A stretch of 64,000 bases of DNA from Tenericutes bacterium HGW-Tenericutes-2 (GTDB lineage: Bacteria; Bacillota_I; Bacilli_A; Acholeplasmatales; Acholeplasmataceae), in contig PGXL01000004.1 of NCBI GenBank assembly GCA_002839095.1, forward strand, positions 62,001-126,000, given 5' to 3'. The notes under the pieces are model-generated. The model had not been told where the DNA came from, searched no databases, and saw only the letters and a list, made by a program, of their open reading frames with translations. Within the stretch, counting starts at the first letter, position 1. Each line of letters begins with the position of its first letter. The position numbers and the translations under genes are program-made. Shown here one piece after another: positions 1 to 64,000 of the stretch.

Positions 1-504
1 TCTAGCTCGGGTAAATCGACATTTTCAAAAAGAATCGGTAATGTATATAACATACCTGTTCTTCATATTGATAAGATATTTTTCGCACCCAATTGGGTCG
101 AAAGAGAAAAAAACCAAGTCGAAAAAGAAATCAGAACATTTATGAAAAATGAATCATGGATTATTGATGGTTTATATAGAAATCACGCAAAGGAAAGATT
201 TGAGATTGCAGAGCAAATCTTTATTTTCGATTTTAATCGTTTCAAATGCCTTTATGGAGCAATCGTAAGACGTGTTAAATTCCATAATCAAATTCGTGAT
301 TCCATCGCGGATGGTTGTAAGGAAAGATTAAACTTTAGCTTTATATGGTGGATACTATTTGGTGGACGTAAAAAAGAGTCTAAAAATCTATTAAAAAGCA
401 TTAAAACAGCCTATGAAAAAAAGGTGATTGTCTTTAAGACAAGAAAACAAGCAAGCCAATACTTAAAAAAAATAGGATATACTGGTTCACTCAAATATGA
501 ATAA
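1..504 (+). CDS. P-loop kinase-like protein, FlaR/topology-modulation type (5' end missing)
   Basis: The reading frame is open from base 1 and ends at TAA 502-504, so the start lies outside the window. The first visible residues, SSSGKSTFSKRIG, are the end of a Walker A loop, followed by a strand with an acidic residue (LHIDKIFF) and a Trp-containing stretch (APNWVERE). This order, then a WIIDG strand and a basic, helix-rich C-terminus, is typical of the small adenylate-kinase-fold proteins annotated as topology modulation protein (FlaR) or AAA family ATPase. The substrate is unknown. About 167 residues are visible, close to the full family length of roughly 170-180. An internal ATG at 142 would lose the P-loop and is not the real start. 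Family assignment is good; cellular role is not established. Confidence 0.75.
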   Translation, partial: SSSGKSTFSKRIGNVYNIPVLHIDKIFFAPNWVEREKNQVEKEIRTFMKNESWIIDGLYRNHAKERFEIAEQIFIFDFNRFKCLYGAIVRRVKFHNQIRDSIADGCKERLNFSFIWWILFGGRKKESKNLLKSIKTAYEKKVIVFKTRKQASQYLKKIGYTGSLKYE

Positions 505-517
505 ATTCATATAATCA

Positions 518-546
518 TTGTGAAAAGACTAGTTCTATCGTATAAT
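518..546 (+). promoter_or_regulatory. Sigma-A-type promoter for gltX
   Basis: TTGTGA (518-523) and a perfect TATAAT (541-546) are separated by 17 bp. They lie just after the preceding stop codon and 30 bp before the gltX start, giving a leader of roughly 25 nt. Confidence 0.75.
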
Positions 547-575
547 ATAAATTGCACGTAAGGATGTGTTTATAC

Positions 576-1919
576 ATGAGCAAAGTACGCGTAAGATACG
601 CACCAAGTCCAACAGGGCAACTACATATAGGAAATGCACGCAGTGCATTATTTAATTATTTATTCGCACGTCACTTCGGTGGCGATTTTATTGTACGCAT
701 TGAGGATACTGACGTTGCTAGAAATGTTATTGGCGGTGAAGAGTCACAGCTTGCAAATCTATCATGGTTAGGCTTGGATTGGAATGAATCACCAGATAAG
801 GGTGGTAAGTATGGTCCATATCGTCAATTGGAAAGACTTGACACCTATCAAAAGTATGCAAACGAACTGCTAGAAAAGGGACTTGCATATAAGGAATACA
901 GAGAAGATGGCAAGAAATTTGCGATCCGCTTTAAGGTTCCTCAGGATGTTGATTATGTATTTAAGGATATTGTTCGCGGAGAACTCAAATTCAATAGTAA
1001 AGATGTTGAAGATTGGATTTTAATGAAGGATAATGGAATTCCTACCTATAACTTCGCAGTTGTTATTGATGATCACTTAATGGAAATCACTCACGTGCTA
1101 CGTGGAGAAGAGCATATTACAAATACTCCAAAGCAAATGATGGTTTATCAGGCATTAGGTTGGGAGATTCCTCAGTTTGGGCATATGACAATTATTGTCA
1201 ATGAACAAAAGAAAAAGCTCTCTAAAAGAGATAAAAACGTAATTCAATTTATTGCAGAATATAAGGATATGGGATATCTTCCTGAAGCGATGTTTAATTT
1301 TATTTCACTACTAGGTTGGTCTCCAACAGACAATCAAGAAATATTGTCTCAAGAAGAAATTATTAAAGCATTCGATCCAGCAAGACTATCTAAGGCGCCA
1401 GCAATGTTTGATAAAGACAAGCTAGCCTATGTCAACTCAAAATATATTAAGGCAATGTCAGTGGATGCACTTTCTGAATTAGCAAAGCCATTTTTACAAA
1501 AAGCGAATATTCAAATACATTCCGAGGAATGGTTGAAGCTACTTGTAGGAATATTCCATGACAGAATGTCATATGTCGGTCAAATCGTTGACCTATATCA
1601 CGCATTCTTCCATGACACATTTGAACTATCAGAGGAAGCATTCCAATTTTTAGTAGAAAACAACAGTTATCAAATTTTAGAAGTGTTCTATAATCACTTA
1701 AAATCAAGCGATTTTACATCAGAGTCGATAGAACCTTTAATTAAGCAAACAGGTATAGACACACAAACCAAAGGTAAACCACTCTTCATGAGTGCAAGAA
1801 TAGCAACAACCGGAGACATGCATGGTCCTAGTCTTCCAATATCTCTCGCACTTCTTGGGAAAGATCTTGTTTTAAAACGACTAGAAAACACAATGACAAA
1901 ATTAAGAGGTGAATCATGA
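576..1919 (+). CDS. gltX: Glutamate--tRNA ligase
   Basis: Cytoplasmic class I aminoacyl-tRNA synthetase that charges tRNA-Glu. The N-terminus RVRYAPSPTGQLHIGNA carries the HIGH-type ATP motif, and KKLSKRD near residues 213-219 is the KMSKS-type loop. An anticodon-binding helical region follows, for about 447 residues in total, slightly shorter than the usual 470-490. I chose ATG 576 because the protein then begins like other GluRS; an in-frame TTG at 552 would add eight residues without similarity. AAGGA lies about 11 nt upstream. Many Gram-positive relatives use a non-discriminating GluRS plus GatCAB; that cannot be decided from this sequence. The stop codon overlaps the next start (ATGA, 1916-1919), so the lipoprotein gene is co-translated. 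Confidence 0.96.
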   Translation: MSKVRVRYAPSPTGQLHIGNARSALFNYLFARHFGGDFIVRIEDTDVARNVIGGEESQLANLSWLGLDWNESPDKGGKYGPYRQLERLDTYQKYANELLEKGLAYKEYREDGKKFAIRFKVPQDVDYVFKDIVRGELKFNSKDVEDWILMKDNGIPTYNFAVVIDDHLMEITHVLRGEEHITNTPKQMMVYQALGWEIPQFGHMTIIVNEQKKKLSKRDKNVIQFIAEYKDMGYLPEAMFNFISLLGWSPTDNQEILSQEEIIKAFDPARLSKAPAMFDKDKLAYVNSKYIKAMSVDALSELAKPFLQKANIQIHSEEWLKLLVGIFHDRMSYVGQIVDLYHAFFHDTFELSEEAFQFLVENNSYQILEVFYNHLKSSDFTSESIEPLIKQTGIDTQTKGKPLFMSARIATTGDMHGPSLPISLALLGKDLVLKRLENTMTKLRGES

Positions 1920-3448
1920 AAAAAATGATAGGTATTTTATTTGCAGTACTGACTGTATTCCTACTCTCAAGCTGTAAGGAAGATTTAGGAGTCACTGCAG
2001 AATTTTCAAATATTGAACTTGGATTAACTTCAATTACATTCACTGTTGAAATAGATGATCCAGATGCGAAAATTACTGGTGCAGTAACTGTTAAGCTACA
2101 TAAGGCTGATGGAACAGTCGTTCATACAAAAGATATTACATCAGATACAGAGCTTGTAGATTACAATGTATCATCTTTAATCAATTCTGAAACGTATACG
2201 ATTAAAATATACGCAACCATTGGTAGAGAATCAGTTGTTATTGGTGAGCATCAATTCAAGCCACTTTCTGCAGCTACAATTCATATTACAACTCCTGAAG
2301 AATTTATGGATATGAAAAATAATCGTGCAGGAAATTATGTATTAGATAATGATTTAGATTTCACAGGAAAAACATTTGCTACACCATTCACTGCAGCGTT
2401 CTCAGGAACATTCGATGGCCAAGGATTTACTATCAGTAATATCACTTTTACAAGTGTTATCACCTATACAGGTGTATTTGGATATGTGTCATCTGGAACA
2501 ATTAAAAATGTAAATTTCGATCAAATCACAATCGGAACAAGCGCAGCTCCACTTTCGATGACTACGTCATCAAGAACTGGTATTATCGCAGGTTATGTAT
2601 CTTCAACATCCGCAAAAATTGAAAATGTAACTGTTTCAAACTCAAGCATTAACTATTCAAGTTCAAGTACAGTCCAAGCATTTGTTGGTGGACTTGTTGG
2701 TGAACTTAAGGGTGAAATGACTGATGTTGAATTAGATAATGTTGATGTCACTGTTAAAGCAACTTCTTATGGAAGAATTAGAGTTGGCGGTGCAGTTGGA
2801 TTATTGACTGAAGAAGCAAAGCTAAAGAGAGTGAAATCAGATGCTGATGTCAATGTTACATTAGATGCAGCATTAAGAAATAGAGACGTTCAACTTAATA
2901 TTGGTGGATTAATCGGTTATCATAACGCAAGAAACATCAATAAATCAGTTGAAGATCTTTATACTACAGGATCAGTAAATGTCAATGTCACATTCGGAAC
3001 GACAAGTGATGCAACTTCAGGAAACTATTCAGTATATGCTGGAGGTATTGCTGGTATTGCATATAGTAATGTAATTAACGCATTCTTTGGTGGATCTATT
3101 GATTTAACACACGTTAAAAACAATAATGAAGCTTCAGTTAACAAGAATTTCTATGTTGGTGGATTAATGGGCTTCTATGGCTCAAATAAAGCAATCGTTT
3201 CTGCAGTACGTCTTGGTGATGGTAATGAAATCAATGTCAATGTTTCTGATGACGTTACATTACGTGCATCTCAAGTATTCGGTCAAAATATTTCAGTAAG
3301 CACTCAACAGGTCGGAATATTTGGTACAGCACATTTAATGATTAATATGATAGATGAAAGTGCAACTGATACAGCTACAGTTTATACAACACTAGAAAAT
3401 TATTTCACAAGTGATTGGATGAATGCAGCGTTTGCAGCACTACCTTAA
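1916..3448 (+). CDS. Surface lipoprotein with GLUG-type repeats
   Basis: The 510-residue protein begins with a lipoprotein signal: MKKMIGIL, a hydrophobic stretch, then the lipobox LSSC with Cys20 as the predicted lipidation site. After an Ig/fibronectin-like region (about residues 25-120) there are repeated Gly-rich beta segments such as GVFGYVSSGTIKNVNF, GGLVGELKGEMTDVEL and IGGLIGYH, matching the GLUG motif of surface and adhesion-type beta-solenoid proteins. Composition is rich in Thr, Ser, Val and Asn, as expected for an exported protein. It shares ATGA with gltX and has no promoter of its own, which is an odd partner for a tRNA synthetase. The gene is closed by a terminator. Binding target unknown. 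Confidence 0.85.
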   Translation: MKKMIGILFAVLTVFLLSSCKEDLGVTAEFSNIELGLTSITFTVEIDDPDAKITGAVTVKLHKADGTVVHTKDITSDTELVDYNVSSLINSETYTIKIYATIGRESVVIGEHQFKPLSAATIHITTPEEFMDMKNNRAGNYVLDNDLDFTGKTFATPFTAAFSGTFDGQGFTISNITFTSVITYTGVFGYVSSGTIKNVNFDQITIGTSAAPLSMTTSSRTGIIAGYVSSTSAKIENVTVSNSSINYSSSSTVQAFVGGLVGELKGEMTDVELDNVDVTVKATSYGRIRVGGAVGLLTEEAKLKRVKSDADVNVTLDAALRNRDVQLNIGGLIGYHNARNINKSVEDLYTTGSVNVNVTFGTTSDATSGNYSVYAGGIAGIAYSNVINAFFGGSIDLTHVKNNNEASVNKNFYVGGLMGFYGSNKAIVSAVRLGDGNEINVNVSDDVTLRASQVFGQNISVSTQQVGIFGTAHLMINMIDESATDTATVYTTLENYFTSDWMNAAFAALP

Positions 3449-3463
3449 TAAAAAGTATAATTC

Positions 3464-3492
3464 AAGGGGAATCCTAGTGATTCCCTTTTTTA
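3464..3492 (+). terminator. Rho-independent terminator after the gltX-lipoprotein unit
   Basis: The stem GGGAATC/GATTCCC with a short CTAGT-type loop is followed by a run of T from 3485 onward. Confidence 0.8.
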
Positions 3493-3570
3493 TCTTTAAA
3501 ACGATCCTTTTTTAATTTTAAGAAATAAACTAGAGGCGAATCCAATGTATAATAAACATGGGTGATATAG

Positions 3571-5397
3571 ATGAAGATATCAAAAACTAGATTTATTAAC
3601 TATATTCGATGCAACCGTTACACGGCATTAGATGAGATCTATAGAGATCAATCTAAGGCTGTGGTATCTTTTACCGATGATCCAGAACTTGAAGATTTAA
3701 TTGGTGAAGAAAATAGAGAAAAGGTATCCTATCTTCTAGACGACATGTTTGATGAAGAAGATGAGGACATGCTTGAAAAAGAAGATCCTCAAATGGATAC
3801 AATGCTACCTTATTATTCACAAATCGAAATTCTTGCAGGTGCTGCCATTCAAAAAAGATTTAAGGGTGACGTCATCTATAGCTTAGATACCTACCAACAA
3901 AAAAGATTTGAGCATGAAATTGAAGGCTTTAACTTTTATTGTTTTCTAGATGGCTATCAAGAGGATAAAAACACAATTAGAGTTTTCGAGGTTAAAGCAA
4001 CCACCTCAAAAAAGTTTAAAGAGATTACCTATAAAAATAATGATGATGAAAAGGTACCTCTATTTGATTATTCACCAGAGGGTATTTTAATGCTTCAAGA
4101 AGATTTATTTGGTGATGTCAATGACGAATATAATAAAAAAATTGCTAGACTAAAAAATCGATTAACAAAAGAAGGTAGATATGTATATGATATTTCATAT
4201 CAAAGATTTGTATTAGAACGATCGATTCAAACCGGTAAAGAAATTAAATATTATTTAGTTGTTTTAAATAGTGATTATATTCATGAAGGACTCGTTAACG
4301 AAAGAAATGAACCAATCTATGGTGATGATATTGTTACATTAATTGATGTATCATCACTCACTAAAAAAATGATGAGTATTGTGGAAGAAGATATTTCTAT
4401 CGTGATCCAAAGACTAAACACAATGAATGCAAATCCTGTTAGTCTAGGCGGACATTGTCAAAGAAAAGATACAAGACAGTGTAAGTTTTATCCAATATGC
4501 TACAAGCACATTCCAGAAGAAAATAGTATATTCACCTATATTGGAGGACACAACGGATTTAAGGATGAAGCTGGCCAAAAGCATGAACGCTTTGACCTAA
4601 TTAATGAGGGGTTAGTTCACGCTACAGATATTCCAGTTTCATGGTTAAATAGAGATAATAACATCATTCAAAGACAAGTCATTGATTCAGACATTCCTTA
4701 TTATCACCCACCTAAAATTAGAGCAGGAATATCTATTTTAAAGTATCCAATTTATCACCTAGATTTTGAGACATTTCCATGTCCCCTACCAAGATTCAAG
4801 GGTGAAAAGCCATACAGTCAATCTCTATTTCAATACTCAATTCATATAGAGCACGCACCAGGTGTGTGCGACAAAGATAAGGATAACTATTCTTATATCG
4901 CGACCAAGCACATTGATTTAAGAAAAGATTTAATTGAAAAAATGCTAGAAGTAATCAAAGAAGATGGTGGATCCATTATGGTCTACAATCAATCGTTTGA
5001 ACAAACAAGATTAAAGGAAATGGCTGAGTTATATCCTGAATATCGGTCTAGACTTTTAGATATGGTAGACCGTCTATTCGATCTAATGTATCTTTTAAGA
5101 GGCAATCAAAAAATGTTTTCTCCTCTTGGTTTTGATAAGGAAGAATCTAAGGGAATCAACTTTTACCACAACAAACTAAATGGTTCATTTTCAATTAAAA
5201 AAGTACTACCAATTTTTAGTAATTTAACCTACAAGGGCATGGGTATATCCAACGGTACCGAGGCACTCGTTACCTATGCGAGATTTCCAATGATGGATCA
5301 AAAAACATTTGAACTCAAATATAATGAGCTTTTAGAATATTGTAAACAAGATACTTGGGCAATGGTAAAAATACTTGACGAACTGAGAAGCATTTAG
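3571..5397 (+). CDS. DUF2779 family nuclease: Cas4-like domain fused to a DEDDy exonuclease
   Basis: The 608-residue protein resembles DUF2779 proteins common in Mollicutes. What I see: Cys14 near the N-terminus, then LDGYQ (Asp127) and VFEVKATTS (Glu140, Lys142), a PD-(D/E)xK active-site pattern, then three more cysteines (296, 304, 310). One early Cys plus a late triplet is the iron-sulphur arrangement of Cas4/AddB-type RecB nucleases. The C-terminal part has YHLDFET (Asp398, Glu400), a middle region around Asp504, and YCKQD (Tyr590, Asp594), the YxxxD motif of DEDDy 3'-5' exonucleases. A very acidic insert sits at residues 36-75. The gene stands alone between two terminators, with TATAAT at 3548-3553 upstream and GGTGAT as a weak ribosome binding site. 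No CRISPR genes are nearby, so a DNA repair or RNA role is equally possible. Confidence 0.8.
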   Translation: MKISKTRFINYIRCNRYTALDEIYRDQSKAVVSFTDDPELEDLIGEENREKVSYLLDDMFDEEDEDMLEKEDPQMDTMLPYYSQIEILAGAAIQKRFKGDVIYSLDTYQQKRFEHEIEGFNFYCFLDGYQEDKNTIRVFEVKATTSKKFKEITYKNNDDEKVPLFDYSPEGILMLQEDLFGDVNDEYNKKIARLKNRLTKEGRYVYDISYQRFVLERSIQTGKEIKYYLVVLNSDYIHEGLVNERNEPIYGDDIVTLIDVSSLTKKMMSIVEEDISIVIQRLNTMNANPVSLGGHCQRKDTRQCKFYPICYKHIPEENSIFTYIGGHNGFKDEAGQKHERFDLINEGLVHATDIPVSWLNRDNNIIQRQVIDSDIPYYHPPKIRAGISILKYPIYHLDFETFPCPLPRFKGEKPYSQSLFQYSIHIEHAPGVCDKDKDNYSYIATKHIDLRKDLIEKMLEVIKEDGGSIMVYNQSFEQTRLKEMAELYPEYRSRLLDMVDRLFDLMYLLRGNQKMFSPLGFDKEESKGINFYHNKLNGSFSIKKVLPIFSNLTYKGMGISNGTEALVTYARFPMMDQKTFELKYNELLEYCKQDTWAMVKILDELRSI

Positions 5398-5399
5398 GA

Positions 5400-5437
5400 T
5401 ATAAACCACCAAGGGCAATCGGTGGTTTATACTTTTA
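5400..5437 (+). terminator. Terminator hairpin after the DUF2779 gene
   Basis: The 11-bp stem TATAAACCACC/GGTGGTTTATA with a 10-nt loop is followed by a short interrupted T tract (CTTTTAT). It is nearly symmetrical and the U tail is weak. Confidence 0.7.
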
Positions 5438-5480
5438 TAAAGCCAATTCCGTAAATATATGCCTTTTCATGTTCGATTTC

Positions 5481-5509
5481 TTGTTATTTCCTTTATTTTC
5501 ATTTATAAT
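5481..5509 (+). promoter_or_regulatory. Sigma-A-type promoter for cysS-mrnC-P-type ATPase
   Basis: TTGTTA (5481-5486), a 17-bp spacer and TATAAT (5504-5509), 23 bp ahead of the cysS start, with GAGGAGG between. Confidence 0.8.
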
Positions 5510-5532
5510 AAAACAAAGAGGAGGATACAACT

Positions 5533-6846
5533 ATGTTGAAGCTATACAACTCGTTAACAGGCACCATTGAACCATTTGAATCTATACAACCTAATAAGGT
5601 TTCAATGTATGTTTGCGGACCTACCGTTTATGGTGATATTCACCTTGGAAACGCTAGACCTGTAATCTTTTTTGATGTCGTAAAAAGATATTTAAAATTT
5701 ATCAATTATGATGTTCTTTTCGTCTCAAATATTACTGATGTGGATGACAAGATTATTGAAAAGGCCAAGGAGCTTAAGGTTAAAGAATCTGAGCTTACAA
5801 ACACATACACTAAACATTTTATCGATATGACATTAGCACTAGGTAGTGCAATGCCAGATATCATGCCTAAGGCTACAGAGTACATTCTTCAAATGATTGA
5901 ATACATCGAAGATTTAATTAAAAAGGGATTTGCTTATGCCAGACCAAGCGGAGTATATTTTAGAGTAGGTAAGGTAAGCGACTACGGAATTTTAAGTAAA
6001 CAAAATATTGATGAGCTAAGTCAAGGCGTGAGAATCACCTTAGATGACGAAAAGGAAGATCCTAGAGATTTTAGTATTTGGAAGGTAACCACAGATGGTA
6101 TATCCTTTGAATCCCCATGGGGTAGAGGAAGACCAGGATGGCACACTGAATGTGCTGTTATGAACCACGAAATTTTCGGACAAGAAATAGATATTCATGG
6201 TGGTGGATCAGATCTCAAATTTCCACATCATGAAAACGAAATTGCACAGACAGTAGTCCATGATCATCATCACCTTGCACGCGTTTGGATGCACGTCGGT
6301 AGACTCGATGTCAATGACGTCAAAATGAGTAAATCATTAGGTAACATTACACTCGTTAAGGATCTTTTACAGGACTATGATCCATTCGCATTTAGACTGC
6401 TTACCATCGGACATCATTATAGACAACCAATTAATTATACAGAGGATTTAATGGTACAGTTTGCTAAAGAATATGATAAAATTAAACGAAGCCTTAAAAA
6501 AGCTTTTTTAACCATCTCGCTTGCAAAGGCATATACAATGGAAGTTGATACCAATCAAATTGAAATCTTTAAATCATTAATGGATGATGATTTCAATATT
6601 CCCAATGTAATCACCTTGATTTATGATTTACTCAAGCAGATGAATAAAGCGAAGGATCCAAAATATCTTTCTGTTTTATACCAAACAACCAAAACAATTT
6701 TAGAGGTTTTAGGAATTATGCCTCAATATGAATTATCCGATGAAACCTTGATTCTCTATCGTGCTTGGGAAGATGCAAGAAACGATAAGGACTTTTCAAG
6801 AGCGGACCAATTGAGAGATCAGCTCACTGAGCGAGGGTGGATGTAA
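5533..6846 (+). CDS. cysS: Cysteine--tRNA ligase
   Basis: Cytoplasmic class I synthetase charging tRNA-Cys. Visible landmarks are MYVCGPTVYGDIHLGNA (zinc ligand Cys28 and the HIGH-type motif at 37-40), GWHTECAVM (second zinc Cys), HHENEIAQ (zinc His and Glu), and KMSKSLGN. At 437 residues it is a little shorter than the usual 460-470, mainly at the C-terminal anticodon-binding end. The strong GAGGAGG ribosome site fixes the start. The coding region overlaps mrnC by 10 nt, the same gene order as in Bacillus, so the two should be co-transcribed. Confidence 0.97.
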   Translation: MLKLYNSLTGTIEPFESIQPNKVSMYVCGPTVYGDIHLGNARPVIFFDVVKRYLKFINYDVLFVSNITDVDDKIIEKAKELKVKESELTNTYTKHFIDMTLALGSAMPDIMPKATEYILQMIEYIEDLIKKGFAYARPSGVYFRVGKVSDYGILSKQNIDELSQGVRITLDDEKEDPRDFSIWKVTTDGISFESPWGRGRPGWHTECAVMNHEIFGQEIDIHGGGSDLKFPHHENEIAQTVVHDHHHLARVWMHVGRLDVNDVKMSKSLGNITLVKDLLQDYDPFAFRLLTIGHHYRQPINYTEDLMVQFAKEYDKIKRSLKKAFLTISLAKAYTMEVDTNQIEIFKSLMDDDFNIPNVITLIYDLLKQMNKAKDPKYLSVLYQTTKTILEVLGIMPQYELSDETLILYRAWEDARNDKDFSRADQLRDQLTERGWM

Positions 6847-7235
6847 TATTGAATGGACTTACTTTAGCTTATATCGGAGATGCATACTATGAACTTTCAG
6901 TACGCACATATCTCGTCCAAAATAAACTAACCAATGTAAATGACTTGCATAAGAAAGCAATCCAGTTTACCTCTGGAGCTGCTCAAGCAGCTATTGTTAT
7001 CCAAATGATGGAAAAAAACATGATAACAGAGGAAGAAATAGAAACGTTCAAAAGAGGTAGAAACTCTAGTGGACCTGGAAGAAAAAATATTGACGCAAAG
7101 ACTTATCATTACGCAACAGGTTTTGAAGCACTCATCGGAGATCTCTATTTAAAAAATAAAGATAGAGCAGATGAACTCATCAAACTTGCTATTTTATACA
7201 TAGAGAAAGGAGATTTCAATGGAAAAGACAGTTGA
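6837..7235 (+). CDS. mrnC: Mini-ribonuclease 3
   Basis: A 132-residue RNase III catalytic domain without the double-stranded RNA-binding domain, as in Bacillus MrnC, which trims 23S rRNA precursor ends. NGLTLAYIGDAYYELSVR contains the conserved Asp of the active site, RGRNS and PGRKNIDAKTYHYATGFEALIGDLYL contain the conserved basic turn and the second acidic cluster (given here only as landmarks). The start is GTG 6837 inside the end of cysS; TTG 6849 is an alternative. Its 3' end overlaps the P-type ATPase start by 17 nt, with AGAAAGGAG serving as ribosome site. Family and role are secure from sequence and context. Confidence 0.93.
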   Translation: MDVILNGLTLAYIGDAYYELSVRTYLVQNKLTNVNDLHKKAIQFTSGAAQAAIVIQMMEKNMITEEEIETFKRGRNSSGPGRKNIDAKTYHYATGFEALIGDLYLKNKDRADELIKLAILYIEKGDFNGKDS

Positions 7236-9888
7236 AAAAAAGGTCAGCACCAAAAAACTGAATCCACAGGACGATTTAAAGCAATTGATTGATGAAGATG
7301 ATGATGCTTTAGACCAAAAAGAAATCTCTAAGCCAAAAAAACAAAAGGGACCTAAAACTGTTATTAAAGAAGACATGATCACGATGAAGGGTGATCCTTT
7401 AGGCTTGCACGTTCCACTCAATGAAGAGACAAGAGTCTCTCTCAATGTTAAGGATAAGGTAAGAACGAAGGATGACATCGTTGTTGAAAGATATAATCCT
7501 GATGTGGATCAAGGACTGTCAACAGATGAAGTCGAGCTTCGCCAAATGGCAGGATTAGCAAATATTACAGATACAGGAAGCTCTAAGAGTGTTGCGAATA
7601 TTATTCGCTCCAATATCTTTACCTTCTTTAACTTCTTAAACTTTGCAATAGCAGCATGGTTAATTTCAGTATCTGCAAAAATTTCAAATCTATTTTTCAT
7701 GGGTGTAATTACTGCAAATATTACCATTGGTATTATTCAAGAAATTAGAGCGAAGAAAACCATTGATAAGCTATCCTTATTATCAGCACCTACAGCTATT
7801 GTTATTAGAGATACAGATGAATTTGAAATTTCGATTCAAGATGTTGTGATCGATGATATTTTATTTCTAAGCTCTGGTAAACAAATTCCTACAGATGCCG
7901 TAGTTCGTCAAGGATCGATTGAAGTCAATGAATCCTTACTCACTGGGGAATCCGATCCAATTATTAAAAGAAAAGGGGATACTCTTTACTCAGGTTCATT
8001 TGTGGTCTCAGGAAACTGTCATGCACAAGCAACTGCAGTTGGTAAGGATATCTACATTCAAAAATTAACCAATCAAGCTAAAAAATATAAAAAACCAGAA
8101 TCTGATTTATTAGGTTCACTAAAGATTATTATTCGTACAGTCGGTGTTATTATCTTACCGCTAGCAGCTACTCTATTCTATTTAATGACAAATAATCCAA
8201 ACCTAGGCATGTCCTATGAGGAAATCGTCATTAAGACAACCGGTGCGATGATTGGGATGATTCCATCTGGATTATTCCTATTAACATCCATGGCACTTGC
8301 AGTTGGTGTCATTAGACTTGCACAAAATAACACACTTGTTCAAGAGCTTTACTGTATTGAGATGCTTGCTAGAGTCGACACGCTTTGTTTAGATAAGACA
8401 GGGACCATTACCGATGGAACCATGACTGTAAAAAGCATTATCGAATATAAAAATGATACAGGACTTGCATTAAAGAACATTATTTCTGCAATGCTTAATG
8501 CTCAAAATGATCCAAACCTAACATCCGATGCACTTGCAGAGCGCTTTGGTACAGGTAAACGTATTCGTCATAAGAATTTAATTCCATTCTCAAGCACTAG
8601 AAAATTTAGTGCAGTACAATTTGAAAGATATGGCACATTTATTTTAGGAGCACCTGAGTTTGTTGTTAAAGAAGGATTTAATACGATAGCTAAGGAAGTA
8701 GATAAACAATCCGCTGAAGGCTATCGTGTGCTTGTCGTCGCTTATTCTGATGGTGAAATTGATGAAAATCAATACACAGGAAAAGTAATTCCTCTAGCAC
8801 TCATTATGATTGAGGATACCATTCGTCCTGATGCAATCGAGACCATTGAATACTTCAAGAGTCATAATGTTGAAGTAAAAGTTATATCTGGGGATAACCC
8901 AGCAACAGTTGCAAGAATCTCACAAAGAGCAGGTGTCGCTAACGCTGATAAATACATAAGTCTTGAGGGTATGCAGGATAAGGAAGTTGTTCGTTCGGCA
9001 TCAAGATTTACAGTATTTGGACGTGTGTCACCTCAGCAAAAGAAATTATTAATTGAATCACTTAAAAATAACGGACGTACCGTCGCAATGACTGGTGATG
9101 GTGTCAATGACATTCTCGCATTAAAAGAAGCAGATACATCGATTGCGATGGCCTCAGGTAGTGAAGCAGCAAGAAACGTATCTCACCTTGTCCTATTGGA
9201 TTCAAATTTTAGCTCAATGCCTAAGGTTGTTAGTGAAGGTAGAAGAGTAATCAATAACGTACAAAGAGTATCGACATTGTTTTTAACGAAGACGATATTC
9301 TCATTCTTACTCGCAATAGTCGCGATTATTAGAAATGGATCCTATCCAATTTCTCCTAGTCAGCTCGTATTAATTGATTATCTAGTCATTGGTATTCCAT
9401 CATTCTTCCTTGCATTAGAGCCTAATAACAAGCTAGTTAAGGGTAAATTCCTAATCAACATTTTAAAGGCAGCATTGCCTGGTGCATTAATTGTTATGAT
9501 TAACACACTCATTATTTACGCCTTTGAGGGTGCTTTAGGTATGGGTCCAGATGTATTATCGACACTGATTGTTATTTCAGCAACTGTGGTATCACTCACA
9601 GTACTATTTAGAGTTTCTAGACCATTCAACGCGATGAGAGGGGTTCTATTCTTCTTCATGGTCTTAATCTTCTTTATCGCAATTTGGTTTATGCCACTCT
9701 ACTTCGACTTTGCACCATTCTATTTCCAAGATTTCCATCCGCTACCACCATTAACTGTTCCACAAATATTACTACTCTTAGTACTTGCGCAAGCAACGTA
9801 TCCATTGATGTATATTTTGTCTAACATCGTGAGATGGCTAAAAAATCTTGTGAAGTTTATGATGAATTTACTAGCAGATATGCAATAA
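7219..9888 (+). CDS. Cation-transporting P-type ATPase (HAD-IC family)
   Basis: Membrane ion pump of 889 residues. The first 100 residues are charged and probably cytoplasmic. Landmarks are SLLTGESDP (actuator TGES), CLDKTGTITDGT with the phosphorylated Asp at about residue 392, and MTGDGVNDILALKEAD (hinge). Helices flank the cytoplasmic loops and about six lie at the C-terminus. The membrane motif before the phosphorylation domain is GMIPSGLFLLTS, where Ca2+ pumps have PEGL and heavy-metal pumps have CPC, so it is not a copper or zinc type. It most resembles the uncharacterised Gram-positive group related to mycobacterial CtpE, for which Ca2+ uptake has been proposed. The ion is not determinable here. 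It is inserted between mrnC and rlmB, which are neighbours in Bacillus, and ends at a strong terminator. Confidence 0.88.
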   Translation: MEKTVEKKVSTKKLNPQDDLKQLIDEDDDALDQKEISKPKKQKGPKTVIKEDMITMKGDPLGLHVPLNEETRVSLNVKDKVRTKDDIVVERYNPDVDQGLSTDEVELRQMAGLANITDTGSSKSVANIIRSNIFTFFNFLNFAIAAWLISVSAKISNLFFMGVITANITIGIIQEIRAKKTIDKLSLLSAPTAIVIRDTDEFEISIQDVVIDDILFLSSGKQIPTDAVVRQGSIEVNESLLTGESDPIIKRKGDTLYSGSFVVSGNCHAQATAVGKDIYIQKLTNQAKKYKKPESDLLGSLKIIIRTVGVIILPLAATLFYLMTNNPNLGMSYEEIVIKTTGAMIGMIPSGLFLLTSMALAVGVIRLAQNNTLVQELYCIEMLARVDTLCLDKTGTITDGTMTVKSIIEYKNDTGLALKNIISAMLNAQNDPNLTSDALAERFGTGKRIRHKNLIPFSSTRKFSAVQFERYGTFILGAPEFVVKEGFNTIAKEVDKQSAEGYRVLVVAYSDGEIDENQYTGKVIPLALIMIEDTIRPDAIETIEYFKSHNVEVKVISGDNPATVARISQRAGVANADKYISLEGMQDKEVVRSASRFTVFGRVSPQQKKLLIESLKNNGRTVAMTGDGVNDILALKEADTSIAMASGSEAARNVSHLVLLDSNFSSMPKVVSEGRRVINNVQRVSTLFLTKTIFSFLLAIVAIIRNGSYPISPSQLVLIDYLVIGIPSFFLALEPNNKLVKGKFLINILKAALPGALIVMINTLIIYAFEGALGMGPDVLSTLIVISATVVSLTVLFRVSRPFNAMRGVLFFFMVLIFFIAIWFMPLYFDFAPFYFQDFHPLPPLTVPQILLLLVLAQATYPLMYILSNIVRWLKNLVKFMMNLLADMQ

Positions 9889-9898
9889 TATCAAATAA

Positions 9899-9922
9899 AG
9901 AAGGCGCACACGCGCCTTTTGA
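9899..9922 (+). terminator. Terminator after the P-type ATPase gene
   Basis: The compact GC-rich stem AAGGCGC/GCGCCTT (9901-9907 and 9912-9918) with loop ACAC is followed by TTTT. Confidence 0.8.
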
Positions 9923-9993
9923 TATGTTTTTATCAAAAAGATTTAATGTTTGATAGGGTATTTATGATTAAAATGAAACCGGAGGGATAAATC

Positions 9994-10689
9994 ATGATTG
10001 TATACGGTAAAAATGTGATTAGAGAAGCGATTTTTTCAAATCGTGAAATCTATCAACTATATTTGGATGAAAAATTTCAAGATCACCATTTTCTAAAATT
10101 TTTAACAGATAAGAGAGTAACCTATAAGAAAGTATCAAAGGGTGAACTCAACAAACTATCTGAAAATGCATTACACCAAGGTGTGGTTGCTGATGTTAAG
10201 GAATATGAATATTTAGAGCTTTTAGATGTTTTAGATAAGTCCAAGCATCAACGCTTCCTCATTCTAGATGGAATTGAAGACCCACACAACCTAGGAGCAA
10301 TCATGCGTACAGCTGAAGCTGTTCAGCTAGATGCGATCATCATGAGTAGAAAAGGTCAGGTTCCATTAAATGCAACCGTAGCCAAGGTTTCATCAGGTGC
10401 TATCGAGCATGTTCCAGTCGTTTTAGTCTCTAATATCAATCAAGCAATAATGAGCTTAAAAAAAGAAAACATTTGGGTCATTGGTACAGATGGATCTACT
10501 GATAAAACATTAGATGATATGCCTAAGGATTGTTCGCTTGCTATTGTTTTAGGAAATGAAGGAGAGGGAATTCGTCCTCTTGTTAAGCAAAATTGTGATC
10601 TTTTAGTTAGAATTCCAATGTATGGCAAGATTAACAGCTTGAATGTGAGTGTTGCTGCAGCACTCATGATGTATGCGAGTCTAAAATAA
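9994..10689 (+). CDS. rlmB: 23S rRNA (guanosine-2'-O-)-methyltransferase, RlmB type
   Basis: SPOUT/TrmH-family methyltransferase of 231 residues. The N-terminus MIVYGKNVIREAI is the RNA-binding substrate domain start; the knotted catalytic domain shows GIEDPHNLGAIMRTAEA (conserved Asn and Arg), GNEGEGIR, and IPMYGKINSLNVSVAAALMMY, the three SPOUT motifs. SAM is bound in the C-terminal knot. RlmB modifies a guanosine in the 23S peptidyl-transferase region in E. coli; the paralogous TrmH types cannot be fully excluded but the Bacillus-like gene order supports RlmB. CGGAGGG lies 10 nt before the ATG. The sigma factor gene follows after one base. Confidence 0.9.
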   Translation: MIVYGKNVIREAIFSNREIYQLYLDEKFQDHHFLKFLTDKRVTYKKVSKGELNKLSENALHQGVVADVKEYEYLELLDVLDKSKHQRFLILDGIEDPHNLGAIMRTAEAVQLDAIIMSRKGQVPLNATVAKVSSGAIEHVPVVLVSNINQAIMSLKKENIWVIGTDGSTDKTLDDMPKDCSLAIVLGNEGEGIRPLVKQNCDLLVRIPMYGKINSLNVSVAAALMMYASLK

Positions 10690-10690
10690 T

Positions 10691-11197
10691 ATGAATCTTG
10701 TGATGAATGATTATGAGCTGATTTATCTCATCCATGCTGAACATGACGAGCTTGCGCTCAACTTCATGTTTCAGAAGTATCATAAATTCATCTGGAAACA
10801 AGTCCACTTATTAGAAGTAGAACAAAAAGAACAAGACGATTTTCATCAAGAAGGCAACTTAATGCTTCATAAAGCAATAAAAACATTTAATTCTGATAAA
10901 AATAAAACATTTACTAGATATTTTGAACTGATTTTAAAAAGACATTTTTATCAACTCAAAAGAAATCTTCCTATCTATTATCTTTTCGAAAACACAGATT
11001 TTTGCAAGGAAAGATGCTTTATAGAGGAAGAACCGGAATATCTAGTCCTTAATTCAAAATTAGAGCAAATAATCTATGAAAGATACTTTATGAATAGAGA
11101 AACCATAGAAGATATTGAAAAGCATACACAGTTGAAAAGAAAGCAAATATATAATACAATTTTTAGAATCAAAGAAAAATATAAAATTATGATATAA
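10691..11197 (+). CDS. Divergent SigH-like RNA polymerase sigma factor
   Basis: A 168-residue protein with the length and layout of a small sigma factor. Region 2 runs about residues 5-92, including QDDFHQEGNLMLHKAIKTF followed by RYFELILKRHFYQLKR, which matches the region 2.2-2.4 pattern of Bacillus SigH (EDLxQEGxxGLxKAI). Region 4 is the helix-turn-helix near residues 120-165 (ETIEDIEKHTQLKRKQIYNTIFRI). Position is the best argument: rlmB is followed by sigH, rpmG, secE and nusG in Bacillus. The sequence is very diverged and I do not assign the symbol. Start ATG 10691 has no ribosome site and probably relies on coupling to rlmB; ATG 10703 is an alternative. In Bacillus SigH drives sporulation and competence, which are not expected here; target genes are unknown. 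Confidence 0.75.
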   Translation: MNLVMNDYELIYLIHAEHDELALNFMFQKYHKFIWKQVHLLEVEQKEQDDFHQEGNLMLHKAIKTFNSDKNKTFTRYFELILKRHFYQLKRNLPIYYLFENTDFCKERCFIEEEPEYLVLNSKLEQIIYERYFMNRETIEDIEKHTQLKRKQIYNTIFRIKEKYKIMI

Positions 11198-11209
11198 TAT
11201 GATAGGTAG

Positions 11210-11238
11210 TTGACTAAGTCATTCTTAAGTGTTAAAAT
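11210..11238 (+). promoter_or_regulatory. Strong promoter for rpmG-secE-nusG
   Basis: TTGACT (11210-11215), 17 bp, TAAAAT (11233-11238). Transcription should start near 11245, leaving a leader of under 30 nt that is almost entirely the hairpin described next. Confidence 0.8.
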
Positions 11239-11250
11239 ACATTTGCGAAT

Positions 11251-11271
11251 GACCACAAAAGGTGGTTTTTT
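11251..11271 (+). promoter_or_regulatory. Hairpin with U-run that contains the rpmG ribosome binding site
   Basis: GACCAC (11251-11256) pairs with GTGGTT (11262-11267), loop AAAAG, followed by five or six T. The AAGGTGG ribosome site of rpmG is built into the loop and 3' arm, and the start codon follows at 11273. It could end transcripts from the sigma gene, attenuate rpmG, or mask its ribosome site. Function is inferred from structure only. Confidence 0.5.
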
Positions 11272-11272
11272 A

Positions 11273-11422
11273 ATGCGCGACAAAGTAATACTGGTATGTT
11301 CGGAGTGTTTGAGCAGAAATTACACAATAACGAAGAACAAACAAACTCAAAAAGAACGCATCGAGACAAATAAACATTGTCCAAGATGCAATAAACACAC
11401 CCTGCATAAGGAAAGTAAATAG
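11273..11422 (+). CDS. rpmG: 50S ribosomal protein L33, zinc-binding form
   Basis: A 49-residue ribosomal protein beginning [12 protein letters not shown]. Two CxxC pairs (CSEC and CPRC) form the zinc ribbon, so this is the zinc-containing variant; C-minus paralogues exist in many Firmicutes. The start is the ATG preceded by AAGGTGG; an upstream in-frame ATG at 11210 lies in the promoter and cannot be used. It is followed after 12 nt by secE, as in Bacillus. Confidence 0.94.
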
Positions 11423-11434
11423 GAGGCTATTCAA

Positions 11435-11857
11435 ATGGCAATCAAACAAAAAACAGTAGAACAAAAGAGCAAGTTACTTGAGGTTCTAACCACTGAGTAC
11501 AAATGGGAAAACTTACTTCTAGGTATCCTAGCTACATTATCAGGTGCATTAGCATTAATGATTATTAGCGGTAACTCACTTTTACAAATCAATTCGAATT
11601 TTCCAATTCTAGGTCAAGGCAATAATGGAATTATCTTTGCATGGGTTCTCTTTGCAATTTCATTATTTGGTCTAATTCTAGTTATTTATCCATTCTTTTT
11701 ACCAGCAATTCCTGAATTAAAGAAAATCACATGGCCAACACTTCCAAAGTTTATTGATCATGCAGGAAGAACTTTAATATTCTTATTTATTTTGACAGGA
11801 GTTATCTTGGTATTCAACATTCTAATTATTAACCTACTCGTTGGGTGGATTTTATGA
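11435..11857 (+). CDS. secE: Preprotein translocase subunit SecE, three-helix form
   Basis: The C-terminal part ELKKITWPTLPKFIDHAGRT followed by one long hydrophobic helix is the diagnostic SecE domain that clamps SecY. The protein is 140 residues rather than the about 60 of Bacillus: residues 25-50 and 65-90 form two additional predicted membrane helices, giving the three-helix layout of E. coli SecE. AGGAGG precedes the ATG. The TGA stop overlaps the nusG start (ATGA). Confidence is high because of the core motif and the rpmG-secE-nusG context. Confidence 0.92.
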   Translation: MAIKQKTVEQKSKLLEVLTTEYKWENLLLGILATLSGALALMIISGNSLLQINSNFPILGQGNNGIIFAWVLFAISLFGLILVIYPFFLPAIPELKKITWPTLPKFIDHAGRTLIFLFILTGVILVFNILIINLLVGWIL

Positions 11858-12393
11858 GTCAAACAGTCAGATGGTATATTATTCAAACCTATTCAGGTTA
11901 TGAAAATGCCGTCAAACTTGACTTAGAAAGACGCGTTGAAAGTATGGGCATGTCTGATTTTATTTTCAGAGTGATTGTCCCTGAAGAAACCGTCATAGAA
12001 AAAAAGGCTGACGGAAAAGAAAAAGAAAAAATTAAACAACTCTTCCCAGGGTATGTTTTCGTAGAAATGATGGTAACTGACGAATCATGGTTCGTTGTAA
12101 GAAATACACCACGTGTTACAGGTTTCCTAGGTTCATCAGGTGGAGGAACAAAACCAGTTCCACTAGCACCAGATGAAATTAACCAAATCTTATTAAAGAT
12201 TGGTGTTATTAGTAAACCAACTTGGAGTCACCTACTTGGAAAAGTTGTAGAAGTGATTGCAGGAACATGGCAAGGACTTAAGGGTGAAGTTGTTGATGTA
12301 GATGATGACCAAGAAAAGCTAGTTGTTGATCTTGATCTATTCGGACGTGCAACTCCAACTGAGTTTGATGCACACGATGTAAAAGAAGTATAA
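11854..12393 (+). CDS. nusG: Transcription termination/antitermination protein NusG
   Basis: A 179-residue two-domain elongation factor. The NGN domain starts WYIIQTYSGYENAVKLDLERR and includes LFPGYVFVEM and WFVVRNTPRVTGFLG; the KOW domain is at the C-terminus (GKVVEVIAGTWQGLKGEV). It binds the RNA polymerase clamp and links it to ribosome or pausing control. I prefer ATG 11854, overlapping the secE stop; GTG 11845 would add three residues. It closes the rpmG-secE-nusG unit, followed by a strong terminator, so the rplK operon is separately controlled. Confidence 0.96.
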   Translation: MSQTVRWYIIQTYSGYENAVKLDLERRVESMGMSDFIFRVIVPEETVIEKKADGKEKEKIKQLFPGYVFVEMMVTDESWFVVRNTPRVTGFLGSSGGGTKPVPLAPDEINQILLKIGVISKPTWSHLLGKVVEVIAGTWQGLKGEVVDVDDDQEKLVVDLDLFGRATPTEFDAHDVKEV

Positions 12394-12414
12394 CAAACAA
12401 AAAACATATAAAAC

Positions 12415-12441
12415 AAAACTGGCCGATTGGCCAGTTTTTTT
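12415..12441 (+). terminator. Terminator of the rpmG-secE-nusG operon
   Basis: Perfect 10-bp stem AAAACTGGCC/GGCCAGTTTT with loop GATT, then T-run. It abuts the end of the convergent VOC gene and could work for both strands. Confidence 0.9.
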
Positions 12442-13288
12442 ATTGAACTTCAATTATTATTTTTTGATTTAGGATATCATTTAAATATTTTTGATCACCC
12501 TCGATGATCAGTGATACTCTATGTTCAGTAAGTCTTCTAACGAATAGAGGATAATCATTTTTAGGTACGAATAGCACATAGGATTTTAAACCAACCTGCT
12601 TGGTTTTATTCAGAGGTGCATCCCCATTCCAAATGTTTAAGCCTAGATGATGATGATATCCTTTGTTCGATATAAATAATGCTGATTTCATATAATTTAA
12701 TACAGGATCAAATCCAAGAGCTTTACAATAGAAGTTTTCAGCGTCCTTAAGATTTGCTACATGAAAATGTAAATGACCTAATATCATATGCGGATCTACA
12801 TGATATGCTTGATTTTTAGGAAGCTCAGCCATTACAGATGCAACATCTAAAGCTTTGGTAAACATTGTCATTTTTCCATTTTCAACAGGCCAAATAGATT
12901 CCTCAAAATCTCGATAAATTTCAATACCATTTCCATCAGGGTCATCTAAATAGATCGCCTCGCTTACACCATGGTTAGAAGCACCTGAAACTGGGTAATG
13001 TTTATCTCTGAGCTGCTTAATGACTAGTGCGAGCGCACCTCTGTTTGGAAGTAGGAGCGCGAAGTGATATAGTCCTTGAGTTATTTCAATTGGAAGTGCA
13101 TTTCTATCTTCAATAAGCTGAATCAAGGGATTTTTTCCATCAGCAGTTAAAACAACCTCATGTTGGTTTTGAGTCAATAGATGAAGTCCCAAAATATCTA
13201 CATAGAATGCGAGCGACCGTCTCATATCTTGAATTAAAAGTGTTATTGACTTGAAGTGCATTGTGCTTTCATTATGGAATTTATACAT
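12440..13288 (-). CDS. VOC-family protein (glyoxalase/extradiol dioxygenase fold, CatE-like)
   Basis: A 282-residue protein with two tandem vicinal-oxygen-chelate modules (about residues 8-115 and 155-280). Module signatures include YVDILGLHLL, the metal-ligand regions GLYHFALLLP and DDPDGNGIEIYRD in the first half, and GHLHFHVANL, ENFYCKALGF and GYHHHLGLNIW in the second. The layout matches Bacillus CatE/YfiE-type proteins annotated as catechol-2,3-dioxygenase, but the substrate is unknown. The start is the ATG spaced 8 nt after GGAGG; the longer frame reaching 13327 runs through the promoter. The gene points against its neighbours and interrupts the conserved nusG-rplK junction, suggesting insertion. 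Confidence 0.85.
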   Translation of the reverse strand: MYKFHNESTMHFKSITLLIQDMRRSLAFYVDILGLHLLTQNQHEVVLTADGKNPLIQLIEDRNALPIEITQGLYHFALLLPNRGALALVIKQLRDKHYPVSGASNHGVSEAIYLDDPDGNGIEIYRDFEESIWPVENGKMTMFTKALDVASVMAELPKNQAYHVDPHMILGHLHFHVANLKDAENFYCKALGFDPVLNYMKSALFISNKGYHHHLGLNIWNGDAPLNKTKQVGLKSYVLFVPKNDYPLFVRRLTEHRVSLIIEGDQKYLNDILNQKIIIEVQ

Positions 13289-13307
13289 AAGCATTACCTC
13301 CAGCCTC

Positions 13308-13336
13308 ATTTTATAATGAAAATGCAAAAATGTTAA
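13308..13336 (-). promoter_or_regulatory. Promoter of the VOC-family gene
   Basis: On the minus strand TTAACA (13336-13331), 17 bp, TAAAAT (13313-13308), 20 bp before the gene start. Confidence 0.6.
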
Positions 13337-13395
13337 TCTTTATGTTAAAAAACACGTTAATTGTTAAATAAATTAAAAAAGTAAAGCAATTATCC

Positions 13396-13423
13396 TTGTT
13401 TTTTAACTAATTCTTGTTATAAT
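13396..13423 (+). promoter_or_regulatory. Promoter of the FrnE-like gene
   Basis: TTGTTT (13396-13401), 16 bp, TATAAT (13418-13423), with GGAGG before the ATG at 13451. Confidence 0.65.
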
Positions 13424-13450
13424 ACCTTTGGAAAATGGAGGTATTACACT

Positions 13451-14161
13451 ATGAAAATTGAAATTTGGTCAGATTTTGCATGTCCTTTTTGCTACATAGG
13501 CAAAAAAAGATTTGAAAAGGCGTTAAGCGAATTTAAACACAAAAATAAGGTTGAAGTTATCTATAAAGCTTATCAATTAAATCCAGACGCACCTAAAATA
13601 ATGGAAGGAACTGCTTATGAATCCTTTGCTAAGGGTCATGGAACTACAGTCGCACAGGCGAAGGATCGATTTAAGATGTTTACTGAGAATGCGAAAACAG
13701 AAGGTCTAGTCTATAACTACGACATCATTCAAATGACGAATACACTAGATGCTCATCAGCTTGCAAAATGGGCAAACCGATTTGGTAAAGAAGATGAAAT
13801 AACCAATCGTTTGATGAAGGCATACTTCACAGACGGCATGAATTTAGCAGATCATCAAGTATTAGCAAATTTAGCAAAAGAAATTGGTTTAAATTCAGAA
13901 GAAGCCTTAAGCATATTAAAGAATAACACCTATAAAAATCAAGTGATAGCTGAACAAACAGAAGCTAGACAAATTGGTGTTCAAGGTGTTCCATTCTTTG
14001 TATTAAATAGAAAATACGGGATATCCGGTGCACAACAAAAAGAATACTTTGTCCAAGCATTAAACAAGATTTGGGAAGAAGAAAACCCACTACAAGCATT
14101 AAACAATCAGGATACCAGCCAATCCTGTGATCATGATGAATGTGGAATAGATGAAAACTAA
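13451..14161 (+). CDS. DsbA/FrnE-family thioredoxin-fold oxidoreductase
   Basis: The N-terminus MKIEIWSDFACPFCYIGKKR has the CxxC redox pair (CPFC) in the FrnE context SDxxCPxCY. A helical insertion follows, then GVQGVPFFVLN with the cis-Pro loop of thioredoxin folds. There is no signal peptide, so it acts in the cytoplasm. Proteins of this group (Bacillus YwbO, Deinococcus FrnE) are linked to disulphide exchange in oxidative stress. The C-terminal tail contains a further CDHDEC pair, as seen in FrnE extensions. 236 residues is normal for the family. It is a single-gene unit with its own promoter and terminator. Confidence 0.88.
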   Translation: MKIEIWSDFACPFCYIGKKRFEKALSEFKHKNKVEVIYKAYQLNPDAPKIMEGTAYESFAKGHGTTVAQAKDRFKMFTENAKTEGLVYNYDIIQMTNTLDAHQLAKWANRFGKEDEITNRLMKAYFTDGMNLADHQVLANLAKEIGLNSEEALSILKNNTYKNQVIAEQTEARQIGVQGVPFFVLNRKYGISGAQQKEYFVQALNKIWEEENPLQALNNQDTSQSCDHDECGIDEN

Positions 14162-14172
14162 ATGAACTTAAA

Positions 14173-14198
14173 AGAATACCTAATCAGGTATTTTTTTT
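14173..14198 (+). terminator. Terminator after the FrnE-like gene
   Basis: Stem AATACCT/AGGTATT (14175-14181 and 14186-14192), loop AATC, then a run of T. Confidence 0.8.
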
Positions 14199-14199
14199 A

Positions 14200-14208
14200 T
14201 GTTATAAT
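14200..14208 (+). promoter_or_regulatory. Extended -10 promoter element for the YccF gene
   Basis: TGTTATAAT fits the extended -10 consensus TGnTATAAT. No -35 is visible because the terminator occupies that position. GGAGG precedes the ATG at 14237. Confidence 0.55.
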
Positions 14209-14236
14209 ATTTTCATATCGAGGAGGTATAAGATAG

Positions 14237-14593
14237 ATGAGATTAATCGGAAACATTATATGGTTTATCTTCGGAGGCTTGATTGCAGCCATTCTATGGG
14301 CTTTATTAGGCATTTTATTGTGTGTCACAATCATTGGAATACCTTTAGGGTTACAATGCTTTAAATTCGCAAATTTAGTTCTTTTCCCATTTGGAAGAGA
14401 GGTAAGAATTGTTTTTGAAAAACATCCAATCGCAAATATTTTATGGGCTGTCTTCTTCGGCTGGGAAATGGCACTTGGCTATATAGGAATTGGTATATTT
14501 TTCTGTATCACCATCATTGGTATTCCCTTTGGTTTACAATGGTTTAAACTCACAACTTTAGCGCTTTTCCCATTCGGTGCAAAGATAGATTAA
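14237..14593 (+). CDS. YccF domain membrane protein
   Basis: A 118-residue integral membrane protein made of two homologous halves. Each half has a hydrophobic helix followed by a cytoplasm-facing IIGIP(L/F)GLQ(C/W)FK motif and then LFPFG: ITIIGIPFGLQWFKL in the second half, the corresponding segment near residues 34-48 in the first. This tandem arrangement is the YccF (DUF307) signature. Function is unknown in all bacteria I know of. It is a single gene with an extended -10 and lies between the FrnE-like gene and the rplK promoter. Confidence 0.85.
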   Translation: MRLIGNIIWFIFGGLIAAILWALLGILLCVTIIGIPLGLQCFKFANLVLFPFGREVRIVFEKHPIANILWAVFFGWEMALGYIGIGIFFCITIIGIPFGLQWFKLTTLALFPFGAKID

Positions 14594-14610
14594 AAAAACA
14601 AAGTTTAGAG

Positions 14611-14639
14611 TTGACAAAGCATACCCTTAATGATAGAAT
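14611..14639 (+). promoter_or_regulatory. Promoter of the rplK-rplA operon
   Basis: Consensus TTGACA (14611-14616), 17 bp, TAGAAT (14634-14639). Confidence 0.85.
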
Positions 14640-14645
14640 TATATC

Positions 14646-14700
14646 GCGTGTGAAAGCACACCATAGTGGAAGAATGAAATTCATACCACATACTTATGTA
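14646..14700 (+). promoter_or_regulatory. Structured rplK leader, candidate L1 operator
   Basis: Two hairpins are visible: GTGTG/CACAC (14648-14652 and 14657-14661) and an irregular one made of GTGG/CCAC (14666-14669, 14686-14689) enclosing ATGA/TCAT with an unpaired AAGA on one side. L1 is known to repress the L11-L1 operon in bacteria by binding such an asymmetric stem. That this is the L1 site is inference from position and shape. Confidence 0.4.
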
Positions 14701-14719
14701 AAGAAGGAGGTTGTGTCTC

Positions 14720-15145
14720 ATGGCAAAAAAAGTTGTTAAAGTAGTTAAATTGCAAATTGCAGCAGGTAAAGCTAACCCAGCTCCACCAGTAGGTCCAGCA
14801 CTAGGTCAAGCACAGGTCAACATACCAGCATTCTGTTCACAGTTTAATGAAGCAACAAAAGATCAAATGGGCTTTGTTGTACCAGTTATTATCTCAGTAT
14901 ATGACGATCGTACATTCTCATTTGTTACAAAAACACCACCTGCAAGCGATTTATTAAAGAAAGCAGCAAACATCAAGTCTGGCTCTAAAAACGCTAAGAA
15001 AGATAAAGTAGCTACTATCACTCGCGAGCAAGTAAAGGAAATTGCAACAAGAAAGATGCCTGACTTAAATGCGTACACTGTAGAAGCAGCAATGAAAATT
15101 ATTGAAGGTACAGCACGCAATATGGGTATCGTAGTAGTAGACTAA
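14720..15145 (+). CDS. rplK: 50S ribosomal protein L11
   Basis: A 141-residue ribosomal protein of the GTPase-associated centre. The conserved start [20 protein letters not shown] and the C-terminal rRNA-binding segment ([14 protein letters not shown]) are present. ATG 14720 follows AAGGAGG by nine bases; a GTG/ATG-type extension of three residues upstream is not needed. It is followed by rplA after 71 bases, and the pair forms the L11 operon as in other bacteria. Confidence 0.97.
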
Positions 15146-15147
15146 TT

Positions 15148-15210
15148 TAGATGATAGCTATCTAAATTGTGGGAGGAGAACAACCCCCCGCTAGACCACA
15201 TTTTAGGAGG
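15148..15210 (+). other. rplK-rplA intercistronic hairpins
   Basis: AATTTAGAT pairs with ATCTAAATT around the loop GATAGCT (about 15144-15168), and a second structure can form between GTGGGAGG and the C-run/CCAC at 15170-15200. No T-run follows, so this is not a terminator; it may set RNA stability or L1 control. Confidence 0.35.
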
Positions 15211-15216
15211 AAGAAT

Positions 15217-15909
15217 ATGAAAAGAGGAAAGAAATACCTTGAGGCTGCAAAACTCATCGATAAAACGAAGAAATATGCAGTTGACGAAGCAATGGACTTA
15301 GTCAAAAAAACCTCATATGTTAAGTTTGATGCTACAGTAGAAGCAGCGTTCAGATTAAATCTTGATCCAAGAAAAGCTGAACAAAACTTAAGAGGTGCTC
15401 TTGTATTACCACACGGTACAGGTAAAGTTTCCAGAGTTGTAGTTATTGCACAAGGTGAAAAAGCAAAAGAAGCGGAAGCTGCTGGTGCTGATCACGTAGG
15501 AGCTGCAGAACTAATCCAAAAAATCGCAGGAGGCTGGTTTGACTTTGATGTCATGGTAGCTACTCCAGATATGATGGGACAACTTGGTAAGCTAGGACGT
15601 ATCTTAGGACCTAAAGGCTTAATGCCAAACCCTAAGACTGGTACTGTTACAATGGACGTTGAAAAAGCTGTCCATGAAATTAAAAATGGTAAGATTGAGT
15701 ATCGTACTGACAAAGTTGGTAACATTCATGCACCTATCGGACGCGTTTCCTTCACAGCTGTTCAGCTGAAAGAAAACCTTAAGACACTTCATGATCAACT
15801 AGCTCGTATTAAACCAACAACCGTTAAAGGTACATACATGAAAAACATTACTGTTACATCAAGTATGGCTCCAAGCGTTCACGTGGATGAAGAATCACTA
15901 AAGCGCTAA
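15217..15909 (+). CDS. rplA: 50S ribosomal protein L1
   Basis: A 230-residue L1-stalk protein and translational repressor of its own operon. The start [10 protein letters not shown] is preceded by TAGGAGG; a longer frame reaching 15169 would run through intercistronic structure. Conserved segments include [23 protein letters not shown], shortened here to its [10 protein letters not shown] core, and [17 protein letters not shown], the typical L1 signature. Standard length. L10 leader follows 22 bases downstream. Confidence 0.97.
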
Positions 15910-15931
15910 AATAGTATAAAAAAAGAAAACT

Positions 15932-16040
15932 AAATGTAATTGCCATAGACAGTAGGAGCGAAAGCTTAATTACCTACCGAGGTGAACAATCATAACGATT
16001 ATTCTCTCTTTTGTCTTCGGCATTAGAGAGATTTTATTTT
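15932..16040 (+). ncRNA. Ribosomal protein L10 leader (autoregulatory mRNA element)
   Basis: The stretch TAATTGCCATAGACAGTAGG followed by GAGCGAAAGCTTAATTACC and TACCGAGGTG is the conserved core of the Firmicutes L10 leader, which binds the L10(L12)4 complex. Downstream, TCTCTC (16003-16008) pairs with GAGAGA (16026-16031) around a UUCG-containing region, followed by TTTTATTTT (16032-16040), an attenuator-type terminator. rplJ begins 16 nt later. The element therefore couples L10/L12 synthesis to free protein. Confidence 0.9.
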
Positions 16041-16056
16041 CAGAAGGAGGCATTTC

Positions 16057-16545
16057 ATGCAAAAAGCAATTATCGAACGTAAGGCAGAAGCCGTACGTGA
16101 ATTAACTGAAAAGCTTGGACGTGCTGCAACCGTTGTTGCCTTCGATTATCCTGGTTTAACAGTAGAACAGTTTACTATTCTACGTAGCCAGTTAAGAGAA
16201 GCAGGCTGTGAAGTCACAGTTTATAAAAACAATATTTCTAGAAGAGCATCAATTGCTGCTGGATACGGAGATTTAGCTGACTCACTAGTCGGTGCTAAGG
16301 CTCTAGCAATTAGCTACTCAGATGTTGTTGCACCTGCAAAGATCGTTTACGATTTCGCAAAGGGTAACAAGGTTGTACAAATTCATGCAGGTATTGTAGA
16401 AGGTAAAGTAGTTGGCTTAGACCAAATCAGTGCATTAGCAACATTACCATCGAGAGAAACATTATTAACAATGTTAGCAGTAGGTTTGTTAACTCCAATC
16501 CGCGAATTAGCTGTTGGACTTAACATGATTAGTAGTAACGAATAA
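16057..16545 (+). CDS. rplJ: 50S ribosomal protein L10
   Basis: A 162-residue stalk-base protein that anchors L7/L12 dimers and feeds back on its leader. Typical segments are the N-terminal RNA-binding region (AVRELTEKLGRAATVVAFDYPGL in part) and the conserved TVYKNNISRRA, near the family's VVKNTLxRRA. The C-terminal helix that carries L12 dimers is present. AGAAGGAGG lies eight bases before the ATG. rplL follows after 21 nt. Confidence 0.96.
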   Translation: MQKAIIERKAEAVRELTEKLGRAATVVAFDYPGLTVEQFTILRSQLREAGCEVTVYKNNISRRASIAAGYGDLADSLVGAKALAISYSDVVAPAKIVYDFAKGNKVVQIHAGIVEGKVVGLDQISALATLPSRETLLTMLAVGLLTPIRELAVGLNMISSNE

Positions 16546-16566
16546 TAATCTAGGAGGAATATAAAA

Positions 16567-16938
16567 ATGGCAAAACTAACAAAAGCAGCTTTCGTAGCAG
16601 CGCTTAAAGAAATGACTTTATTAGAAATCAAAGAATTAGTAGACGGATTAAAAGAAGAATTCGGTATTGACCCAACTGCAGTATCTGCAGCTCCAGCAGC
16701 GGCAGCAGCAGCAGTTGAAGAAGAAAAAACAGAATTCAATGTTATCCTTAAGACTTATGGTGCAAACAAGATTGCAGTTATCAAGGTTGTACGTGAAGTA
16801 ACTGGTTTAGGATTAGCAGATGCTAAGACTTTAACTGAAACTGCTGATGCAGTAATTAAGGAAAAGATTAAGAAGGAAGATGCAGAAGCATTAAAGACAG
16901 CTCTACAAGACGCTGGTGCAACTGTTGAAATCAAGTAA
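16567..16938 (+). CDS. rplL: 50S ribosomal protein L7/L12
   Basis: A 123-residue stalk protein recruiting translation GTPases. The N-terminal dimerisation helices are followed by an Ala-rich hinge (about residues 38-52), then the C-terminal domain with [20 protein letters not shown], the factor-binding surface. The usual LKEAK after GLG is LADAK here. TAGGAGG sits nine bases ahead of the start. A hairpin after the stop closes the operon. Confidence 0.97.
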
Positions 16939-16959
16939 CTTGTAATTGATGCGAATTTT

Positions 16960-16987
16960 AACCTGGGAATTTATCTCGGGTTTTTTC
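16960..16987 (+). terminator. Terminator after rplL
   Basis: AACCTGGG (16960-16967) pairs, with two G-U pairs, to CTCGGGTT (16975-16982), followed by T-run. Confidence 0.75.
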
Positions 16988-17007
16988 GCTGTTATGAGGG
17001 GGACCCA

Positions 17008-17601
17008 ATGAGTCATTATTTTATAAACGATTCAACACTTGATTCTAACATCAAGAGTTACGATGTAGAGATCAATTCTATACCTTTTCGTTTCTTTACT
17101 GATCGAGGTGTTTTCTCCAAGGAAACCCTCGATTATGGAACGAAATTTCTTCTTGAAACGATTAAGCTTTCAGAGGAATCTAAATCAGTGATTGATATGG
17201 GCTGTGGATATGGTCCAATCGGTCTTTACGTAGCAAAATCTAGTCCAGAAAAGCATGTATATTTATACGATGTCAATGAAAGAGCAGTTGCTTTATCGAT
17301 CAAAAACATGAAAGAAAACGAGATTAAGAACGCAGAAGTTCATCAATCCTTCCTTTTCGAGTATGTCAATGTTAAAGCAGACGCAATTCTTACGAACCCA
17401 CCAATTCGAGCAGGTAAACCGACAATATTTAGACTTTATGAAGATGCTCATTTAAAGTTAAATCAAGGTGGTCTTTTGTATGTTGTCATTCAAAAGAAGC
17501 AAGGTGCACCATCAACAGTGGCAAAGCTTGAGTCTTTATTTGGCAATTGTACAATTGTTGACAAAAGTAAAGGATATTGGGTTCTTTTGGCTAAAAAATA
17601 G
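17008..17601 (+). CDS. Class I SAM-dependent methyltransferase, RsmC-like (Bacillus YbxB type)
   Basis: A 197-residue methyltransferase. Motif I is VIDMGCGYGPIGLYVAK and the catalytic motif IV is ILTNPPIRAGK, the exact context found in RsmC/YbxB proteins, which methylate N2 of a guanosine in 16S rRNA. The N-terminus SHYFINDSTLDSNIK is also family-typical (HYYxxxP). It lies between rplL and rpoB exactly as ybxB does in Bacillus. GGGGG/GAGGGGGA upstream provides the ribosome site. Substrate base is inferred from family. Confidence 0.88.
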   Translation: MSHYFINDSTLDSNIKSYDVEINSIPFRFFTDRGVFSKETLDYGTKFLLETIKLSEESKSVIDMGCGYGPIGLYVAKSSPEKHVYLYDVNERAVALSIKNMKENEIKNAEVHQSFLFEYVNVKADAILTNPPIRAGKPTIFRLYEDAHLKLNQGGLLYVVIQKKQGAPSTVAKLESLFGNCTIVDKSKGYWVLLAKK

Positions 17602-17609
17602 ATTTATCA

Positions 17610-17638
17610 TTGACTATTTACAATCAATATGATAATAT
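17610..17638 (+). promoter_or_regulatory. Promoter of rpoB-rpoC
   Basis: TTGACT (17610-17615), 17 bp, TAATAT (17633-17638); an alternative -10 GATAAT overlaps at 17631. The rpoB leader would be about 75 nt. Confidence 0.65.
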
Positions 17639-17718
17639 TGTAAAATGCATAATGTTGTTTTAATTGAATTTTATAAATAAAGAAACGAGATTTTCCAAAT
17701 ACGATAGGAGTGTGGATT

Positions 17719-20700
17719 ATGGGATATCGAAGCGTCAAATACGGCAAAAAAGCAGAACGCAGAAACTACTCAAGAATGCGTTATGACATTGATTTGCCGG
17801 ACTTAATCGAGATTCAAACGAAGTCTTTCAAATGGTTTGTCGATGAAGGAATCAGAGAATTATTGACTGATATATCACCGATTGAAGGGCATAATGGCGA
17901 TTTAAAGTTATATTTTGAGGAACATTTTTTATCAGAACCAAAATATGATGAACAAGAGTCGAAATTAAGAGATGTAAATTACGCTAAACAACTCTCTGCT
18001 CGTGTAAAACTTGAAAATGCTGTCACAGGCGAAGTACGTGAAAATGTCGTACTAATGTGTGAAATACCATTCATGACTCCGTCAGGAACTTTTGTCATTA
18101 ATGGAGCTGAACGTGTTGTTGTTTCACAGATTATTCGTTCTGCTGGTGCATATTTTACAAGTGAACTAGACAAGAAGTTAAACCAAGTTAAATATATGGC
18201 TCAAGTCATTCCAACACGTGGTGCTTGGATTGAATATGAATTAGGGTCAAAAAATATTATGTATGCAAAGCTAGACCGCTCAAAGAAAGTCCCAATGACT
18301 ACAATGATGCGTGCACTAGGTTTGTCTAAGAAAAAGGATATCTTAGAAGTATTCGGTAAATCCGCTTATTTAGAAGCTACCTTTGAAAAGGATGAAACAA
18401 AAAATGCCGACGAAGCTATCGTCGATCTTTACTCTAAGCTAAGACAGGGTGAAAAAGTTCCTGCGGATGCTGCTAGAGAATTTATTAGAATGCGTTTATT
18501 TGAACGTAGAAGATATGATCTTGCAAGTGTTGGACGCTATAAGTTCAATAAAAAGCTTGACGTTCTTTCTCGTATTTTAGGTCAATATACAGCAACTGAC
18601 ATCGTCAATCCAGAAACTGGAGAAGTTGTTATTCCTGAAAAAACAAAGATCACTAAGGAAATTATTAGTTTACTTAGAGAAAACCGTCATTTACTTAGAA
18701 AAGAAATTATTTCTAAGGAAGATTCATTGCAGAATGAAACTCCTGATGAAATTTTAGCAGTTAGACTACCTGATGGTGGCGAAACACTTTATACGAAAGA
18801 AAATATTTTAAATCTAAGAACTGGTGAAGTTTTAGTCACTAAAAATACTGAGATTACTGAAGAAGTACTTGCTATTTTAAGACGTAACCGCCAATCATTA
18901 GATGAAAAAGTTATTAAATACTTCTTTGGTGTCGATATTTACCAAAAGGAAAGAGAACGTGAAGGCGTTATTGTTGAAATGATCGAAGTTACGGTCAAGG
19001 ACAAAGAAACTGAACGTATTTTCCCTGTTAAGGTCATCGGTAACGACCAAAGAGAAGATAAAGAATACATTACACTTTCTGATATCGTTGCATCCATGAG
19101 CTATTACTTAAATTTATACGATGATTTAGGTAGCACTGATGATATTGACCATTTAGGAAATCGTCGCTTAAGATTAATTGGCGAATTATTAAAAAATCAA
19201 TTCAGAATTGGTTTAGCAAGAGCAGAAAAGAACATCAAGGACAAAATGTCTACGACTACATTCGCTGATGCAACACCATCTAATATTATTAACATGACTC
19301 CACTTGCTGGAGCAATTAAAACATTCTTTGGAAGCTCACAGCTTTCACAGTTCATGGATCAAATCAATCCACTTGCAGAGCTTACTCAAAAAAGAAGAGT
19401 TTCAGCACTTGGTACTGGTGGTTTAGCTAGAGATAGAGCGGGCGTTGAAGTCCGTGACGTTCATAACTCCCACTATGGTAGAATTTGTCCAATTGAAACA
19501 CCTGAAGGACCATCAATTGGTTTGATTTCTTCACTTGCTACTTATGGTAAGGTTGATAAATACGGATTTATTCAAACTCCTTATTTAATGGTCAAAACAG
19601 TTAATGGTAAAAAGGTTGTTACACCAGAATTTAAATATTTAACAGCTGATGAAGAATATGATGAAGTTATCGCGTCAGCAGCAACTTCATTATCAGAAGA
19701 TGGAACAATTACAATTGATCGCGTAATTGGTCGTTATCGTGGTGAAACATCAATGTTCGAACCAGAAGAAATTACCTTTATGGACGTTTCTCCTAAGCAG
19801 ATCGTTTCAGTTGCGACATCAACAATTCCATTCCTTGAGCATGACGATGCTTCCCGTGCCTTAATGGGTGCGAACATGCAGCGTCAAGCAGTGCCTTTAT
19901 TAAAGCCTGAATCACCAATTGTTGGTACAGGTATTGAATATCGTGCAGCGAAGGACTCAGGTTCTGTTATCGTATCTTCAGTATCAGGATATGTTACCTA
20001 TGCCGATTCAACAAAGGTTGTTGTCACTCCAGAGCCTGATACAAAGATTATGGTTGGCAATAACGTTTTATATGATCCATCCAAACCTTACACCTATGAA
20101 ATGGCTAAGACATTAAAAGACTATGGAATGGGCGATTCAGTTACATTCAATTTAATTCGTTTCTTCAGATCAAACCAGGACACTTGTATTTTACAACGTC
20201 CAATTGTTTCAGCTGGTGAATACGTTGATAAAGGGGATATCCTAGCGGATGGTCCATCTACCGACAAGGGCGAGCTTGCCTTAGGTAGAAACGTAACCGT
20301 AGCGTTTATGACATGGGAAGGCTATAACTATGAGGATGCCATCATCATGAGTGAAGATCTAGTTAAAGAAGACGTTTATACATCGATTCATATCGATGAA
20401 TACGAAATTGAAACTAGAGAATTAAAAACAGGTTCAGGACGTGAAGAAATCACACGTGAAGTTCCAAATGCCGGTCTTGATGCTTTAAAGAACCTAGATG
20501 AAAGAGGAATCATCATCCCAGGATCTGAAGTTAGAGAAGGAGATATCCTAGTTGGTAAGATTACACCAAAGGGTGTATTTGAACCAAGTCCATCAGAAAA
20601 ATTAATTCACGCCGTTATCGGTGAAAAATCAAGAGAATATAGAGATTCATCACTTCGTGTACCACATGGTGGCGGTGGTGTTGTTCAAAGTATTCAATAT

Positions 20701-21542
20701 TTCTCTAAGAAGAATGGTGATGCTCTACCAAGTGGAGTAAACGAATCGATTAGAGTTTATGTAGCTAAAAAGAGAAAAATCTCTGAAGGGGATAAAATGG
20801 CAGGACGTCACGGTAATAAGGGCGTTATCTCCAAGATCCTTCCAAGAGAAGATATGCCATACATGGAAGACGGAACTCCAGTTGACATCATGTTAAACCC
20901 ACTAGGGGTACCATCTCGTATGAATATCGGTCAGATCCTAGAAATTCATTTAGGTATGGCTGCAAGATATTTAGGTGTTAAAATAGCAACTCCAGTATTT
21001 GATGGTGTTGATGATGATGATTTAGAAAAGATTATGGCTGAAGCTGGCGTTGAGCCAGATGGAAAGACAGTTTTATATGATGGACGTACAGGCCAACCTT
21101 ACGAAAATAGAATTTCAGTAGGGGTCATGTATATGATCAAGCTTTCACACATGGTCGACGATAAGCTTCATGCGAGATCAGTTGGACCATACACACTTGT
21201 AACTCAACAGCCAATGGGTGGTAAAGCTCAAAATGGTGGACAGAGATTTGGGGAAATGGAAGTTTGGGCATTATATGCTTACGGTGCTGCACATACACTT
21301 CAAGAAATGCTTACTGTTAAGTCAGATGATATGCTTGGAAGAAACAAGGTCTATAGTGCAATTACGCATGACAAACCAGTTCCACAGGCATCCATTCCAG
21401 AATCATTTAGAGTATTAACTAGAGAATTACAAGCACTTGGCTTATATGTTGAATTAATTGATGCCTCTTCAGGTGAAAACGAAGCAGGAAAATCACTTGT
21501 CGATAATAACCCAAGCAAGTTTAGAGGAGGAGGGTTTCGCTA

Positions 21543-21543
<1 letters not shown>
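17719..21543 (+). CDS. rpoB: DNA-directed RNA polymerase subunit beta
   Basis: A 1274-residue catalytic-core subunit. Conserved blocks include the rifampicin region ([11 protein letters not shown]... at about residue 540), the segment [33 protein letters not shown] and the C-terminal [18 protein letters not shown]. Start ATG 17719 is eight bases after TAGGAG; GTG 17710 overlaps the ribosome site. In the rifampicin pocket Gln557 (19387-19389) occupies the place of E. coli His526, and Ala replaces Ser522 (see findings). The last codon overlaps rpoC (TAATG). Confidence 0.98.
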
Positions 21544-25739
<4,196 letters not shown>

Positions 25740-25743
25740 TAAC

Positions 25744-25776
25744 GAGAAGGCATAGCGATATGCCTTCTTATTTTTT
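25744..25776 (+). terminator. Terminator of rpoB-rpoC
   Basis: The 10-bp stem AGAAGGCATA/TATGCCTTCT with loop GCGA is followed by TATTTTTT. Confidence 0.88.
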
Positions 25777-25839
25777 ATAATCAATCCTATAGATAAGATG
25801 ATGTATAATATAGATACAAATGATATGAGAGGTTATTAT

Positions 25840-26742
25840 ATGAGTAAAGTTGTCGTTATTGGTGGAACCAATATAGATATATTTGCATACCCCCATCAAA
25901 GGATTGTGATGAAGGATTCTAATCCTGGATATATTTCAACATCCCTTGGTGGTGTTGGAAGAAATATTAGTGAAAATCTTGCTAGATTAGGATTAGATGT
26001 AACACTCATTACTGTTTTAGGCAGGGATGAAGCTGCAAATTGGGTTAAGGCTGAATCTAAAAAAATTGGATTAAAGCTATCTATCGTTGAAGTTGATCAA
26101 ACACCATCCTATATCGCGATTTTTGATGAGTTTCATGAGGATTTAGTGAGTGTAGCAGCCATGGATCAGCTAGCCTCACTCGATGCAGATGAAATATTAA
26201 AGAGAAAAAAGATCATCAATGATGCGGAAATTATCGTCATGGATACGAATCTTTCATTTGAAACCATGGATGTTATTTTTGATCAATTTAAGCAAAAGAT
26301 TTTTGTCGATGCTATCTCTAGTCAAAAGGCTATTAAAATTAAACCCTATTTATCAAAGATATTCGGCTTAAAATTAAACATTATTGAAGCAGAGCTATTA
26401 ACAGGAATCACCTATGAAACCATGGAAGACTTAAATAAAATGGGTGATATGCTTTTAGAAAGAGGCGTTAAAGAAGTATTTATAACCCTTGGTGATAAGG
26501 GTGCATATTATACCAATTTAAGAGAAGCTATTTTTAGAAATGCTATCCCTGTAAAAATCAAGAATTCAACTGGAGCTGGAGATGCATTTTTCGCAGGAGC
26601 AATCTATGCGAAATTGCTTGATAAAAACCCACTATCCTACGCAATGGCAAATGCAGTTTTAAATTTATCTGATGAAAAATCAGTTTGCGCAAGTTTGACT
26701 AAGGAAATACTTGAAGAAACAGTAAAGGAGCTAAGTCTATGA
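25840..26742 (+). CDS. psuK: Pseudouridine kinase (PfkB family)
   Basis: A 300-residue ribokinase-fold enzyme. The N-terminus VVVIGGTNIDIFAYP, the GGVGRNISENLARLG loop, and the C-terminal NSTGAGDAFFAGA (anion hole and catalytic Asp) are PfkB hallmarks. The next gene is psuG, which identifies the substrate as pseudouridine: PsuK makes pseudouridine 5'-phosphate, PsuG splits it. ATG 25840 follows AGAGG by seven bases; TATAAT at 25804-25809 without a clear -35 is the likely promoter. Its end overlaps psuG (ATGA). Confidence 0.9.
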   Translation: MSKVVVIGGTNIDIFAYPHQRIVMKDSNPGYISTSLGGVGRNISENLARLGLDVTLITVLGRDEAANWVKAESKKIGLKLSIVEVDQTPSYIAIFDEFHEDLVSVAAMDQLASLDADEILKRKKIINDAEIIVMDTNLSFETMDVIFDQFKQKIFVDAISSQKAIKIKPYLSKIFGLKLNIIEAELLTGITYETMEDLNKMGDMLLERGVKEVFITLGDKGAYYTNLREAIFRNAIPVKIKNSTGAGDAFFAGAIYAKLLDKNPLSYAMANAVLNLSDEKSVCASLTKEILEETVKELSL

Positions 26743-27656
26743 GAGAATATATAAATATAAGTCAAGAGGTAAAAGAAGCATTAAAAAATAATAAAGCAGT
26801 TGTTGCATTAGAGTCAACAATTATTAGTCATGGTATGCCATACCCTGAAAATGTTAAAATGGCACTCAATGTCGAAAAAATTACTAGAGCTGAAGGTGCA
26901 GTTCCTGCAACCATCGCGATTCTAGATGGAGTCATTAAAATCGGATTATCTCCTGATGAAATTGAAATTCTAGCTAAAGCTAAAAATGTTTATAAGGTTG
27001 GCAAAAGAGATTTTGCTTATGTCGTATCTAAGAAGCTAATAGGAGCGACTACAGTTTCTGGTACGTCACTTGCTGCAGCAATGGCAGGTATTAAAGTGTT
27101 TGCTACAGGCGGTATCGGAGGTGTGCACCGTGGTGCTACTGAAACGTTCGATATATCTAGAGATTTAGAAGAATTATCTGAAGTAGATATTTGTGTTATC
27201 TGTGCTGGAGCTAAATCCATTTTAGATCTAGGATTAACATTAGAGTATCTTGAAACCAAGGGTGTTGAAGTCATCGGCTACCAAACCAAGGAACTGCCAG
27301 CATTTTATTCTAGAGAATCAGGGTTTAACGTCAATTATCAACTCGATACCCCAAAGGAAATCGCATCCCTATTAAAGGCTAAATGGGAATTAGGACTCCA
27401 CGGTGGAGTAGTAGTTGCTAATCCTATTCCTAAGGAATTCAGTATGGATGCTAAAATTATTAATGATGCAATTGATCAAGCATTAGTTGAGGCTAAATCA
27501 TCAGGGATTAAAGGTAACGAAGTCACTCCATTTTTATTATCAAAAATTAAGCATATTACAGAAGGTTCTAGCTTAGAATCGAATATTGAGCTTGTTTATA
27601 ATAATGCGAAGCTAGCAGCTCAAATTGCATTTGAATACGCGAATAAGATTGAATAA
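26739..27656 (+). CDS. psuG: Pseudouridine-5'-phosphate glycosidase
   Basis: A 305-residue enzyme that reversibly cleaves the C-C glycosidic bond of pseudouridine 5'-phosphate to uracil and ribose 5-phosphate. Highly characteristic segments: VVALESTIISHGMPYPEN, GTSLAAAMAGIKVFATGGIGG split around residue 110, GVHRGATETFDIS, and NPIPKE. Catalytic Lys and Glu lie in these motifs. Standard length. The uracil produced could be recovered by the upp enzyme encoded at 57.6 kb. Coupled to psuK by a 4-nt overlap. Confidence 0.95.
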   Translation: MREYINISQEVKEALKNNKAVVALESTIISHGMPYPENVKMALNVEKITRAEGAVPATIAILDGVIKIGLSPDEIEILAKAKNVYKVGKRDFAYVVSKKLIGATTVSGTSLAAAMAGIKVFATGGIGGVHRGATETFDISRDLEELSEVDICVICAGAKSILDLGLTLEYLETKGVEVIGYQTKELPAFYSRESGFNVNYQLDTPKEIASLLKAKWELGLHGGVVVANPIPKEFSMDAKIINDAIDQALVEAKSSGIKGNEVTPFLLSKIKHITEGSSLESNIELVYNNAKLAAQIAFEYANKIE

Positions 27657-27690
27657 CTACCGTTTATCTAAGATATATACGTTTAAAGCC

Positions 27691-27718
27691 TTGACATATC
27701 AAATATCTTTGTTATAAT
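27691..27718 (+). promoter_or_regulatory. Strong promoter ahead of a gene-free transcript
   Basis: Consensus TTGACA (27691-27696), 16 bp, consensus TATAAT (27713-27718). No open reading frame follows for 300 nt. Confidence 0.8.
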
Positions 27719-27724
27719 CTTAAT

Positions 27725-27929
27725 GCTTGCATCATTCAAGTAGAACTTCGAAAGGTTTACATTTTCATCTTTTTAATGTAAAGCGTTTAAAAAAAACATA
27801 TGAAATTAGTTGGATCAAATCACGAAATAGCTCAAATAACAATTTCTAGACTACAGTTTTCATTTTTAGTGAATTGTAGTTCATTTCGAGAATAAGCTAT
27901 AAACAAAGGATATTTATATCCTTTTTTTG
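27725..27929 (+). ncRNA. Candidate non-coding RNA, about 205 nt
   Basis: The 366 bp between psuG and the next gene hold a consensus promoter, about 180 nt without a plausible reading frame, and a U-tailed hairpin. Inside are CTTG/CAAG near the 5' end, TTTACATT/AATGTAAA (about 27757-27785), ACTACA/TGTAGT (about 27851-27880) with an inner TTCA/TGAA, and a possible enclosing pair ATAGCT/AGCTAT. I see no match to T-box, SRP, RNase P, tmRNA or common riboswitch cores. A 6S-like or novel RNA, or a leader for the downstream operon, are open; the downstream gene seems to have its own -10 (TATAAT, 27983-27988), favouring an independent RNA. Confidence 0.55.
27904..27929 (+). terminator. Terminator of the candidate RNA
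   Basis: AAAGGATA/TATCCTTT with loop TTTA, then a T-run. Confidence 0.75.
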
Positions 27930-28022
27930 ATGGATTCACACAAAATCACACAATCAAATGATGTAAAAAAAGAAAAATGTAATATAATAGATTTAAGTGG
28001 TTTTTGAAAAGAGGAATTTATA

Positions 28023-29210
28023 ATGGATTTATTTAAAAAATGTTATCAATATGACACCGCTAAAAAGGCGCGTGAAGGTGGATACTATCCATATTTTCAC
28101 GAGTTAACAAGTAAACAAGATACTGTCGTTCATATGGAAGGCAAAGAGATGATTATGATTGGGTCTAATAATTACTTAGGACTAACATCTCATCCCGAGG
28201 TTATTCAAGCAGCTGTCGATGCCACGCTTAAATATGGAACAGGTGTATCTGGATCAAGATTTTTAAATGGTACTCTAAATTTGCATAAACAATTGGAGCA
28301 TGAACTTGCTACCTTTTTAAACAAAGAAGACTGTACAATATTTTCAACAGGATTCCAAAGTAATTTGGGAATTATATCTGCAATTGCTGGTCGTAATGAC
28401 TTGATTTTTTCTGATAAAGAAAATCACGCTAGTATTTATGATGGTACTCGTTTAAGTTACGCTGAGACCATTCGTTACGAGCACGGTGATATGGCTGATC
28501 TAGAAGCCAAGCTTGCCAAAGCTCCTGAAGCTAAGGGTAAACTCATTATCACTGATGGTGTTTTCTCAATGAGTGGAGATATCGCTAAGCTTCCAGAAAT
28601 CGTAGCTTTAGCTAAAAAATATGGTGCAAGAGTCATGGTTGACGATGCACACGGCTTTGGAGTCATGGGACCTACAGGTCGCGGAACTGCAGAGCATTTC
28701 GGATTAGAAAAAGAAGTAGATATTATCATGGGCACATTCTCAAAGTCTTTAGCAAGTCTTGGGGGATATGTTGCTGCTGAAAGTGATGTTGTCGATTATA
28801 TTCGCCACAACTCACGTCCATATATCTTTTCTGCAGCTATTCCACCAGCAAACACCGCTGCAGCACTAGCTGCATTACACGTGCTTCAAAGAGAACCAGA
28901 AAGAGTAAAAGCTCTTCATGATATATCTGAATATATGAGACAAGGATTAAAGGCTAAGGGATTAAAGATTAGAGATTCAAAAACTCCAATCATTCCAATA
29001 TTTACTTATATGCCTTTAAGAACAATGTTTGCATGTAATCAATTGTTCGAAGAAGGCGTTTATGTCAATCCAGTGTTGCCACCAGCAACACCAATTGGCG
29101 AATGCTTAATTCGTACAAGCTATACAGCAACACACACTAAAGAACAGATGGATATCGCAATTGAAAAAATAGCGACAATCCTAAAGAACTTAGAAGGTTT
29201 TGAGGAATAA
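28023..29210 (+). CDS. Alpha-oxoamine synthase, probable serine palmitoyltransferase
   Basis: A 395-residue PLP-dependent fold-type I enzyme that condenses an amino acid with an acyl thioester. Key parts: NNYLGLTSHPEV, GVSGSRFLNGT, FSTGFQSNLGIISAIAG, ENHASIYDG, VDDAHGFGVMG (PLP ring-binding Asp/His), and MGTFSKSLASLGGY with the Schiff-base Lys. Within the family, HASIYDG, RPYIFSAAIPP and GVYVNPVLPPATP follow bacterial serine palmitoyltransferase more closely than glycine C-acetyltransferase (Kbl) or BioF as I remember them. It would make 3-ketosphinganine from serine and palmitoyl-CoA or -ACP. The next gene is a short-chain dehydrogenase two bases away, fitting the following reduction. Kbl remains the main alternative. 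Confidence 0.8.
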   Translation: MDLFKKCYQYDTAKKAREGGYYPYFHELTSKQDTVVHMEGKEMIMIGSNNYLGLTSHPEVIQAAVDATLKYGTGVSGSRFLNGTLNLHKQLEHELATFLNKEDCTIFSTGFQSNLGIISAIAGRNDLIFSDKENHASIYDGTRLSYAETIRYEHGDMADLEAKLAKAPEAKGKLIITDGVFSMSGDIAKLPEIVALAKKYGARVMVDDAHGFGVMGPTGRGTAEHFGLEKEVDIIMGTFSKSLASLGGYVAAESDVVDYIRHNSRPYIFSAAIPPANTAAALAALHVLQREPERVKALHDISEYMRQGLKAKGLKIRDSKTPIIPIFTYMPLRTMFACNQLFEEGVYVNPVLPPATPIGECLIRTSYTATHTKEQMDIAIEKIATILKNLEGFEE

Positions 29211-29212
29211 AA

Positions 29213-30013
29213 ATGAAGGTAATCGTAGTAACTGGGGCATCGTCTGGTATAGGACTTGCTATGACTCAATATTTTTGCCAAAAGGGTCATCATGTTTATG
29301 GCATATCTCGTACAAAAATGCACGAAAAAAATGTCAGAAGTATTCAGGCAGATGTAACAGATTATAAACAACTGAAACAAGCATACGAAGATATTTATGA
29401 AGTCGAAGGAAAAATTGACGTTTTAATAAATAATGCTGGTATGGGTATTTCAGGAAGTGTTGAAGACACATCCTACGAGGATGCAGCTTATTTAATGAAT
29501 GTCAATTTCATGGGCGTTTTTAACTCTACAAAAGCAATGATTCCATTACTTAGAAAAAGTGGTGGTGGTAAAATTTTAAATATGAGTTCTGTAGCAGCCA
29601 GACTTGGAATTCCATTTCAAGCTTTTTACTCAAGCTCAAAGGCAGCAATTAATGCTTTTTCTGAAGCTTTAAATATTGAACTTCATCCATTTAAAATTCA
29701 AGTATGTTCAATCATGCCTGGAGATATTAAAACAGGTTTTACCAAAAATAGAAAAAAGAATGAAGTCGACAGTGTTTTCTATAAGAAACGTGTTGATAAA
29801 TCAGTTTCTGTTATGGAAGAAGATGAAAGAAATGGCATGGATCCTGAATATGCAGCAAAAGTCGTTTTAAAGCTCATTGAAAGAAAAAGAATTCCACTTT
29901 ATAAAACAATAGGATTTAAATATAAAATATTTGTACTACTTCATAAATTTTTACCAGCTAAACTCGCTAACAACGTCGTAGGCATGATCTACGGGTTTAA
30001 AAAGGAAAAATAA
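29213..30013 (+). CDS. Short-chain dehydrogenase/reductase, possible 3-ketosphinganine reductase
   Basis: A 266-residue classical SDR. TGASSGIGLAM is the dinucleotide-binding loop, INNAGMG the NAG motif, MSSVAARLGIPFQAFYSSSKAA holds the Ser-Tyr-Lys triad. R after the second strand (ISRTK) favours NADP(H). The segment GISGSVEDTSYED and the C-terminal hydrophobic stretch resemble 3-ketodihydrosphingosine reductases, but SDR substrates cannot be told from sequence alone. Two nucleotides separate it from the preceding synthase and four from the following transporter, so all three are one operon. A long basic C-terminus (ends GFKKEK) may touch the membrane. Confidence 0.85.
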   Translation: MKVIVVTGASSGIGLAMTQYFCQKGHHVYGISRTKMHEKNVRSIQADVTDYKQLKQAYEDIYEVEGKIDVLINNAGMGISGSVEDTSYEDAAYLMNVNFMGVFNSTKAMIPLLRKSGGGKILNMSSVAARLGIPFQAFYSSSKAAINAFSEALNIELHPFKIQVCSIMPGDIKTGFTKNRKKNEVDSVFYKKRVDKSVSVMEEDERNGMDPEYAAKVVLKLIERKRIPLYKTIGFKYKIFVLLHKFLPAKLANNVVGMIYGFKKEK

Positions 30014-30017
30014 AACA

Positions 30018-30647
30018 ATGAATGAACATCATCATGTAATGCTAAAAGCAATAATGGCTGGTCTTTTTATTGGGATCGCTGGTTTGATTTTTCTTTCTGT
30101 AGAAAATAAAATCGTTGGTTCAATTTTATTTAGCTTTGGTCTATTAATGGTCGTATCTAAGGGCTATTATCTATATACCGGCAAGGTAGGATATCTACTC
30201 CCATTTGAAAAAGGTTATTTGTTGGTTTTAGGTAAAACACTTATGGGTAACTTCATCGGTATTACCTCAGTAGGATTGCTATTTAGATTTTCAGGAATGA
30301 CTTCAGTTATCACTCAGGCAAATCAATTATTGAATCTAAAAACTTCAAATCTTTGGTATGAAACACTTGTTTTATCCATATTATGTGGAATGATGATGTA
30401 CATCGGTGTTCAAAGCTACAAGGTGATGAAGCATGATTTTCTAAAGATTCTCATCGTTATATTTGCAGTTGTTATATTTATCCTCGCAAGATTTGAACAT
30501 AGTGTAGCAAACATGCTATATATTGCTTTAGGTAACACTTGGTCTTGGAAGGTATTACTTTATGTAATGATATGGGTCATAGGAAATGGAATCGGAAGCA
30601 TTTTACTCAACTTAGCAGAAGTCAAGCTAACTAAGGAAATAAATTAA
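30018..30647 (+). CDS. Formate/nitrite transporter (FNT) family protein, short form
   Basis: A 209-residue membrane protein with about six helices. AIMAGLFIGIAGLIFLSV matches the first FNT helix (AGxFIxxG), GNFIG matches the GNxxG motif, and ARFEHSVANM is the FNT signature containing the conserved His of the pore. The usual ELFTGN loop reads YYLYTGK here. It is about 50 residues shorter than FocA because the termini are trimmed. FNT channels pass formate, nitrite, hydrosulphide or lactate; the substrate is not predictable. It is the third gene of the SPT-like operon and the link to the other two is unclear. Confidence 0.85.
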   Translation: MNEHHHVMLKAIMAGLFIGIAGLIFLSVENKIVGSILFSFGLLMVVSKGYYLYTGKVGYLLPFEKGYLLVLGKTLMGNFIGITSVGLLFRFSGMTSVITQANQLLNLKTSNLWYETLVLSILCGMMMYIGVQSYKVMKHDFLKILIVIFAVVIFILARFEHSVANMLYIALGNTWSWKVLLYVMIWVIGNGIGSILLNLAEVKLTKEIN

Positions 30648-30649
30648 AA

Positions 30650-30682
30650 ATAAGGCTGGTCAACTGACCAGCCTTTTCTTTA
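30650..30682 (+). terminator. Bidirectional terminator between the FNT and NERD genes
   Basis: Perfect 11-bp stem AAGGCTGGTCA/TGACCAGCCTT (30652-30662, 30665-30675), T-tail on the plus strand; on the minus strand it is followed by TATTTTTAATTT. Confidence 0.88.
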
Positions 30683-30693
30683 CACTTTGCTTG

Positions 30694-31593
30694 TTATTGT
30701 TTTTTATATCCCCTATAAAAAGGAGATTTTGAATTTTTAAATAAGTCTTTTTTAGCATCCTTCACAGTTTTATAAAGTAAAGCTTCGCTAGGATCCTCTA
30801 CCGTATCCTTAACTTGATCTTTCTTTTGTTTTATGTTTTTCGAATCGCTAGTGATGATAGATAAATTTAACTTTTTTTCATAATCAACTACAACTGGTTT
30901 ATGTTCCTTATATATTACATCAGCTATTTCTCTCATTTGGTTGTGACTTATTTTAGATGTTTGATTTTTTTTGATGTACTCATTCATTTTTTTAATTAAT
31001 TCAGTATAATGAATAAACTGTTTTTTCACAGAAGCCTTTGCAAATCGAGATTTTAGCCGAGACTCATCACTGCCAATAACTGCAATCTGATAAATCGGTA
31101 TATTCTTAACAAGCTTGTTATCTTTTAAAAAACGCTCTAGGAATTTTATGTTTCTATCTGTCTTAACAATTTGACTTGAAATACTCTCCTTAATCGTATG
31201 ATCTTTGTATGGATAAGCTCTTGTAATTTCTTTCTTGAAATCAATTGTCACATCTCCAAAAAATGGTTTTGTTTCAATCATTAATATAAACTCAGAAGCA
31301 ATCACAATAAAATCAAATTCTATATCTAAACCGCGATGCTCAAGTCGAATATCATGTAAACATACTAAAGGTAGTTTCGATTTTTTTATTTCATTGTATA
31401 CATTTTTCTCACTAAAGAAACTGTTTTTGATAATCAATAATTCTTTTTCAATTTTTGCTCTTGAATCCTTAGATGCGTAATCCATCAAGGACAACAACTC
31501 ATTCGAATGCACACTTTGCTCAAAATTAAAATCTTTAACGAATTCAGGTTCTTTAATATTGGTATATCCAAAGTCATTACTATTAAGTTCCAT
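30694..31593 (-). CDS. NERD domain protein (nuclease-related)
   Basis: A protein of about 299 residues with a NERD domain in the middle: LVCLHDIRL, then EFDFIVIASEFILMIETKPF, which carries the Asp and the ExK pair of the PD-(D/E)xK nuclease superfamily, followed by a helical tail. The C-terminal 70 residues are Lys/Asp-rich and probably disordered. NERD proteins are thought to process DNA or RNA but their roles are poorly known. The start is the ATG seven bases after GGGGGA; an in-frame ATG 15 nt further upstream overlaps that ribosome site. Single gene, opposite to its neighbours, inserted before the rpsL operon. Confidence 0.82.
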   Translation of the reverse strand: MELNSNDFGYTNIKEPEFVKDFNFEQSVHSNELLSLMDYASKDSRAKIEKELLIIKNSFFSEKNVYNEIKKSKLPLVCLHDIRLEHRGLDIEFDFIVIASEFILMIETKPFFGDVTIDFKKEITRAYPYKDHTIKESISSQIVKTDRNIKFLERFLKDNKLVKNIPIYQIAVIGSDESRLKSRFAKASVKKQFIHYTELIKKMNEYIKKNQTSKISHNQMREIADVIYKEHKPVVVDYEKKLNLSIITSDSKNIKQKKDQVKDTVEDPSEALLYKTVKDAKKDLFKNSKSPFYRGYKKQ

Positions 31594-31749
31594 GTCTCTA
31601 TCCCCCATAAAAACAAATTTTCTATTAATTTTACTCTTATTATATCATTTGATTAATAAAATATCCTAATTATTCATGATTAGCAAATCAAAACCCAATC
31701 ATTCTAGCCAGCGATATCTCATTTTTTACGCTTTTTTAACACAAAAACA

Positions 31750-31778
31750 TTGACATAATAATCGATTCGTTATATAAT
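31750..31778 (+). promoter_or_regulatory. Promoter of the rpsL-rpsG-fusA operon
   Basis: Full consensus: TTGACA (31750-31755), 17 bp, TATAAT (31773-31778). It is among the strongest promoters in the window. Confidence 0.9.
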
Positions 31779-31814
31779 TAAAACGCTGCGTGAAATACGC
31801 GATAAGTAAACCCC

Positions 31815-31847
31815 ATTTTTGGCTCTATTAAGCCAAAAATAATTTTT
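31815..31847 (+). promoter_or_regulatory. Attenuator-like hairpin in the rpsL leader
   Basis: A perfect 10-bp stem ATTTTTGGCT/AGCCAAAAAT with loop CTATTA, then AATTTTT. A smaller hairpin GCGT/ACGC lies just upstream. The position between promoter and rpsL suggests premature termination control; a regulator is unknown. Confidence 0.55.
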
Positions 31848-31899
31848 AAACAACAAAATGAAACACTTGGATATGTGTTAGAAGAAAGGAGATCTACAA

Positions 31900-32352
31900 A
31901 TGCCAACAATTTCGCAACTAGTAAAAAACGGAAGAACGGACAAAAAGTACAAATCTAAATCACCTGCACTCGGATATGGTTTCAACAGCCTAGACAAGAA
32001 GGAATCAGATTATACTTCACCTCAAAAGCGCGGGGTATGTACACGTGTTACAACCATGACACCTAAAAAACCTAACTCAGCTTTACGTAAGTATGCCCGT
32101 GTTCGTTTAAGCAACCAGACAGAAGTGACAGCCTACATCCCAGGTATCGGTCACTCACTGCAAGAACATAGCGTCGTGTTAATTCGTGGTGGTCGTGTCA
32201 AAGACCTTCCAGGAGTACGTTATCACATCATTCGCGGTACGTTAGACGCATCAGGCGTCGCAAACCGTAAGCAAGCGCGTTCTAAATATGGTGCTAAGCG
32301 TCCAAAGGCAGGCAAAGCAGGAACACCTGCAAAACCAGCTGGTAAAAAATAA
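31900..32352 (+). CDS. rpsL: 30S ribosomal protein S12
   Basis: A 150-residue decoding-centre protein. It starts [12 protein letters not shown] and has [17 protein letters not shown], keeping the Lys residues whose change gives streptomycin resistance, and [13 protein letters not shown]. It is longer than the 124-140 usual length because of an insert near residues 24-42 and a Lys/Ala/Pro-rich tail. AGAAAGGAG precedes the ATG. First gene of the str operon. Confidence 0.97.
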
Positions 32353-32423
32353 GCTTTAAAACAAAAACAAAAAACTAAAATTACGAATAAGAATCGTTTA
32401 AAAGAAAGGAAGAAGGTGAACTC

Positions 32424-32894
32424 ATGCCACGTAAAGGACATATTGTAAAACGCGACGTTTTACCAGATCCAATTTACCAATCAAAGCTAGTTACTCGTAT
32501 CGTCAACACTATTATGGAAGACGGTAAAAAAGGTACGGCTCAAGGCATTTTATATGGAGCATTCAACCGCGTTAAAGAAGCAACAGGACGCGAGCCAATT
32601 GATGTTTTCAATGAAGCATTATCAAACATTATGCCTGTTCTAGAAGTTCGTTCACGCCGTATTGGTGGTCAAAACTACCAAGTACCAACTGAAGTTAGAG
32701 CCTCAAGAAAAACAACATTAGGATTAAGATGGTTAATTAATTACGCACGTCTGCGTAATGAGAAAACTATGGAAGAAAAATTAGCGAAGGAAATCATCGA
32801 TGCATCACAAGGATTAGGTGCAGCAGTGAAGAAACGTGAAGATGTACACCGCATGGCTGAAGCAAATAAAGCATTTGCTCACTATCGCTGGTAA
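32424..32894 (+). CDS. rpsG: 30S ribosomal protein S7
   Basis: A 156-residue 16S rRNA-binding protein that organises the 30S head and regulates the str operon in E. coli. Landmarks: [39 protein letters not shown] and the C-terminal [13 protein letters not shown]. Standard length and start after AGGAAGAAGGTG. fusA follows after 17 nt. Confidence 0.97.
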
Positions 32895-32911
32895 GTAAGG
32901 AGATTATAACT

Positions 32912-34984
32912 ATGCCTCGTGTATTCCCATTAGAAAAAGTCCGCAATATCGGCATTATGGCCCATATTGATGCGGGCAAAACAACGACGACTGAAAGAAT
33001 TTTGTTCCATACTGGTAAAATTCATAAAATCGGTGAGGTTCACGATGGTGCTGCTACAATGGACTGGATGGAACAAGAACAAGAAAGAGGGATCACTATC
33101 ACATCCGCTGCTACAACAGCGTATTGGCATGATCACAAAATCAATGTCATTGACACCCCTGGTCACGTTGACTTCACGGTTGAAGTATCAAGATCACTTC
33201 GTGTATTAGATGGTGCGGTTACCGTACTAGATGCACAAGCCGGGGTAGAGCCACAAACAGAAACTGTTTGGAGACAAGCCACCGAATATAAAGTTCCAAG
33301 AATCGTTTATATCAATAAGATGGACAAGATTGGTGCAGATTTTGAGCGCGCTATCAAAACAATCCTAAATCGTTTAGGTGTTAAAGCATTTCCGATTCAA
33401 TGGCCAATTGGCTCTGAATCAGATTTCAAGGGTATCATTGATATCATTGAAAGAAAAGCTTATCTATACGACGGAAATGCTGAGGAAAACAGTAAAGAAA
33501 TTCCAATTCCTGCGCATTTGAAGGATATCGTTGAATTAAAGAGAGAACAACTCGTAGAAGCTGTTGCAGATTTCGATGAAGAAATCATGATGCAATATCT
33601 TGAAGGAGAAGAAGTCTCTATTGAACAAATTAAAAAAGCAATCCGTGTAGGAACGCTTGCAGTTAAATTTTTCCCAGTTATCTGTGGATCATCATTTAAA
33701 AACAAGGGTGTTAAGAAAATGCTTGATGCAGTGATTGACTACCTTCCAGCTCCAACGGATGTTGCTGCTGTTGTTGGTCATGATTCCAATGGTAATGAAG
33801 TTTCTCGTCATCCTGACGATAACGAAAAGTTTACAGCATTAGCATTCAAGGTAATGACTGACCCATATGTTGGACGTTTAACGTTCTTCAGAGTTTATGC
33901 AGGTCAAATTACTTCTGGATCATACGTATTAAACACAAACAAAAATAATAAAGAACGTTTTGGTCGTGTACTTCAAATGCATGCGAACCACCGCGAAGAA
34001 ATTAAAGAAGTATTCGCTGGAGATATCGCAGCTGTCGTTGGTTTAAAAGATACAACAACAGGAGACACGTTAACTTCTGAAAAGGATGATATCATTCTTG
34101 AAACAATGATTTTCCCAGAACCAGTTATTAACGTAGCCATCGAACCTAAGACAAAGCAAGACCAAGATAAAATGGGCGTTGCATTACAAAAGCTTGCTGA
34201 AGAAGACCCAACATTTAGAACATTTACTGATCATGAAACAGGACAAACCATTATTGCTGGTATGGGTGAACTTCACCTAGAAATCATTGTTGATCGTATG
34301 AAAAGAGAATTTAAGGTAGAAGCAAATGTTGCTGAGCCTCAAGTATCCTATCGTGAAACGATTGCAGGAGAAGCCGACATTGAAGGTAAATTCGTTCGTC
34401 AGTCTGGTGGTAGAGGACAATATGGTCACGTTGTGATCAAGTTTGAACCAAATCCAGGTAAAGGTTTCCTATTTGTTGATAAGGTTGTCGGTGGTGTCAT
34501 TCCAAGAGAATACATCCCAGCAGTTCTAAAAGGACTTGAAGAAGCATTACCACAAGGTATTATTGCTGGCTATCCATTAATTGACATTAAAGCGACGTTG
34601 CATTACGGTTCATACCATGATGTCGACTCCTCAGAAATGGCATTTAAGATTGCAGCTTCAATGGCTCTTAAAGAATGTAAGACAAAAGCATCACCAATTT
34701 TATTAGAACCAATTATGGACGTAGAAGTTGTTGTACCAAATGATTATGTGGGTAACGTTATTGGAGATTTAACTTCAAGACGTGGTCGTTTAGAGTCTCA
34801 AGAAGGCCGTGGAAACGCTGTTAGCATCCGTGCTAACGTACCTCTATCAGAAATGTTTGGATATGCAACATCACTTCGTTCAAATACGCAAGGACGTGCT
34901 ACATTTATGATGCAATTTGCTCGTTATGAAAAGTGTCCAAAATCAATTATGGAAGATGTTATTAAAAAGCGTGGATCAAACTAA
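32912..34984 (+). CDS. fusA: Translation elongation factor G
   Basis: A 690-residue GTPase that drives ribosomal translocation. P-loop [15 protein letters not shown], switch [14 protein letters not shown], and [10 protein letters not shown] are intact; domains II-V follow, with the domain IV segment [16 protein letters not shown] typical of EF-G. Standard length. TAAGGAG lies before the ATG. A new promoter separates it from tuf. Confidence 0.98.
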
Positions 34985-34989
34985 TCCAC

Positions 34990-35018
34990 TTGCAAAAACA
35001 CATCTTTTCATATACAAT
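34990..35018 (+). promoter_or_regulatory. Promoter of tuf
   Basis: TTGCAA (34990-34995), 17 bp, TACAAT (35013-35018), between fusA and tuf, allowing extra EF-Tu synthesis. Confidence 0.7.
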
Positions 35019-35073
35019 AAATATGGTAAAACAAAACAAAAATAAAAATAAACTCATATAGGAGGAAATTAAA

Positions 35074-36258
35074 ATGGCAAAACAAAAATTTTTAAGAACT
35101 AAGCCACACGTTAACATTGGCACAATTGGCCACGTTGACCATGGTAAGACTACTTTAACAGCTGCTATCACTACAGTATTTGCAAAGCAAGGATTAGCAA
35201 CAATTAAAGACTACGCATCTATTGACTCAGCTCCAGAAGAAAAAGAACGCGGTATTACAATCAATACTGCACACGTTGAATATGAAACCACTAAGCGTCA
35301 CTACGCTCACGTTGACTGCCCAGGACATGCTGACTATGTCAAGAACATGATCACAGGTGCTGCTCAAATGGATGGTGGTATCCTAGTTGTATCCGCTGCG
35401 GATGGTCCAATGCCACAAACTAGAGAACATATCCTACTTGCTCGTCAGGTTGGGGTTCCTAAGTTAGTTGTATACATGAACAAAGCAGATATGGTTGATG
35501 ACGAAGAACTACTAGACTTAGTCGAAATGGAAATTCGTGAATTATTAACAGAATATGATTTCCCAGGTGACGATATTCCAGTCATCCGTGGATCTGCTCT
35601 TGGTGCATTAAACGGCGAACCTAAATGGGAAGCTACAGTTCAAGCTTTAATGGATGCAGTTGATTCTTATATCGACCAACCAGTAAGACAAACTGATAAG
35701 CCTTTCATGATGCCAGTTGAAGACGTGTTCACGATCACAGGTCGTGGTACAGTAGCAACAGGTAGAGTTGACCGTGGACAAGTTAAAGTCGGCGACCCTG
35801 TTGAAATCGTTGGTATCACTGATACGAAGCAAACAGTAGTTACTGGTGTTGAAATGTTCAGAAAATTACTTGACTATGCAGAAGCTGGTGACAACATCGG
35901 TGCACTTCTTCGTGGTGTTACTAGAGACCAAGTTGAACGTGGACAAGTATTAGCTAAACCAAAATCAGTTAACCCACATTTCAGATTTGAAGCGCAAGTT
36001 TACGTTCTTTCAAAAGAAGAAGGTGGACGTCATACAGCGTTCTTCTCAAACTACCGTCCACAATTCTATTTCCGTACAACTGACATTACAGGTGTTATTA
36101 CACTTAAAGAAGGTACAGAAATGGTTATGCCTGGTGACAACACAGTCATGGTTGTTGAACTAATCCACCCAATCGCTATTGAAGAAGGAACTAAGTTCTC
36201 TATTCGTGAAGGCGGACGTACCGTTGGTGCAGGTTCAGTAGTTACAATTCTTGAATAG
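35074..36258 (+). CDS. tuf: Translation elongation factor Tu
   Basis: A 394-residue GTPase that delivers aminoacyl-tRNA. P-loop [26 protein letters not shown] and [12 protein letters not shown] are present; domain II starts near [19 protein letters not shown]. Start after TAGGAGG. Terminator follows immediately. One of the most conserved proteins in the window, with no unusual features. Confidence 0.98.
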
Positions 36259-36264
36259 TATTCT

Positions 36265-36292
36265 ATAAAGAGGCTTCGGCCTCTTTTTTTTA
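36265..36292 (+). terminator. Terminator after tuf
   Basis: AAAGAGGC/GCCTCTTT (36267-36274, 36279-36286) with a UUCG tetraloop and T-run. Confidence 0.92.
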
Positions 36293-36338
36293 TCCAAAAA
36301 TGGTGTTATGATTAAAGATAACGTAGATGAGGTGTCAA

Positions 36339-36734
36339 ATGAAGAAATTTCTATTCGCAATTATAATTTCTTTTTCGTTATTTTTCTTAAGTGCTTGTGT
36401 TAGCTTTGTCGATGTATCTGATATCGAACTCATCTTAATTGATGAAGGATTTTCAATTATTGAGTATCAGGAGTCACAAAAAAATCGAATGAATTTGACC
36501 TTAAGTGACTATTGTGAATGTGAGGTCAGTCGAGTGATTGAAGGAAGACTCAATCAAATCACTGAAGTATACGTATTTGAATTTGAGAAAAGAAGCCAGG
36601 CGGTGGATTTTGTAAAAATTATTGAAAATGATGAGTTTATAGAGGTTATTAGCTTCAAGCTATTCGTCAGATATGGCAATATAGTTGTACTTGCAGGTAG
36701 TCTAGAGATTATAGAGTTATTTGAGGGTATGTAA
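36339..36734 (+). CDS. Small lipoprotein of unknown function
   Basis: A 131-residue protein starting MKKFLFAIIISFSLFFLSAC, a lipoprotein signal with lipobox LSAC and predicted lipidation Cys20. The mature part is about 110 residues of mixed strands and helices with a CEC pair (DYCECEV). No family recognised. ATG 36339 is seven bases after GAGGTG; ATG 36327 would spoil the signal peptide start. Free-standing gene between two terminators. Confidence 0.75.
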   Translation: MKKFLFAIIISFSLFFLSACVSFVDVSDIELILIDEGFSIIEYQESQKNRMNLTLSDYCECEVSRVIEGRLNQITEVYVFEFEKRSQAVDFVKIIENDEFIEVISFKLFVRYGNIVVLAGSLEIIELFEGM

Positions 36735-36748
36735 ATCATTTATATTAA

Positions 36749-36777
36749 AAATGGAGTTTAGAGACTTCATTTTTTTC
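36749..36777 (+). terminator. Terminator after the small lipoprotein gene
   Basis: AAATGGAGT/ACTTCATTT (one G-U pair), loop TTAGAG, then seven T. Confidence 0.82.
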
Positions 36778-36879
36778 ACTTTGATTAAAAAAATGTTAGA
36801 TTGAGTTAATGCAAGCAAAGCCATTCATTTTTACTTTAAATATGATAAAATATGAGTAATCAAAAGAGGTTGATCAAAG

Positions 36880-37647
36880 ATGATTGTTGACACACACGCA
36901 CATTTAAATACAGATGATTTTAAAAACGATTTAGAGTCTATTTTAGATCGAGCGAAATCAAATGGAGTTGAAAAGATTATTTGTATCGGGATGGATGAAA
37001 GCTCAAATCATTTAGCGATAGAAATAGCAAATAAACATGAAATGGTTTTTTCAACAGTTGGAGTTCATCCAGGCTATGTAGACACATCAACTACGGATCA
37101 TTTAGAAAGTCTTTTGCATCATGATAAGATTGTAGGTATTGGTGAATGTGGACTTGACTTTTATTGGAGAAAAGATAATATTGAACTCCAAAAGAAAGTG
37201 TTTCAAGAACATATTGAGTTAGCAGTGAAAACAAAGCTTCCCCTAGTTATTCACACAAGAGATTCATTTACTGAAGCCTATGAAATGCTACTTCCATATC
37301 AAGGAAAAGTTACTGGAGTATTCCATTGTTTCTCATCAGATTTAGAGGATGCGAAAAAAGCGGTTGATTTAGGATTTTATATTGGTATGGATGGACCGAT
37401 CACATTCAAGAAAAATGAGATTCTTGTTGAAATTGTTTCACATATTGACTTAAATTATATTTTAGTGGAAACGGATAGTCCTTATATGGCACCCATGCCA
37501 TATCGAGGAAAAAGAAATGAACCTGGCTATACAAAATATGTTGTTGAAAAAATAGCGGAAATCAAAGGATTAACCGTAGAAGAAGTATCAAGAATTACAA
37601 CAAAGAATGCACATGAATTATTTCATTTAGGAGGATACAAAGCATGA
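36880..37647 (+). CDS. TatD-family metal-dependent hydrolase
   Basis: A 255-residue TIM-barrel hydrolase. Metal ligands are visible in IVDTHAHLN (HxH), GIGECGLDFYW (Glu), VIHTRDSF (His), GVFHCFSS (His) and VETDSPYMAP (Asp). Gram-positive homologues (Bacillus YabD) are deoxyribonuclease-like enzymes of DNA repair or D-amino-acyl-tRNA-related roles; the exact substrate is uncertain. AGAGG precedes the ATG. The stop overlaps the next gene (ATGA), so tatD, the HtrA-like protease and the CinA-type gene form one operon. Confidence 0.92.
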   Translation: MIVDTHAHLNTDDFKNDLESILDRAKSNGVEKIICIGMDESSNHLAIEIANKHEMVFSTVGVHPGYVDTSTTDHLESLLHHDKIVGIGECGLDFYWRKDNIELQKKVFQEHIELAVKTKLPLVIHTRDSFTEAYEMLLPYQGKVTGVFHCFSSDLEDAKKAVDLGFYIGMDGPITFKKNEILVEIVSHIDLNYILVETDSPYMAPMPYRGKRNEPGYTKYVVEKIAEIKGLTVEEVSRITTKNAHELFHLGGYKA

Positions 37648-38720
37648 AGAAAAAAATACTTTATTTATTATTAGCAGTATTCAGTTTAATTACCTTAGCA
37701 GGGTGTTCTTTTGCACTGCGTGCAGAAACACCTTATCAATCACCTACACCTTATGAACAGCTAAGAATTGATATGATTGCTACAGTAGAACCTTCAGTGG
37801 TTGCTGTAAAAACTGAGACAGGACATGGTTCAGGAATTATTTATAAGAGTGAACCAATTTTAGAATCTAGTGAAACATTATACTATGTCATGACGAACTA
37901 CCACGTTGTTGAAAATGGTGGTGAAATGACGATTCATTTTGGAAGCGGAAAAACTGACATACCTGTTGTTGACTATGCAGGCTATGAATTATATGATATC
38001 GCAGTTGTCAGATTTAAGACAAATAAAACACTACGTGTTCATAATGTCGCACCTATCAACGATAACACAATTACTGAGATCGTTAAGGGTCAAGATGTTT
38101 ACGCCATTGGATCTCCGCATAACCTAGATAAGTTTAACTACGTCACTCAAGGTATTGTAAGCTTACCAACATTTGCATATAACGGAGTTGTAGGTCTAGC
38201 AATTATGCATGATGCAGAATTAAATCCTGGAAATAGTGGTGGACCACTGTTTAACTTAAAGGGAGAATTAATCGGGATTAATGTCGCTAAAATTCCTACA
38301 GTTTCCTCAAAGGATGGTACGATTGCTGCTGAAGGTTTAAACTATTCACTATCAATCAATAAAATCGCTCCAATTGTTAGAAACTTTAAAGCAAGTGATT
38401 ATCAAGAGGTTGTTAGAAAACCACGTATCGGTATTTCTGTACAAGAAGTAGAAATATTCCTACAGGAAAATGATGCTTCATTACTTCCTCCTAATCCTGT
38501 TGGAGTTGTAGTTGTTGGATTTGATCAAACAAGAAATGCTAAGGATTTCTTAGAAATGTATGACCTAATTATTTCAATGAATGGATCACCTATTACATCA
38601 ATAGCAGATATTGGTGCACAGCTTGTTGGTGCTAAATTTGGTGACTCACATGTCATCACTGTGATGCGAAAAGTTAATGGTTCATTCGTAGAATTATCCT
38701 TTACAATTATCTTATCATGA
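37644..38720 (+). CDS. HtrA/DegP-like serine protease, lipoprotein form
   Basis: A 358-residue exported protease. The N-terminus has a lipoprotein signal with lipobox LAGC (Cys21), so it is tethered to the outer face of the membrane rather than by the usual transmembrane anchor. The trypsin-like domain has TNYHVV (His), YDIAVVRF (Asp) and NPGNSGGPLF (Ser), a complete catalytic triad. A PDZ domain fills about residues 255-355 (LEMYDLIISMNGSPI). This is the normal HtrA layout for folding stress or processing of surface proteins. Overlaps tatD and the next gene by ATGA. Confidence 0.9.
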   Translation: MKKKILYLLLAVFSLITLAGCSFALRAETPYQSPTPYEQLRIDMIATVEPSVVAVKTETGHGSGIIYKSEPILESSETLYYVMTNYHVVENGGEMTIHFGSGKTDIPVVDYAGYELYDIAVVRFKTNKTLRVHNVAPINDNTITEIVKGQDVYAIGSPHNLDKFNYVTQGIVSLPTFAYNGVVGLAIMHDAELNPGNSGGPLFNLKGELIGINVAKIPTVSSKDGTIAAEGLNYSLSINKIAPIVRNFKASDYQEVVRKPRIGISVQEVEIFLQENDASLLPPNPVGVVVVGFDQTRNAKDFLEMYDLIISMNGSPITSIADIGAQLVGAKFGDSHVITVMRKVNGSFVELSFTIILS

Positions 38721-39181
38721 TTGCGAAACAAGTCTTTGATAAATTACTGAATAAGGGCTTAACTATCGCATTTGCTGAAAGTATGACAGGTGGTGCGGCA
38801 ACCTATGAACTAATGAAAAATCCAGGGGCATCCAAGGTGATTTCAGGAAGTATAGTAGCCTATAGTGTTAAGCAAAAACATAACCTTTTAAACATAACTC
38901 TAGAGGATATCAATAAGTATGGAATTGTCAGTAAAGAAATCTCTACTATTATGGCGAGAAAGGTTAAGGAAACTATTGGTTCAGATATTGGGGTTGGAGT
39001 AACTGGGAATGCTGGTCCAACGCTACAGGAAAACACAACCAAGAAAGAAGCTTGGATATCCATTTTTTACAAGCATGAAACTCAAGTGTTTTACATAGAT
39101 TTAGATCAATTGGATCGAGTAGAAGCAATCGAAAAAACAGTTCGATTTATCTACGATAATCTAAGCGTTATTCTGCAATAA
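38717..39181 (+). CDS. CinA C-terminal domain protein (PncC-type nicotinamide-nucleotide amidase)
   Basis: A 154-residue stand-alone CinA C-terminal domain. AFAESMTGGAATYELMKNPG carries the conserved ESxTGG motif, and GVGVTGNAGP the second conserved loop (usually GITGxAGP). This domain hydrolyses NMN to nicotinate mononucleotide in the pyridine-nucleotide cycle. The N-terminal MoeA/MocF-type domain of full CinA is absent, as in E. coli PncC (YgaD). A Lys/Glu-rich loop around residue 105 (ENTTKKEA) departs from the family. Ends the tatD operon. Confidence 0.85.
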   Translation: MIAKQVFDKLLNKGLTIAFAESMTGGAATYELMKNPGASKVISGSIVAYSVKQKHNLLNITLEDINKYGIVSKEISTIMARKVKETIGSDIGVGVTGNAGPTLQENTTKKEAWISIFYKHETQVFYIDLDQLDRVEAIEKTVRFIYDNLSVILQ

Positions 39182-39199
39182 AAAAGGATTCAAAACAAG

Positions 39200-39228
39200 T
39201 TGTATTATCATATCATATATGATATAAT
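39200..39228 (+). promoter_or_regulatory. Promoter of rpsF-ssb-rpsR
   Basis: TTGTAT (39200-39205), 17 bp, TATAAT (39223-39228). The leader to rpsF is about 60 nt and can pair TAAGA with TCTTA around 39239-39260. Confidence 0.75.
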
Positions 39229-39292
39229 GATTTGGCATAAGATAGATAATCCTTGTCTTATATAGACCATAGACCAAAAGGAGGTGGAACAG

Positions 39293-39580
39293 ATGAAAAA
39301 ATACGAAGTTATGTATATCATCCGTCCAACTGTTGAGAGCGAGAACATTAAGCAAATCGTAGGTAATTTCAATCAAATATTTGAAAACTACAGTAGCAAG
39401 GTTCTTGAGATCAAAGAGTTGGGGCTAAAAGACTTAGCTTACGAGATTGATCACTACAAAAAAGGGTATTACGTTTGGCTACTTGTAGATGCTACTCCAG
39501 AAGCAGTTGCTGAATTTAATCGTGTAGTAAGAATTACTGAAGAAGTAATTCGCTTCATTGTTGTAAAGGAAGGCGAATAA
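39293..39580 (+). CDS. rpsF: 30S ribosomal protein S6
   Basis: A 95-residue protein of the 30S platform, partner of S18. MKKYEVMYIIRPTVESENIK is the standard start, and KGYYVWLLVDATPEAVAEFNR the second half core. ATG 39293 follows GGAGGTG by seven bases; GTG 39284 overlaps the ribosome site. The rpsF-ssb-rpsR order is the usual bacterial one. Confidence 0.95.
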   Translation: MKKYEVMYIIRPTVESENIKQIVGNFNQIFENYSSKVLEIKELGLKDLAYEIDHYKKGYYVWLLVDATPEAVAEFNRVVRITEEVIRFIVVKEGE

Positions 39581-39583
39581 ATT

Positions 39584-40006
39584 ATGATGAATAGAGTTAT
39601 TCTGGTTGGTAGAATTACCAAAGATCCAGAAATTAAATCTACCCAATCTAATATAGCCGTCGTTACCTTTACGCTTGCAGTCAACAGACAATTCGCGGAT
39701 CAATCCGGCGAAAAACAAGCTGACTTTATTCAATGCGTCGTTTGGCGTAAGCAAGCAGAAAATTTAGCACGCTTTGTTAGAAAAGGTGCACTCTTAGGTG
39801 TTGAAGGACGCATTCAAACAAGACAGTATGAAGCGGACAACGGCACACGTTATGTTACAGAGGTTGTTTGTGATTCAGTCCAGTTTTTAGAAAGCAAGGG
39901 CGACACAACAGAACAACCAGTAAGAGAAGAACAAAATACTTCAGAAAACGACGAGTTCTACGAAACAAGTAAGCAACTCGCTGCAGAAGAAGATTTACCA
40001 TTTTAA
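39584..40006 (+). CDS. ssb: Single-stranded DNA-binding protein
   Basis: A 140-residue SSB with one OB-fold (about residues 1-107; [39 protein letters not shown]) and a short acidic tail ending DLPF, the tip that recruits replication and repair proteins. Shorter linker than in Bacillus. Two adjacent ATG codons at 39584 and 39587 can serve as start. Lies between rpsF and rpsR as expected. Confidence 0.96.
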
Positions 40007-40018
40007 GGAGGAAACATC

Positions 40019-40258
40019 ATGCAACAAAATAGACGTGGTGGCGGATTCAAGAAGCGTAAGAAAGTATGTTACTTTACACAAAATAAAGTAGAACACATAG
40101 ATTTTAAGGATGTTGAGCTGTTAAAGCGTTTCGTTACAGACCGCGGTAAGATTTTACCAAGAAGAGTAACTGGAACATCAGCTAAATGGCAACGTCCACT
40201 TGCTATCGCTATCAAGAGAGCTCGTCACATGGCGCTTTTACCATTCGTAAAAGACTAA
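40019..40258 (+). CDS. rpsR: 30S ribosomal protein S18
   Basis: A 79-residue basic protein of the platform that pairs with S6. Conserved [18 protein letters not shown], then [16 protein letters not shown] and the end [21 protein letters not shown] before the ATG. Closed by a terminator; downstream the conserved backbone is interrupted by accessory DNA. Confidence 0.96.
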
Positions 40259-40274
40259 TTAGCTAAAATAACAA

Positions 40275-40306
40275 ACGCCCATATCGATGATATGGGTTTT
40301 TATTTT
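40275..40306 (+). terminator. Terminator after rpsR
   Basis: Perfect stem CCCATATC/GATATGGG (40278-40285, 40289-40296), loop GAT, then TTTTTATTTT. Confidence 0.9.
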
Positions 40307-40338
40307 ACTTTTCTTGATAAAAATGAATATCCTAATAT

Positions 40339-40470
40339 TTATAGAACTGCAGCTGCGTATAATTCAGCAACCTTATCCCAATTGATTACATTAAAGAATG
40401 CAGATACATGGCTGGGACGTATATTTTGATAGTTCACTAAGGGCTTTTTCTCAATTTGCAGATAAGATTA
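40339..40470 (-). pseudogene. Superoxide dismutase (Fe/Mn type) C-terminal remnant
   Basis: On the minus strand, codons 40434 down to the stop at 40341-40339 read [17 protein letters not shown] and then [14 protein letters not shown], an unmistakable Fe/Mn-SOD C-terminus. Just upstream in the same frame is LQIEKKPLV, but the DVWEHAYYL segment with the metal ligands that should lie between is missing, and a stop codon follows further up. So this is a relic with an internal deletion and lost 5' part. It occupies the start of the accessory block between rpsR and gdpP-rplI. Confidence 0.85.
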
Positions 40471-40521
40471 ACCCAAAATTTAGCTCAAATTTAGGACAAA
40501 ATTCCATAATAGAATAGGTGC

Positions 40522-40582
40522 TTACACGATTTGTCTTCGATTTACACGATTACAGGTGATCTTACACGATTATAACGTGTAA
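40522..40582 (+). repeat. Three direct repeats TTACACGATT with exact 20-bp period plus an inverted copy
   Basis: TTACACGATT occurs at 40522-40531, 40542-40551 and 40562-40571. CGTGTAA at 40576-40582 forms an inverted repeat with the last copy (TTACACG, 7-nt gap). Twenty base pairs is about two helical turns, so all copies face the same side of the DNA. No gene overlaps it. Confidence 0.85.
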
Positions 40583-40613
40583 ATTTATTTCCATTGAGAA
40601 AAGTACAATATTA

Positions 40614-40667
40614 ATTGGAATAAAACGTACATATAAATTGGAATAAAAACTTTACAATTATTGGAAT
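40614..40667 (+). repeat. Three direct repeats ATTGGAAT with exact 23-bp period
   Basis: ATTGGAAT occurs at 40614-40621, 40637-40644 and 40660-40667. The first two copies extend to AATTGGAATAAAA. The third lies between the -35 and -10 of the downstream promoter, as an operator would. Confidence 0.85.
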
Positions 40668-40678
40668 TGGTGTATACT
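40651..40678 (+). promoter_or_regulatory. Promoter of the AAA/DUF4143 gene
   Basis: TTTACA (40651-40656), 16 bp, TATACT (40673-40678). The RNA start would leave only about 13 nt before the ATG, enough for the GGAGGT ribosome site. One ATTGGAAT repeat fills the spacer. Confidence 0.65.
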
Positions 40679-40697
40679 AGAAGTGGAGGTAATACCT

Positions 40698-41957
40698 ATG
40701 ATACCTGATAATTACATGAAAAGAATTATTGAAACGGAAGTTGAAAATAAAATGAAATATAGTGGAGCAGTAGTTATCGAAGGTCCAAAGTGGACTGGTA
40801 AATCAACAACCGCTGAACTTTATTCTGAAACTATTATTAAATTACAGAATCCTATTACAAAAAAACAGTATCAAACTTTGGTAACCATTTCAAAAGACGA
40901 AGTACTTTCTGGTAAAAAACCGATTTTATTTGATGAATGGCAAGAAGTTCCTGAGATTTGGGATTTTATAAGACTTGATATAGATGATAACAAATATAAA
41001 GGAGCTTATTTACTTACAGGTTCTACAAAAAAACAAAACATTAACATATCTCATACAGGAACTGGAAGAATTAATTCTATATACATGCGTCCTATGAGTT
41101 TATTTGAAAGTGGAGATTCTAGTGGATTAGTTTCGTTAACTGATCTATTTGAAGGTAAAAAAATCAAAGTAGCAAAATCAAAAACAAGTATTAATGACAT
41201 CGCTCACTATATTTGTCGCGGAGGATGGCCAGGTAGTCTAGAATTACCATTAAAAGAACAACTTGCTATTCCCAAAGACTTACTTGAAAGTATTATATCA
41301 AAAGATGTAGATGAAGTTGATGGAACCAAAAAAGACAAAGATAAAATTAGAAAACTCATACGCAGTTATGCAAGAAATATATCCACATTAACAACCAGTA
41401 AAACGATTTATAAAGATCAAGAAAACGAAGGTATTTCTATTGACTATAAAACATATGAAACTTATATCAATGCACTTCAAAGATTATATATTATCGAAAA
41501 CCTTAAAGCTTGGTCTCCAGCCATTAGAAGTGCTAGTACAATCAGAACATCAGATAAAAAGCAATTTGTCGATCCAAGTATTGCTGTAGCTGCTCTGGGT
41601 TTGTCAGTAGATAAACTAAAACAAGACTTTGAAACATTTGGATTCTTTTTTGAATCTATATGTACTAGAGATATCAGAGTCTATGCGCAATCGTTAGATG
41701 GTGAAGTCTATCATTACAATGATTCATCTGGATTAGAAGTGGATTTAATTATTGAGTTGAGAGATGGCAGATGGGCTGGAATTGAAGTTAAATTAGGGGA
41801 AAACGAAGTTGAGAAAGCAGCATCAAATCTTCTAAAAATTGCTAACATTCATAAAACGAAAAAACCTTCATTTTTGATGATACTTACAAACACAGAACTT
41901 TGTTATCAAAGGGAAGATGGTGTTTATGTTATACCGATTGGTTGTCTAAAACACTAA
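40698..41957 (+). CDS. AAA (AAA_14) ATPase with DUF4143 domain
   Basis: A 419-residue protein with EGPKWTGKSTTAEL (Walker A), PILFDEWQEVPEIWDFIR (Walker B with the DEWQ(E) pattern of this family), LTGSTKKQ (sensor 1), and a C-terminal DUF4143 part containing SSGLEVDLIIELRDGRW and GIEVKLGENE, which looks like a PD-(D/E)xK nuclease-type core (Asp, then ExK). Such ATPases are abundant in genomic islands and host-restricted bacteria; their role is unknown, with suggestions of toxin-antitoxin or defence functions. Codon use and position between rpsR and gdpP mark it as accessory. The start is ATG 40698 after GGAGGT. Confidence 0.85.
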   Translation: MIPDNYMKRIIETEVENKMKYSGAVVIEGPKWTGKSTTAELYSETIIKLQNPITKKQYQTLVTISKDEVLSGKKPILFDEWQEVPEIWDFIRLDIDDNKYKGAYLLTGSTKKQNINISHTGTGRINSIYMRPMSLFESGDSSGLVSLTDLFEGKKIKVAKSKTSINDIAHYICRGGWPGSLELPLKEQLAIPKDLLESIISKDVDEVDGTKKDKDKIRKLIRSYARNISTLTTSKTIYKDQENEGISIDYKTYETYINALQRLYIIENLKAWSPAIRSASTIRTSDKKQFVDPSIAVAALGLSVDKLKQDFETFGFFFESICTRDIRVYAQSLDGEVYHYNDSSGLEVDLIIELRDGRWAGIEVKLGENEVEKAASNLLKIANIHKTKKPSFLMILTNTELCYQREDGVYVIPIGCLKH

Positions 41958-42031
41958 TTATGATAAAAACTATAGAGAATTACATCAACACTATTTTAAG
42001 AGGTCAAAATGCACTAGAGAGGTGAGTTAAA

Positions 42032-42225
42032 ATGAGTCTCCCTAAACTAATCAAATATGCAAGTAAACATTATGATTTTCACTACGTAACAGGTTCGATT
42101 GCGGAAAAAGATATTGAGAAAATTGTTTTAAAGATATTTGTAATTTATTAAATATATACCCTAAATTCAAAATCCAATATTTTTTGTTAGAAACACCGGA
42201 ATTAGTAGGTGAAATATATGGATAA
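42032..42225 (+). pseudogene. Small unrecognised gene broken by a frameshift
   Basis: ATG 42032 has a good ribosome site (GAGAGGTGAG). It reads MSLPKLIKYASKHYDFHYV... and stops at 42149-42151. Shifting to the -1 frame at about 42130 continues as DICNLLNIYPKFKIQYFLLE and ends at TAA 42223-42225, giving about 64 residues that look like one coherent protein. The simplest reading is a one-base deletion in the AAAGAT region. I do not recognise the family. It precedes the IS605 remnant. Confidence 0.5.
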
Positions 42226-42229
42226 TGAT

Positions 42230-42363
42230 TTGTGTAATGGATTTGCTAATCCACTAAAAGGTGTAAGAACCGTAGGGACTAAGGGAATAGCCTATTGATA
42301 CGCTGGTGGGTACACCAGTTTGGATAGGAAGCCCCCACTTCTATTAAGTGGTGGGTAGTTCAC
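42230..42363 (+). mobile_element. Orphan right end of an IS200/IS605-family element with omega-RNA-like structure
   Basis: The sequence shows the nested structure typical of IS605 right ends and TnpB guide RNAs: CCTAT (42291-42295) pairs with ATAGG (42324-42328) and encloses the hairpin CTGGTG/CACCAG (42303-42318). A terminal hairpin CCCACTT/AAGTGG-GGG with loop CTATT comes next, followed by GTAGTTCAC ending at 42363. No tnpA or tnpB is present; about 60 nt upstream (TAATGGATTTGCTAATCCA...) may be the former tnpB 3' region. Sequence after TTCAC would be the guide in an active system. Confidence 0.75.
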
Positions 42364-42395
42364 AGATAATATCTTTATATTATTATTAAACGTGA

Positions 42396-42401
42396 TATAA
42401 T
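42396..42401 (+). promoter_or_regulatory. -10 element of the gdpP-rplI gene
   Basis: TATAAT at 42396-42401; the best upstream hexamer is TTTATA (42374-42379), a weak -35 with a 16-bp spacer. Confidence 0.5.
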
Positions 42402-42422
42402 ATTTTTAAAGTAGGTGAGCTC

Positions 42423-44858
42423 GTGAAACGATGGCTTTTTCTCATCATTGCGTCTGTCATATTCATTGTCAGCGTAATTTTATACACACCTTATTTCAAC
42501 TTTGAATCGGGAGCACAGTTTTTCCTTTTACTTCTCATGCTATCTGGCATGATTTTAGTCTTTGCTGCATTTTACATCTCACTGAACTATCAAGCAAGAC
42601 AAAAGGTAAAAACACTTCAAAACAGATTGTCGATGTGGACAAAGTTGTCCTATCACGTCAATCAGGTTGGCGATGAAGTCTTTAATGAATTACCTATAGG
42701 AATTATTGCACTAGATGATGAGTTTGAAATTAAATGGGCAAATCCGCATGCAAAAGCAATTTTTGATGCAAAAATTGCCGGAAAGAATTTAAAGGATGTT
42801 CATCCACAACTGCATTTATCAGCAATGCAAAACAAGATCAATTTTACAATTCAAATTAAAAATGATACCTATGACGTCATATACCGCTCTGAATATAAGT
42901 TTTTCTATATATTCAATGTGACGGAAAGAGAACAGGTTAAACAAAAATATTTAGACCAAATTCCTGCATTAGGAATCGTCTATTTAGATAATTTAGATGA
43001 AGCAATAGGATCTATGGATGTTTCAGAACAATCCTCACTTAAGGGTGAGTATTTAGCTGCAATTGCTGACTGGGCAAATAAGTATGATGGATTTTTAAAG
43101 CCATATGCAGATGAAAGACTAGTCGTTCTTTTATATCGTAAGCAACTGAATTTAATGATTCAAGATAAATTTGATATCCTAGATAAAATTAGATCCATTT
43201 CAACTGCAAACCAGGTGAGAGTATCTATTTCAATGGGTGTAGCTTCATGGGATGTCGATTATGAAGAATTAGGTATATACGCACAAAACGCCGTTGAACT
43301 CGCTGAAAAGCGTGGTGGTGACCAGGTCGTTGTGAATATCCAAGATCAAAAGATTGCATATTTCGGTGCTAAAAATGATGCTGCTGCGAAGAGCTCACGT
43401 GTAGGGGTCAGAATTAACGCTCAAACAATTAAAGACTTTACTGATAAAGCGTCTAACATATTTGTAATGGGACACAATCAAGCAGATTTAGATGCATTTG
43501 GTTCGATGATTGCTGTATACCATATGGCAAAGGTTAGTAAAAAACCTGTATATATGGTAGTCGATGAAGCGAAATTAGATAATACAGTGATTAAGGTTTA
43601 CGAGCTTCTAAAAGAAAAAATGCCTAACTTTACTGAAAATGTAGTTACATCTGATGTAGCAATCACACAAGTCAACGAAGAAAGTTTATTAATCGTTGTT
43701 GACTCTCAGTCACCAAAGATTGTTATGTCACAGGAATTACTGAAAAAAGTAAATAAGCTTATTGTTATCGATCACCATCGAGTTGGTGAGGATACATTTG
43801 ATTCCATATTTAGTTTCATTGAACCATACGCATCCTCAACGATAGAATTAGTTATGGAGCTTTTAAATTTCTATAATACAGAGGAAGTTATTAAAATATC
43901 ACCATTTGAAGCGACCATCATGTATGGTGGGTTAGTGGTAGATACCAATAACTTCAGCTATCGTACAGGTTCAAGAACCTTTGAAGTGGCATCCAAATTA
44001 AAAGATTTAGGTGCTGATATTACGGATGTCAAATTATGGCTACGTAGAGATTTAATGCGTACGCTAGAAATTAATAAATTATTAGGAAACGTCGAAATAT
44101 TTTTAGACCGTTTCGCATTTGTTGTGACATCAGACATTTATGATGATAGAATACTGCTTGCACAGGTTGCAGAAGCATTACTTCAAATCAATGGTATTGA
44201 TGCTGCATTTATGATTTCAAGAATGGGAAATGACAAGGTAGGTATATCTGCTAGATCCTATCAACAAGTTAACGTACAGATTTTGATGGAGGCTTTCGGT
44301 GGTGGTGGGCATTTAAATAGTGCTGCAGCTCAAATCGAGAATCAATCATTATCTGAGGTATATAATCAATTAAAAACATACTTAGAGCTAGAGTATGGTG
44401 GAGGAGGAGAACTCGTGAAAGTTATTTTATTAGAGGATGTTAAAGGCAAAGGTAAGAAAGATGATGTGATTGAGGTTGCATCAGGGTTCGGTCAATTCTT
44501 AGTTACACAAAAGAAGGCAATGTTAGCTACGGATGAAAACATGACAGCATTAAACAAAGCGAAGGAAGAAGCGTTTTTATCTCAACAACGTCATATCGAT
44601 TTAATGAAGAAATTAAAATCAGAGATTGACAATAAGAAAGTGACATTAGGTATTCAAATTGGTCAAGATGGTAAGCTATTCGGTAGTGTAACAACAAAAC
44701 AAATTGTTGAAGCATTCGAAGATGCACATCATATCTTAATCGATAAGAAAAAAGTAGAATTATCGAGTGATATCAATTCTGTAGGTATTTACACCGCTAC
44801 AGTATCCTTACACAAAGACATTAAAGCACTATTTGAAGTCCATATCGTTGAAAAGTAG
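42423..44858 (+). CDS. GdpP-type cyclic-di-AMP phosphodiesterase fused to ribosomal protein L9
   Basis: An 811-residue fusion. Residues 1-60 contain two membrane helices, about 70-170 a PAS-like domain, 170-310 a degenerate GGDEF domain, about 335-490 the DHH phosphoesterase domain (GHNQADLDAFGS, DSQSP, VIDHHRVG), 540-660 DHHA1 with FGGGGHLNSAAAQ. That is the full GdpP layout, which hydrolyses c-di-AMP at the membrane. From residue 665 (VKVILLEDVKGKGKKDD) to the end it is ribosomal protein L9. The two parts are joined by GGGGEL with no stop. Start GTG 42423 follows AGGTGAG. In Bacillus the two genes are adjacent but separate. A membrane protein carrying a ribosomal protein is unlikely to be the only product (see rplI entry). 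Confidence 0.92.
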   Translation: MKRWLFLIIASVIFIVSVILYTPYFNFESGAQFFLLLLMLSGMILVFAAFYISLNYQARQKVKTLQNRLSMWTKLSYHVNQVGDEVFNELPIGIIALDDEFEIKWANPHAKAIFDAKIAGKNLKDVHPQLHLSAMQNKINFTIQIKNDTYDVIYRSEYKFFYIFNVTEREQVKQKYLDQIPALGIVYLDNLDEAIGSMDVSEQSSLKGEYLAAIADWANKYDGFLKPYADERLVVLLYRKQLNLMIQDKFDILDKIRSISTANQVRVSISMGVASWDVDYEELGIYAQNAVELAEKRGGDQVVVNIQDQKIAYFGAKNDAAAKSSRVGVRINAQTIKDFTDKASNIFVMGHNQADLDAFGSMIAVYHMAKVSKKPVYMVVDEAKLDNTVIKVYELLKEKMPNFTENVVTSDVAITQVNEESLLIVVDSQSPKIVMSQELLKKVNKLIVIDHHRVGEDTFDSIFSFIEPYASSTIELVMELLNFYNTEEVIKISPFEATIMYGGLVVDTNNFSYRTGSRTFEVASKLKDLGADITDVKLWLRRDLMRTLEINKLLGNVEIFLDRFAFVVTSDIYDDRILLAQVAEALLQINGIDAAFMISRMGNDKVGISARSYQQVNVQILMEAFGGGGHLNSAAAQIENQSLSEVYNQLKTYLELEYGGGGELVKVILLEDVKGKGKKDDVIEVASGFGQFLVTQKKAMLATDENMTALNKAKEEAFLSQQRHIDLMKKLKSEIDNKKVTLGIQIGQDGKLFGSVTTKQIVEAFEDAHHILIDKKKVELSSDINSVGIYTATVSLHKDIKALFEVHIVEK
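44415..44858 (+). CDS. rplI: 50S ribosomal protein L9 (internal in-frame start within the fusion)
   Basis: GTG 44415 is preceded at a 7-nt distance by GGAGGAGG (44400-44407), the best ribosome site in the region, and begins exactly at the L9 N-terminus. The 147-residue product has the N-terminal rRNA-binding domain (VASGFGQFLVTQKKA), the long connecting helix and the C-terminal domain ending at EVHIVEK, matching a full-length L9. I infer that most L9 is made from this internal start and that the fused 811-residue protein is made from the upstream GTG of the same mRNA. Confidence 0.8.
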   Translation: MKVILLEDVKGKGKKDDVIEVASGFGQFLVTQKKAMLATDENMTALNKAKEEAFLSQQRHIDLMKKLKSEIDNKKVTLGIQIGQDGKLFGSVTTKQIVEAFEDAHHILIDKKKVELSSDINSVGIYTATVSLHKDIKALFEVHIVEK

Positions 44859-44868
44859 GTATTAGATC

Positions 44869-46221
44869 ATGGCGAAAAGCTTACCGCATCATCATGAAGC
44901 TGAACAATCCGTTTTAGGTACTATATTTTTAGATCCTAAAGAAATTGTTTCAGTGGTTGACCAACTGAATAATGAAGACTTCTTTGAACAAGCGCATCAA
45001 TTAATTTTTGAAGCAATGAAGGAGTTACATAACAATACGATGAAAATCGATTATACTTCAGTCGCAGCTAAGCTTGAAGAAGGTCAAAACCTTCAAAAGG
45101 CTGGTGGGATGAAGTATCTTTTAGCGTTATCTGAAACGGTTCCTTCAACCAAGCATTTAGAAACCTATGTAGAGCTTGTTAGAGATGGATCCATGAAGCG
45201 TCAGGTCATTCAGCTCGCATCTGAAATATTAGAAACTGGATATTCCGGAGATATGGATGCAAATGAATATTTAACGTTAGCGGAAGAAAGTATTTTCGCA
45301 CTCGCACAAAAAAGAAAAACCTCTGAGTTTTCTGAGCTTGCTGATGTTATTAGAGAAGTTAAAGAAAAAACAGAGAAGAATAGAGATAAAAAAGGTGGTA
45401 TTACCGGTCTAAGAACTGGATTTTCAAACCTTGACCAGCTTACAGCTGGACTTCAGCCAGAGGAATTAATTATTCTAGCAGCGCGTCCTTCAATGGGTAA
45501 ATCCGCATTCGCAATGAATTTAGCGTTAAATGTTGCTAAACGTAATAAGGATGGACAAGCAGGAGTTGCTATATTCTCTTTGGAAATGAGTAACGAGCAG
45601 CTTGCTGCACGTATGCTATCCTCAGAATCTAATATTGAAAATAATAAGATTAAAACAGGGCATTTAACATCTAGAGAGTGGCAATTCCTTGAAGGTGGGA
45701 TGCAGTCTTTATCTAAGTTACATATCTCATTTGATGATTCAGCAGCAGTCAGTGTTGCAGATATAAGAGCAAAATGTAGAAAGCTTTCTCAAGAAGGAAA
45801 ACTTGATTTCGTAGTCATTGACTACCTTCAATTAATTAAGGGTGACGATAGATCCGGAAATAGACAAGAAGAAGTAGCAAAGATTTCTAGATCTTTAAAG
45901 CAAATGGCAAGAGAATTGAAGATTCCTATCTTAGCACTATCTCAGTTATCCCGTGAAGTTGAGAAGAGAGAAGATAAAAGACCAGTGTTAGCTGATCTTC
46001 GTGAATCTGGTTCGATTGAACAGGATGCCGATATCGTAATGTTCTTATATAGAAATGATTATTACGTTCATAATCCAGAAAATAAGACTGGTGAAGTTGA
46101 ACTATCAATAGCGAAAAACCGTCAAGGTATGGCAGGTATTCGTTTAGGATTTAGATTTGATACTGAATTCTCTAGATTTACTGCTCAATCTGATCGTGAT
46201 GACGATACGATAAAAGACTAA
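44869..46221 (+). CDS. dnaB: Replicative DNA helicase DnaB/DnaC type
   Basis: A 450-residue hexameric RecA-fold helicase. N-terminal domain HHHEAEQSVLGTIFLDP, linker, then ILAARPSMGKSAFAMNLALN (Walker A), FSLEMSNEQLAARML, VVIDYLQLIKG (Walker B) and LSQLSREVEKREDKRP, LADLRESGSIEQDADIV. All DnaB motifs are intact, with no intein. Follows the fusion gene by 10 nt in the rplI-dnaB order of Firmicutes. The ribosome site is AAGTAGG. Closed by a hairpin. Confidence 0.97.
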   Translation: MAKSLPHHHEAEQSVLGTIFLDPKEIVSVVDQLNNEDFFEQAHQLIFEAMKELHNNTMKIDYTSVAAKLEEGQNLQKAGGMKYLLALSETVPSTKHLETYVELVRDGSMKRQVIQLASEILETGYSGDMDANEYLTLAEESIFALAQKRKTSEFSELADVIREVKEKTEKNRDKKGGITGLRTGFSNLDQLTAGLQPEELIILAARPSMGKSAFAMNLALNVAKRNKDGQAGVAIFSLEMSNEQLAARMLSSESNIENNKIKTGHLTSREWQFLEGGMQSLSKLHISFDDSAAVSVADIRAKCRKLSQEGKLDFVVIDYLQLIKGDDRSGNRQEEVAKISRSLKQMARELKIPILALSQLSREVEKREDKRPVLADLRESGSIEQDADIVMFLYRNDYYVHNPENKTGEVELSIAKNRQGMAGIRLGFRFDTEFSRFTAQSDRDDDTIKD

Positions 46222-46229
46222 TTAAATCA

Positions 46230-46272
46230 AAAAAGTGCTCTCATTCACATGTGAAAGGAAGCATTTTTTTTG
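46230..46272 (+). terminator. Terminator after dnaB
   Basis: An imperfect outer stem (AAGTGCT with AGCATTT) encloses the palindrome TTCACATGTGAA and is followed by eight T. Confidence 0.7.
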
Positions 46273-46449
46273 TTTTTGTGAATTAAGAAATATAAAAACA
46301 TACGAAAACTTTAAAATAATAGTTGTTTCTTTGTATTTTTTATAGTATTAGGACATATACGCTCTGTTCAACTATGAAATCAAAATGATAGAATACAAGT
46401 AACAAACAAGGTAGAAAATCGATGGGGGATACATGCTTTCCAATCTAGA

Positions 46450-47808
46450 TTGGTATGGAAATTAAACACTTGGAAGGATCAATTAACGAAAATAGAATAC
46501 TATGTTAATGGAACACTGAGTTATACACAAACTCTTTCCTATGATTCAAGTGGAAATGTAACTTCAATCCTAGACACTCGCTCAAGCTATTTGACTATTA
46601 ACTTTGAATGGAATGGAAGGGATTTGACTAGAAGACAACAATACTCCTCTATAACTCAAATGAAATATGATGATCAAGGCATAAGAACCTATAAAAATTC
46701 AGGAGGAGTTACAACTACATATACATTAAATGGATATCTAGTTCTTCTTGAGAAGATAGGAACTATCACAATTTATTACACTTATGATCAACAAGGTGCA
46801 TTACTCAGTATGAACTACAATGGCACAGAGTTTTTCTATATTACAAATTTACAGGGTGATATCATAGAAATGGTAGACATCAATGGCAATACTGTGGTTA
46901 AATATAGATATGATGCATGGGGGAATATCATCTATTCATGGTATGATACCGGATTAGGATACAATTTAGCAACAATCAATCCATATCGATATCGCGGATA
47001 TCGTTATGATAATGATTTAAAGCTTTATTATTTACAGTCAAGATATTATGATCCTTCAATTGGGAGATTCATTAATGCGGACTCTGTGAATTATTTAGAT
47101 CCTAGTGGATATACAGGATTGAACTTATATGCTTATTGTGGAAACAATCCAGTCATGTTTACAGACAGCACTGGACATGCACGTGAATACTGGTATATTG
47201 CAGTAGGCTTAGTTGCTGTATTAGCAATTGCAACTGTGATTACATGTGGTGGTGCTGGAGTTGCTTTTGCTGCGATTGGATATGCTTCCCAGGGAATCAC
47301 ATTGGTTGGATTATCTACCACTGCAACTGTGTTTGCATACGCAACTGCTGGATCAGCAGGAGCTCTTGCTGCAGTAGGAATGTTTTCTGCAATGTCATCT
47401 TCATCAATCGAAGAGTTTGATGATTCTGGTGGTATTGCCCTAGCAATGACTGCTACTGGCGGCCTTGTAGGTGGTTATATTGGATATCTTGCAACAAGAC
47501 CAAGCTTTTATAGAGCAATGTCAGCTGCAGAGGTTCAAGCAGTTAAAGATAGTGGATATTTGCGTGGAGGTAAAGAGGGACAGACATTCTTCACCAATAC
47601 ACCGTATTATTCCTCCGGGACTGCTCAATCTCATTTATCGTTGCCTACATCACCTGATTATATGATGCAGTTTAGAATATCAAATAATCCAAATATTTAT
47701 GGACCTCAAACTGTTAGATCTATATATGGATATAATGGCGGTGGAGTCGAGTTCTATACGTATGATCGCGTTAAAGTCATTATCGAGAGTATCTGGAGAT
47801 TGAAGTAA
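46450..47808 (+). CDS. RHS-repeat protein with C-terminal toxin-like domain (5'-truncated)
   Basis: The frame is open from 46378 but has no good start; TTG 46450 is the first candidate and has no ribosome site, so this is probably the 3' end of a larger RHS gene. Residues 1-180 hold YD/RHS repeats (YDSSGNVTSI, YRYDAWGNIIYSW). Residues 180-242 are the RHS core, YRYRGYRYD..., RYYDPSIGRFINADS and YAYCGNNPVM. Residues 245-345 are hydrophobic, as in pretoxin regions. The tail (352-452) has SFYRAMSAAEV (Arg355), TFFTNT and GGGVEFYTYD (Glu434), an R-[ST]-E-like order of an ADP-ribosyltransferase toxin; that is a weak inference. A likely immunity gene follows 14 nt later. Confidence 0.8.
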   Translation: MVWKLNTWKDQLTKIEYYVNGTLSYTQTLSYDSSGNVTSILDTRSSYLTINFEWNGRDLTRRQQYSSITQMKYDDQGIRTYKNSGGVTTTYTLNGYLVLLEKIGTITIYYTYDQQGALLSMNYNGTEFFYITNLQGDIIEMVDINGNTVVKYRYDAWGNIIYSWYDTGLGYNLATINPYRYRGYRYDNDLKLYYLQSRYYDPSIGRFINADSVNYLDPSGYTGLNLYAYCGNNPVMFTDSTGHAREYWYIAVGLVAVLAIATVITCGGAGVAFAAIGYASQGITLVGLSTTATVFAYATAGSAGALAAVGMFSAMSSSSIEEFDDSGGIALAMTATGGLVGGYIGYLATRPSFYRAMSAAEVQAVKDSGYLRGGKEGQTFFTNTPYYSSGTAQSHLSLPTSPDYMMQFRISNNPNIYGPQTVRSIYGYNGGGVEFYTYDRVKVIIESIWRLK

Positions 47809-47822
47809 AGGAAGGTATTTAA

Positions 47823-48122
47823 ATGAGAACACCAAAAATTATAATCTCAGAACCATGGGATTTTATAAATCCAAGAACTAATGATAATTCAATGACCTTT
47901 TCACACAAAAAACAGGTTGAATACAAAGGCACAAAAGTTGATCTTGTTAGATTAGTAAAACCATTTGAATACCTGGGACAACAAGTTGAAATTCTAATTT
48001 TGGTACCTAGATATCAAAAAAAGAATAACAAGACATTCAATATATTAATCGTTGATGAAGATACATCCGATAACGTAATTGACAATGCAAAATATATGTT
48101 TATTGGTTCTCTTGAACCCTAA
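47823..48122 (+). CDS. Probable immunity protein for the first RHS toxin tip
   Basis: A 99-residue cytoplasmic protein starting MRTPKIIISEPWDFINP, mixed alpha/beta, rich in charged residues. No family recognised. A small soluble gene directly after a toxin tip (14 nt, GGAAGG ribosome site) is the standard place for a cognate immunity gene in polymorphic toxin loci. Role inferred from position only. Confidence 0.6.
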   Translation: MRTPKIIISEPWDFINPRTNDNSMTFSHKKQVEYKGTKVDLVRLVKPFEYLGQQVEILILVPRYQKKNNKTFNILIVDEDTSDNVIDNAKYMFIGSLEP

Positions 48123-48187
48123 TTCAATTACAAAGGTTTTTGACAAGGACAAATCAAACATGTGAATCGATCACCCCAAATATATAA

Positions 48188-48820
48188 ATGAAGTCAAGAA
48201 ACCCAGTGCATAAATGTTTATACACTTTCTCAATATTTGTCATGCTTATGTCTGACTACATTACTCCAGTCATGCATATTGATCTAACTGGGGAATCATT
48301 GCTACTTATATTAGGTGCTATATTTATAGGTGGACTGATGGGTGGAACTGCTTGTTTATTTAGTAAAGCTGATAGTGAAGATCCATGGGGAGCATTCTTT
48401 GGAGGCTTTATCAATGGTGCAATAAATACTGCAGGTTTAGCAGCTGCAATAGCAACAGGTGGTATGTGGGGATTAGCAATAGCAGCTGGAAGTGGATTTG
48501 TCGGTGGTTTTTTAGGAAATACTGCCAATCAATTTATATCATATGATAATTTTAGTTTTGGATTGGCATTAACAAGCGGAGGTGTATCCGCAGCTTATAA
48601 TATGATTATCTTTGGTGGTTATATTCTCTCTGGTATAGGTGTATACGGAACATGGGGAGAAAGATTTATCCAAGCAATAGTTTCAAGCATATTTTCAGTC
48701 GCTGCGCAAGGTTACATCGGTGGTGTTATGATTAATCCAATTAGATTTTGGGAGAAAAGAAATAGTTTTTCATCTGTTAAGCAAGACAACGCTGGTATGA
48801 ATATATTACTATGGAGATAG
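48188..48820 (+). CDS. Orphan RHS C-terminal tip with hydrophobic region
   Basis: A 210-residue protein. Residues 20-36 (YITPVMHIDLTGE) correspond to the end of an RHS core (NNPVMxxDPSG), and residues 36-180 are Gly/Ala-rich hydrophobic segments like the membrane-active pretoxin region of RHS proteins. The C-terminus is short and shows no known toxin motif, so the toxin part may be lost or the hydrophobic domain itself may act on membranes. No RHS repeats precede it, so it is a displaced cassette. The ATG has no good ribosome site. Confidence 0.6.
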   Translation: MKSRNPVHKCLYTFSIFVMLMSDYITPVMHIDLTGESLLLILGAIFIGGLMGGTACLFSKADSEDPWGAFFGGFINGAINTAGLAAAIATGGMWGLAIAAGSGFVGGFLGNTANQFISYDNFSFGLALTSGGVSAAYNMIIFGGYILSGIGVYGTWGERFIQAIVSSIFSVAAQGYIGGVMINPIRFWEKRNSFSSVKQDNAGMNILLWR

Positions 48821-48824
48821 AAAA

Positions 48825-49280
48825 ATGAAGAAGGTAAAATTCAGAATCTTAATATACGTGCCAATATTTACATTTTCACTATTACTTATATCGGTATTTA
48901 CTTTAATATTGATCTCACCTTACCTAAACAATGATGAATCAATAGCGGTTAAAATGGCATCAGTTTTTTCTCTTACTATAATTCCATTAACATTATTTAT
49001 GTATACTTTCTTTACTATGTGGCCAAGTGTGGAGTTTAGTGGAAATGGAATAGAGAAAACATTGTTGGGAAAAAAACAAAGGTTTATTTCTTGGGATGAT
49101 GTATATGAGATAAAAAGAATCAAAACAGGAATTGCAGAGTGGTTGTTTTTCTCTAAAGTGAGTTTGGAGGGGAAAACAATTGACAAATGCAGAAATAGAA
49201 AAGACAACATTTTTATAGTGAGCACCAAAGAAATTGAAGAAGTGATTGAACATTTCGCACCTAATAGACTATTGAAATAA
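48825..49280 (+). CDS. Membrane protein with two helices, possible immunity protein
   Basis: A 151-residue protein with two N-terminal membrane helices (about residues 8-32 and 43-67) and a soluble C-terminal domain (VEFSGNGIEKTLLGKKQRF, SWDDVYEIKR) resembling the PH-like domains of small bacterial membrane proteins. It is four bases after the orphan tip, the usual immunity position; if that tip attacks membranes, a membrane immunity protein would fit. No specific family recognised. Confidence 0.65.
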   Translation: MKKVKFRILIYVPIFTFSLLLISVFTLILISPYLNNDESIAVKMASVFSLTIIPLTLFMYTFFTMWPSVEFSGNGIEKTLLGKKQRFISWDDVYEIKRIKTGIAEWLFFSKVSLEGKTIDKCRNRKDNIFIVSTKEIEEVIEHFAPNRLLK

Positions 49281-49406
49281 TTCATTTCAATATTTATTAA
49301 GTGTAAAAAACCAACTACATGGATTCATCTCATAAGCTTTTTAACTGTAATATACAATAGTTGGTATGCAGGACTTGATATTATTGCTTATTGTGGAAAC
49401 AATCCA

Positions 49407-49952
49407 GTGATGTACTCTGACCCCAGCGGCAATTTTGCGATATCACTAACTGTGCTGGGATTGATTATTGGTGCAGTCGTTGGTGCAGCAGCAGGAGGTA
49501 TAGTCGCTTACAATATAGCAAAAGATCATGGTGAAGAAGGTTGGGATCTTGTTGGATGGACTGTATTAGGTATTTTTGGTGGTGGAATAATAGGTGGTGC
49601 CCTTGGTGCTGGTGCAGGGGCACTAGTAACACATTTTACTGGAATAACAGGACTATCTGTTACGAAATACAGTATAGCATTCACTCACAAGGTCACAGTA
49701 TTAGGACATATGCCGGGATATATTGGTGCAGCTAAAGCAACTGGATCAGGATATTATTTAATCTCTGAGAAATTATATCAAAGTCTTACCCCTGTAGAAA
49801 GATGGGCAAGCAATCTTCAGTATTTGAAAGATGCTCATACATTAGGAACCCAGTTTGTAGTTGCACCAGATTATGTGGTTCGTGCAGGTGGAACATTATG
49901 GCAAGAGATTCAGTATTTAATTGAACAAGGGATAGCTTGGATTTTTGGGTAA
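49407..49952 (+). CDS. Second orphan RHS C-terminal tip with toxin-like domain
   Basis: The frame is open from 49281 and reads YNSWYAGLDIIAYCGNNPVM... before the possible GTG start at 49407, so this is the terminal piece of an RHS core (AYCGNNPVMYSDPSG) without its repeats. A Gly-rich hydrophobic part (residues 7-75) follows. The last 90 residues (VTVLGHMPGYIGAAKATG..., ERWASNLQYL, GTQFVVAPDYV) resemble a common RHS/Wap toxin domain whose members begin VLGxxPxY; its activity is not known to me. The next gene is small and likely immunity. Confidence 0.65.
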   Translation: MMYSDPSGNFAISLTVLGLIIGAVVGAAAGGIVAYNIAKDHGEEGWDLVGWTVLGIFGGGIIGGALGAGAGALVTHFTGITGLSVTKYSIAFTHKVTVLGHMPGYIGAAKATGSGYYLISEKLYQSLTPVERWASNLQYLKDAHTLGTQFVVAPDYVVRAGGTLWQEIQYLIEQGIAWIFG

Positions 49953-49963
49953 ACATTTAAAGA

Positions 49964-50266
49964 ATGGAAGTTGAAATCGTGAATAAAAAACAAGAAGAAG
50001 CTTTGAATGATATTAGCAAACTATTAATGCAAAAAAGAGCAAAACTTATCTCATTTGAATATTATGAAAAAATATTCGGAAATATTGTTTTAAAAATTGA
50101 GTATCAAAATGAAGATCATCTTTTTGTGACGGATCGAAGCGAAGTATATCATAACGGTAAGTTTTTATTTGAATTTAATCAGGCTGGTTATGACTATTAC
50201 AAAAAAACTTCTAAATCACCTTCTGTCTATTTTCTTATGAAAGCAATAGACGAGACATTAAAGTAA
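49964..50266 (+). CDS. Probable immunity protein for the second orphan tip
   Basis: A 100-residue soluble protein (KQEEALNDISKLLMQKRAKL, VYHNGKFLFEFNQAGYDYY). ATG 49964 has little ribosome site; GTG 49979, eight bases after GGAAG, may be the true start. Not recognised by family; called immunity from size and position right after the toxin tip. Confidence 0.6.
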   Translation: MEVEIVNKKQEEALNDISKLLMQKRAKLISFEYYEKIFGNIVLKIEYQNEDHLFVTDRSEVYHNGKFLFEFNQAGYDYYKKTSKSPSVYFLMKAIDETLK

Positions 50267-50388
50267 GGTTAGTATTACTAATGAACTTAATGTAGCTATA
50301 CTAATAGCAACGTTATCGCGGACTAAACTGTTCTAGTGTTAAGTATGACCAAACAATATGTGTTTTATGAAGTTAGAATATTTAGACT

Positions 50389-50419
50389 AAGGAGTGTTCA
50401 AAAAAACATTCCTTTTTTT
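50389..50419 (+). terminator. Terminator closing the RHS cassette array
   Basis: AAGGAGTGTT/AACATTCCTT (50389-50398, 50405-50414, one G-U pair), then five more T. Confidence 0.85.
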
Positions 50420-50641
50420 ATGCAAAATGTACAAACAAAATTTTTAATAATGCCACATTATGTCATAAGCGCTTCATATACTGAATACATAAGAAGTGCT
50501 AAAATATATGAAATAAGAAAAATCCAACAAAATAAAAGTAAAAACCATTCTGCTGTCTATTGTAAAGATGAGGATTATAAAATTTTTAAGTCAATAGTTT
50601 TAAAACTGATCGAAAAAAATTAATGATAGAAAGTAGGTTTT

Positions 50642-52246
50642 ATGTTGATAACATTAAATTATAAGATAACGGCACTATACTGTAGATTATCAAGAGATGA
50701 TGATTATCATGGCGATAGTGCCAGTATTCAAACTCAAAAACAAATGCTTGAGCAGTATGCTAAACAAAATCAGATTCATCATACGAATTTCTATATTGAT
50801 GATGGTTATTCTGGTACATCATTCGAAAGACCTGGCTTTCAATCAATGATTGCAGATATTGAAAAGAATAAAATCAGCACCATTATCACTAAAGATTTAT
50901 CTCGACTTGGTAGGGATTACTTAAAGACAGGTTATTACCTTGAAAACTACTTTCCAGAACATAAGGTAAGATTTATCGCTATTAATGACAATGTGGATAG
51001 TAGTAAAGAGCATCAGGATTTTACACCATTTAGAAACATTATGAATGAATGGTATGCCAAAGATATCAGTAAGAAAATAAAATCAGCCTATCACACCAAG
51101 GCACTTGAAGGTAAATTTACTGGTCCATTTGCACCTTATGGTTATATGAAAGACCCAAACAATAAACACAAGCTAATTGTTAATCCTGAAACTGGACGAG
51201 TAGTTAAACGGATATTCGATCTAGCAAGAAGTGGATTAACGACATTCAAGATTTCAATGATAATGAATAAAGACAAGATTTTAAAACCTAGAGCACAAAT
51301 TATAAAGGATCATGGAAAATATGTCATGGACCAGTTTATTAAATATCCTTATGATTGGAGTTCAAGAAGTGTTCACGCAATGTTGAATAACACCGAGTAT
51401 CTTGGACATCTTGTCTGCAATAGAAAAATATCTAAATCATTTAAGGATAGAACACTTACTAATGTTCCAAAGGTAGATTGGATTATTGTTAAGAACACAC
51501 ATGAAGCACTAGTTGATGAGGAAACATTTGATATGGTTCAATCAATCATTTCTGTAAAGCGGACAAATGTCAAAGAAACACATACTTATCAAATGTTTGT
51601 AGGACTTCTCAGATGTCCTCATTGTGGCAAGACATTATCATTTTCAAGATACAATAACAGAAAGAGTTTTGGATCCTATGCGTGTTCAACTTATAGAAGA
51701 TTTGGTAAAGGGTATTGTACAACACACTACATCAGCTATGAAAAGCTTTACAGCATTGTCTTAGAAGATATTAGTAAGCACTTAAAACAAGCGAAAATCA
51801 ATGAGGAATCAATTTTAAAGCATATTCTTGAATCTAATCAAATCAAGCAACAAAAGAATTTAAATAGACACCAAAAAGATGTTTTAAAATTTGAGAAAAG
51901 AGTTGAAGAGATTAATATCTTAATCAAAAAAATCTATGAAGACCGAGTAAATGAAAAAATAAGTGAAGAACGTTTCACAATATTTTTAAGTGATTATGAA
52001 CAAGAGCAAAAAAACATCAAAGAAGATATTAACTATTTAAGATTAGAACTATGTGACTATAAAGATAAAAAAGATGAAACCGATAAGTTTTTAAGTATCA
52101 TAAGAAAATACACTTATACTAATGAACTGGATGCAAGTATATTAAACGAAATGATCGAGAAGATACTAATCTATGATGCAGAAAAGGTAAACGGAGAAAA
52201 ACAACAAAGAGTTGACATTTATTATAAGTTTGTAGGAATACTGTGA
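50642..52246 (+). CDS. Large serine recombinase (Tn1549/TnpX type)
   Basis: A 534-residue site-specific recombinase. The N-terminal catalytic domain has ALYCRLSRDDD with the nucleophile Ser17, then FIDDGYSGTSFERPGF-like (IDDGYSGTSFERPGFQ) and TKDLSRLGRDYLKTG with the catalytic Arg. Next come the recombinase domain (PYGYMKDPNNKHKL, LNNTEYLGHLVCNRK) and a zinc ribbon (LRCPHCGKTLS...YACSTY...KGYCTTH). A coiled coil at 400-480 completes the layout. It is full length and apparently intact, but no other transposon genes are visible. It lies within the RHS remnants, with RHS-like sequence on both sides. Confidence 0.9.
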   Translation: MLITLNYKITALYCRLSRDDDYHGDSASIQTQKQMLEQYAKQNQIHHTNFYIDDGYSGTSFERPGFQSMIADIEKNKISTIITKDLSRLGRDYLKTGYYLENYFPEHKVRFIAINDNVDSSKEHQDFTPFRNIMNEWYAKDISKKIKSAYHTKALEGKFTGPFAPYGYMKDPNNKHKLIVNPETGRVVKRIFDLARSGLTTFKISMIMNKDKILKPRAQIIKDHGKYVMDQFIKYPYDWSSRSVHAMLNNTEYLGHLVCNRKISKSFKDRTLTNVPKVDWIIVKNTHEALVDEETFDMVQSIISVKRTNVKETHTYQMFVGLLRCPHCGKTLSFSRYNNRKSFGSYACSTYRRFGKGYCTTHYISYEKLYSIVLEDISKHLKQAKINEESILKHILESNQIKQQKNLNRHQKDVLKFEKRVEEINILIKKIYEDRVNEKISEERFTIFLSDYEQEQKNIKEDINYLRLELCDYKDKKDETDKFLSIIRKYTYTNELDASILNEMIEKILIYDAEKVNGEKQQRVDIYYKFVGIL

Positions 52247-52339
52247 AACGAGTGAAAAACATTTGATTTTGAAGATTTTACTATAAAAAGAAGTTACAAC
52301 TTGATATAATGAAGGTATAAAAACAGCTATGAATTAGTT

Positions 52340-52465
52340 ATGCTGGGGTACAGGCATATTACTCCAGTGATGTATATATACCCAATCATCTATAATGCTG
52401 CTTTAGTCACGAATCAACAAAACACACATATTGCAGCACCACAAAAAATGATTGATTCACTCTAG
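52340..52465 (+). pseudogene. Fourth RHS-junction remnant, beyond the recombinase
   Basis: A 41-codon frame MLGYRHITPVMYIYPIIYNA... ends at TAG 52463-52465. Its HITPVMYI matches DYITPVMHI of the orphan tip at 48.2 kb, and the DNA ATTACTCCAGTnATGnATAT is shared at 48263 and 52358. It has no RHS repeats, toxin or immunity gene and appears to be a fragment. Confidence 0.45.
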
Positions 52466-52494
52466 AAGAGAAATGTTGATATAAAGAAAAAAAT

Positions 52495-52545
52495 AAAATA
52501 AAAAAAATGAGAGTATAGTATTTAAACTGTACCCTCATTTTATTT
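52495..52545 (-). terminator. Terminator of dps
   Basis: On the minus strand AAATGAGGGTA pairs with TACTCTCATTT (one G-U) and is followed by a long T-run; the plus strand also has TTTTATTT, so it may act in both directions. Confidence 0.8.
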
Positions 52546-52563
52546 ACATCGTATATTCTAATA

Positions 52564-52998
52564 TTACTTCAAAGTAAAAGTTAACATCCAAATGTGTTTT
52601 TCAAAGCTTGCAAGTGTTCCGATTACTAAATCAGCAGTCACTTCATCTCCATGATCTTCAGCTAATTTCAATACTTCCTTAAGTTCAATTGCTAATAGCT
52701 TGAAATCATCTAAAACATGTTTAATCATTTCTTCTGGTTTTTCAGTTCCACTAGCTTCCTTAATAGATGTTAATGCTAAATATCCTTTAAGGTTAGAAAC
52801 TGGATTTCCACCAATCATTAACAATCTTTCTGCATAAGCATCATAAAGCTCATTCACTTCATCATAAAATTCTTCAAATTTTGCATGTAGTGGATAAAAA
52901 TTAGGACCTGTTACATACCAGTGAAAATGATGTAACTTCGTAAATAAAACACTAAAATTTGCTACTTGCTTGTTTAAAGCTTGATATAGTTTTTCCAT
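52564..52998 (-). CDS. dps: Dps-family DNA-protecting ferritin-like protein
   Basis: A 144-residue four-helix ferritin-like protein. Ferroxidase residues appear in LHHFHWYVTGPNFYPLHAKFEEFYDE (the His of HHFHWYVxG, then Asp/Glu of LHxxFEEFYDE), the dinuclear site shared between subunits. Forms dodecamers that oxidise Fe2+ with H2O2, protecting DNA. No basic N-terminal tail, so DNA binding is not indicated. GGAAAGGG precedes the ATG; an extended -10 TGGTATAAT lies at about 53034-53042 (minus). With the SOD lost, Dps is the visible oxidative-stress gene here. Confidence 0.93.
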   Translation of the reverse strand: MEKLYQALNKQVANFSVLFTKLHHFHWYVTGPNFYPLHAKFEEFYDEVNELYDAYAERLLMIGGNPVSNLKGYLALTSIKEASGTEKPEEMIKHVLDDFKLLAIELKEVLKLAEDHGDEVTADLVIGTLASFEKHIWMLTFTLK

Positions 52999-53165
52999 TT
53001 TTATACCCTTTCCTTTCGTTTTTATACACCTCTATTATACCACAACATTAATCAATTTCCAGTGGATACACATTTCAGCAAGTATTACATAATTCGTTAT
53101 TTTCACGCTATTTTTTGTGGAAAAATCTTCTTATTTATGGTAATATTGTTAAGCGGGTGATAACT

Positions 53166-54230
53166 ATGTATGATCGATTAGAGATTATGGAAAAGCAGTT
53201 ACAACAAATGCAAGATAAACTTGCTAGTGGAACGCTTGAAGTCAAAGAAATGACGAAACTATTAAAAGAATCTAGTGCTATTCAAGAGACGGTTGAAGTA
53301 TACCGTTTTTATAAGTCTAAAGCCTCAGAACTTGAGGATTTAGAGGAAATGATTAAAGACGAAAAAGATGATGATATCCTAGAGATGGCACATCTTGAAA
53401 TCCATAATCTAAAAGAAATCCTAGAAAATACAGAAGAAAAATTGAAGATCTTATTACTACCAAAGGATCCTAATGATGAGAAAAACGTTATTATGGAAAT
53501 TAAAGGTGCAGCTGGTGGAGATGAAGGAAATATCTTTGCTGGAGATCTTTTTAGAATGTATTCTAAGTATGCTGAAACCATGGGATGGAAAATTGAAATT
53601 CTTAATGCTATGGAAGGTGCGATGGGTGGCTATACATCCATCGAATTTATGATATCAGGTAAGCAGGTTTACTCTCAATTGAAATATGAGTCAGGTACAC
53701 ACCGTGTACAACGTGTCCCTGAGACAGAATCGATGGGAAGAGTGCATACATCAACTGCTACAGTTTTAGTCATGCCAGAAGCTGAAGAATTAGAATTCGA
53801 AGTGAAGTGGGAAGACATTCGCTTTGACACATATAACTCAAGTGGTCCAGGTGGACAATCAGTAAACACAACAAAATCAGCTGTGCGCTTAACTCACATT
53901 CCAACCAATACGGTTGTTGCATGTCAAGAAGGTAAGAGTCAGCATGAAAATAAAGATAAAGCATTTAGATTATTAAAAACGAGAATTTTTGACGCGATGA
54001 TTGAAGAACAGCTCGCTAAAGAAGGCGAAGAACGTAGTAAGCTCATCGGTCGTGGTGATCGTAGTGAAAAGATTAGAACCTACAACTATCCACAAAATAG
54101 AGTATCGGATCATCGTATCGGATTAACACTCCAAAGACTTGATGTCATTATGGAAGGTAAAATTGAATTAATCTTAGAACCTCTACAAAATGAATTCCAA
54201 AAGCGTCAACTTACAGGAGAAATGAAGTGA
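53166..54230 (+). CDS. prfA: Peptide chain release factor 1
   Basis: A 354-residue release factor for UAA and UAG. The codon-recognition PxT-type motif is RVPETESMGRVHTS and the catalytic loop is SSGPGGQSVNTTKSAV (GGQ). Standard length. ATG 53166 follows GGGTGAT; a longer frame to 53115 lacks similarity. The TGA stop of this gene itself implies that release factor 2 exists elsewhere. prmC starts inside its last codon. Confidence 0.97.
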   Translation: MYDRLEIMEKQLQQMQDKLASGTLEVKEMTKLLKESSAIQETVEVYRFYKSKASELEDLEEMIKDEKDDDILEMAHLEIHNLKEILENTEEKLKILLLPKDPNDEKNVIMEIKGAAGGDEGNIFAGDLFRMYSKYAETMGWKIEILNAMEGAMGGYTSIEFMISGKQVYSQLKYESGTHRVQRVPETESMGRVHTSTATVLVMPEAEELEFEVKWEDIRFDTYNSSGPGGQSVNTTKSAVRLTHIPTNTVVACQEGKSQHENKDKAFRLLKTRIFDAMIEEQLAKEGEERSKLIGRGDRSEKIRTYNYPQNRVSDHRIGLTLQRLDVIMEGKIELILEPLQNEFQKRQLTGEMK

Positions 54231-55081
54231 CATTCGAAAAGCTCCTAAAATTGGCATATAAAAAAACAAAGGATCATCAAAAAGAGGAAGAAGCAGTTAA
54301 GCTTTTACTGATGGAACTATCTAATCAAGATCCTCATCTATTTTTCTTAAATCTTAAAAATGAGGTTGATCCAATCATTGAAAAAGACTTTTTAGAAAAA
54401 TTAGATCTTTATATTCATCATCATATCCCAGTTCAACACTTAATTGGTCACTCCTATTTTTATGGATATAAACTGATCGTGAACGATCATGTTTTAATAC
54501 CAAGAGGAGAAACTGAACAATTGGTTGAACATGTATTATTCTATTACGATAAATACTTTAATAATGATCAATTAGATGTTCTTGATTTAGGTACCGGTAG
54601 TGGTTGTATCGGACTAACTTTATCTTTAGAAGAAAAGAACTTAAATGTAACGATATCTGATATCTCTAAAGATGCTTTAGAAGTAGCAACTAAAAATAGA
54701 GATAACTTATCTGCTAATGCACAGATTATCCTAAGCGATTTATTTGAAAATATAAAATCGAAGTTTGATATCATCGTATCCAACCCACCCTATATTCCAG
54801 ATAACGAACTCGTTGACTTGATTGTTGAAAAGGAACCTAGTGTAGCTTTATATGGTGGAACACTTGGAACTGATTTCTACAAAAAGATATTAGATCAATC
54901 CAAATCCTATATCAAAGAAAAAGCTTTAATAGCCTTTGAGCATGGATATCAACAAAAAAATGAGATTTACACATATGCAAAACAAGCATATCCTAATGGT
55001 ATCATCATTCAACTCAAGGATTTAGCAGGTAAAGATAGATTTACTTTTGTTGGAATTGGCGGAGTTCTTAGCCAAGAATAA
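54227..55081 (+). CDS. prmC: Release factor glutamine methyltransferase
   Basis: A 284-residue SAM methyltransferase that modifies the Gln of the GGQ motif in release factors. VLDLGTGSGCIGLTLS is motif I and IVSNPPYIPDNEL the NPPY active site; the N-terminal helical domain has HHIPVQHLIGHSYFYG and HVLIPRGETE, typical of PrmC. GTG start overlapping the prfA stop (GTGA). Neighbour of prfA in almost all Firmicutes. Confidence 0.95.
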   Translation: MTFEKLLKLAYKKTKDHQKEEEAVKLLLMELSNQDPHLFFLNLKNEVDPIIEKDFLEKLDLYIHHHIPVQHLIGHSYFYGYKLIVNDHVLIPRGETEQLVEHVLFYYDKYFNNDQLDVLDLGTGSGCIGLTLSLEEKNLNVTISDISKDALEVATKNRDNLSANAQIILSDLFENIKSKFDIIVSNPPYIPDNELVDLIVEKEPSVALYGGTLGTDFYKKILDQSKSYIKEKALIAFEHGYQQKNEIYTYAKQAYPNGIIIQLKDLAGKDRFTFVGIGGVLSQE

Positions 55082-55126
55082 TTCATATTTTTAAAGTTTT
55101 TAAAGCCTTAACACTGTAAAATTAGA

Positions 55127-55220
55127 TATAATCAACTGTATAGTCATCAAAAGAAGTCATACATCTGAAATAACATCATTTCACGGTACAAAAGACTTCG
55201 TTTTGAGACTTTTTTGTTTT
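55127..55220 (+). other. Structured, gene-free leader region upstream of typA
   Basis: TATAAT at 55127-55132 (no good -35) is followed by AAAAGAAGTC (about 55149-55158), which can pair with GACTTCGTTTT (about 55195-55205, one bulge), enclosing about 35 nt. A T-rich stretch, ACTTTTTTGTTTT, follows at about 55208-55220, so the region could end a short RNA or attenuate typA. A second -10, TATAAT at 55239-55244, sits just before typA. No reading frame. Confidence 0.35.
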
Positions 55221-55271
55221 AAATTCTAAAAAGTAGTATATAATAAGTAAGGTTATGAAAAGAGGGTATTT

Positions 55272-57089
55272 ATGGAAATAAGAAACATCGCAATTATTGC
55301 CCATGTCGATCATGGTAAGACTACGCTAGTCAATCAGTTACTCAAGCAAAGCGAGAGATATGATGCACATGCGCAATTAGATGATCGTGTCATGGATTCA
55401 AACGACATTGAAAGAGAACGCGGGATTACGATCCTTGCTAAAAATACAGCAATTGTCTATAAAAATTATCGTATTAATATTCTAGACACTCCAGGTCATG
55501 CTGACTTTGGTGGTGAAGTAGAACGTATTATGTATATGGTAGATGGTGTATTACTTTTAGTTGATGCATATGAAGGCGTTATGCCACAAACAAGATTTGT
55601 ACTTAAAAAAGCACTTGAAGCGAAATTACTACCAATCGTTGTTGTTAACAAGATTGATAGAAAATACGCAGACATTCAAAGAACAGTCAATGAAGTATAT
55701 GATCTATTTATCGATCTAGGAGCTGATGAACATCAGCTTGATTTTCCTGTTTTATACGCATCAGGAATTCAAGGGTTAGCAAATTACATTCCTCATCTAG
55801 ACCTAGATATCAAAATGGAACCTATTCTAGATACAATCATTACAGCAATCCCTCAGCCAAACCAAATCGCTGAAGGTCCACTACAATTCCAACCAGCATT
55901 AATTGATTATAATGATTATGTAGGACGTATGGGAATTGGTAAAATCTATAAGGGTACAATGCGTGTGAATGACATGGCTTCTTGTGTACGTATGGATGGT
56001 TCAATTGTTCAATTTAGAATTCAAAAAATTCTTCAATCCATGGGTATGGAAAAAATTGAAGTTGCTGAAGCCTATGCTGGAGATATCGTATCTGTTGCAG
56101 GTCTTCCTGACATTCATGTCGGAGAAACCGTAACAGCTGTTGGTTACGAAGATGCATTACCTCACTTACATATCGATGAACCTACAGTTCAGATGACTTT
56201 CTTAACAAACACTAGTCCATTTGCAGGAAAAGAAGGAAAGTTCGTTACTGCATCTAAAATAGACGAAAGACTCTATAAAGAAACTCAAAAGGATGTTAGC
56301 TTAAGAGTTGACCGTATCGGAACTACAGAAGCATGGACAGTATCTGGACGTGGTGAACTTCATTTAGGTATTTTAATTGAAAACATGAGAAGAGAAAACT
56401 ATGAATTTCAAGTTTCTCGTCCAAGAGTTATTGTTAAAATCGTTGATGGTGTAAAACATGAACCATATGAAGATGTTCAAATCGATTGCCCGTCTGAATA
56501 TATGGGAACTGTCATTGAAATGCTTGGAGATCGTAAAGGTGATTTAATTCAAATGAACCAACACGGTGACTACTCAAGAATTCATTACATTATGCCTTCA
56601 CGTGGATTAATTGGATTTATGACTCAATTCTTAACTGCTACGAAGGGATATGGTATTTTATCTCATATCTTCCTAGATTATAGACCAGTGGTCTATGATG
56701 TAGTAGGTAATAGAAGAACAGGTGCACTAGTCTCTTTAAATAATGGAATGACTACAGCTTACGCTATCGGTAGACTTGAAGATCGTGGAGATATGTTTCT
56801 AGACCCACGTATTTCTGTTTACGAAGGTATGATTGTTGGTGAATGTAATAAAGATACTGATATGGTCGTTAACGTGACCATGGAAAAGCAATTAACCAAT
56901 ATGCGTTCAGCAGGTAAGGATTCTACAGTTGTTTTGAAGAAACCGAGACCGATGAATCTAGAAGCTTGTCTAGCGTTTATTAACGATGATGAATTAATTG
57001 AAATTACACCAAAAAACATTCGCCTAAGAAAAGCAATTTTAAAAGCGATTGATCGTAAGAAAGCTTACTATAACGAAACTCAAGAATAA
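55272..57089 (+). CDS. typA: Ribosome-associated translational GTPase TypA/BipA
   Basis: A 605-residue EF-G-like GTPase involved in 50S assembly and stress adaptation. P-loop [40 protein letters not shown], and the BipA-specific C-terminal region ([57 protein letters not shown]). Lacks EF-G domain IV, as expected. Start after AGAGGG. Single-gene unit with terminator. Confidence 0.97.
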
Positions 57090-57112
57090 AGATGATAAAC
57101 ACATCTTTTTTC
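57087..57112 (+). terminator. Terminator after typA
   Basis: AAAGATG/CATCTTT with loop ATAAACA and a T-run, overlapping the stop codon. Confidence 0.8.
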
Positions 57113-57194
57113 TTTCGTTTGAAGGTAACAATTCTGGTATAAAAATATATTTTTATGATATAATATCTAAAGAGTCCGATAGAGGAGGAATCAT

Positions 57195-57635
57195 ATGAGA
57201 ATAGTGATTGGCAGTGATCATGGTGGCTATGAGTTAAAGGAAAAAATCAAAGCTTATTTCGACACCGAGAAAATTGATTATACTGACATTGGAACAAACT
57301 CAATTGATTCGGTTGATTACCCAGATTATGGGAAAAAGGTTGGCTTAGCAGTCATCAATAAAGCATACGACTTTGGTATCGCAATTTGTGGTACAGGAAT
57401 CGGGATTAGTATTGCAGCAAACAAGGTAAAAGGTGTTCGCGCAGCATTAGTCTATGATGAAACGACAGCAAGACTCGCTAAAGAGCACAATAACGCTAAC
57501 GTCTTAGCCTTAGGTGGAAGAACAACTGAAATAGATAAAGCCATTTTAATCATCAAAACCTTTATGGGATCCACGTTTGAACAAAGACATCAAACGAGAA
57601 TTGATAAAATAAAAAAAATAGAGGGGAATGAATAG
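57195..57635 (+). CDS. rpiB: Ribose-5-phosphate isomerase B
   Basis: A 146-residue isomerase of the pentose phosphate pathway. [12 protein letters not shown], then the loop [20 protein letters not shown] with the catalytic Cys, and [12 protein letters not shown] are RpiB/LacAB signatures; lack of tandem lac genes favours RpiB. It could use the ribose 5-phosphate made by PsuG. GAGGAGG before the ATG; TATAAT at 57159-57164 upstream. upp follows after two bases. Confidence 0.94.
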
Positions 57636-57637
57636 AA

Positions 57638-58264
57638 ATGAGCAAAGTAGTGATTCTGAATCATCCTTTAATCGACCACAAAATGGCGCGTATTAGAGAC
57701 AAGAGAACCGGAACCAAAGAGTTTAGAGAAAGTGTATCTGAAGTAGGTGGTTTGATTACTTATGAAATTACTCGTGATTTCAAAACCAAACCTGTAACGA
57801 TTGAAACACCGATGTGTGAAATGACAGCGCATGAGCTGGAAAAACAAGTCGTCATCGTACCTATATTAAGAGCAGGGTTAGGAATGGTTGAAGGCATTCA
57901 CAACATCATTCCAACAGCTAAAATCGGACATATCGGACTTTATAGAGATGAGGAAACATTACAACCTCAGGTTTACTATTCTAAATTTCCTAAAGATATT
58001 GAATCCAGTGTCGTATTGGTCGTTGATCCAATGCTAGCTACAGCAGGTTCTGCCTGCAAAGCAATTGAAATACTTAAGGCTAGAGGAGCTACCGATATTC
58101 GTTATGTAGGATTAGTTGGTTGTCCTGAAGGTGTAGAAAGACTACAGAAGGAGCATCCTGATGTCAGTATCTATCTTGCCGCTCTTGATAGTCACTTAAA
58201 TGAAAACGGATATATCGTTCCTGGTCTTGGAGACTGTGGGGACCGTTTATTTGGAACCAAATAA
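57638..58264 (+). CDS. upp: Uracil phosphoribosyltransferase
   Basis: A 208-residue salvage enzyme making UMP from uracil and [26 protein letters not shown] in part, [12 protein letters not shown], and the PRPP loop [15 protein letters not shown] are diagnostic, as is the C-terminal [16 protein letters not shown]. It links to psuG, which releases uracil. Located directly before the ATP synthase operon, as in Bacillus. No terminator separates it from the atp genes. Confidence 0.97.
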
Positions 58265-58499
58265 GAGAAATAAAGCAAAAAGAATTTTTATGACCTATAT
58301 GGTCGTTATGCAACTCATTTTTACTGTCATCGGATTAGCTTTAATCGGTTATTACATCGGAATTAAAACAGATCCAGACGGTAATCGTTATATATACTAC
58401 ACAGCAATTGGTCTAGCTGTTGGTGTTTTAGTTGGTTTTATGACCTTGTATCAATGGATGAAAAGTGAGGAACGCTATGAAAGACGTACACGTCATTAG
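58251..58499 (+). CDS. Small AtpZ/AtpI-like membrane protein
   Basis: About 83 residues with a basic N-terminus and two membrane helices (about residues 14-34 and 50-70) joined by a polar loop ([14 protein letters not shown]). This size and layout, first in the atp operon, fits AtpZ/AtpI-like assembly helpers of Firmicutes F-ATPases. Start is uncertain: TTG 58251 lies after GGGGA within upp, while ATG 58290 lies after the upp stop but has no ribosome site. Sequence similarity is too low for a symbol. Confidence 0.6.
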
Positions 58500-58875
58500 C
58501 ATCATTGCTCTGATTTATTCAGTAATCTTAGCTTTGGTAACACTTATATTCTTTAATGATTATTTACTATGGGCAATACTCGGCTCTGCCGTTGCCCTTT
58601 TTAACCATAGCTTGATGATTCAGGTCACAAAGAATAAATTAACATCCTATAAGCTTGTCACACATTTGATTCAGCGTTATGTATTTTATATCGTGATTCT
58701 AGCGATTGTATATTTTGATACAAGAAACCTAGGAACAGATATTATGATTCAATCCTATGTGTTCTTACTATTAGGAATCGCTTCAATAAAGTTTGGAGCT
58801 ATCATCTATCAAACACCACTCATTAAAAAACCTAAGGAAGCTGAGGTGAAGACAAATGATACAGACAGTAATTGA
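58477..58875 (+). CDS. ATP synthase subunit I-like membrane protein
   Basis: A 132-residue protein with four predicted helices (about residues 7-25, 30-48, 65-83, 90-110) and a charged tail, the layout of AtpI, which helps c-ring assembly or Mg2+/Na+ uptake in some species. ATG 58477 follows GAGGAA by five bases, overlaps the preceding gene by 23 nt and overlaps atpB by 20 nt. Assigned by position and topology. Confidence 0.7.
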   Translation: MKDVHVISIIALIYSVILALVTLIFFNDYLLWAILGSAVALFNHSLMIQVTKNKLTSYKLVTHLIQRYVFYIVILAIVYFDTRNLGTDIMIQSYVFLLLGIASIKFGAIIYQTPLIKKPKEAEVKTNDTDSN

Positions 58876-59557
58876 TTATATCAATAATCTTCCAGGATAT
58901 TTTCTAACCTCATTATTCCTAATGGCTGTTATATCAATATTTGCTATTATCGTAGGATTTAGAGTATCTAAGCTGGATGCGAAGGCAAAGCCAAATTTAT
59001 TTATGGTTGGAATTATTTCATTTGTGGACATGATGAATAAATTCGTTAAGGGGTATGTAGGAAAGAATTGGAGATTTTTAACTCCAATTGCATTAACTAT
59101 GGCACTCTATGTATTTATCTCGAACGTTTCAGGAATCGTTGCTCTGAATTCCCCAACAAAGTATACAGCCATTACCTTTTCACTTTCAATTACTGCTTTC
59201 TTAGTCGTACAGGTTACAGGGTTTATTTCACAAAGCTGGAGACATTTTCTTGGAGTGTTTAAGCCACTACCCTTCATGCTTCCACTGAACTTGATTAGTG
59301 AAGTTACACCTATTATTTCGATGGCACTTCGTTTATTTGGCAATATTGCCAGTGGTGCATTGATATTAACTGTAGTATATAAGGGGTTTTCAAGTATTGA
59401 TGTTCCATTTATCGGATGGTTATCCGTATTGTTTACACCTGCATTACACATGATGTTTGATGTAGCCTTCGGATTAATTCAAACGCTTGTTATTGTATTG
59501 TTGACTGTAATATTCGCTTCTCAAAAGGTTGATGAAGCGGATTTAGAGATAGAATAA
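58856..59557 (+). CDS. atpB: F1Fo-ATPase subunit a
   Basis: A 233-residue membrane subunit forming the ion half-channels. The conserved helix PLNLISEVTPIISMALRLFGNIAS contains the essential Arg (MALRLFGN); ALHMMFDVAFGLIQTLVIVLL is the conserved last helix. Shorter than E. coli a (271) but typical for Gram-positive forms. ATG 58856 has GAGGTGAAG upstream. Partner of the apparently Na+-type c subunit below. Confidence 0.95.
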   Translation: MIQTVIDYINNLPGYFLTSLFLMAVISIFAIIVGFRVSKLDAKAKPNLFMVGIISFVDMMNKFVKGYVGKNWRFLTPIALTMALYVFISNVSGIVALNSPTKYTAITFSLSITAFLVVQVTGFISQSWRHFLGVFKPLPFMLPLNLISEVTPIISMALRLFGNIASGALILTVVYKGFSSIDVPFIGWLSVLFTPALHMMFDVAFGLIQTLVIVLLTVIFASQKVDEADLEIE

Positions 59558-59577
59558 TTTATTAAAGGAGAAAAACA

Positions 59578-59856
59578 ATGTTAACATTTTTAAATTCTAT
59601 TTTACCTTTCATTTTAGAAGTTGCGCCAGGAGATTTATCTAGTGGTTTAGCTTATGTAGGAGCAGGTATTGCCGTATTTACAGGTTTTGGTACTGCGATT
59701 GGTCAAGGTATTGCTGCATCTAAAGCAGTTGAAGCAGTTGGACGTCAACCAGAAGCTGCTGGTAAGATTACATCAACGATGTTAATCGGTCAAGCGGTTG
59801 CTGAAACAACTGGTCTTTATGGTTTAATTATTGCATTTATTCTTGTATCAAAATAA
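59578..59856 (+). CDS. atpE: F1Fo-ATPase subunit c, with Na+-type binding residues
   Basis: A 92-residue two-helix hairpin forming the rotor ring. The polar loop is RQPEA (residues 56-60) and the ion-binding carboxylate is Glu76. Gln43, Val74, Glu76, Thr77, Thr78 and Tyr81 occupy the positions that bind Na+ in Ilyobacter and Propionigenium (Gln32, Val63, Glu65, Ser66, Thr67, Tyr70). An N-terminal extension of about 20 residues, hydrophobic then acidic, is unlike the short E. coli form. AAGGAG before the ATG. Confidence 0.95.
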
Positions 59857-59877
59857 AAGACGAAGGATTTGATCTAA

Positions 59878-60411
59878 GTGAACGAGATATTTAATGAAGT
59901 CGTACTGGCAATCGAAGAAGGATTGTATTCCGTCTTGCAGAGACCAGATATTGTCGTGCTTAATCTCGTTGCATTCGCACTTTTAGTGCTGATTATCAAA
60001 AAATTTCTATGGAGCAAGGTTACAACATTTTTAGAAGCGAGACAAGCTGCTTTATCAGAAGCGCTTGACACTGCTGAAAGTGAAAGAGCACGCGCTAGAG
60101 AACTTCAGGAGAAATCGGTAAAAGATTACGAAGCAATGAAGGAAGAAACTAGACAATTAAAAGAAAAATTAACGCTTGAAGCATACAAACAACAAGATGA
60201 AATGATAACCAATGCGAAGAAAGAAGCGAAACGTCGCTTAGACCAAGCTGAAAAGGATATCGAGTATGAAATACTACAAGCAAATGAAGACATCAAACAA
60301 TCTATTAAAGAGGTTGCTTTTCTTGCTGCCCAAAAGATTGTCAAAAGAGAAATTGATGAATCCGTTCATCAGGATATCATTGATGAAATTCTTCAAGAGA
60401 GTACGAAATAA
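59878..60411 (+). CDS. atpF: F1Fo-ATPase subunit b
   Basis: A 177-residue peripheral-stalk subunit. After about 20 residues one membrane helix (IVVLNLVAFALLVLIIKKFL) is followed by WSKVTTFLEAR and a long charged coiled coil to the end. GTG start with AAGGAT upstream. Low sequence conservation is normal for b; identity rests on topology and place in the operon. Confidence 0.93.
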   Translation: MNEIFNEVVLAIEEGLYSVLQRPDIVVLNLVAFALLVLIIKKFLWSKVTTFLEARQAALSEALDTAESERARARELQEKSVKDYEAMKEETRQLKEKLTLEAYKQQDEMITNAKKEAKRRLDQAEKDIEYEILQANEDIKQSIKEVAFLAAQKIVKREIDESVHQDIIDEILQESTK

Positions 60412-60923
60412 TGAGTATCTCAAATTATGCGAAAGCACTCTTTTCGATTGCTAAGGAAGAAAACAAAATTGATGTCTTGACCTATCATTTCGATGATCTA
60501 AAAGATACAGTTGACAAAAATCCGACTTGGGTGACATTAATGGACTCACCAATGGTATCATTTGAAGAAAAATCAAAGATGATAGATTCTCTTGAGTATG
60601 ATAGTTCATTGATCGCTTTTTTGAAAATGCTTGCTCAAAAAAACAACATTCACTTATATCAAGAAATATATAATGAATGGACCCTGCTTTCTAGAGTTTA
60701 CCAAAAGATAGCACATCTTCACATTTATTCAGCGAAGCCAATTTCTAAGGAGATTGAAGAGAGATTAATAAAAGCAATCACTCCTAGATTTCCAAACCAA
60801 ACGGTTTCACTTCATATTACAATCGACCCAACGCTTTTAGGGGGTCTCAAAATTGTCTATCAAGGACAATCACTAGACCATTCGGTTGCGCGCGAGATAG
60901 AAGAATTATATACAACGATTTAA
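60411..60923 (+). CDS. atpH: F1Fo-ATPase subunit delta
   Basis: A 170-residue stalk protein linking F1 to b. N-terminal helical bundle SNYAKALFSIAKEENK and the C-terminal motif DPTLLGGLKIVYQGQSLDHSVA are OSCP/delta signatures. ATG overlaps the atpF stop (TAATG). Confidence 0.93.
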   Translation: MSISNYAKALFSIAKEENKIDVLTYHFDDLKDTVDKNPTWVTLMDSPMVSFEEKSKMIDSLEYDSSLIAFLKMLAQKNNIHLYQEIYNEWTLLSRVYQKIAHLHIYSAKPISKEIEERLIKAITPRFPNQTVSLHITIDPTLLGGLKIVYQGQSLDHSVAREIEELYTTI

Positions 60924-60936
60924 GGTGGTGTAGAAA

Positions 60937-62442
60937 TTGTCAAAAATAAAAGTTCAAGAAATGACCGAGATCATTAAAAAGCAGATCAAGTCATTCGAGC
61001 AGGACGTCAAATTAGAAAATATTGGTAAGGTCTTAAGCGTTGGTGATGGTATCGCAATCGTTTACGGTCTTCAACAAGCCATGATGGGAGAACTCCTTGA
61101 GTTTCCTCATGACGTAAAAGGGCTTGTTTTTAACCTTGAAGAACATCATGTCGGTGTTATCCTTTTAGGTGAAAGCGACAAGATTAAAGAAGGCGATTTA
61201 GTTAAAACAACTAAACGTATCTTTGAAGTACCCGTTGGTGAAGAACTCTTAGGCAGAGTTGTAAATCCTTTAGGGGAACCTCTGGATGCAGGTGGACCAA
61301 TTAACGCGAAGCACTTTCTTCCTGTTGAAAGAAGAGCACAAGGCGTTATGCAACGTGGTTCTATCAATGCATCTATGGAAACAGGGATCAAGGTTATTGA
61401 TGCTTTAGTTCCAATTGGCCGCGGTCAAAGAGAATTAATTATTGGTGATAGACAAACAGGTAAAACAACACTTGCTATAGATACAATTCTAAACCAAAAG
61501 GGAAAAAATACGATTTGTATTTATGTGGCTATTGGTCAAAAGGAATCCTCAGTTTCAACGCTTGTGCAGCTCTTTGAGCAGCATCAAGCTATGGAATATA
61601 CAATTGTTGTAACTGCTGGAGCATCTAGAGAAGGTACCTTATTATATCTTGCACCATTTGCCGGTGTAACCATGGGTGAATACTTCATGGAACAAGGTAA
61701 GGATGTATTGATTGTTTATGATGATTTATCTAAGCATGCGGTAGCCTACCGTGAGCTATCCTTACTACTTAGAAGACCACCAGGGAGAGAAGCTTATCCA
61801 GGTGACGTATTCTATCTACATTCAAGATTATTAGAGCGTTCAGCACGCTTAAATGATAAATTAGGTGGTGGGTCAATTACCGCACTTCCAATTATTGAAA
61901 CCAAAGCTGGAGACATTTCAGCCTACATTTCTACAAACGTTATTTCCATCACAGATGGTCAAATATTTTTAGAAGCTGAGTTATTTTACTCAGGCATTCG
62001 TCCAGCGATTAACGCTGGTCTATCCGTTTCACGTGTCGGCGGTGCCGCACAGTGGAAGGGTATGAAAAAGGTTGCCGGTACCATTCGTATTAACCTAGCA
62101 AACTATAGAGAACTTGAATCATTTGCTCAGTTCGGATCTGACCTAGACGCAAGCGCTAAAAAGCGTCTTGAACGCGGTAGAAAGACTGTTGAAATTTTAA
62201 AACAAGATGTTCACGAACTCGTTCAAATGCCAACACAGATTGTTACGGTTTATGCCTTATCTGAAGGATTTATGGATGATTTAAATCTAGAACAAGTAAA
62301 AGCGTTAGAATCTGAAATCGCTCAAGGGCTTCAAATGAATGATTTAGGTAAGAAGATTAATCAACACTTAGTTGAAACGAAGAGCTTACCAGATAAGAAA
62401 GAACTCGATTCCTTTATTCAAGGTCTTAAGAGGTTAGTCTAA
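60937..62442 (+). CDS. atpA: F1Fo-ATPase subunit alpha
   Basis: A 501-residue F1 subunit. [15 protein letters not shown] is the P-loop, [22 protein letters not shown] and the arginine finger region ([10 protein letters not shown]) are intact. The start is TTG 60937, eight bases after AAGGTGG; an ATG 24 nt downstream would trim the N-terminal helix that docks on delta. The stop overlaps atpG. Confidence 0.97.
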
Positions 62443-63287
62443 TGGGATTAAAGGATATTAAGCTTAGAATGACAGCGATTAAAAAAACAGCTGCCATTAC
62501 ACAAGCAATGCATAATATTGCTTTATCCAAAATCAAGAAGTCAACCGAGCTATTAAACCATTCCGTTCATTTTGTTACTAAGATTCATGACATCCTTATG
62601 TATTCGGATCAAAACACGGATGAAGCACAACGCATTACTTCAGTCAATGAAGGGAAGACAAAGCTTTATGTACTTGTTACATCAGATAGAGGGTTAGCTG
62701 GTAGCTATCATAATCAGCTATTTAAAGCCTTTCTAGAGGAAACCAAGGATTTACCTAAGGAAAGCTATAGAGTGCTTGTACTTGGTAAAAAAGGGTATTA
62801 CTTCGCACTTAAGCGCAAGCTTCCAGTCATCAATGAAGAGATTATCTATAATAGAGATGATGTCGCAACCATGTACTTTAGACATTACGCTAAAATGATT
62901 AAGGAAGTCTTCCTAGACAAGATGGTTGATGAAGTCATTTTATATCATAATCACTATGTCAATACAGCAACACAAATCGTAAAAAAAGAAACTATTCTTC
63001 CTGTCGTCTTTGATAAAAAGAAGATGAAGACGAAAGAACAGTTCATCTATGATGTGAGTCCAGAAGTCATTCTCAATCAAACCGTAGATATTTATATCGA
63101 ATCATCAATCTTTAAGGCACTATCCGATGCGAAGTTAAGTGAGCATGCAGCTAGAATGGTTGCTATGCGCAGTGCAACAGATAATGCAAATGATATTGTT
63201 GATCGATTACATACTTTATACCATAGAGCAAGACAACAAGAAATTACAAGCGAACTCATTGACGTCGTCAATGGTTCGAACGTTTAG
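62442..63287 (+). CDS. atpG: F1Fo-ATPase subunit gamma
   Basis: A 281-residue central rotor shaft. N-terminal helix [20 protein letters not shown] and C-terminal helix AARMVAMRSATDNANDIVD are conserved; the middle (VTSDRGLAGSYHNQLF) shows the usual SDRGLxGxxN pattern. The N-terminal coiled coil is more diverged than usual (MHNIALSKI in place of MxMVAxxK). ATG overlaps the atpA stop by one base. Confidence 0.95.
   Translation: MGLKDIKLRMTAIKKTAAITQAMHNIALSKIKKSTELLNHSVHFVTKIHDILMYSDQNTDEAQRITSVNEGKTKLYVLVTSDRGLAGSYHNQLFKAFLEETKDLPKESYRVLVLGKKGYYFALKRKLPVINEEIIYNRDDVATMYFRHYAKMIKEVFLDKMVDEVILYHNHYVNTATQIVKKETILPVVFDKKKMKTKEQFIYDVSPEVILNQTVDIYIESSIFKALSDAKLSEHAARMVAMRSATDNANDIVDRLHTLYHRARQQEITSELIDVVNGSNV

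Positions 63288-64000
<713 letters not shown>

Follow-up and report, generated by a model that had tools for sequence, protein, structure and literature searches.

In the 64,000-nucleotide window analyzed here, from contig PGXL01000004.1 of Tenericutes bacterium HGW-Tenericutes-2, one gene very probably yields two proteins: a fusion of the predicted c-di-AMP phosphodiesterase GdpP with ribosomal protein L9, and free L9 made from an internal start. Ribosomes starting at position 42423 would make an 811-amino acid membrane GdpP with L9 as its last domain, there being no stop between the gdpP and L9 parts. Other ribosomes would start at 44415, by way of the former rplI ribosome-binding site, whose letters now also code for the linker, and make a free L9 of 147 amino acids; the comparative evidence for this step is strong. 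The fused L9 domain would itself be retained by selection.

The fused gdpP-rplI gene occupies positions 42423..44858 (+) as a single ORF of 811 codons, with a GTG start, a TAG stop and no internal stops. Its product matches the NCBIfam profile NF011110 with 1019.7 bits (cut-off 707; profile positions 53-835 of 838), and its domains run in the order TM–PAS–GGDEF–DHH–DHHA1, then L9. Sequence and AlphaFold2 secondary structure predict an N-terminal membrane anchor of two helices (residues 5-24 and 30-86; 42423..42680, +), which are hydrophobic as in GdpP and suggest a membrane location. PAS_GdpP (residues 79-166; PF21370) and a degenerate GGDEF_GdpP (186-310; PF24898) together span 42657..43352 (+), and the DHH (345-503; PF01368) and DHHA1 (575-653; PF02272) phosphodiesterase domains span 43455..44381 (+). 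The DHH and GGGGH motifs are intact, and residues H351, D355, D357, D427, D450-H451-H452, G627-G629 and H630 are invariant in an alignment of 17 fusions. In its domains and catalytic residues the GdpP part is that of a c-di-AMP phosphodiesterase, and this activity is predicted for it.

The rplI part (44415..44858, +) encodes a bL9 domain of 147 amino acids. Both of its halves are intact (Ribosomal_L9_N, PF01281, residues 665-708; Ribosomal_L9_C, PF03948, residues 728-810), and TIGR00158 is matched with 107.7 bits against a cut-off of 58.6, residue 665 falling on profile position 1. The top PDB match of the domain is ribosomal protein L9 (1div, 2.3e-28). With complete N and C domains scoring above the cut-off, it is predicted to be a full bL9, and a search of the genome to which the window belongs found no second L9 gene elsewhere. 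An AlphaFold2 model of the fused protein (mean pLDDT 82.5; pTM 0.42, so that domain placement is uncertain) shows the N-terminal pair of helices and, as expected, the GdpP domains, followed by the last DHHA1 helix at 643-658, a loop at 659-663 and a first L9 strand at 664-669. The modelled linker between GdpP and L9 is short.

This linker, GGGGEL (residues 659-664; 44397..44414, +), connects the final helix of DHHA1 with the strand that opens L9, in sequence and model alike. The junction codons TAT GGT GGA GGA GGA GAA CTC GTG AAA are read Y-G-G-G-G-E-L-V-K, and the same letters carry a candidate Shine-Dalgarno sequence for L9, GGAGGAGGAG, at 44400..44409 (+). Its AGGAGG core ends 7 nucleotides upstream of the internal start codon, a GTG at 44415..44417 (+) that is both codon 1 of L9 and Val665 of the fusion. 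A first-pass annotation, made from the letters alone, had described the missing stop between GdpP and L9 and the presence of GGAGGAGGAG and a GTG at the exact L9 start, translated as GGGGEL; the ORF and the TIGR00158 match from residue 665 agree with this anatomy in every detail. The duplex energy of the site with the anti-Shine-Dalgarno sequence ACCUCCUUU is -11.7 kcal/mol, the strongest among the 36 in-frame ATG, GTG and TTG codons of the ORF and a value reached by 8 of 2151 plus-strand ATG or GTG codons in the window. The start of gdpP itself has -6.1, and the higher rank of the internal site would favor free L9 over the fusion in amount. Since no 16S match was found in the window's own assembly, the anti-Shine-Dalgarno sequence (GGATCACCTCCTTTCT) was taken from the 16S of five relatives, in which it is present. 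RNA structure at the internal site is not unusual (z -1.3), and a search of the gene for an internal promoter or terminator for L9 gave no signal above shuffles.

The same fusion, in one frame, is found in complete genomes, such as those of Onion yellows phytoplasma OY-M and 'Ca. Phytoplasma mali', as well as at every order-level junction read, and is therefore not a sequencing error. Of 88 genomes in the window's family, 80 score above the fusion cut-off, the remainder being mostly fragments, as do 139 of 150 in its order. Within the class the fusion occurs in five more families (f9, f16, f19, f23 and f24; 59 genomes by our count), where it forms one frame yet scores below the curated NF011110 cut-off. 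At least ten family-level groups, among wall-less bacteria and relatives of these, carry it, phytoplasmas and acholeplasmas included. Separate gdpP and rplI genes are found in Bacillaceae, lactobacilli, Lachnospiraceae, Haloplasmataceae and 'Ca. Bathyoplasma'. On a quick GdpP tree of 72 rows the fused or separate label changes once (branch support 85 SH-aLRT), and the nearest lineage with separate genes is f7, comprising 'Ca. Bathyoplasma' and a relative. The fusion is thereby shown, on the tree used, to have arisen once, in a clade much wider than Acholeplasmataceae. The mention in the first-pass annotation of fused entries in Acholeplasmataceae was correct, but the fusion is not specific to that family. 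None of the 181 fused junctions read has regained a stop at the GdpP/L9 boundary. For roughly a dozen genomes an HMM search flagged '1 TAG', which we considered as repeated re-fissions and rejected, the junctions being free of stops; the flagged TAG is most likely the terminal stop.

In Bacillota the gene for GdpP (YybT) is reported to be co-transcribed with the L9 gene, in a gdpP-rplI-dnaC operon (PMC5575661; PMC3711813). The domains and gene order of that operon are those of the window's locus, but its stops and starts are separate, often overlapping, whereas in the window's gene the boundary is gone. In Bacillaceae with separate genes the rplI Shine-Dalgarno lies inside the last gdpP codons (...EYLEGG...) and the stop and start overlap as ATGA; one example (L302) reads GAA TAT TTA GAA GGA GGA CAA AGT GAA TGA, or Glu-Tyr-Leu-Glu-Gly-Gly-Gln-Ser-Glu-stop. 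An in-frame stop stands just 5' of the rplI ATG in Sporolactobacillus (...TCC TAA ATG) and in 'Ca. Bathyoplasma' (...GGA TAA AAA ATG). The comparison shows that the fusion originated from such an operon, with the rplI Shine-Dalgarno already within or beside the end of gdpP; we infer that loss of the stop or a small indel (one base at an overlap) then removed the boundary without disturbing the rplI site. GGGGEL would accordingly be what was once the C-terminal peptide of gdpP, already shaped by the ribosome site. The earlier description of a ribosome site read as a linker is accordingly right in that the same letters encode GGGGEL, but the linker probably did not arise de novo, the Bacillaceae Shine-Dalgarno being already inside the end of gdpP.

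Conservation of the internal start among relatives provides much of the case for free L9. Codon 1 of L9 is ATG in 158, GTG in 22 and ACT in 1 of the 181 fused junctions. The 22 GTG cases are spread over several separate places (g1 and g10, G009, G020 and G150), and valine at this position is always encoded by GTG, a codon that accounts for no more than 2-25% of the valine codons of these genes. Over 149 single-L9, non-phytoplasma fused genes, the mean anti-Shine-Dalgarno energy at the L9 site is -9.34 kcal/mol, compared with -7.09 for synonymous recodings that use each gene's own codon usage and -1.14 at 2665 other ATGs within these genes. The L9 site is also stronger than the start of the next gene in the same loci (-6.24). 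Because the recodings themselves average -7.09, the linker peptide favors a Shine-Dalgarno, and part of the signal could be peptide-driven. The Shine-Dalgarno exceeds synonymous recoding in 46 of 50 genera (binomial p 2e-10, the genera being not fully independent) and fails to do so in 4. The motif is, moreover, kept through changes of both peptide and codon phase, as GGA-GGA-GAA in f1 and AAG-GAG-GAA in f24, while the linker peptide varies between families (YGGGGEL, YGGDNTP, VDLGDGK, TYKEETT). By these comparisons of sequence, selection on the internal site is shown: start codon and Shine-Dalgarno are kept beyond the needs of the protein.

If the fusion protein alone were made, with L9 acting as the tail of a membrane GdpP and GGAGGAGG as a mere glycine linker, the frame would be open, the linker could well be glycine-rich, as it is in f1, and each genome would have one L9, all of which is seen. 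We nevertheless regard this as very improbable, since it accounts neither for a valine that is always GTG nor for a Shine-Dalgarno that exceeds synonymous recoding and persists through changes of linker peptide and codon phase. Every L9-bearing ribosome would, in addition, have to carry a membrane GdpP of its own. Free L9 might instead be cut from the fusion by a protease acting at the linker, with no internal initiation, in keeping with the flexible, glycine-rich linker of some families and the short loop at 659-663 in the model. Between families, however, it is the ribosome-binding site and start codon that stay conserved while the linker peptide changes, and the always-GTG valine is left unexplained, so that we give cleavage just as little credence.

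The L9 site of phytoplasmas has a mean of -5.33 kcal/mol and is, here too, stronger than the start of the next gene (-1.59); its Shine-Dalgarno sequences are weak, however, and exceed recoding only slightly (-0.34). As a separate observation, the starts of the next genes in the phytoplasma loci L002-L038 (genus g11) are nearly without Shine-Dalgarno (mean -1.59, compared with -5.33 at the L9 site), and the 16S tail is intact; this suggests reduced Shine-Dalgarno use in phytoplasmas.

Duplicated lineages serve as natural knock-outs of the internal site. In G089 and G143 (genus g17; loci L154 and L155), a separate rplI, with AAAGGAG before its ATG, lies directly 3' of the fused gene, and the fused copy has kept the ATG but lost the Shine-Dalgarno (ATCGATAAGACTACTGCAACA ATG, -0.4 kcal/mol). 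In G342, G413 and G414 (genus g85, of another family; loci L232, L244 and L246), a separate rplI is likewise found downstream, and the fused copy has neither Shine-Dalgarno nor start codon, codon 1 being Thr or Phe. Fused and free copies are sisters within their own genus on the L9 tree (support 97/87 and 82/80), which indicates two independent tandem duplications. Single-L9 members of both families retain the start codon. The internal site is thus lost in all five duplicated genomes, which amount to only two evolutionary events, as against a start codon kept in every single-L9 fused junction read. This tie between site loss and a separate rplI is the strongest evidence that the site serves to make free L9, and a fusion made as the sole product would not predict that Shine-Dalgarno or start be lost exactly there. 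The retention of the internal start, which the first-pass annotation had proposed along with a check of ribosome-site conservation in relatives, is therefore borne out on three counts: an ATG or GTG at codon 1 in 180 of 181 junctions, the excess over recoding in 46 of 50 genera, and the loss in duplicated lineages.

The other fused genomes searched have one L9, apart from G054, in which the entire fusion is present twice, and from genomes with split fragments. Two apparent second L9 genes were rejected on these grounds: in G153 a single gene seems to be divided between the ends of contigs, and in G295 the extra match is a 29-amino acid fragment. The 97% complete genome G230, of genus g85, gave no L9 match and only a weak GdpP match.

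What the fused L9 domain does can be approached through the five fused-only copies, all of which remain open frames where a separate L9 exists. For the pair G089/G143, dN/dS is 0.11 in fused-only L9 and 0.13 in the free copies, and for G413/G414 it is 0.32 and 0.16; the values for the distant pair G342/G414 (fused 0.90, free 0.42) are hard to interpret. With no regained stop, an open fused-only frame and purifying selection in the close pairs, the fused tail seems to have a function of its own. The fusion might still be a neutral accident, with free L9 doing all the work and the fused tail just tolerated, and in Sporolactobacillus and 'Ca. Bathyoplasma' the boundary is indeed one mutation from fusion. 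This we think quite unlikely, given a single origin, the absence of a regained stop from 181 junctions, with linker codons such as GGA and GAA one change from a stop, and a tail that stays open beside a separate L9 and evolves under purifying selection in close pairs.

Four positions, G688, Y/F689, F/Y692 and G754, are conserved at 97-100% in 77 separate and 175 dual-use L9 sequences and are lost in all five fused-only copies, in two independent lineages. The paired free copies retain G688, Y689 and G754, and the hydrophobic core is mostly kept in fused-only and free copies alike. From structural work on L9, we take the N-domain motif to face the rRNA side. Because the fused-only copies do without residues of ribosomal L9, canonical ribosome docking is unlikely to be the essential job of the fused domain. 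In single-L9 genomes the four positions would be held by the needs of free L9. That the fused L9 docks in ribosomes, bringing them to, or sensing them at, the membrane beside GdpP, would be compatible with two products and would suit an L9 domain that is intact and ribosomal-like in single-L9 genomes and a fusion kept across the clade. The loss of the four positions from five copies in two lineages and the shortness of the modelled linker speak against docking, which we hold to be doubtful; the coupling of c-di-AMP signalling to membrane ribosomes that had been proposed at first pass is, with conserved ribosomal residues lost from fused-only L9, less well supported than the two products. Most likely, although on a weaker footing than the internal start, the fused L9 serves GdpP as a structural or regulatory domain at its C terminus and is not a canonical ribosomal component. 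The fuller reading is that L9 became a non-ribosomal domain of GdpP while the same codons, internally started, supply the ribosome, and that these roles were split in two duplicated lineages whose fused copies convergently shed ribosomal-L9 residues; its chances appear to us about even.

Annotators already recognize the fusion itself through the NCBIfam equivalog NF011110 (PRK14538), 'putative bifunctional signaling protein/50S ribosomal protein L9', which has the same full-length architecture as the window's gene. That name describes one bifunctional protein and is silent on the internal start, its conservation, the single origin and the role-splitting lineages. A full-text search of open-licence literature found no paper describing the GdpP–L9 fusion or an internal start in it. 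PMC4014445 states that it marks fusions in a supplementary table; neither the M. bovis GdpP paper nor the A. laidlawii proteome paper speaks of this one in its main text. With ordinary ribosomal bL9 (TIGR00158; PDB 1div) the window's L9 shares full N and C domains and a length of 147 amino acids, but it begins mid-gene and shows some motif drift, such as N to Q at residue 691. Functional in-frame internal starts in bacterial genes are reported for SpaO (PMC13059759) and for N-terminal proteoforms (PMC11005335). One mRNA there gives a long and a C-terminal short product, as in the model proposed here, whereas here a complete ribosomal protein would be the short product, and two proteins unrelated to each other are joined in the long one.

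If the two-product model is true, a core ribosomal protein is encoded inside a signalling enzyme throughout a clade that includes phytoplasmas and acholeplasmas, and a ribosome-binding site serves at the same time as a linker. As only the long product is named by the database family, annotated proteomes may lack free L9. The two duplicated lineages act as controls already at hand that suggest a need for both products, and their fused-only copies offer a direct route to what L9 does for GdpP.

The fused gene precedes dnaB, and rpsF, ssb and rpsR lie upstream. Between rpsR and gdpP, reading alone reveals an AAA-ATPase/DUF4143-like ORF (40683-41957), probably an insertion in the usual cluster. 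The stretch just upstream of gdpP (42240-42360) has what we take to be a resemblance to an IS605/IS607-type right end (AAGCCCCCACTTCTATTAAGTGGTGGGTAGTTCAC). After dnaB, positions 46450-49952 contain, also by reading, RHS/YD-repeat core fragments, variable C-terminal ends and small ORFs, an arrangement resembling a polymorphic-toxin array. Elsewhere in the window, a ribosomal protein L10 leader was found at 15925-16046 (RF00557, 69.9 bits).
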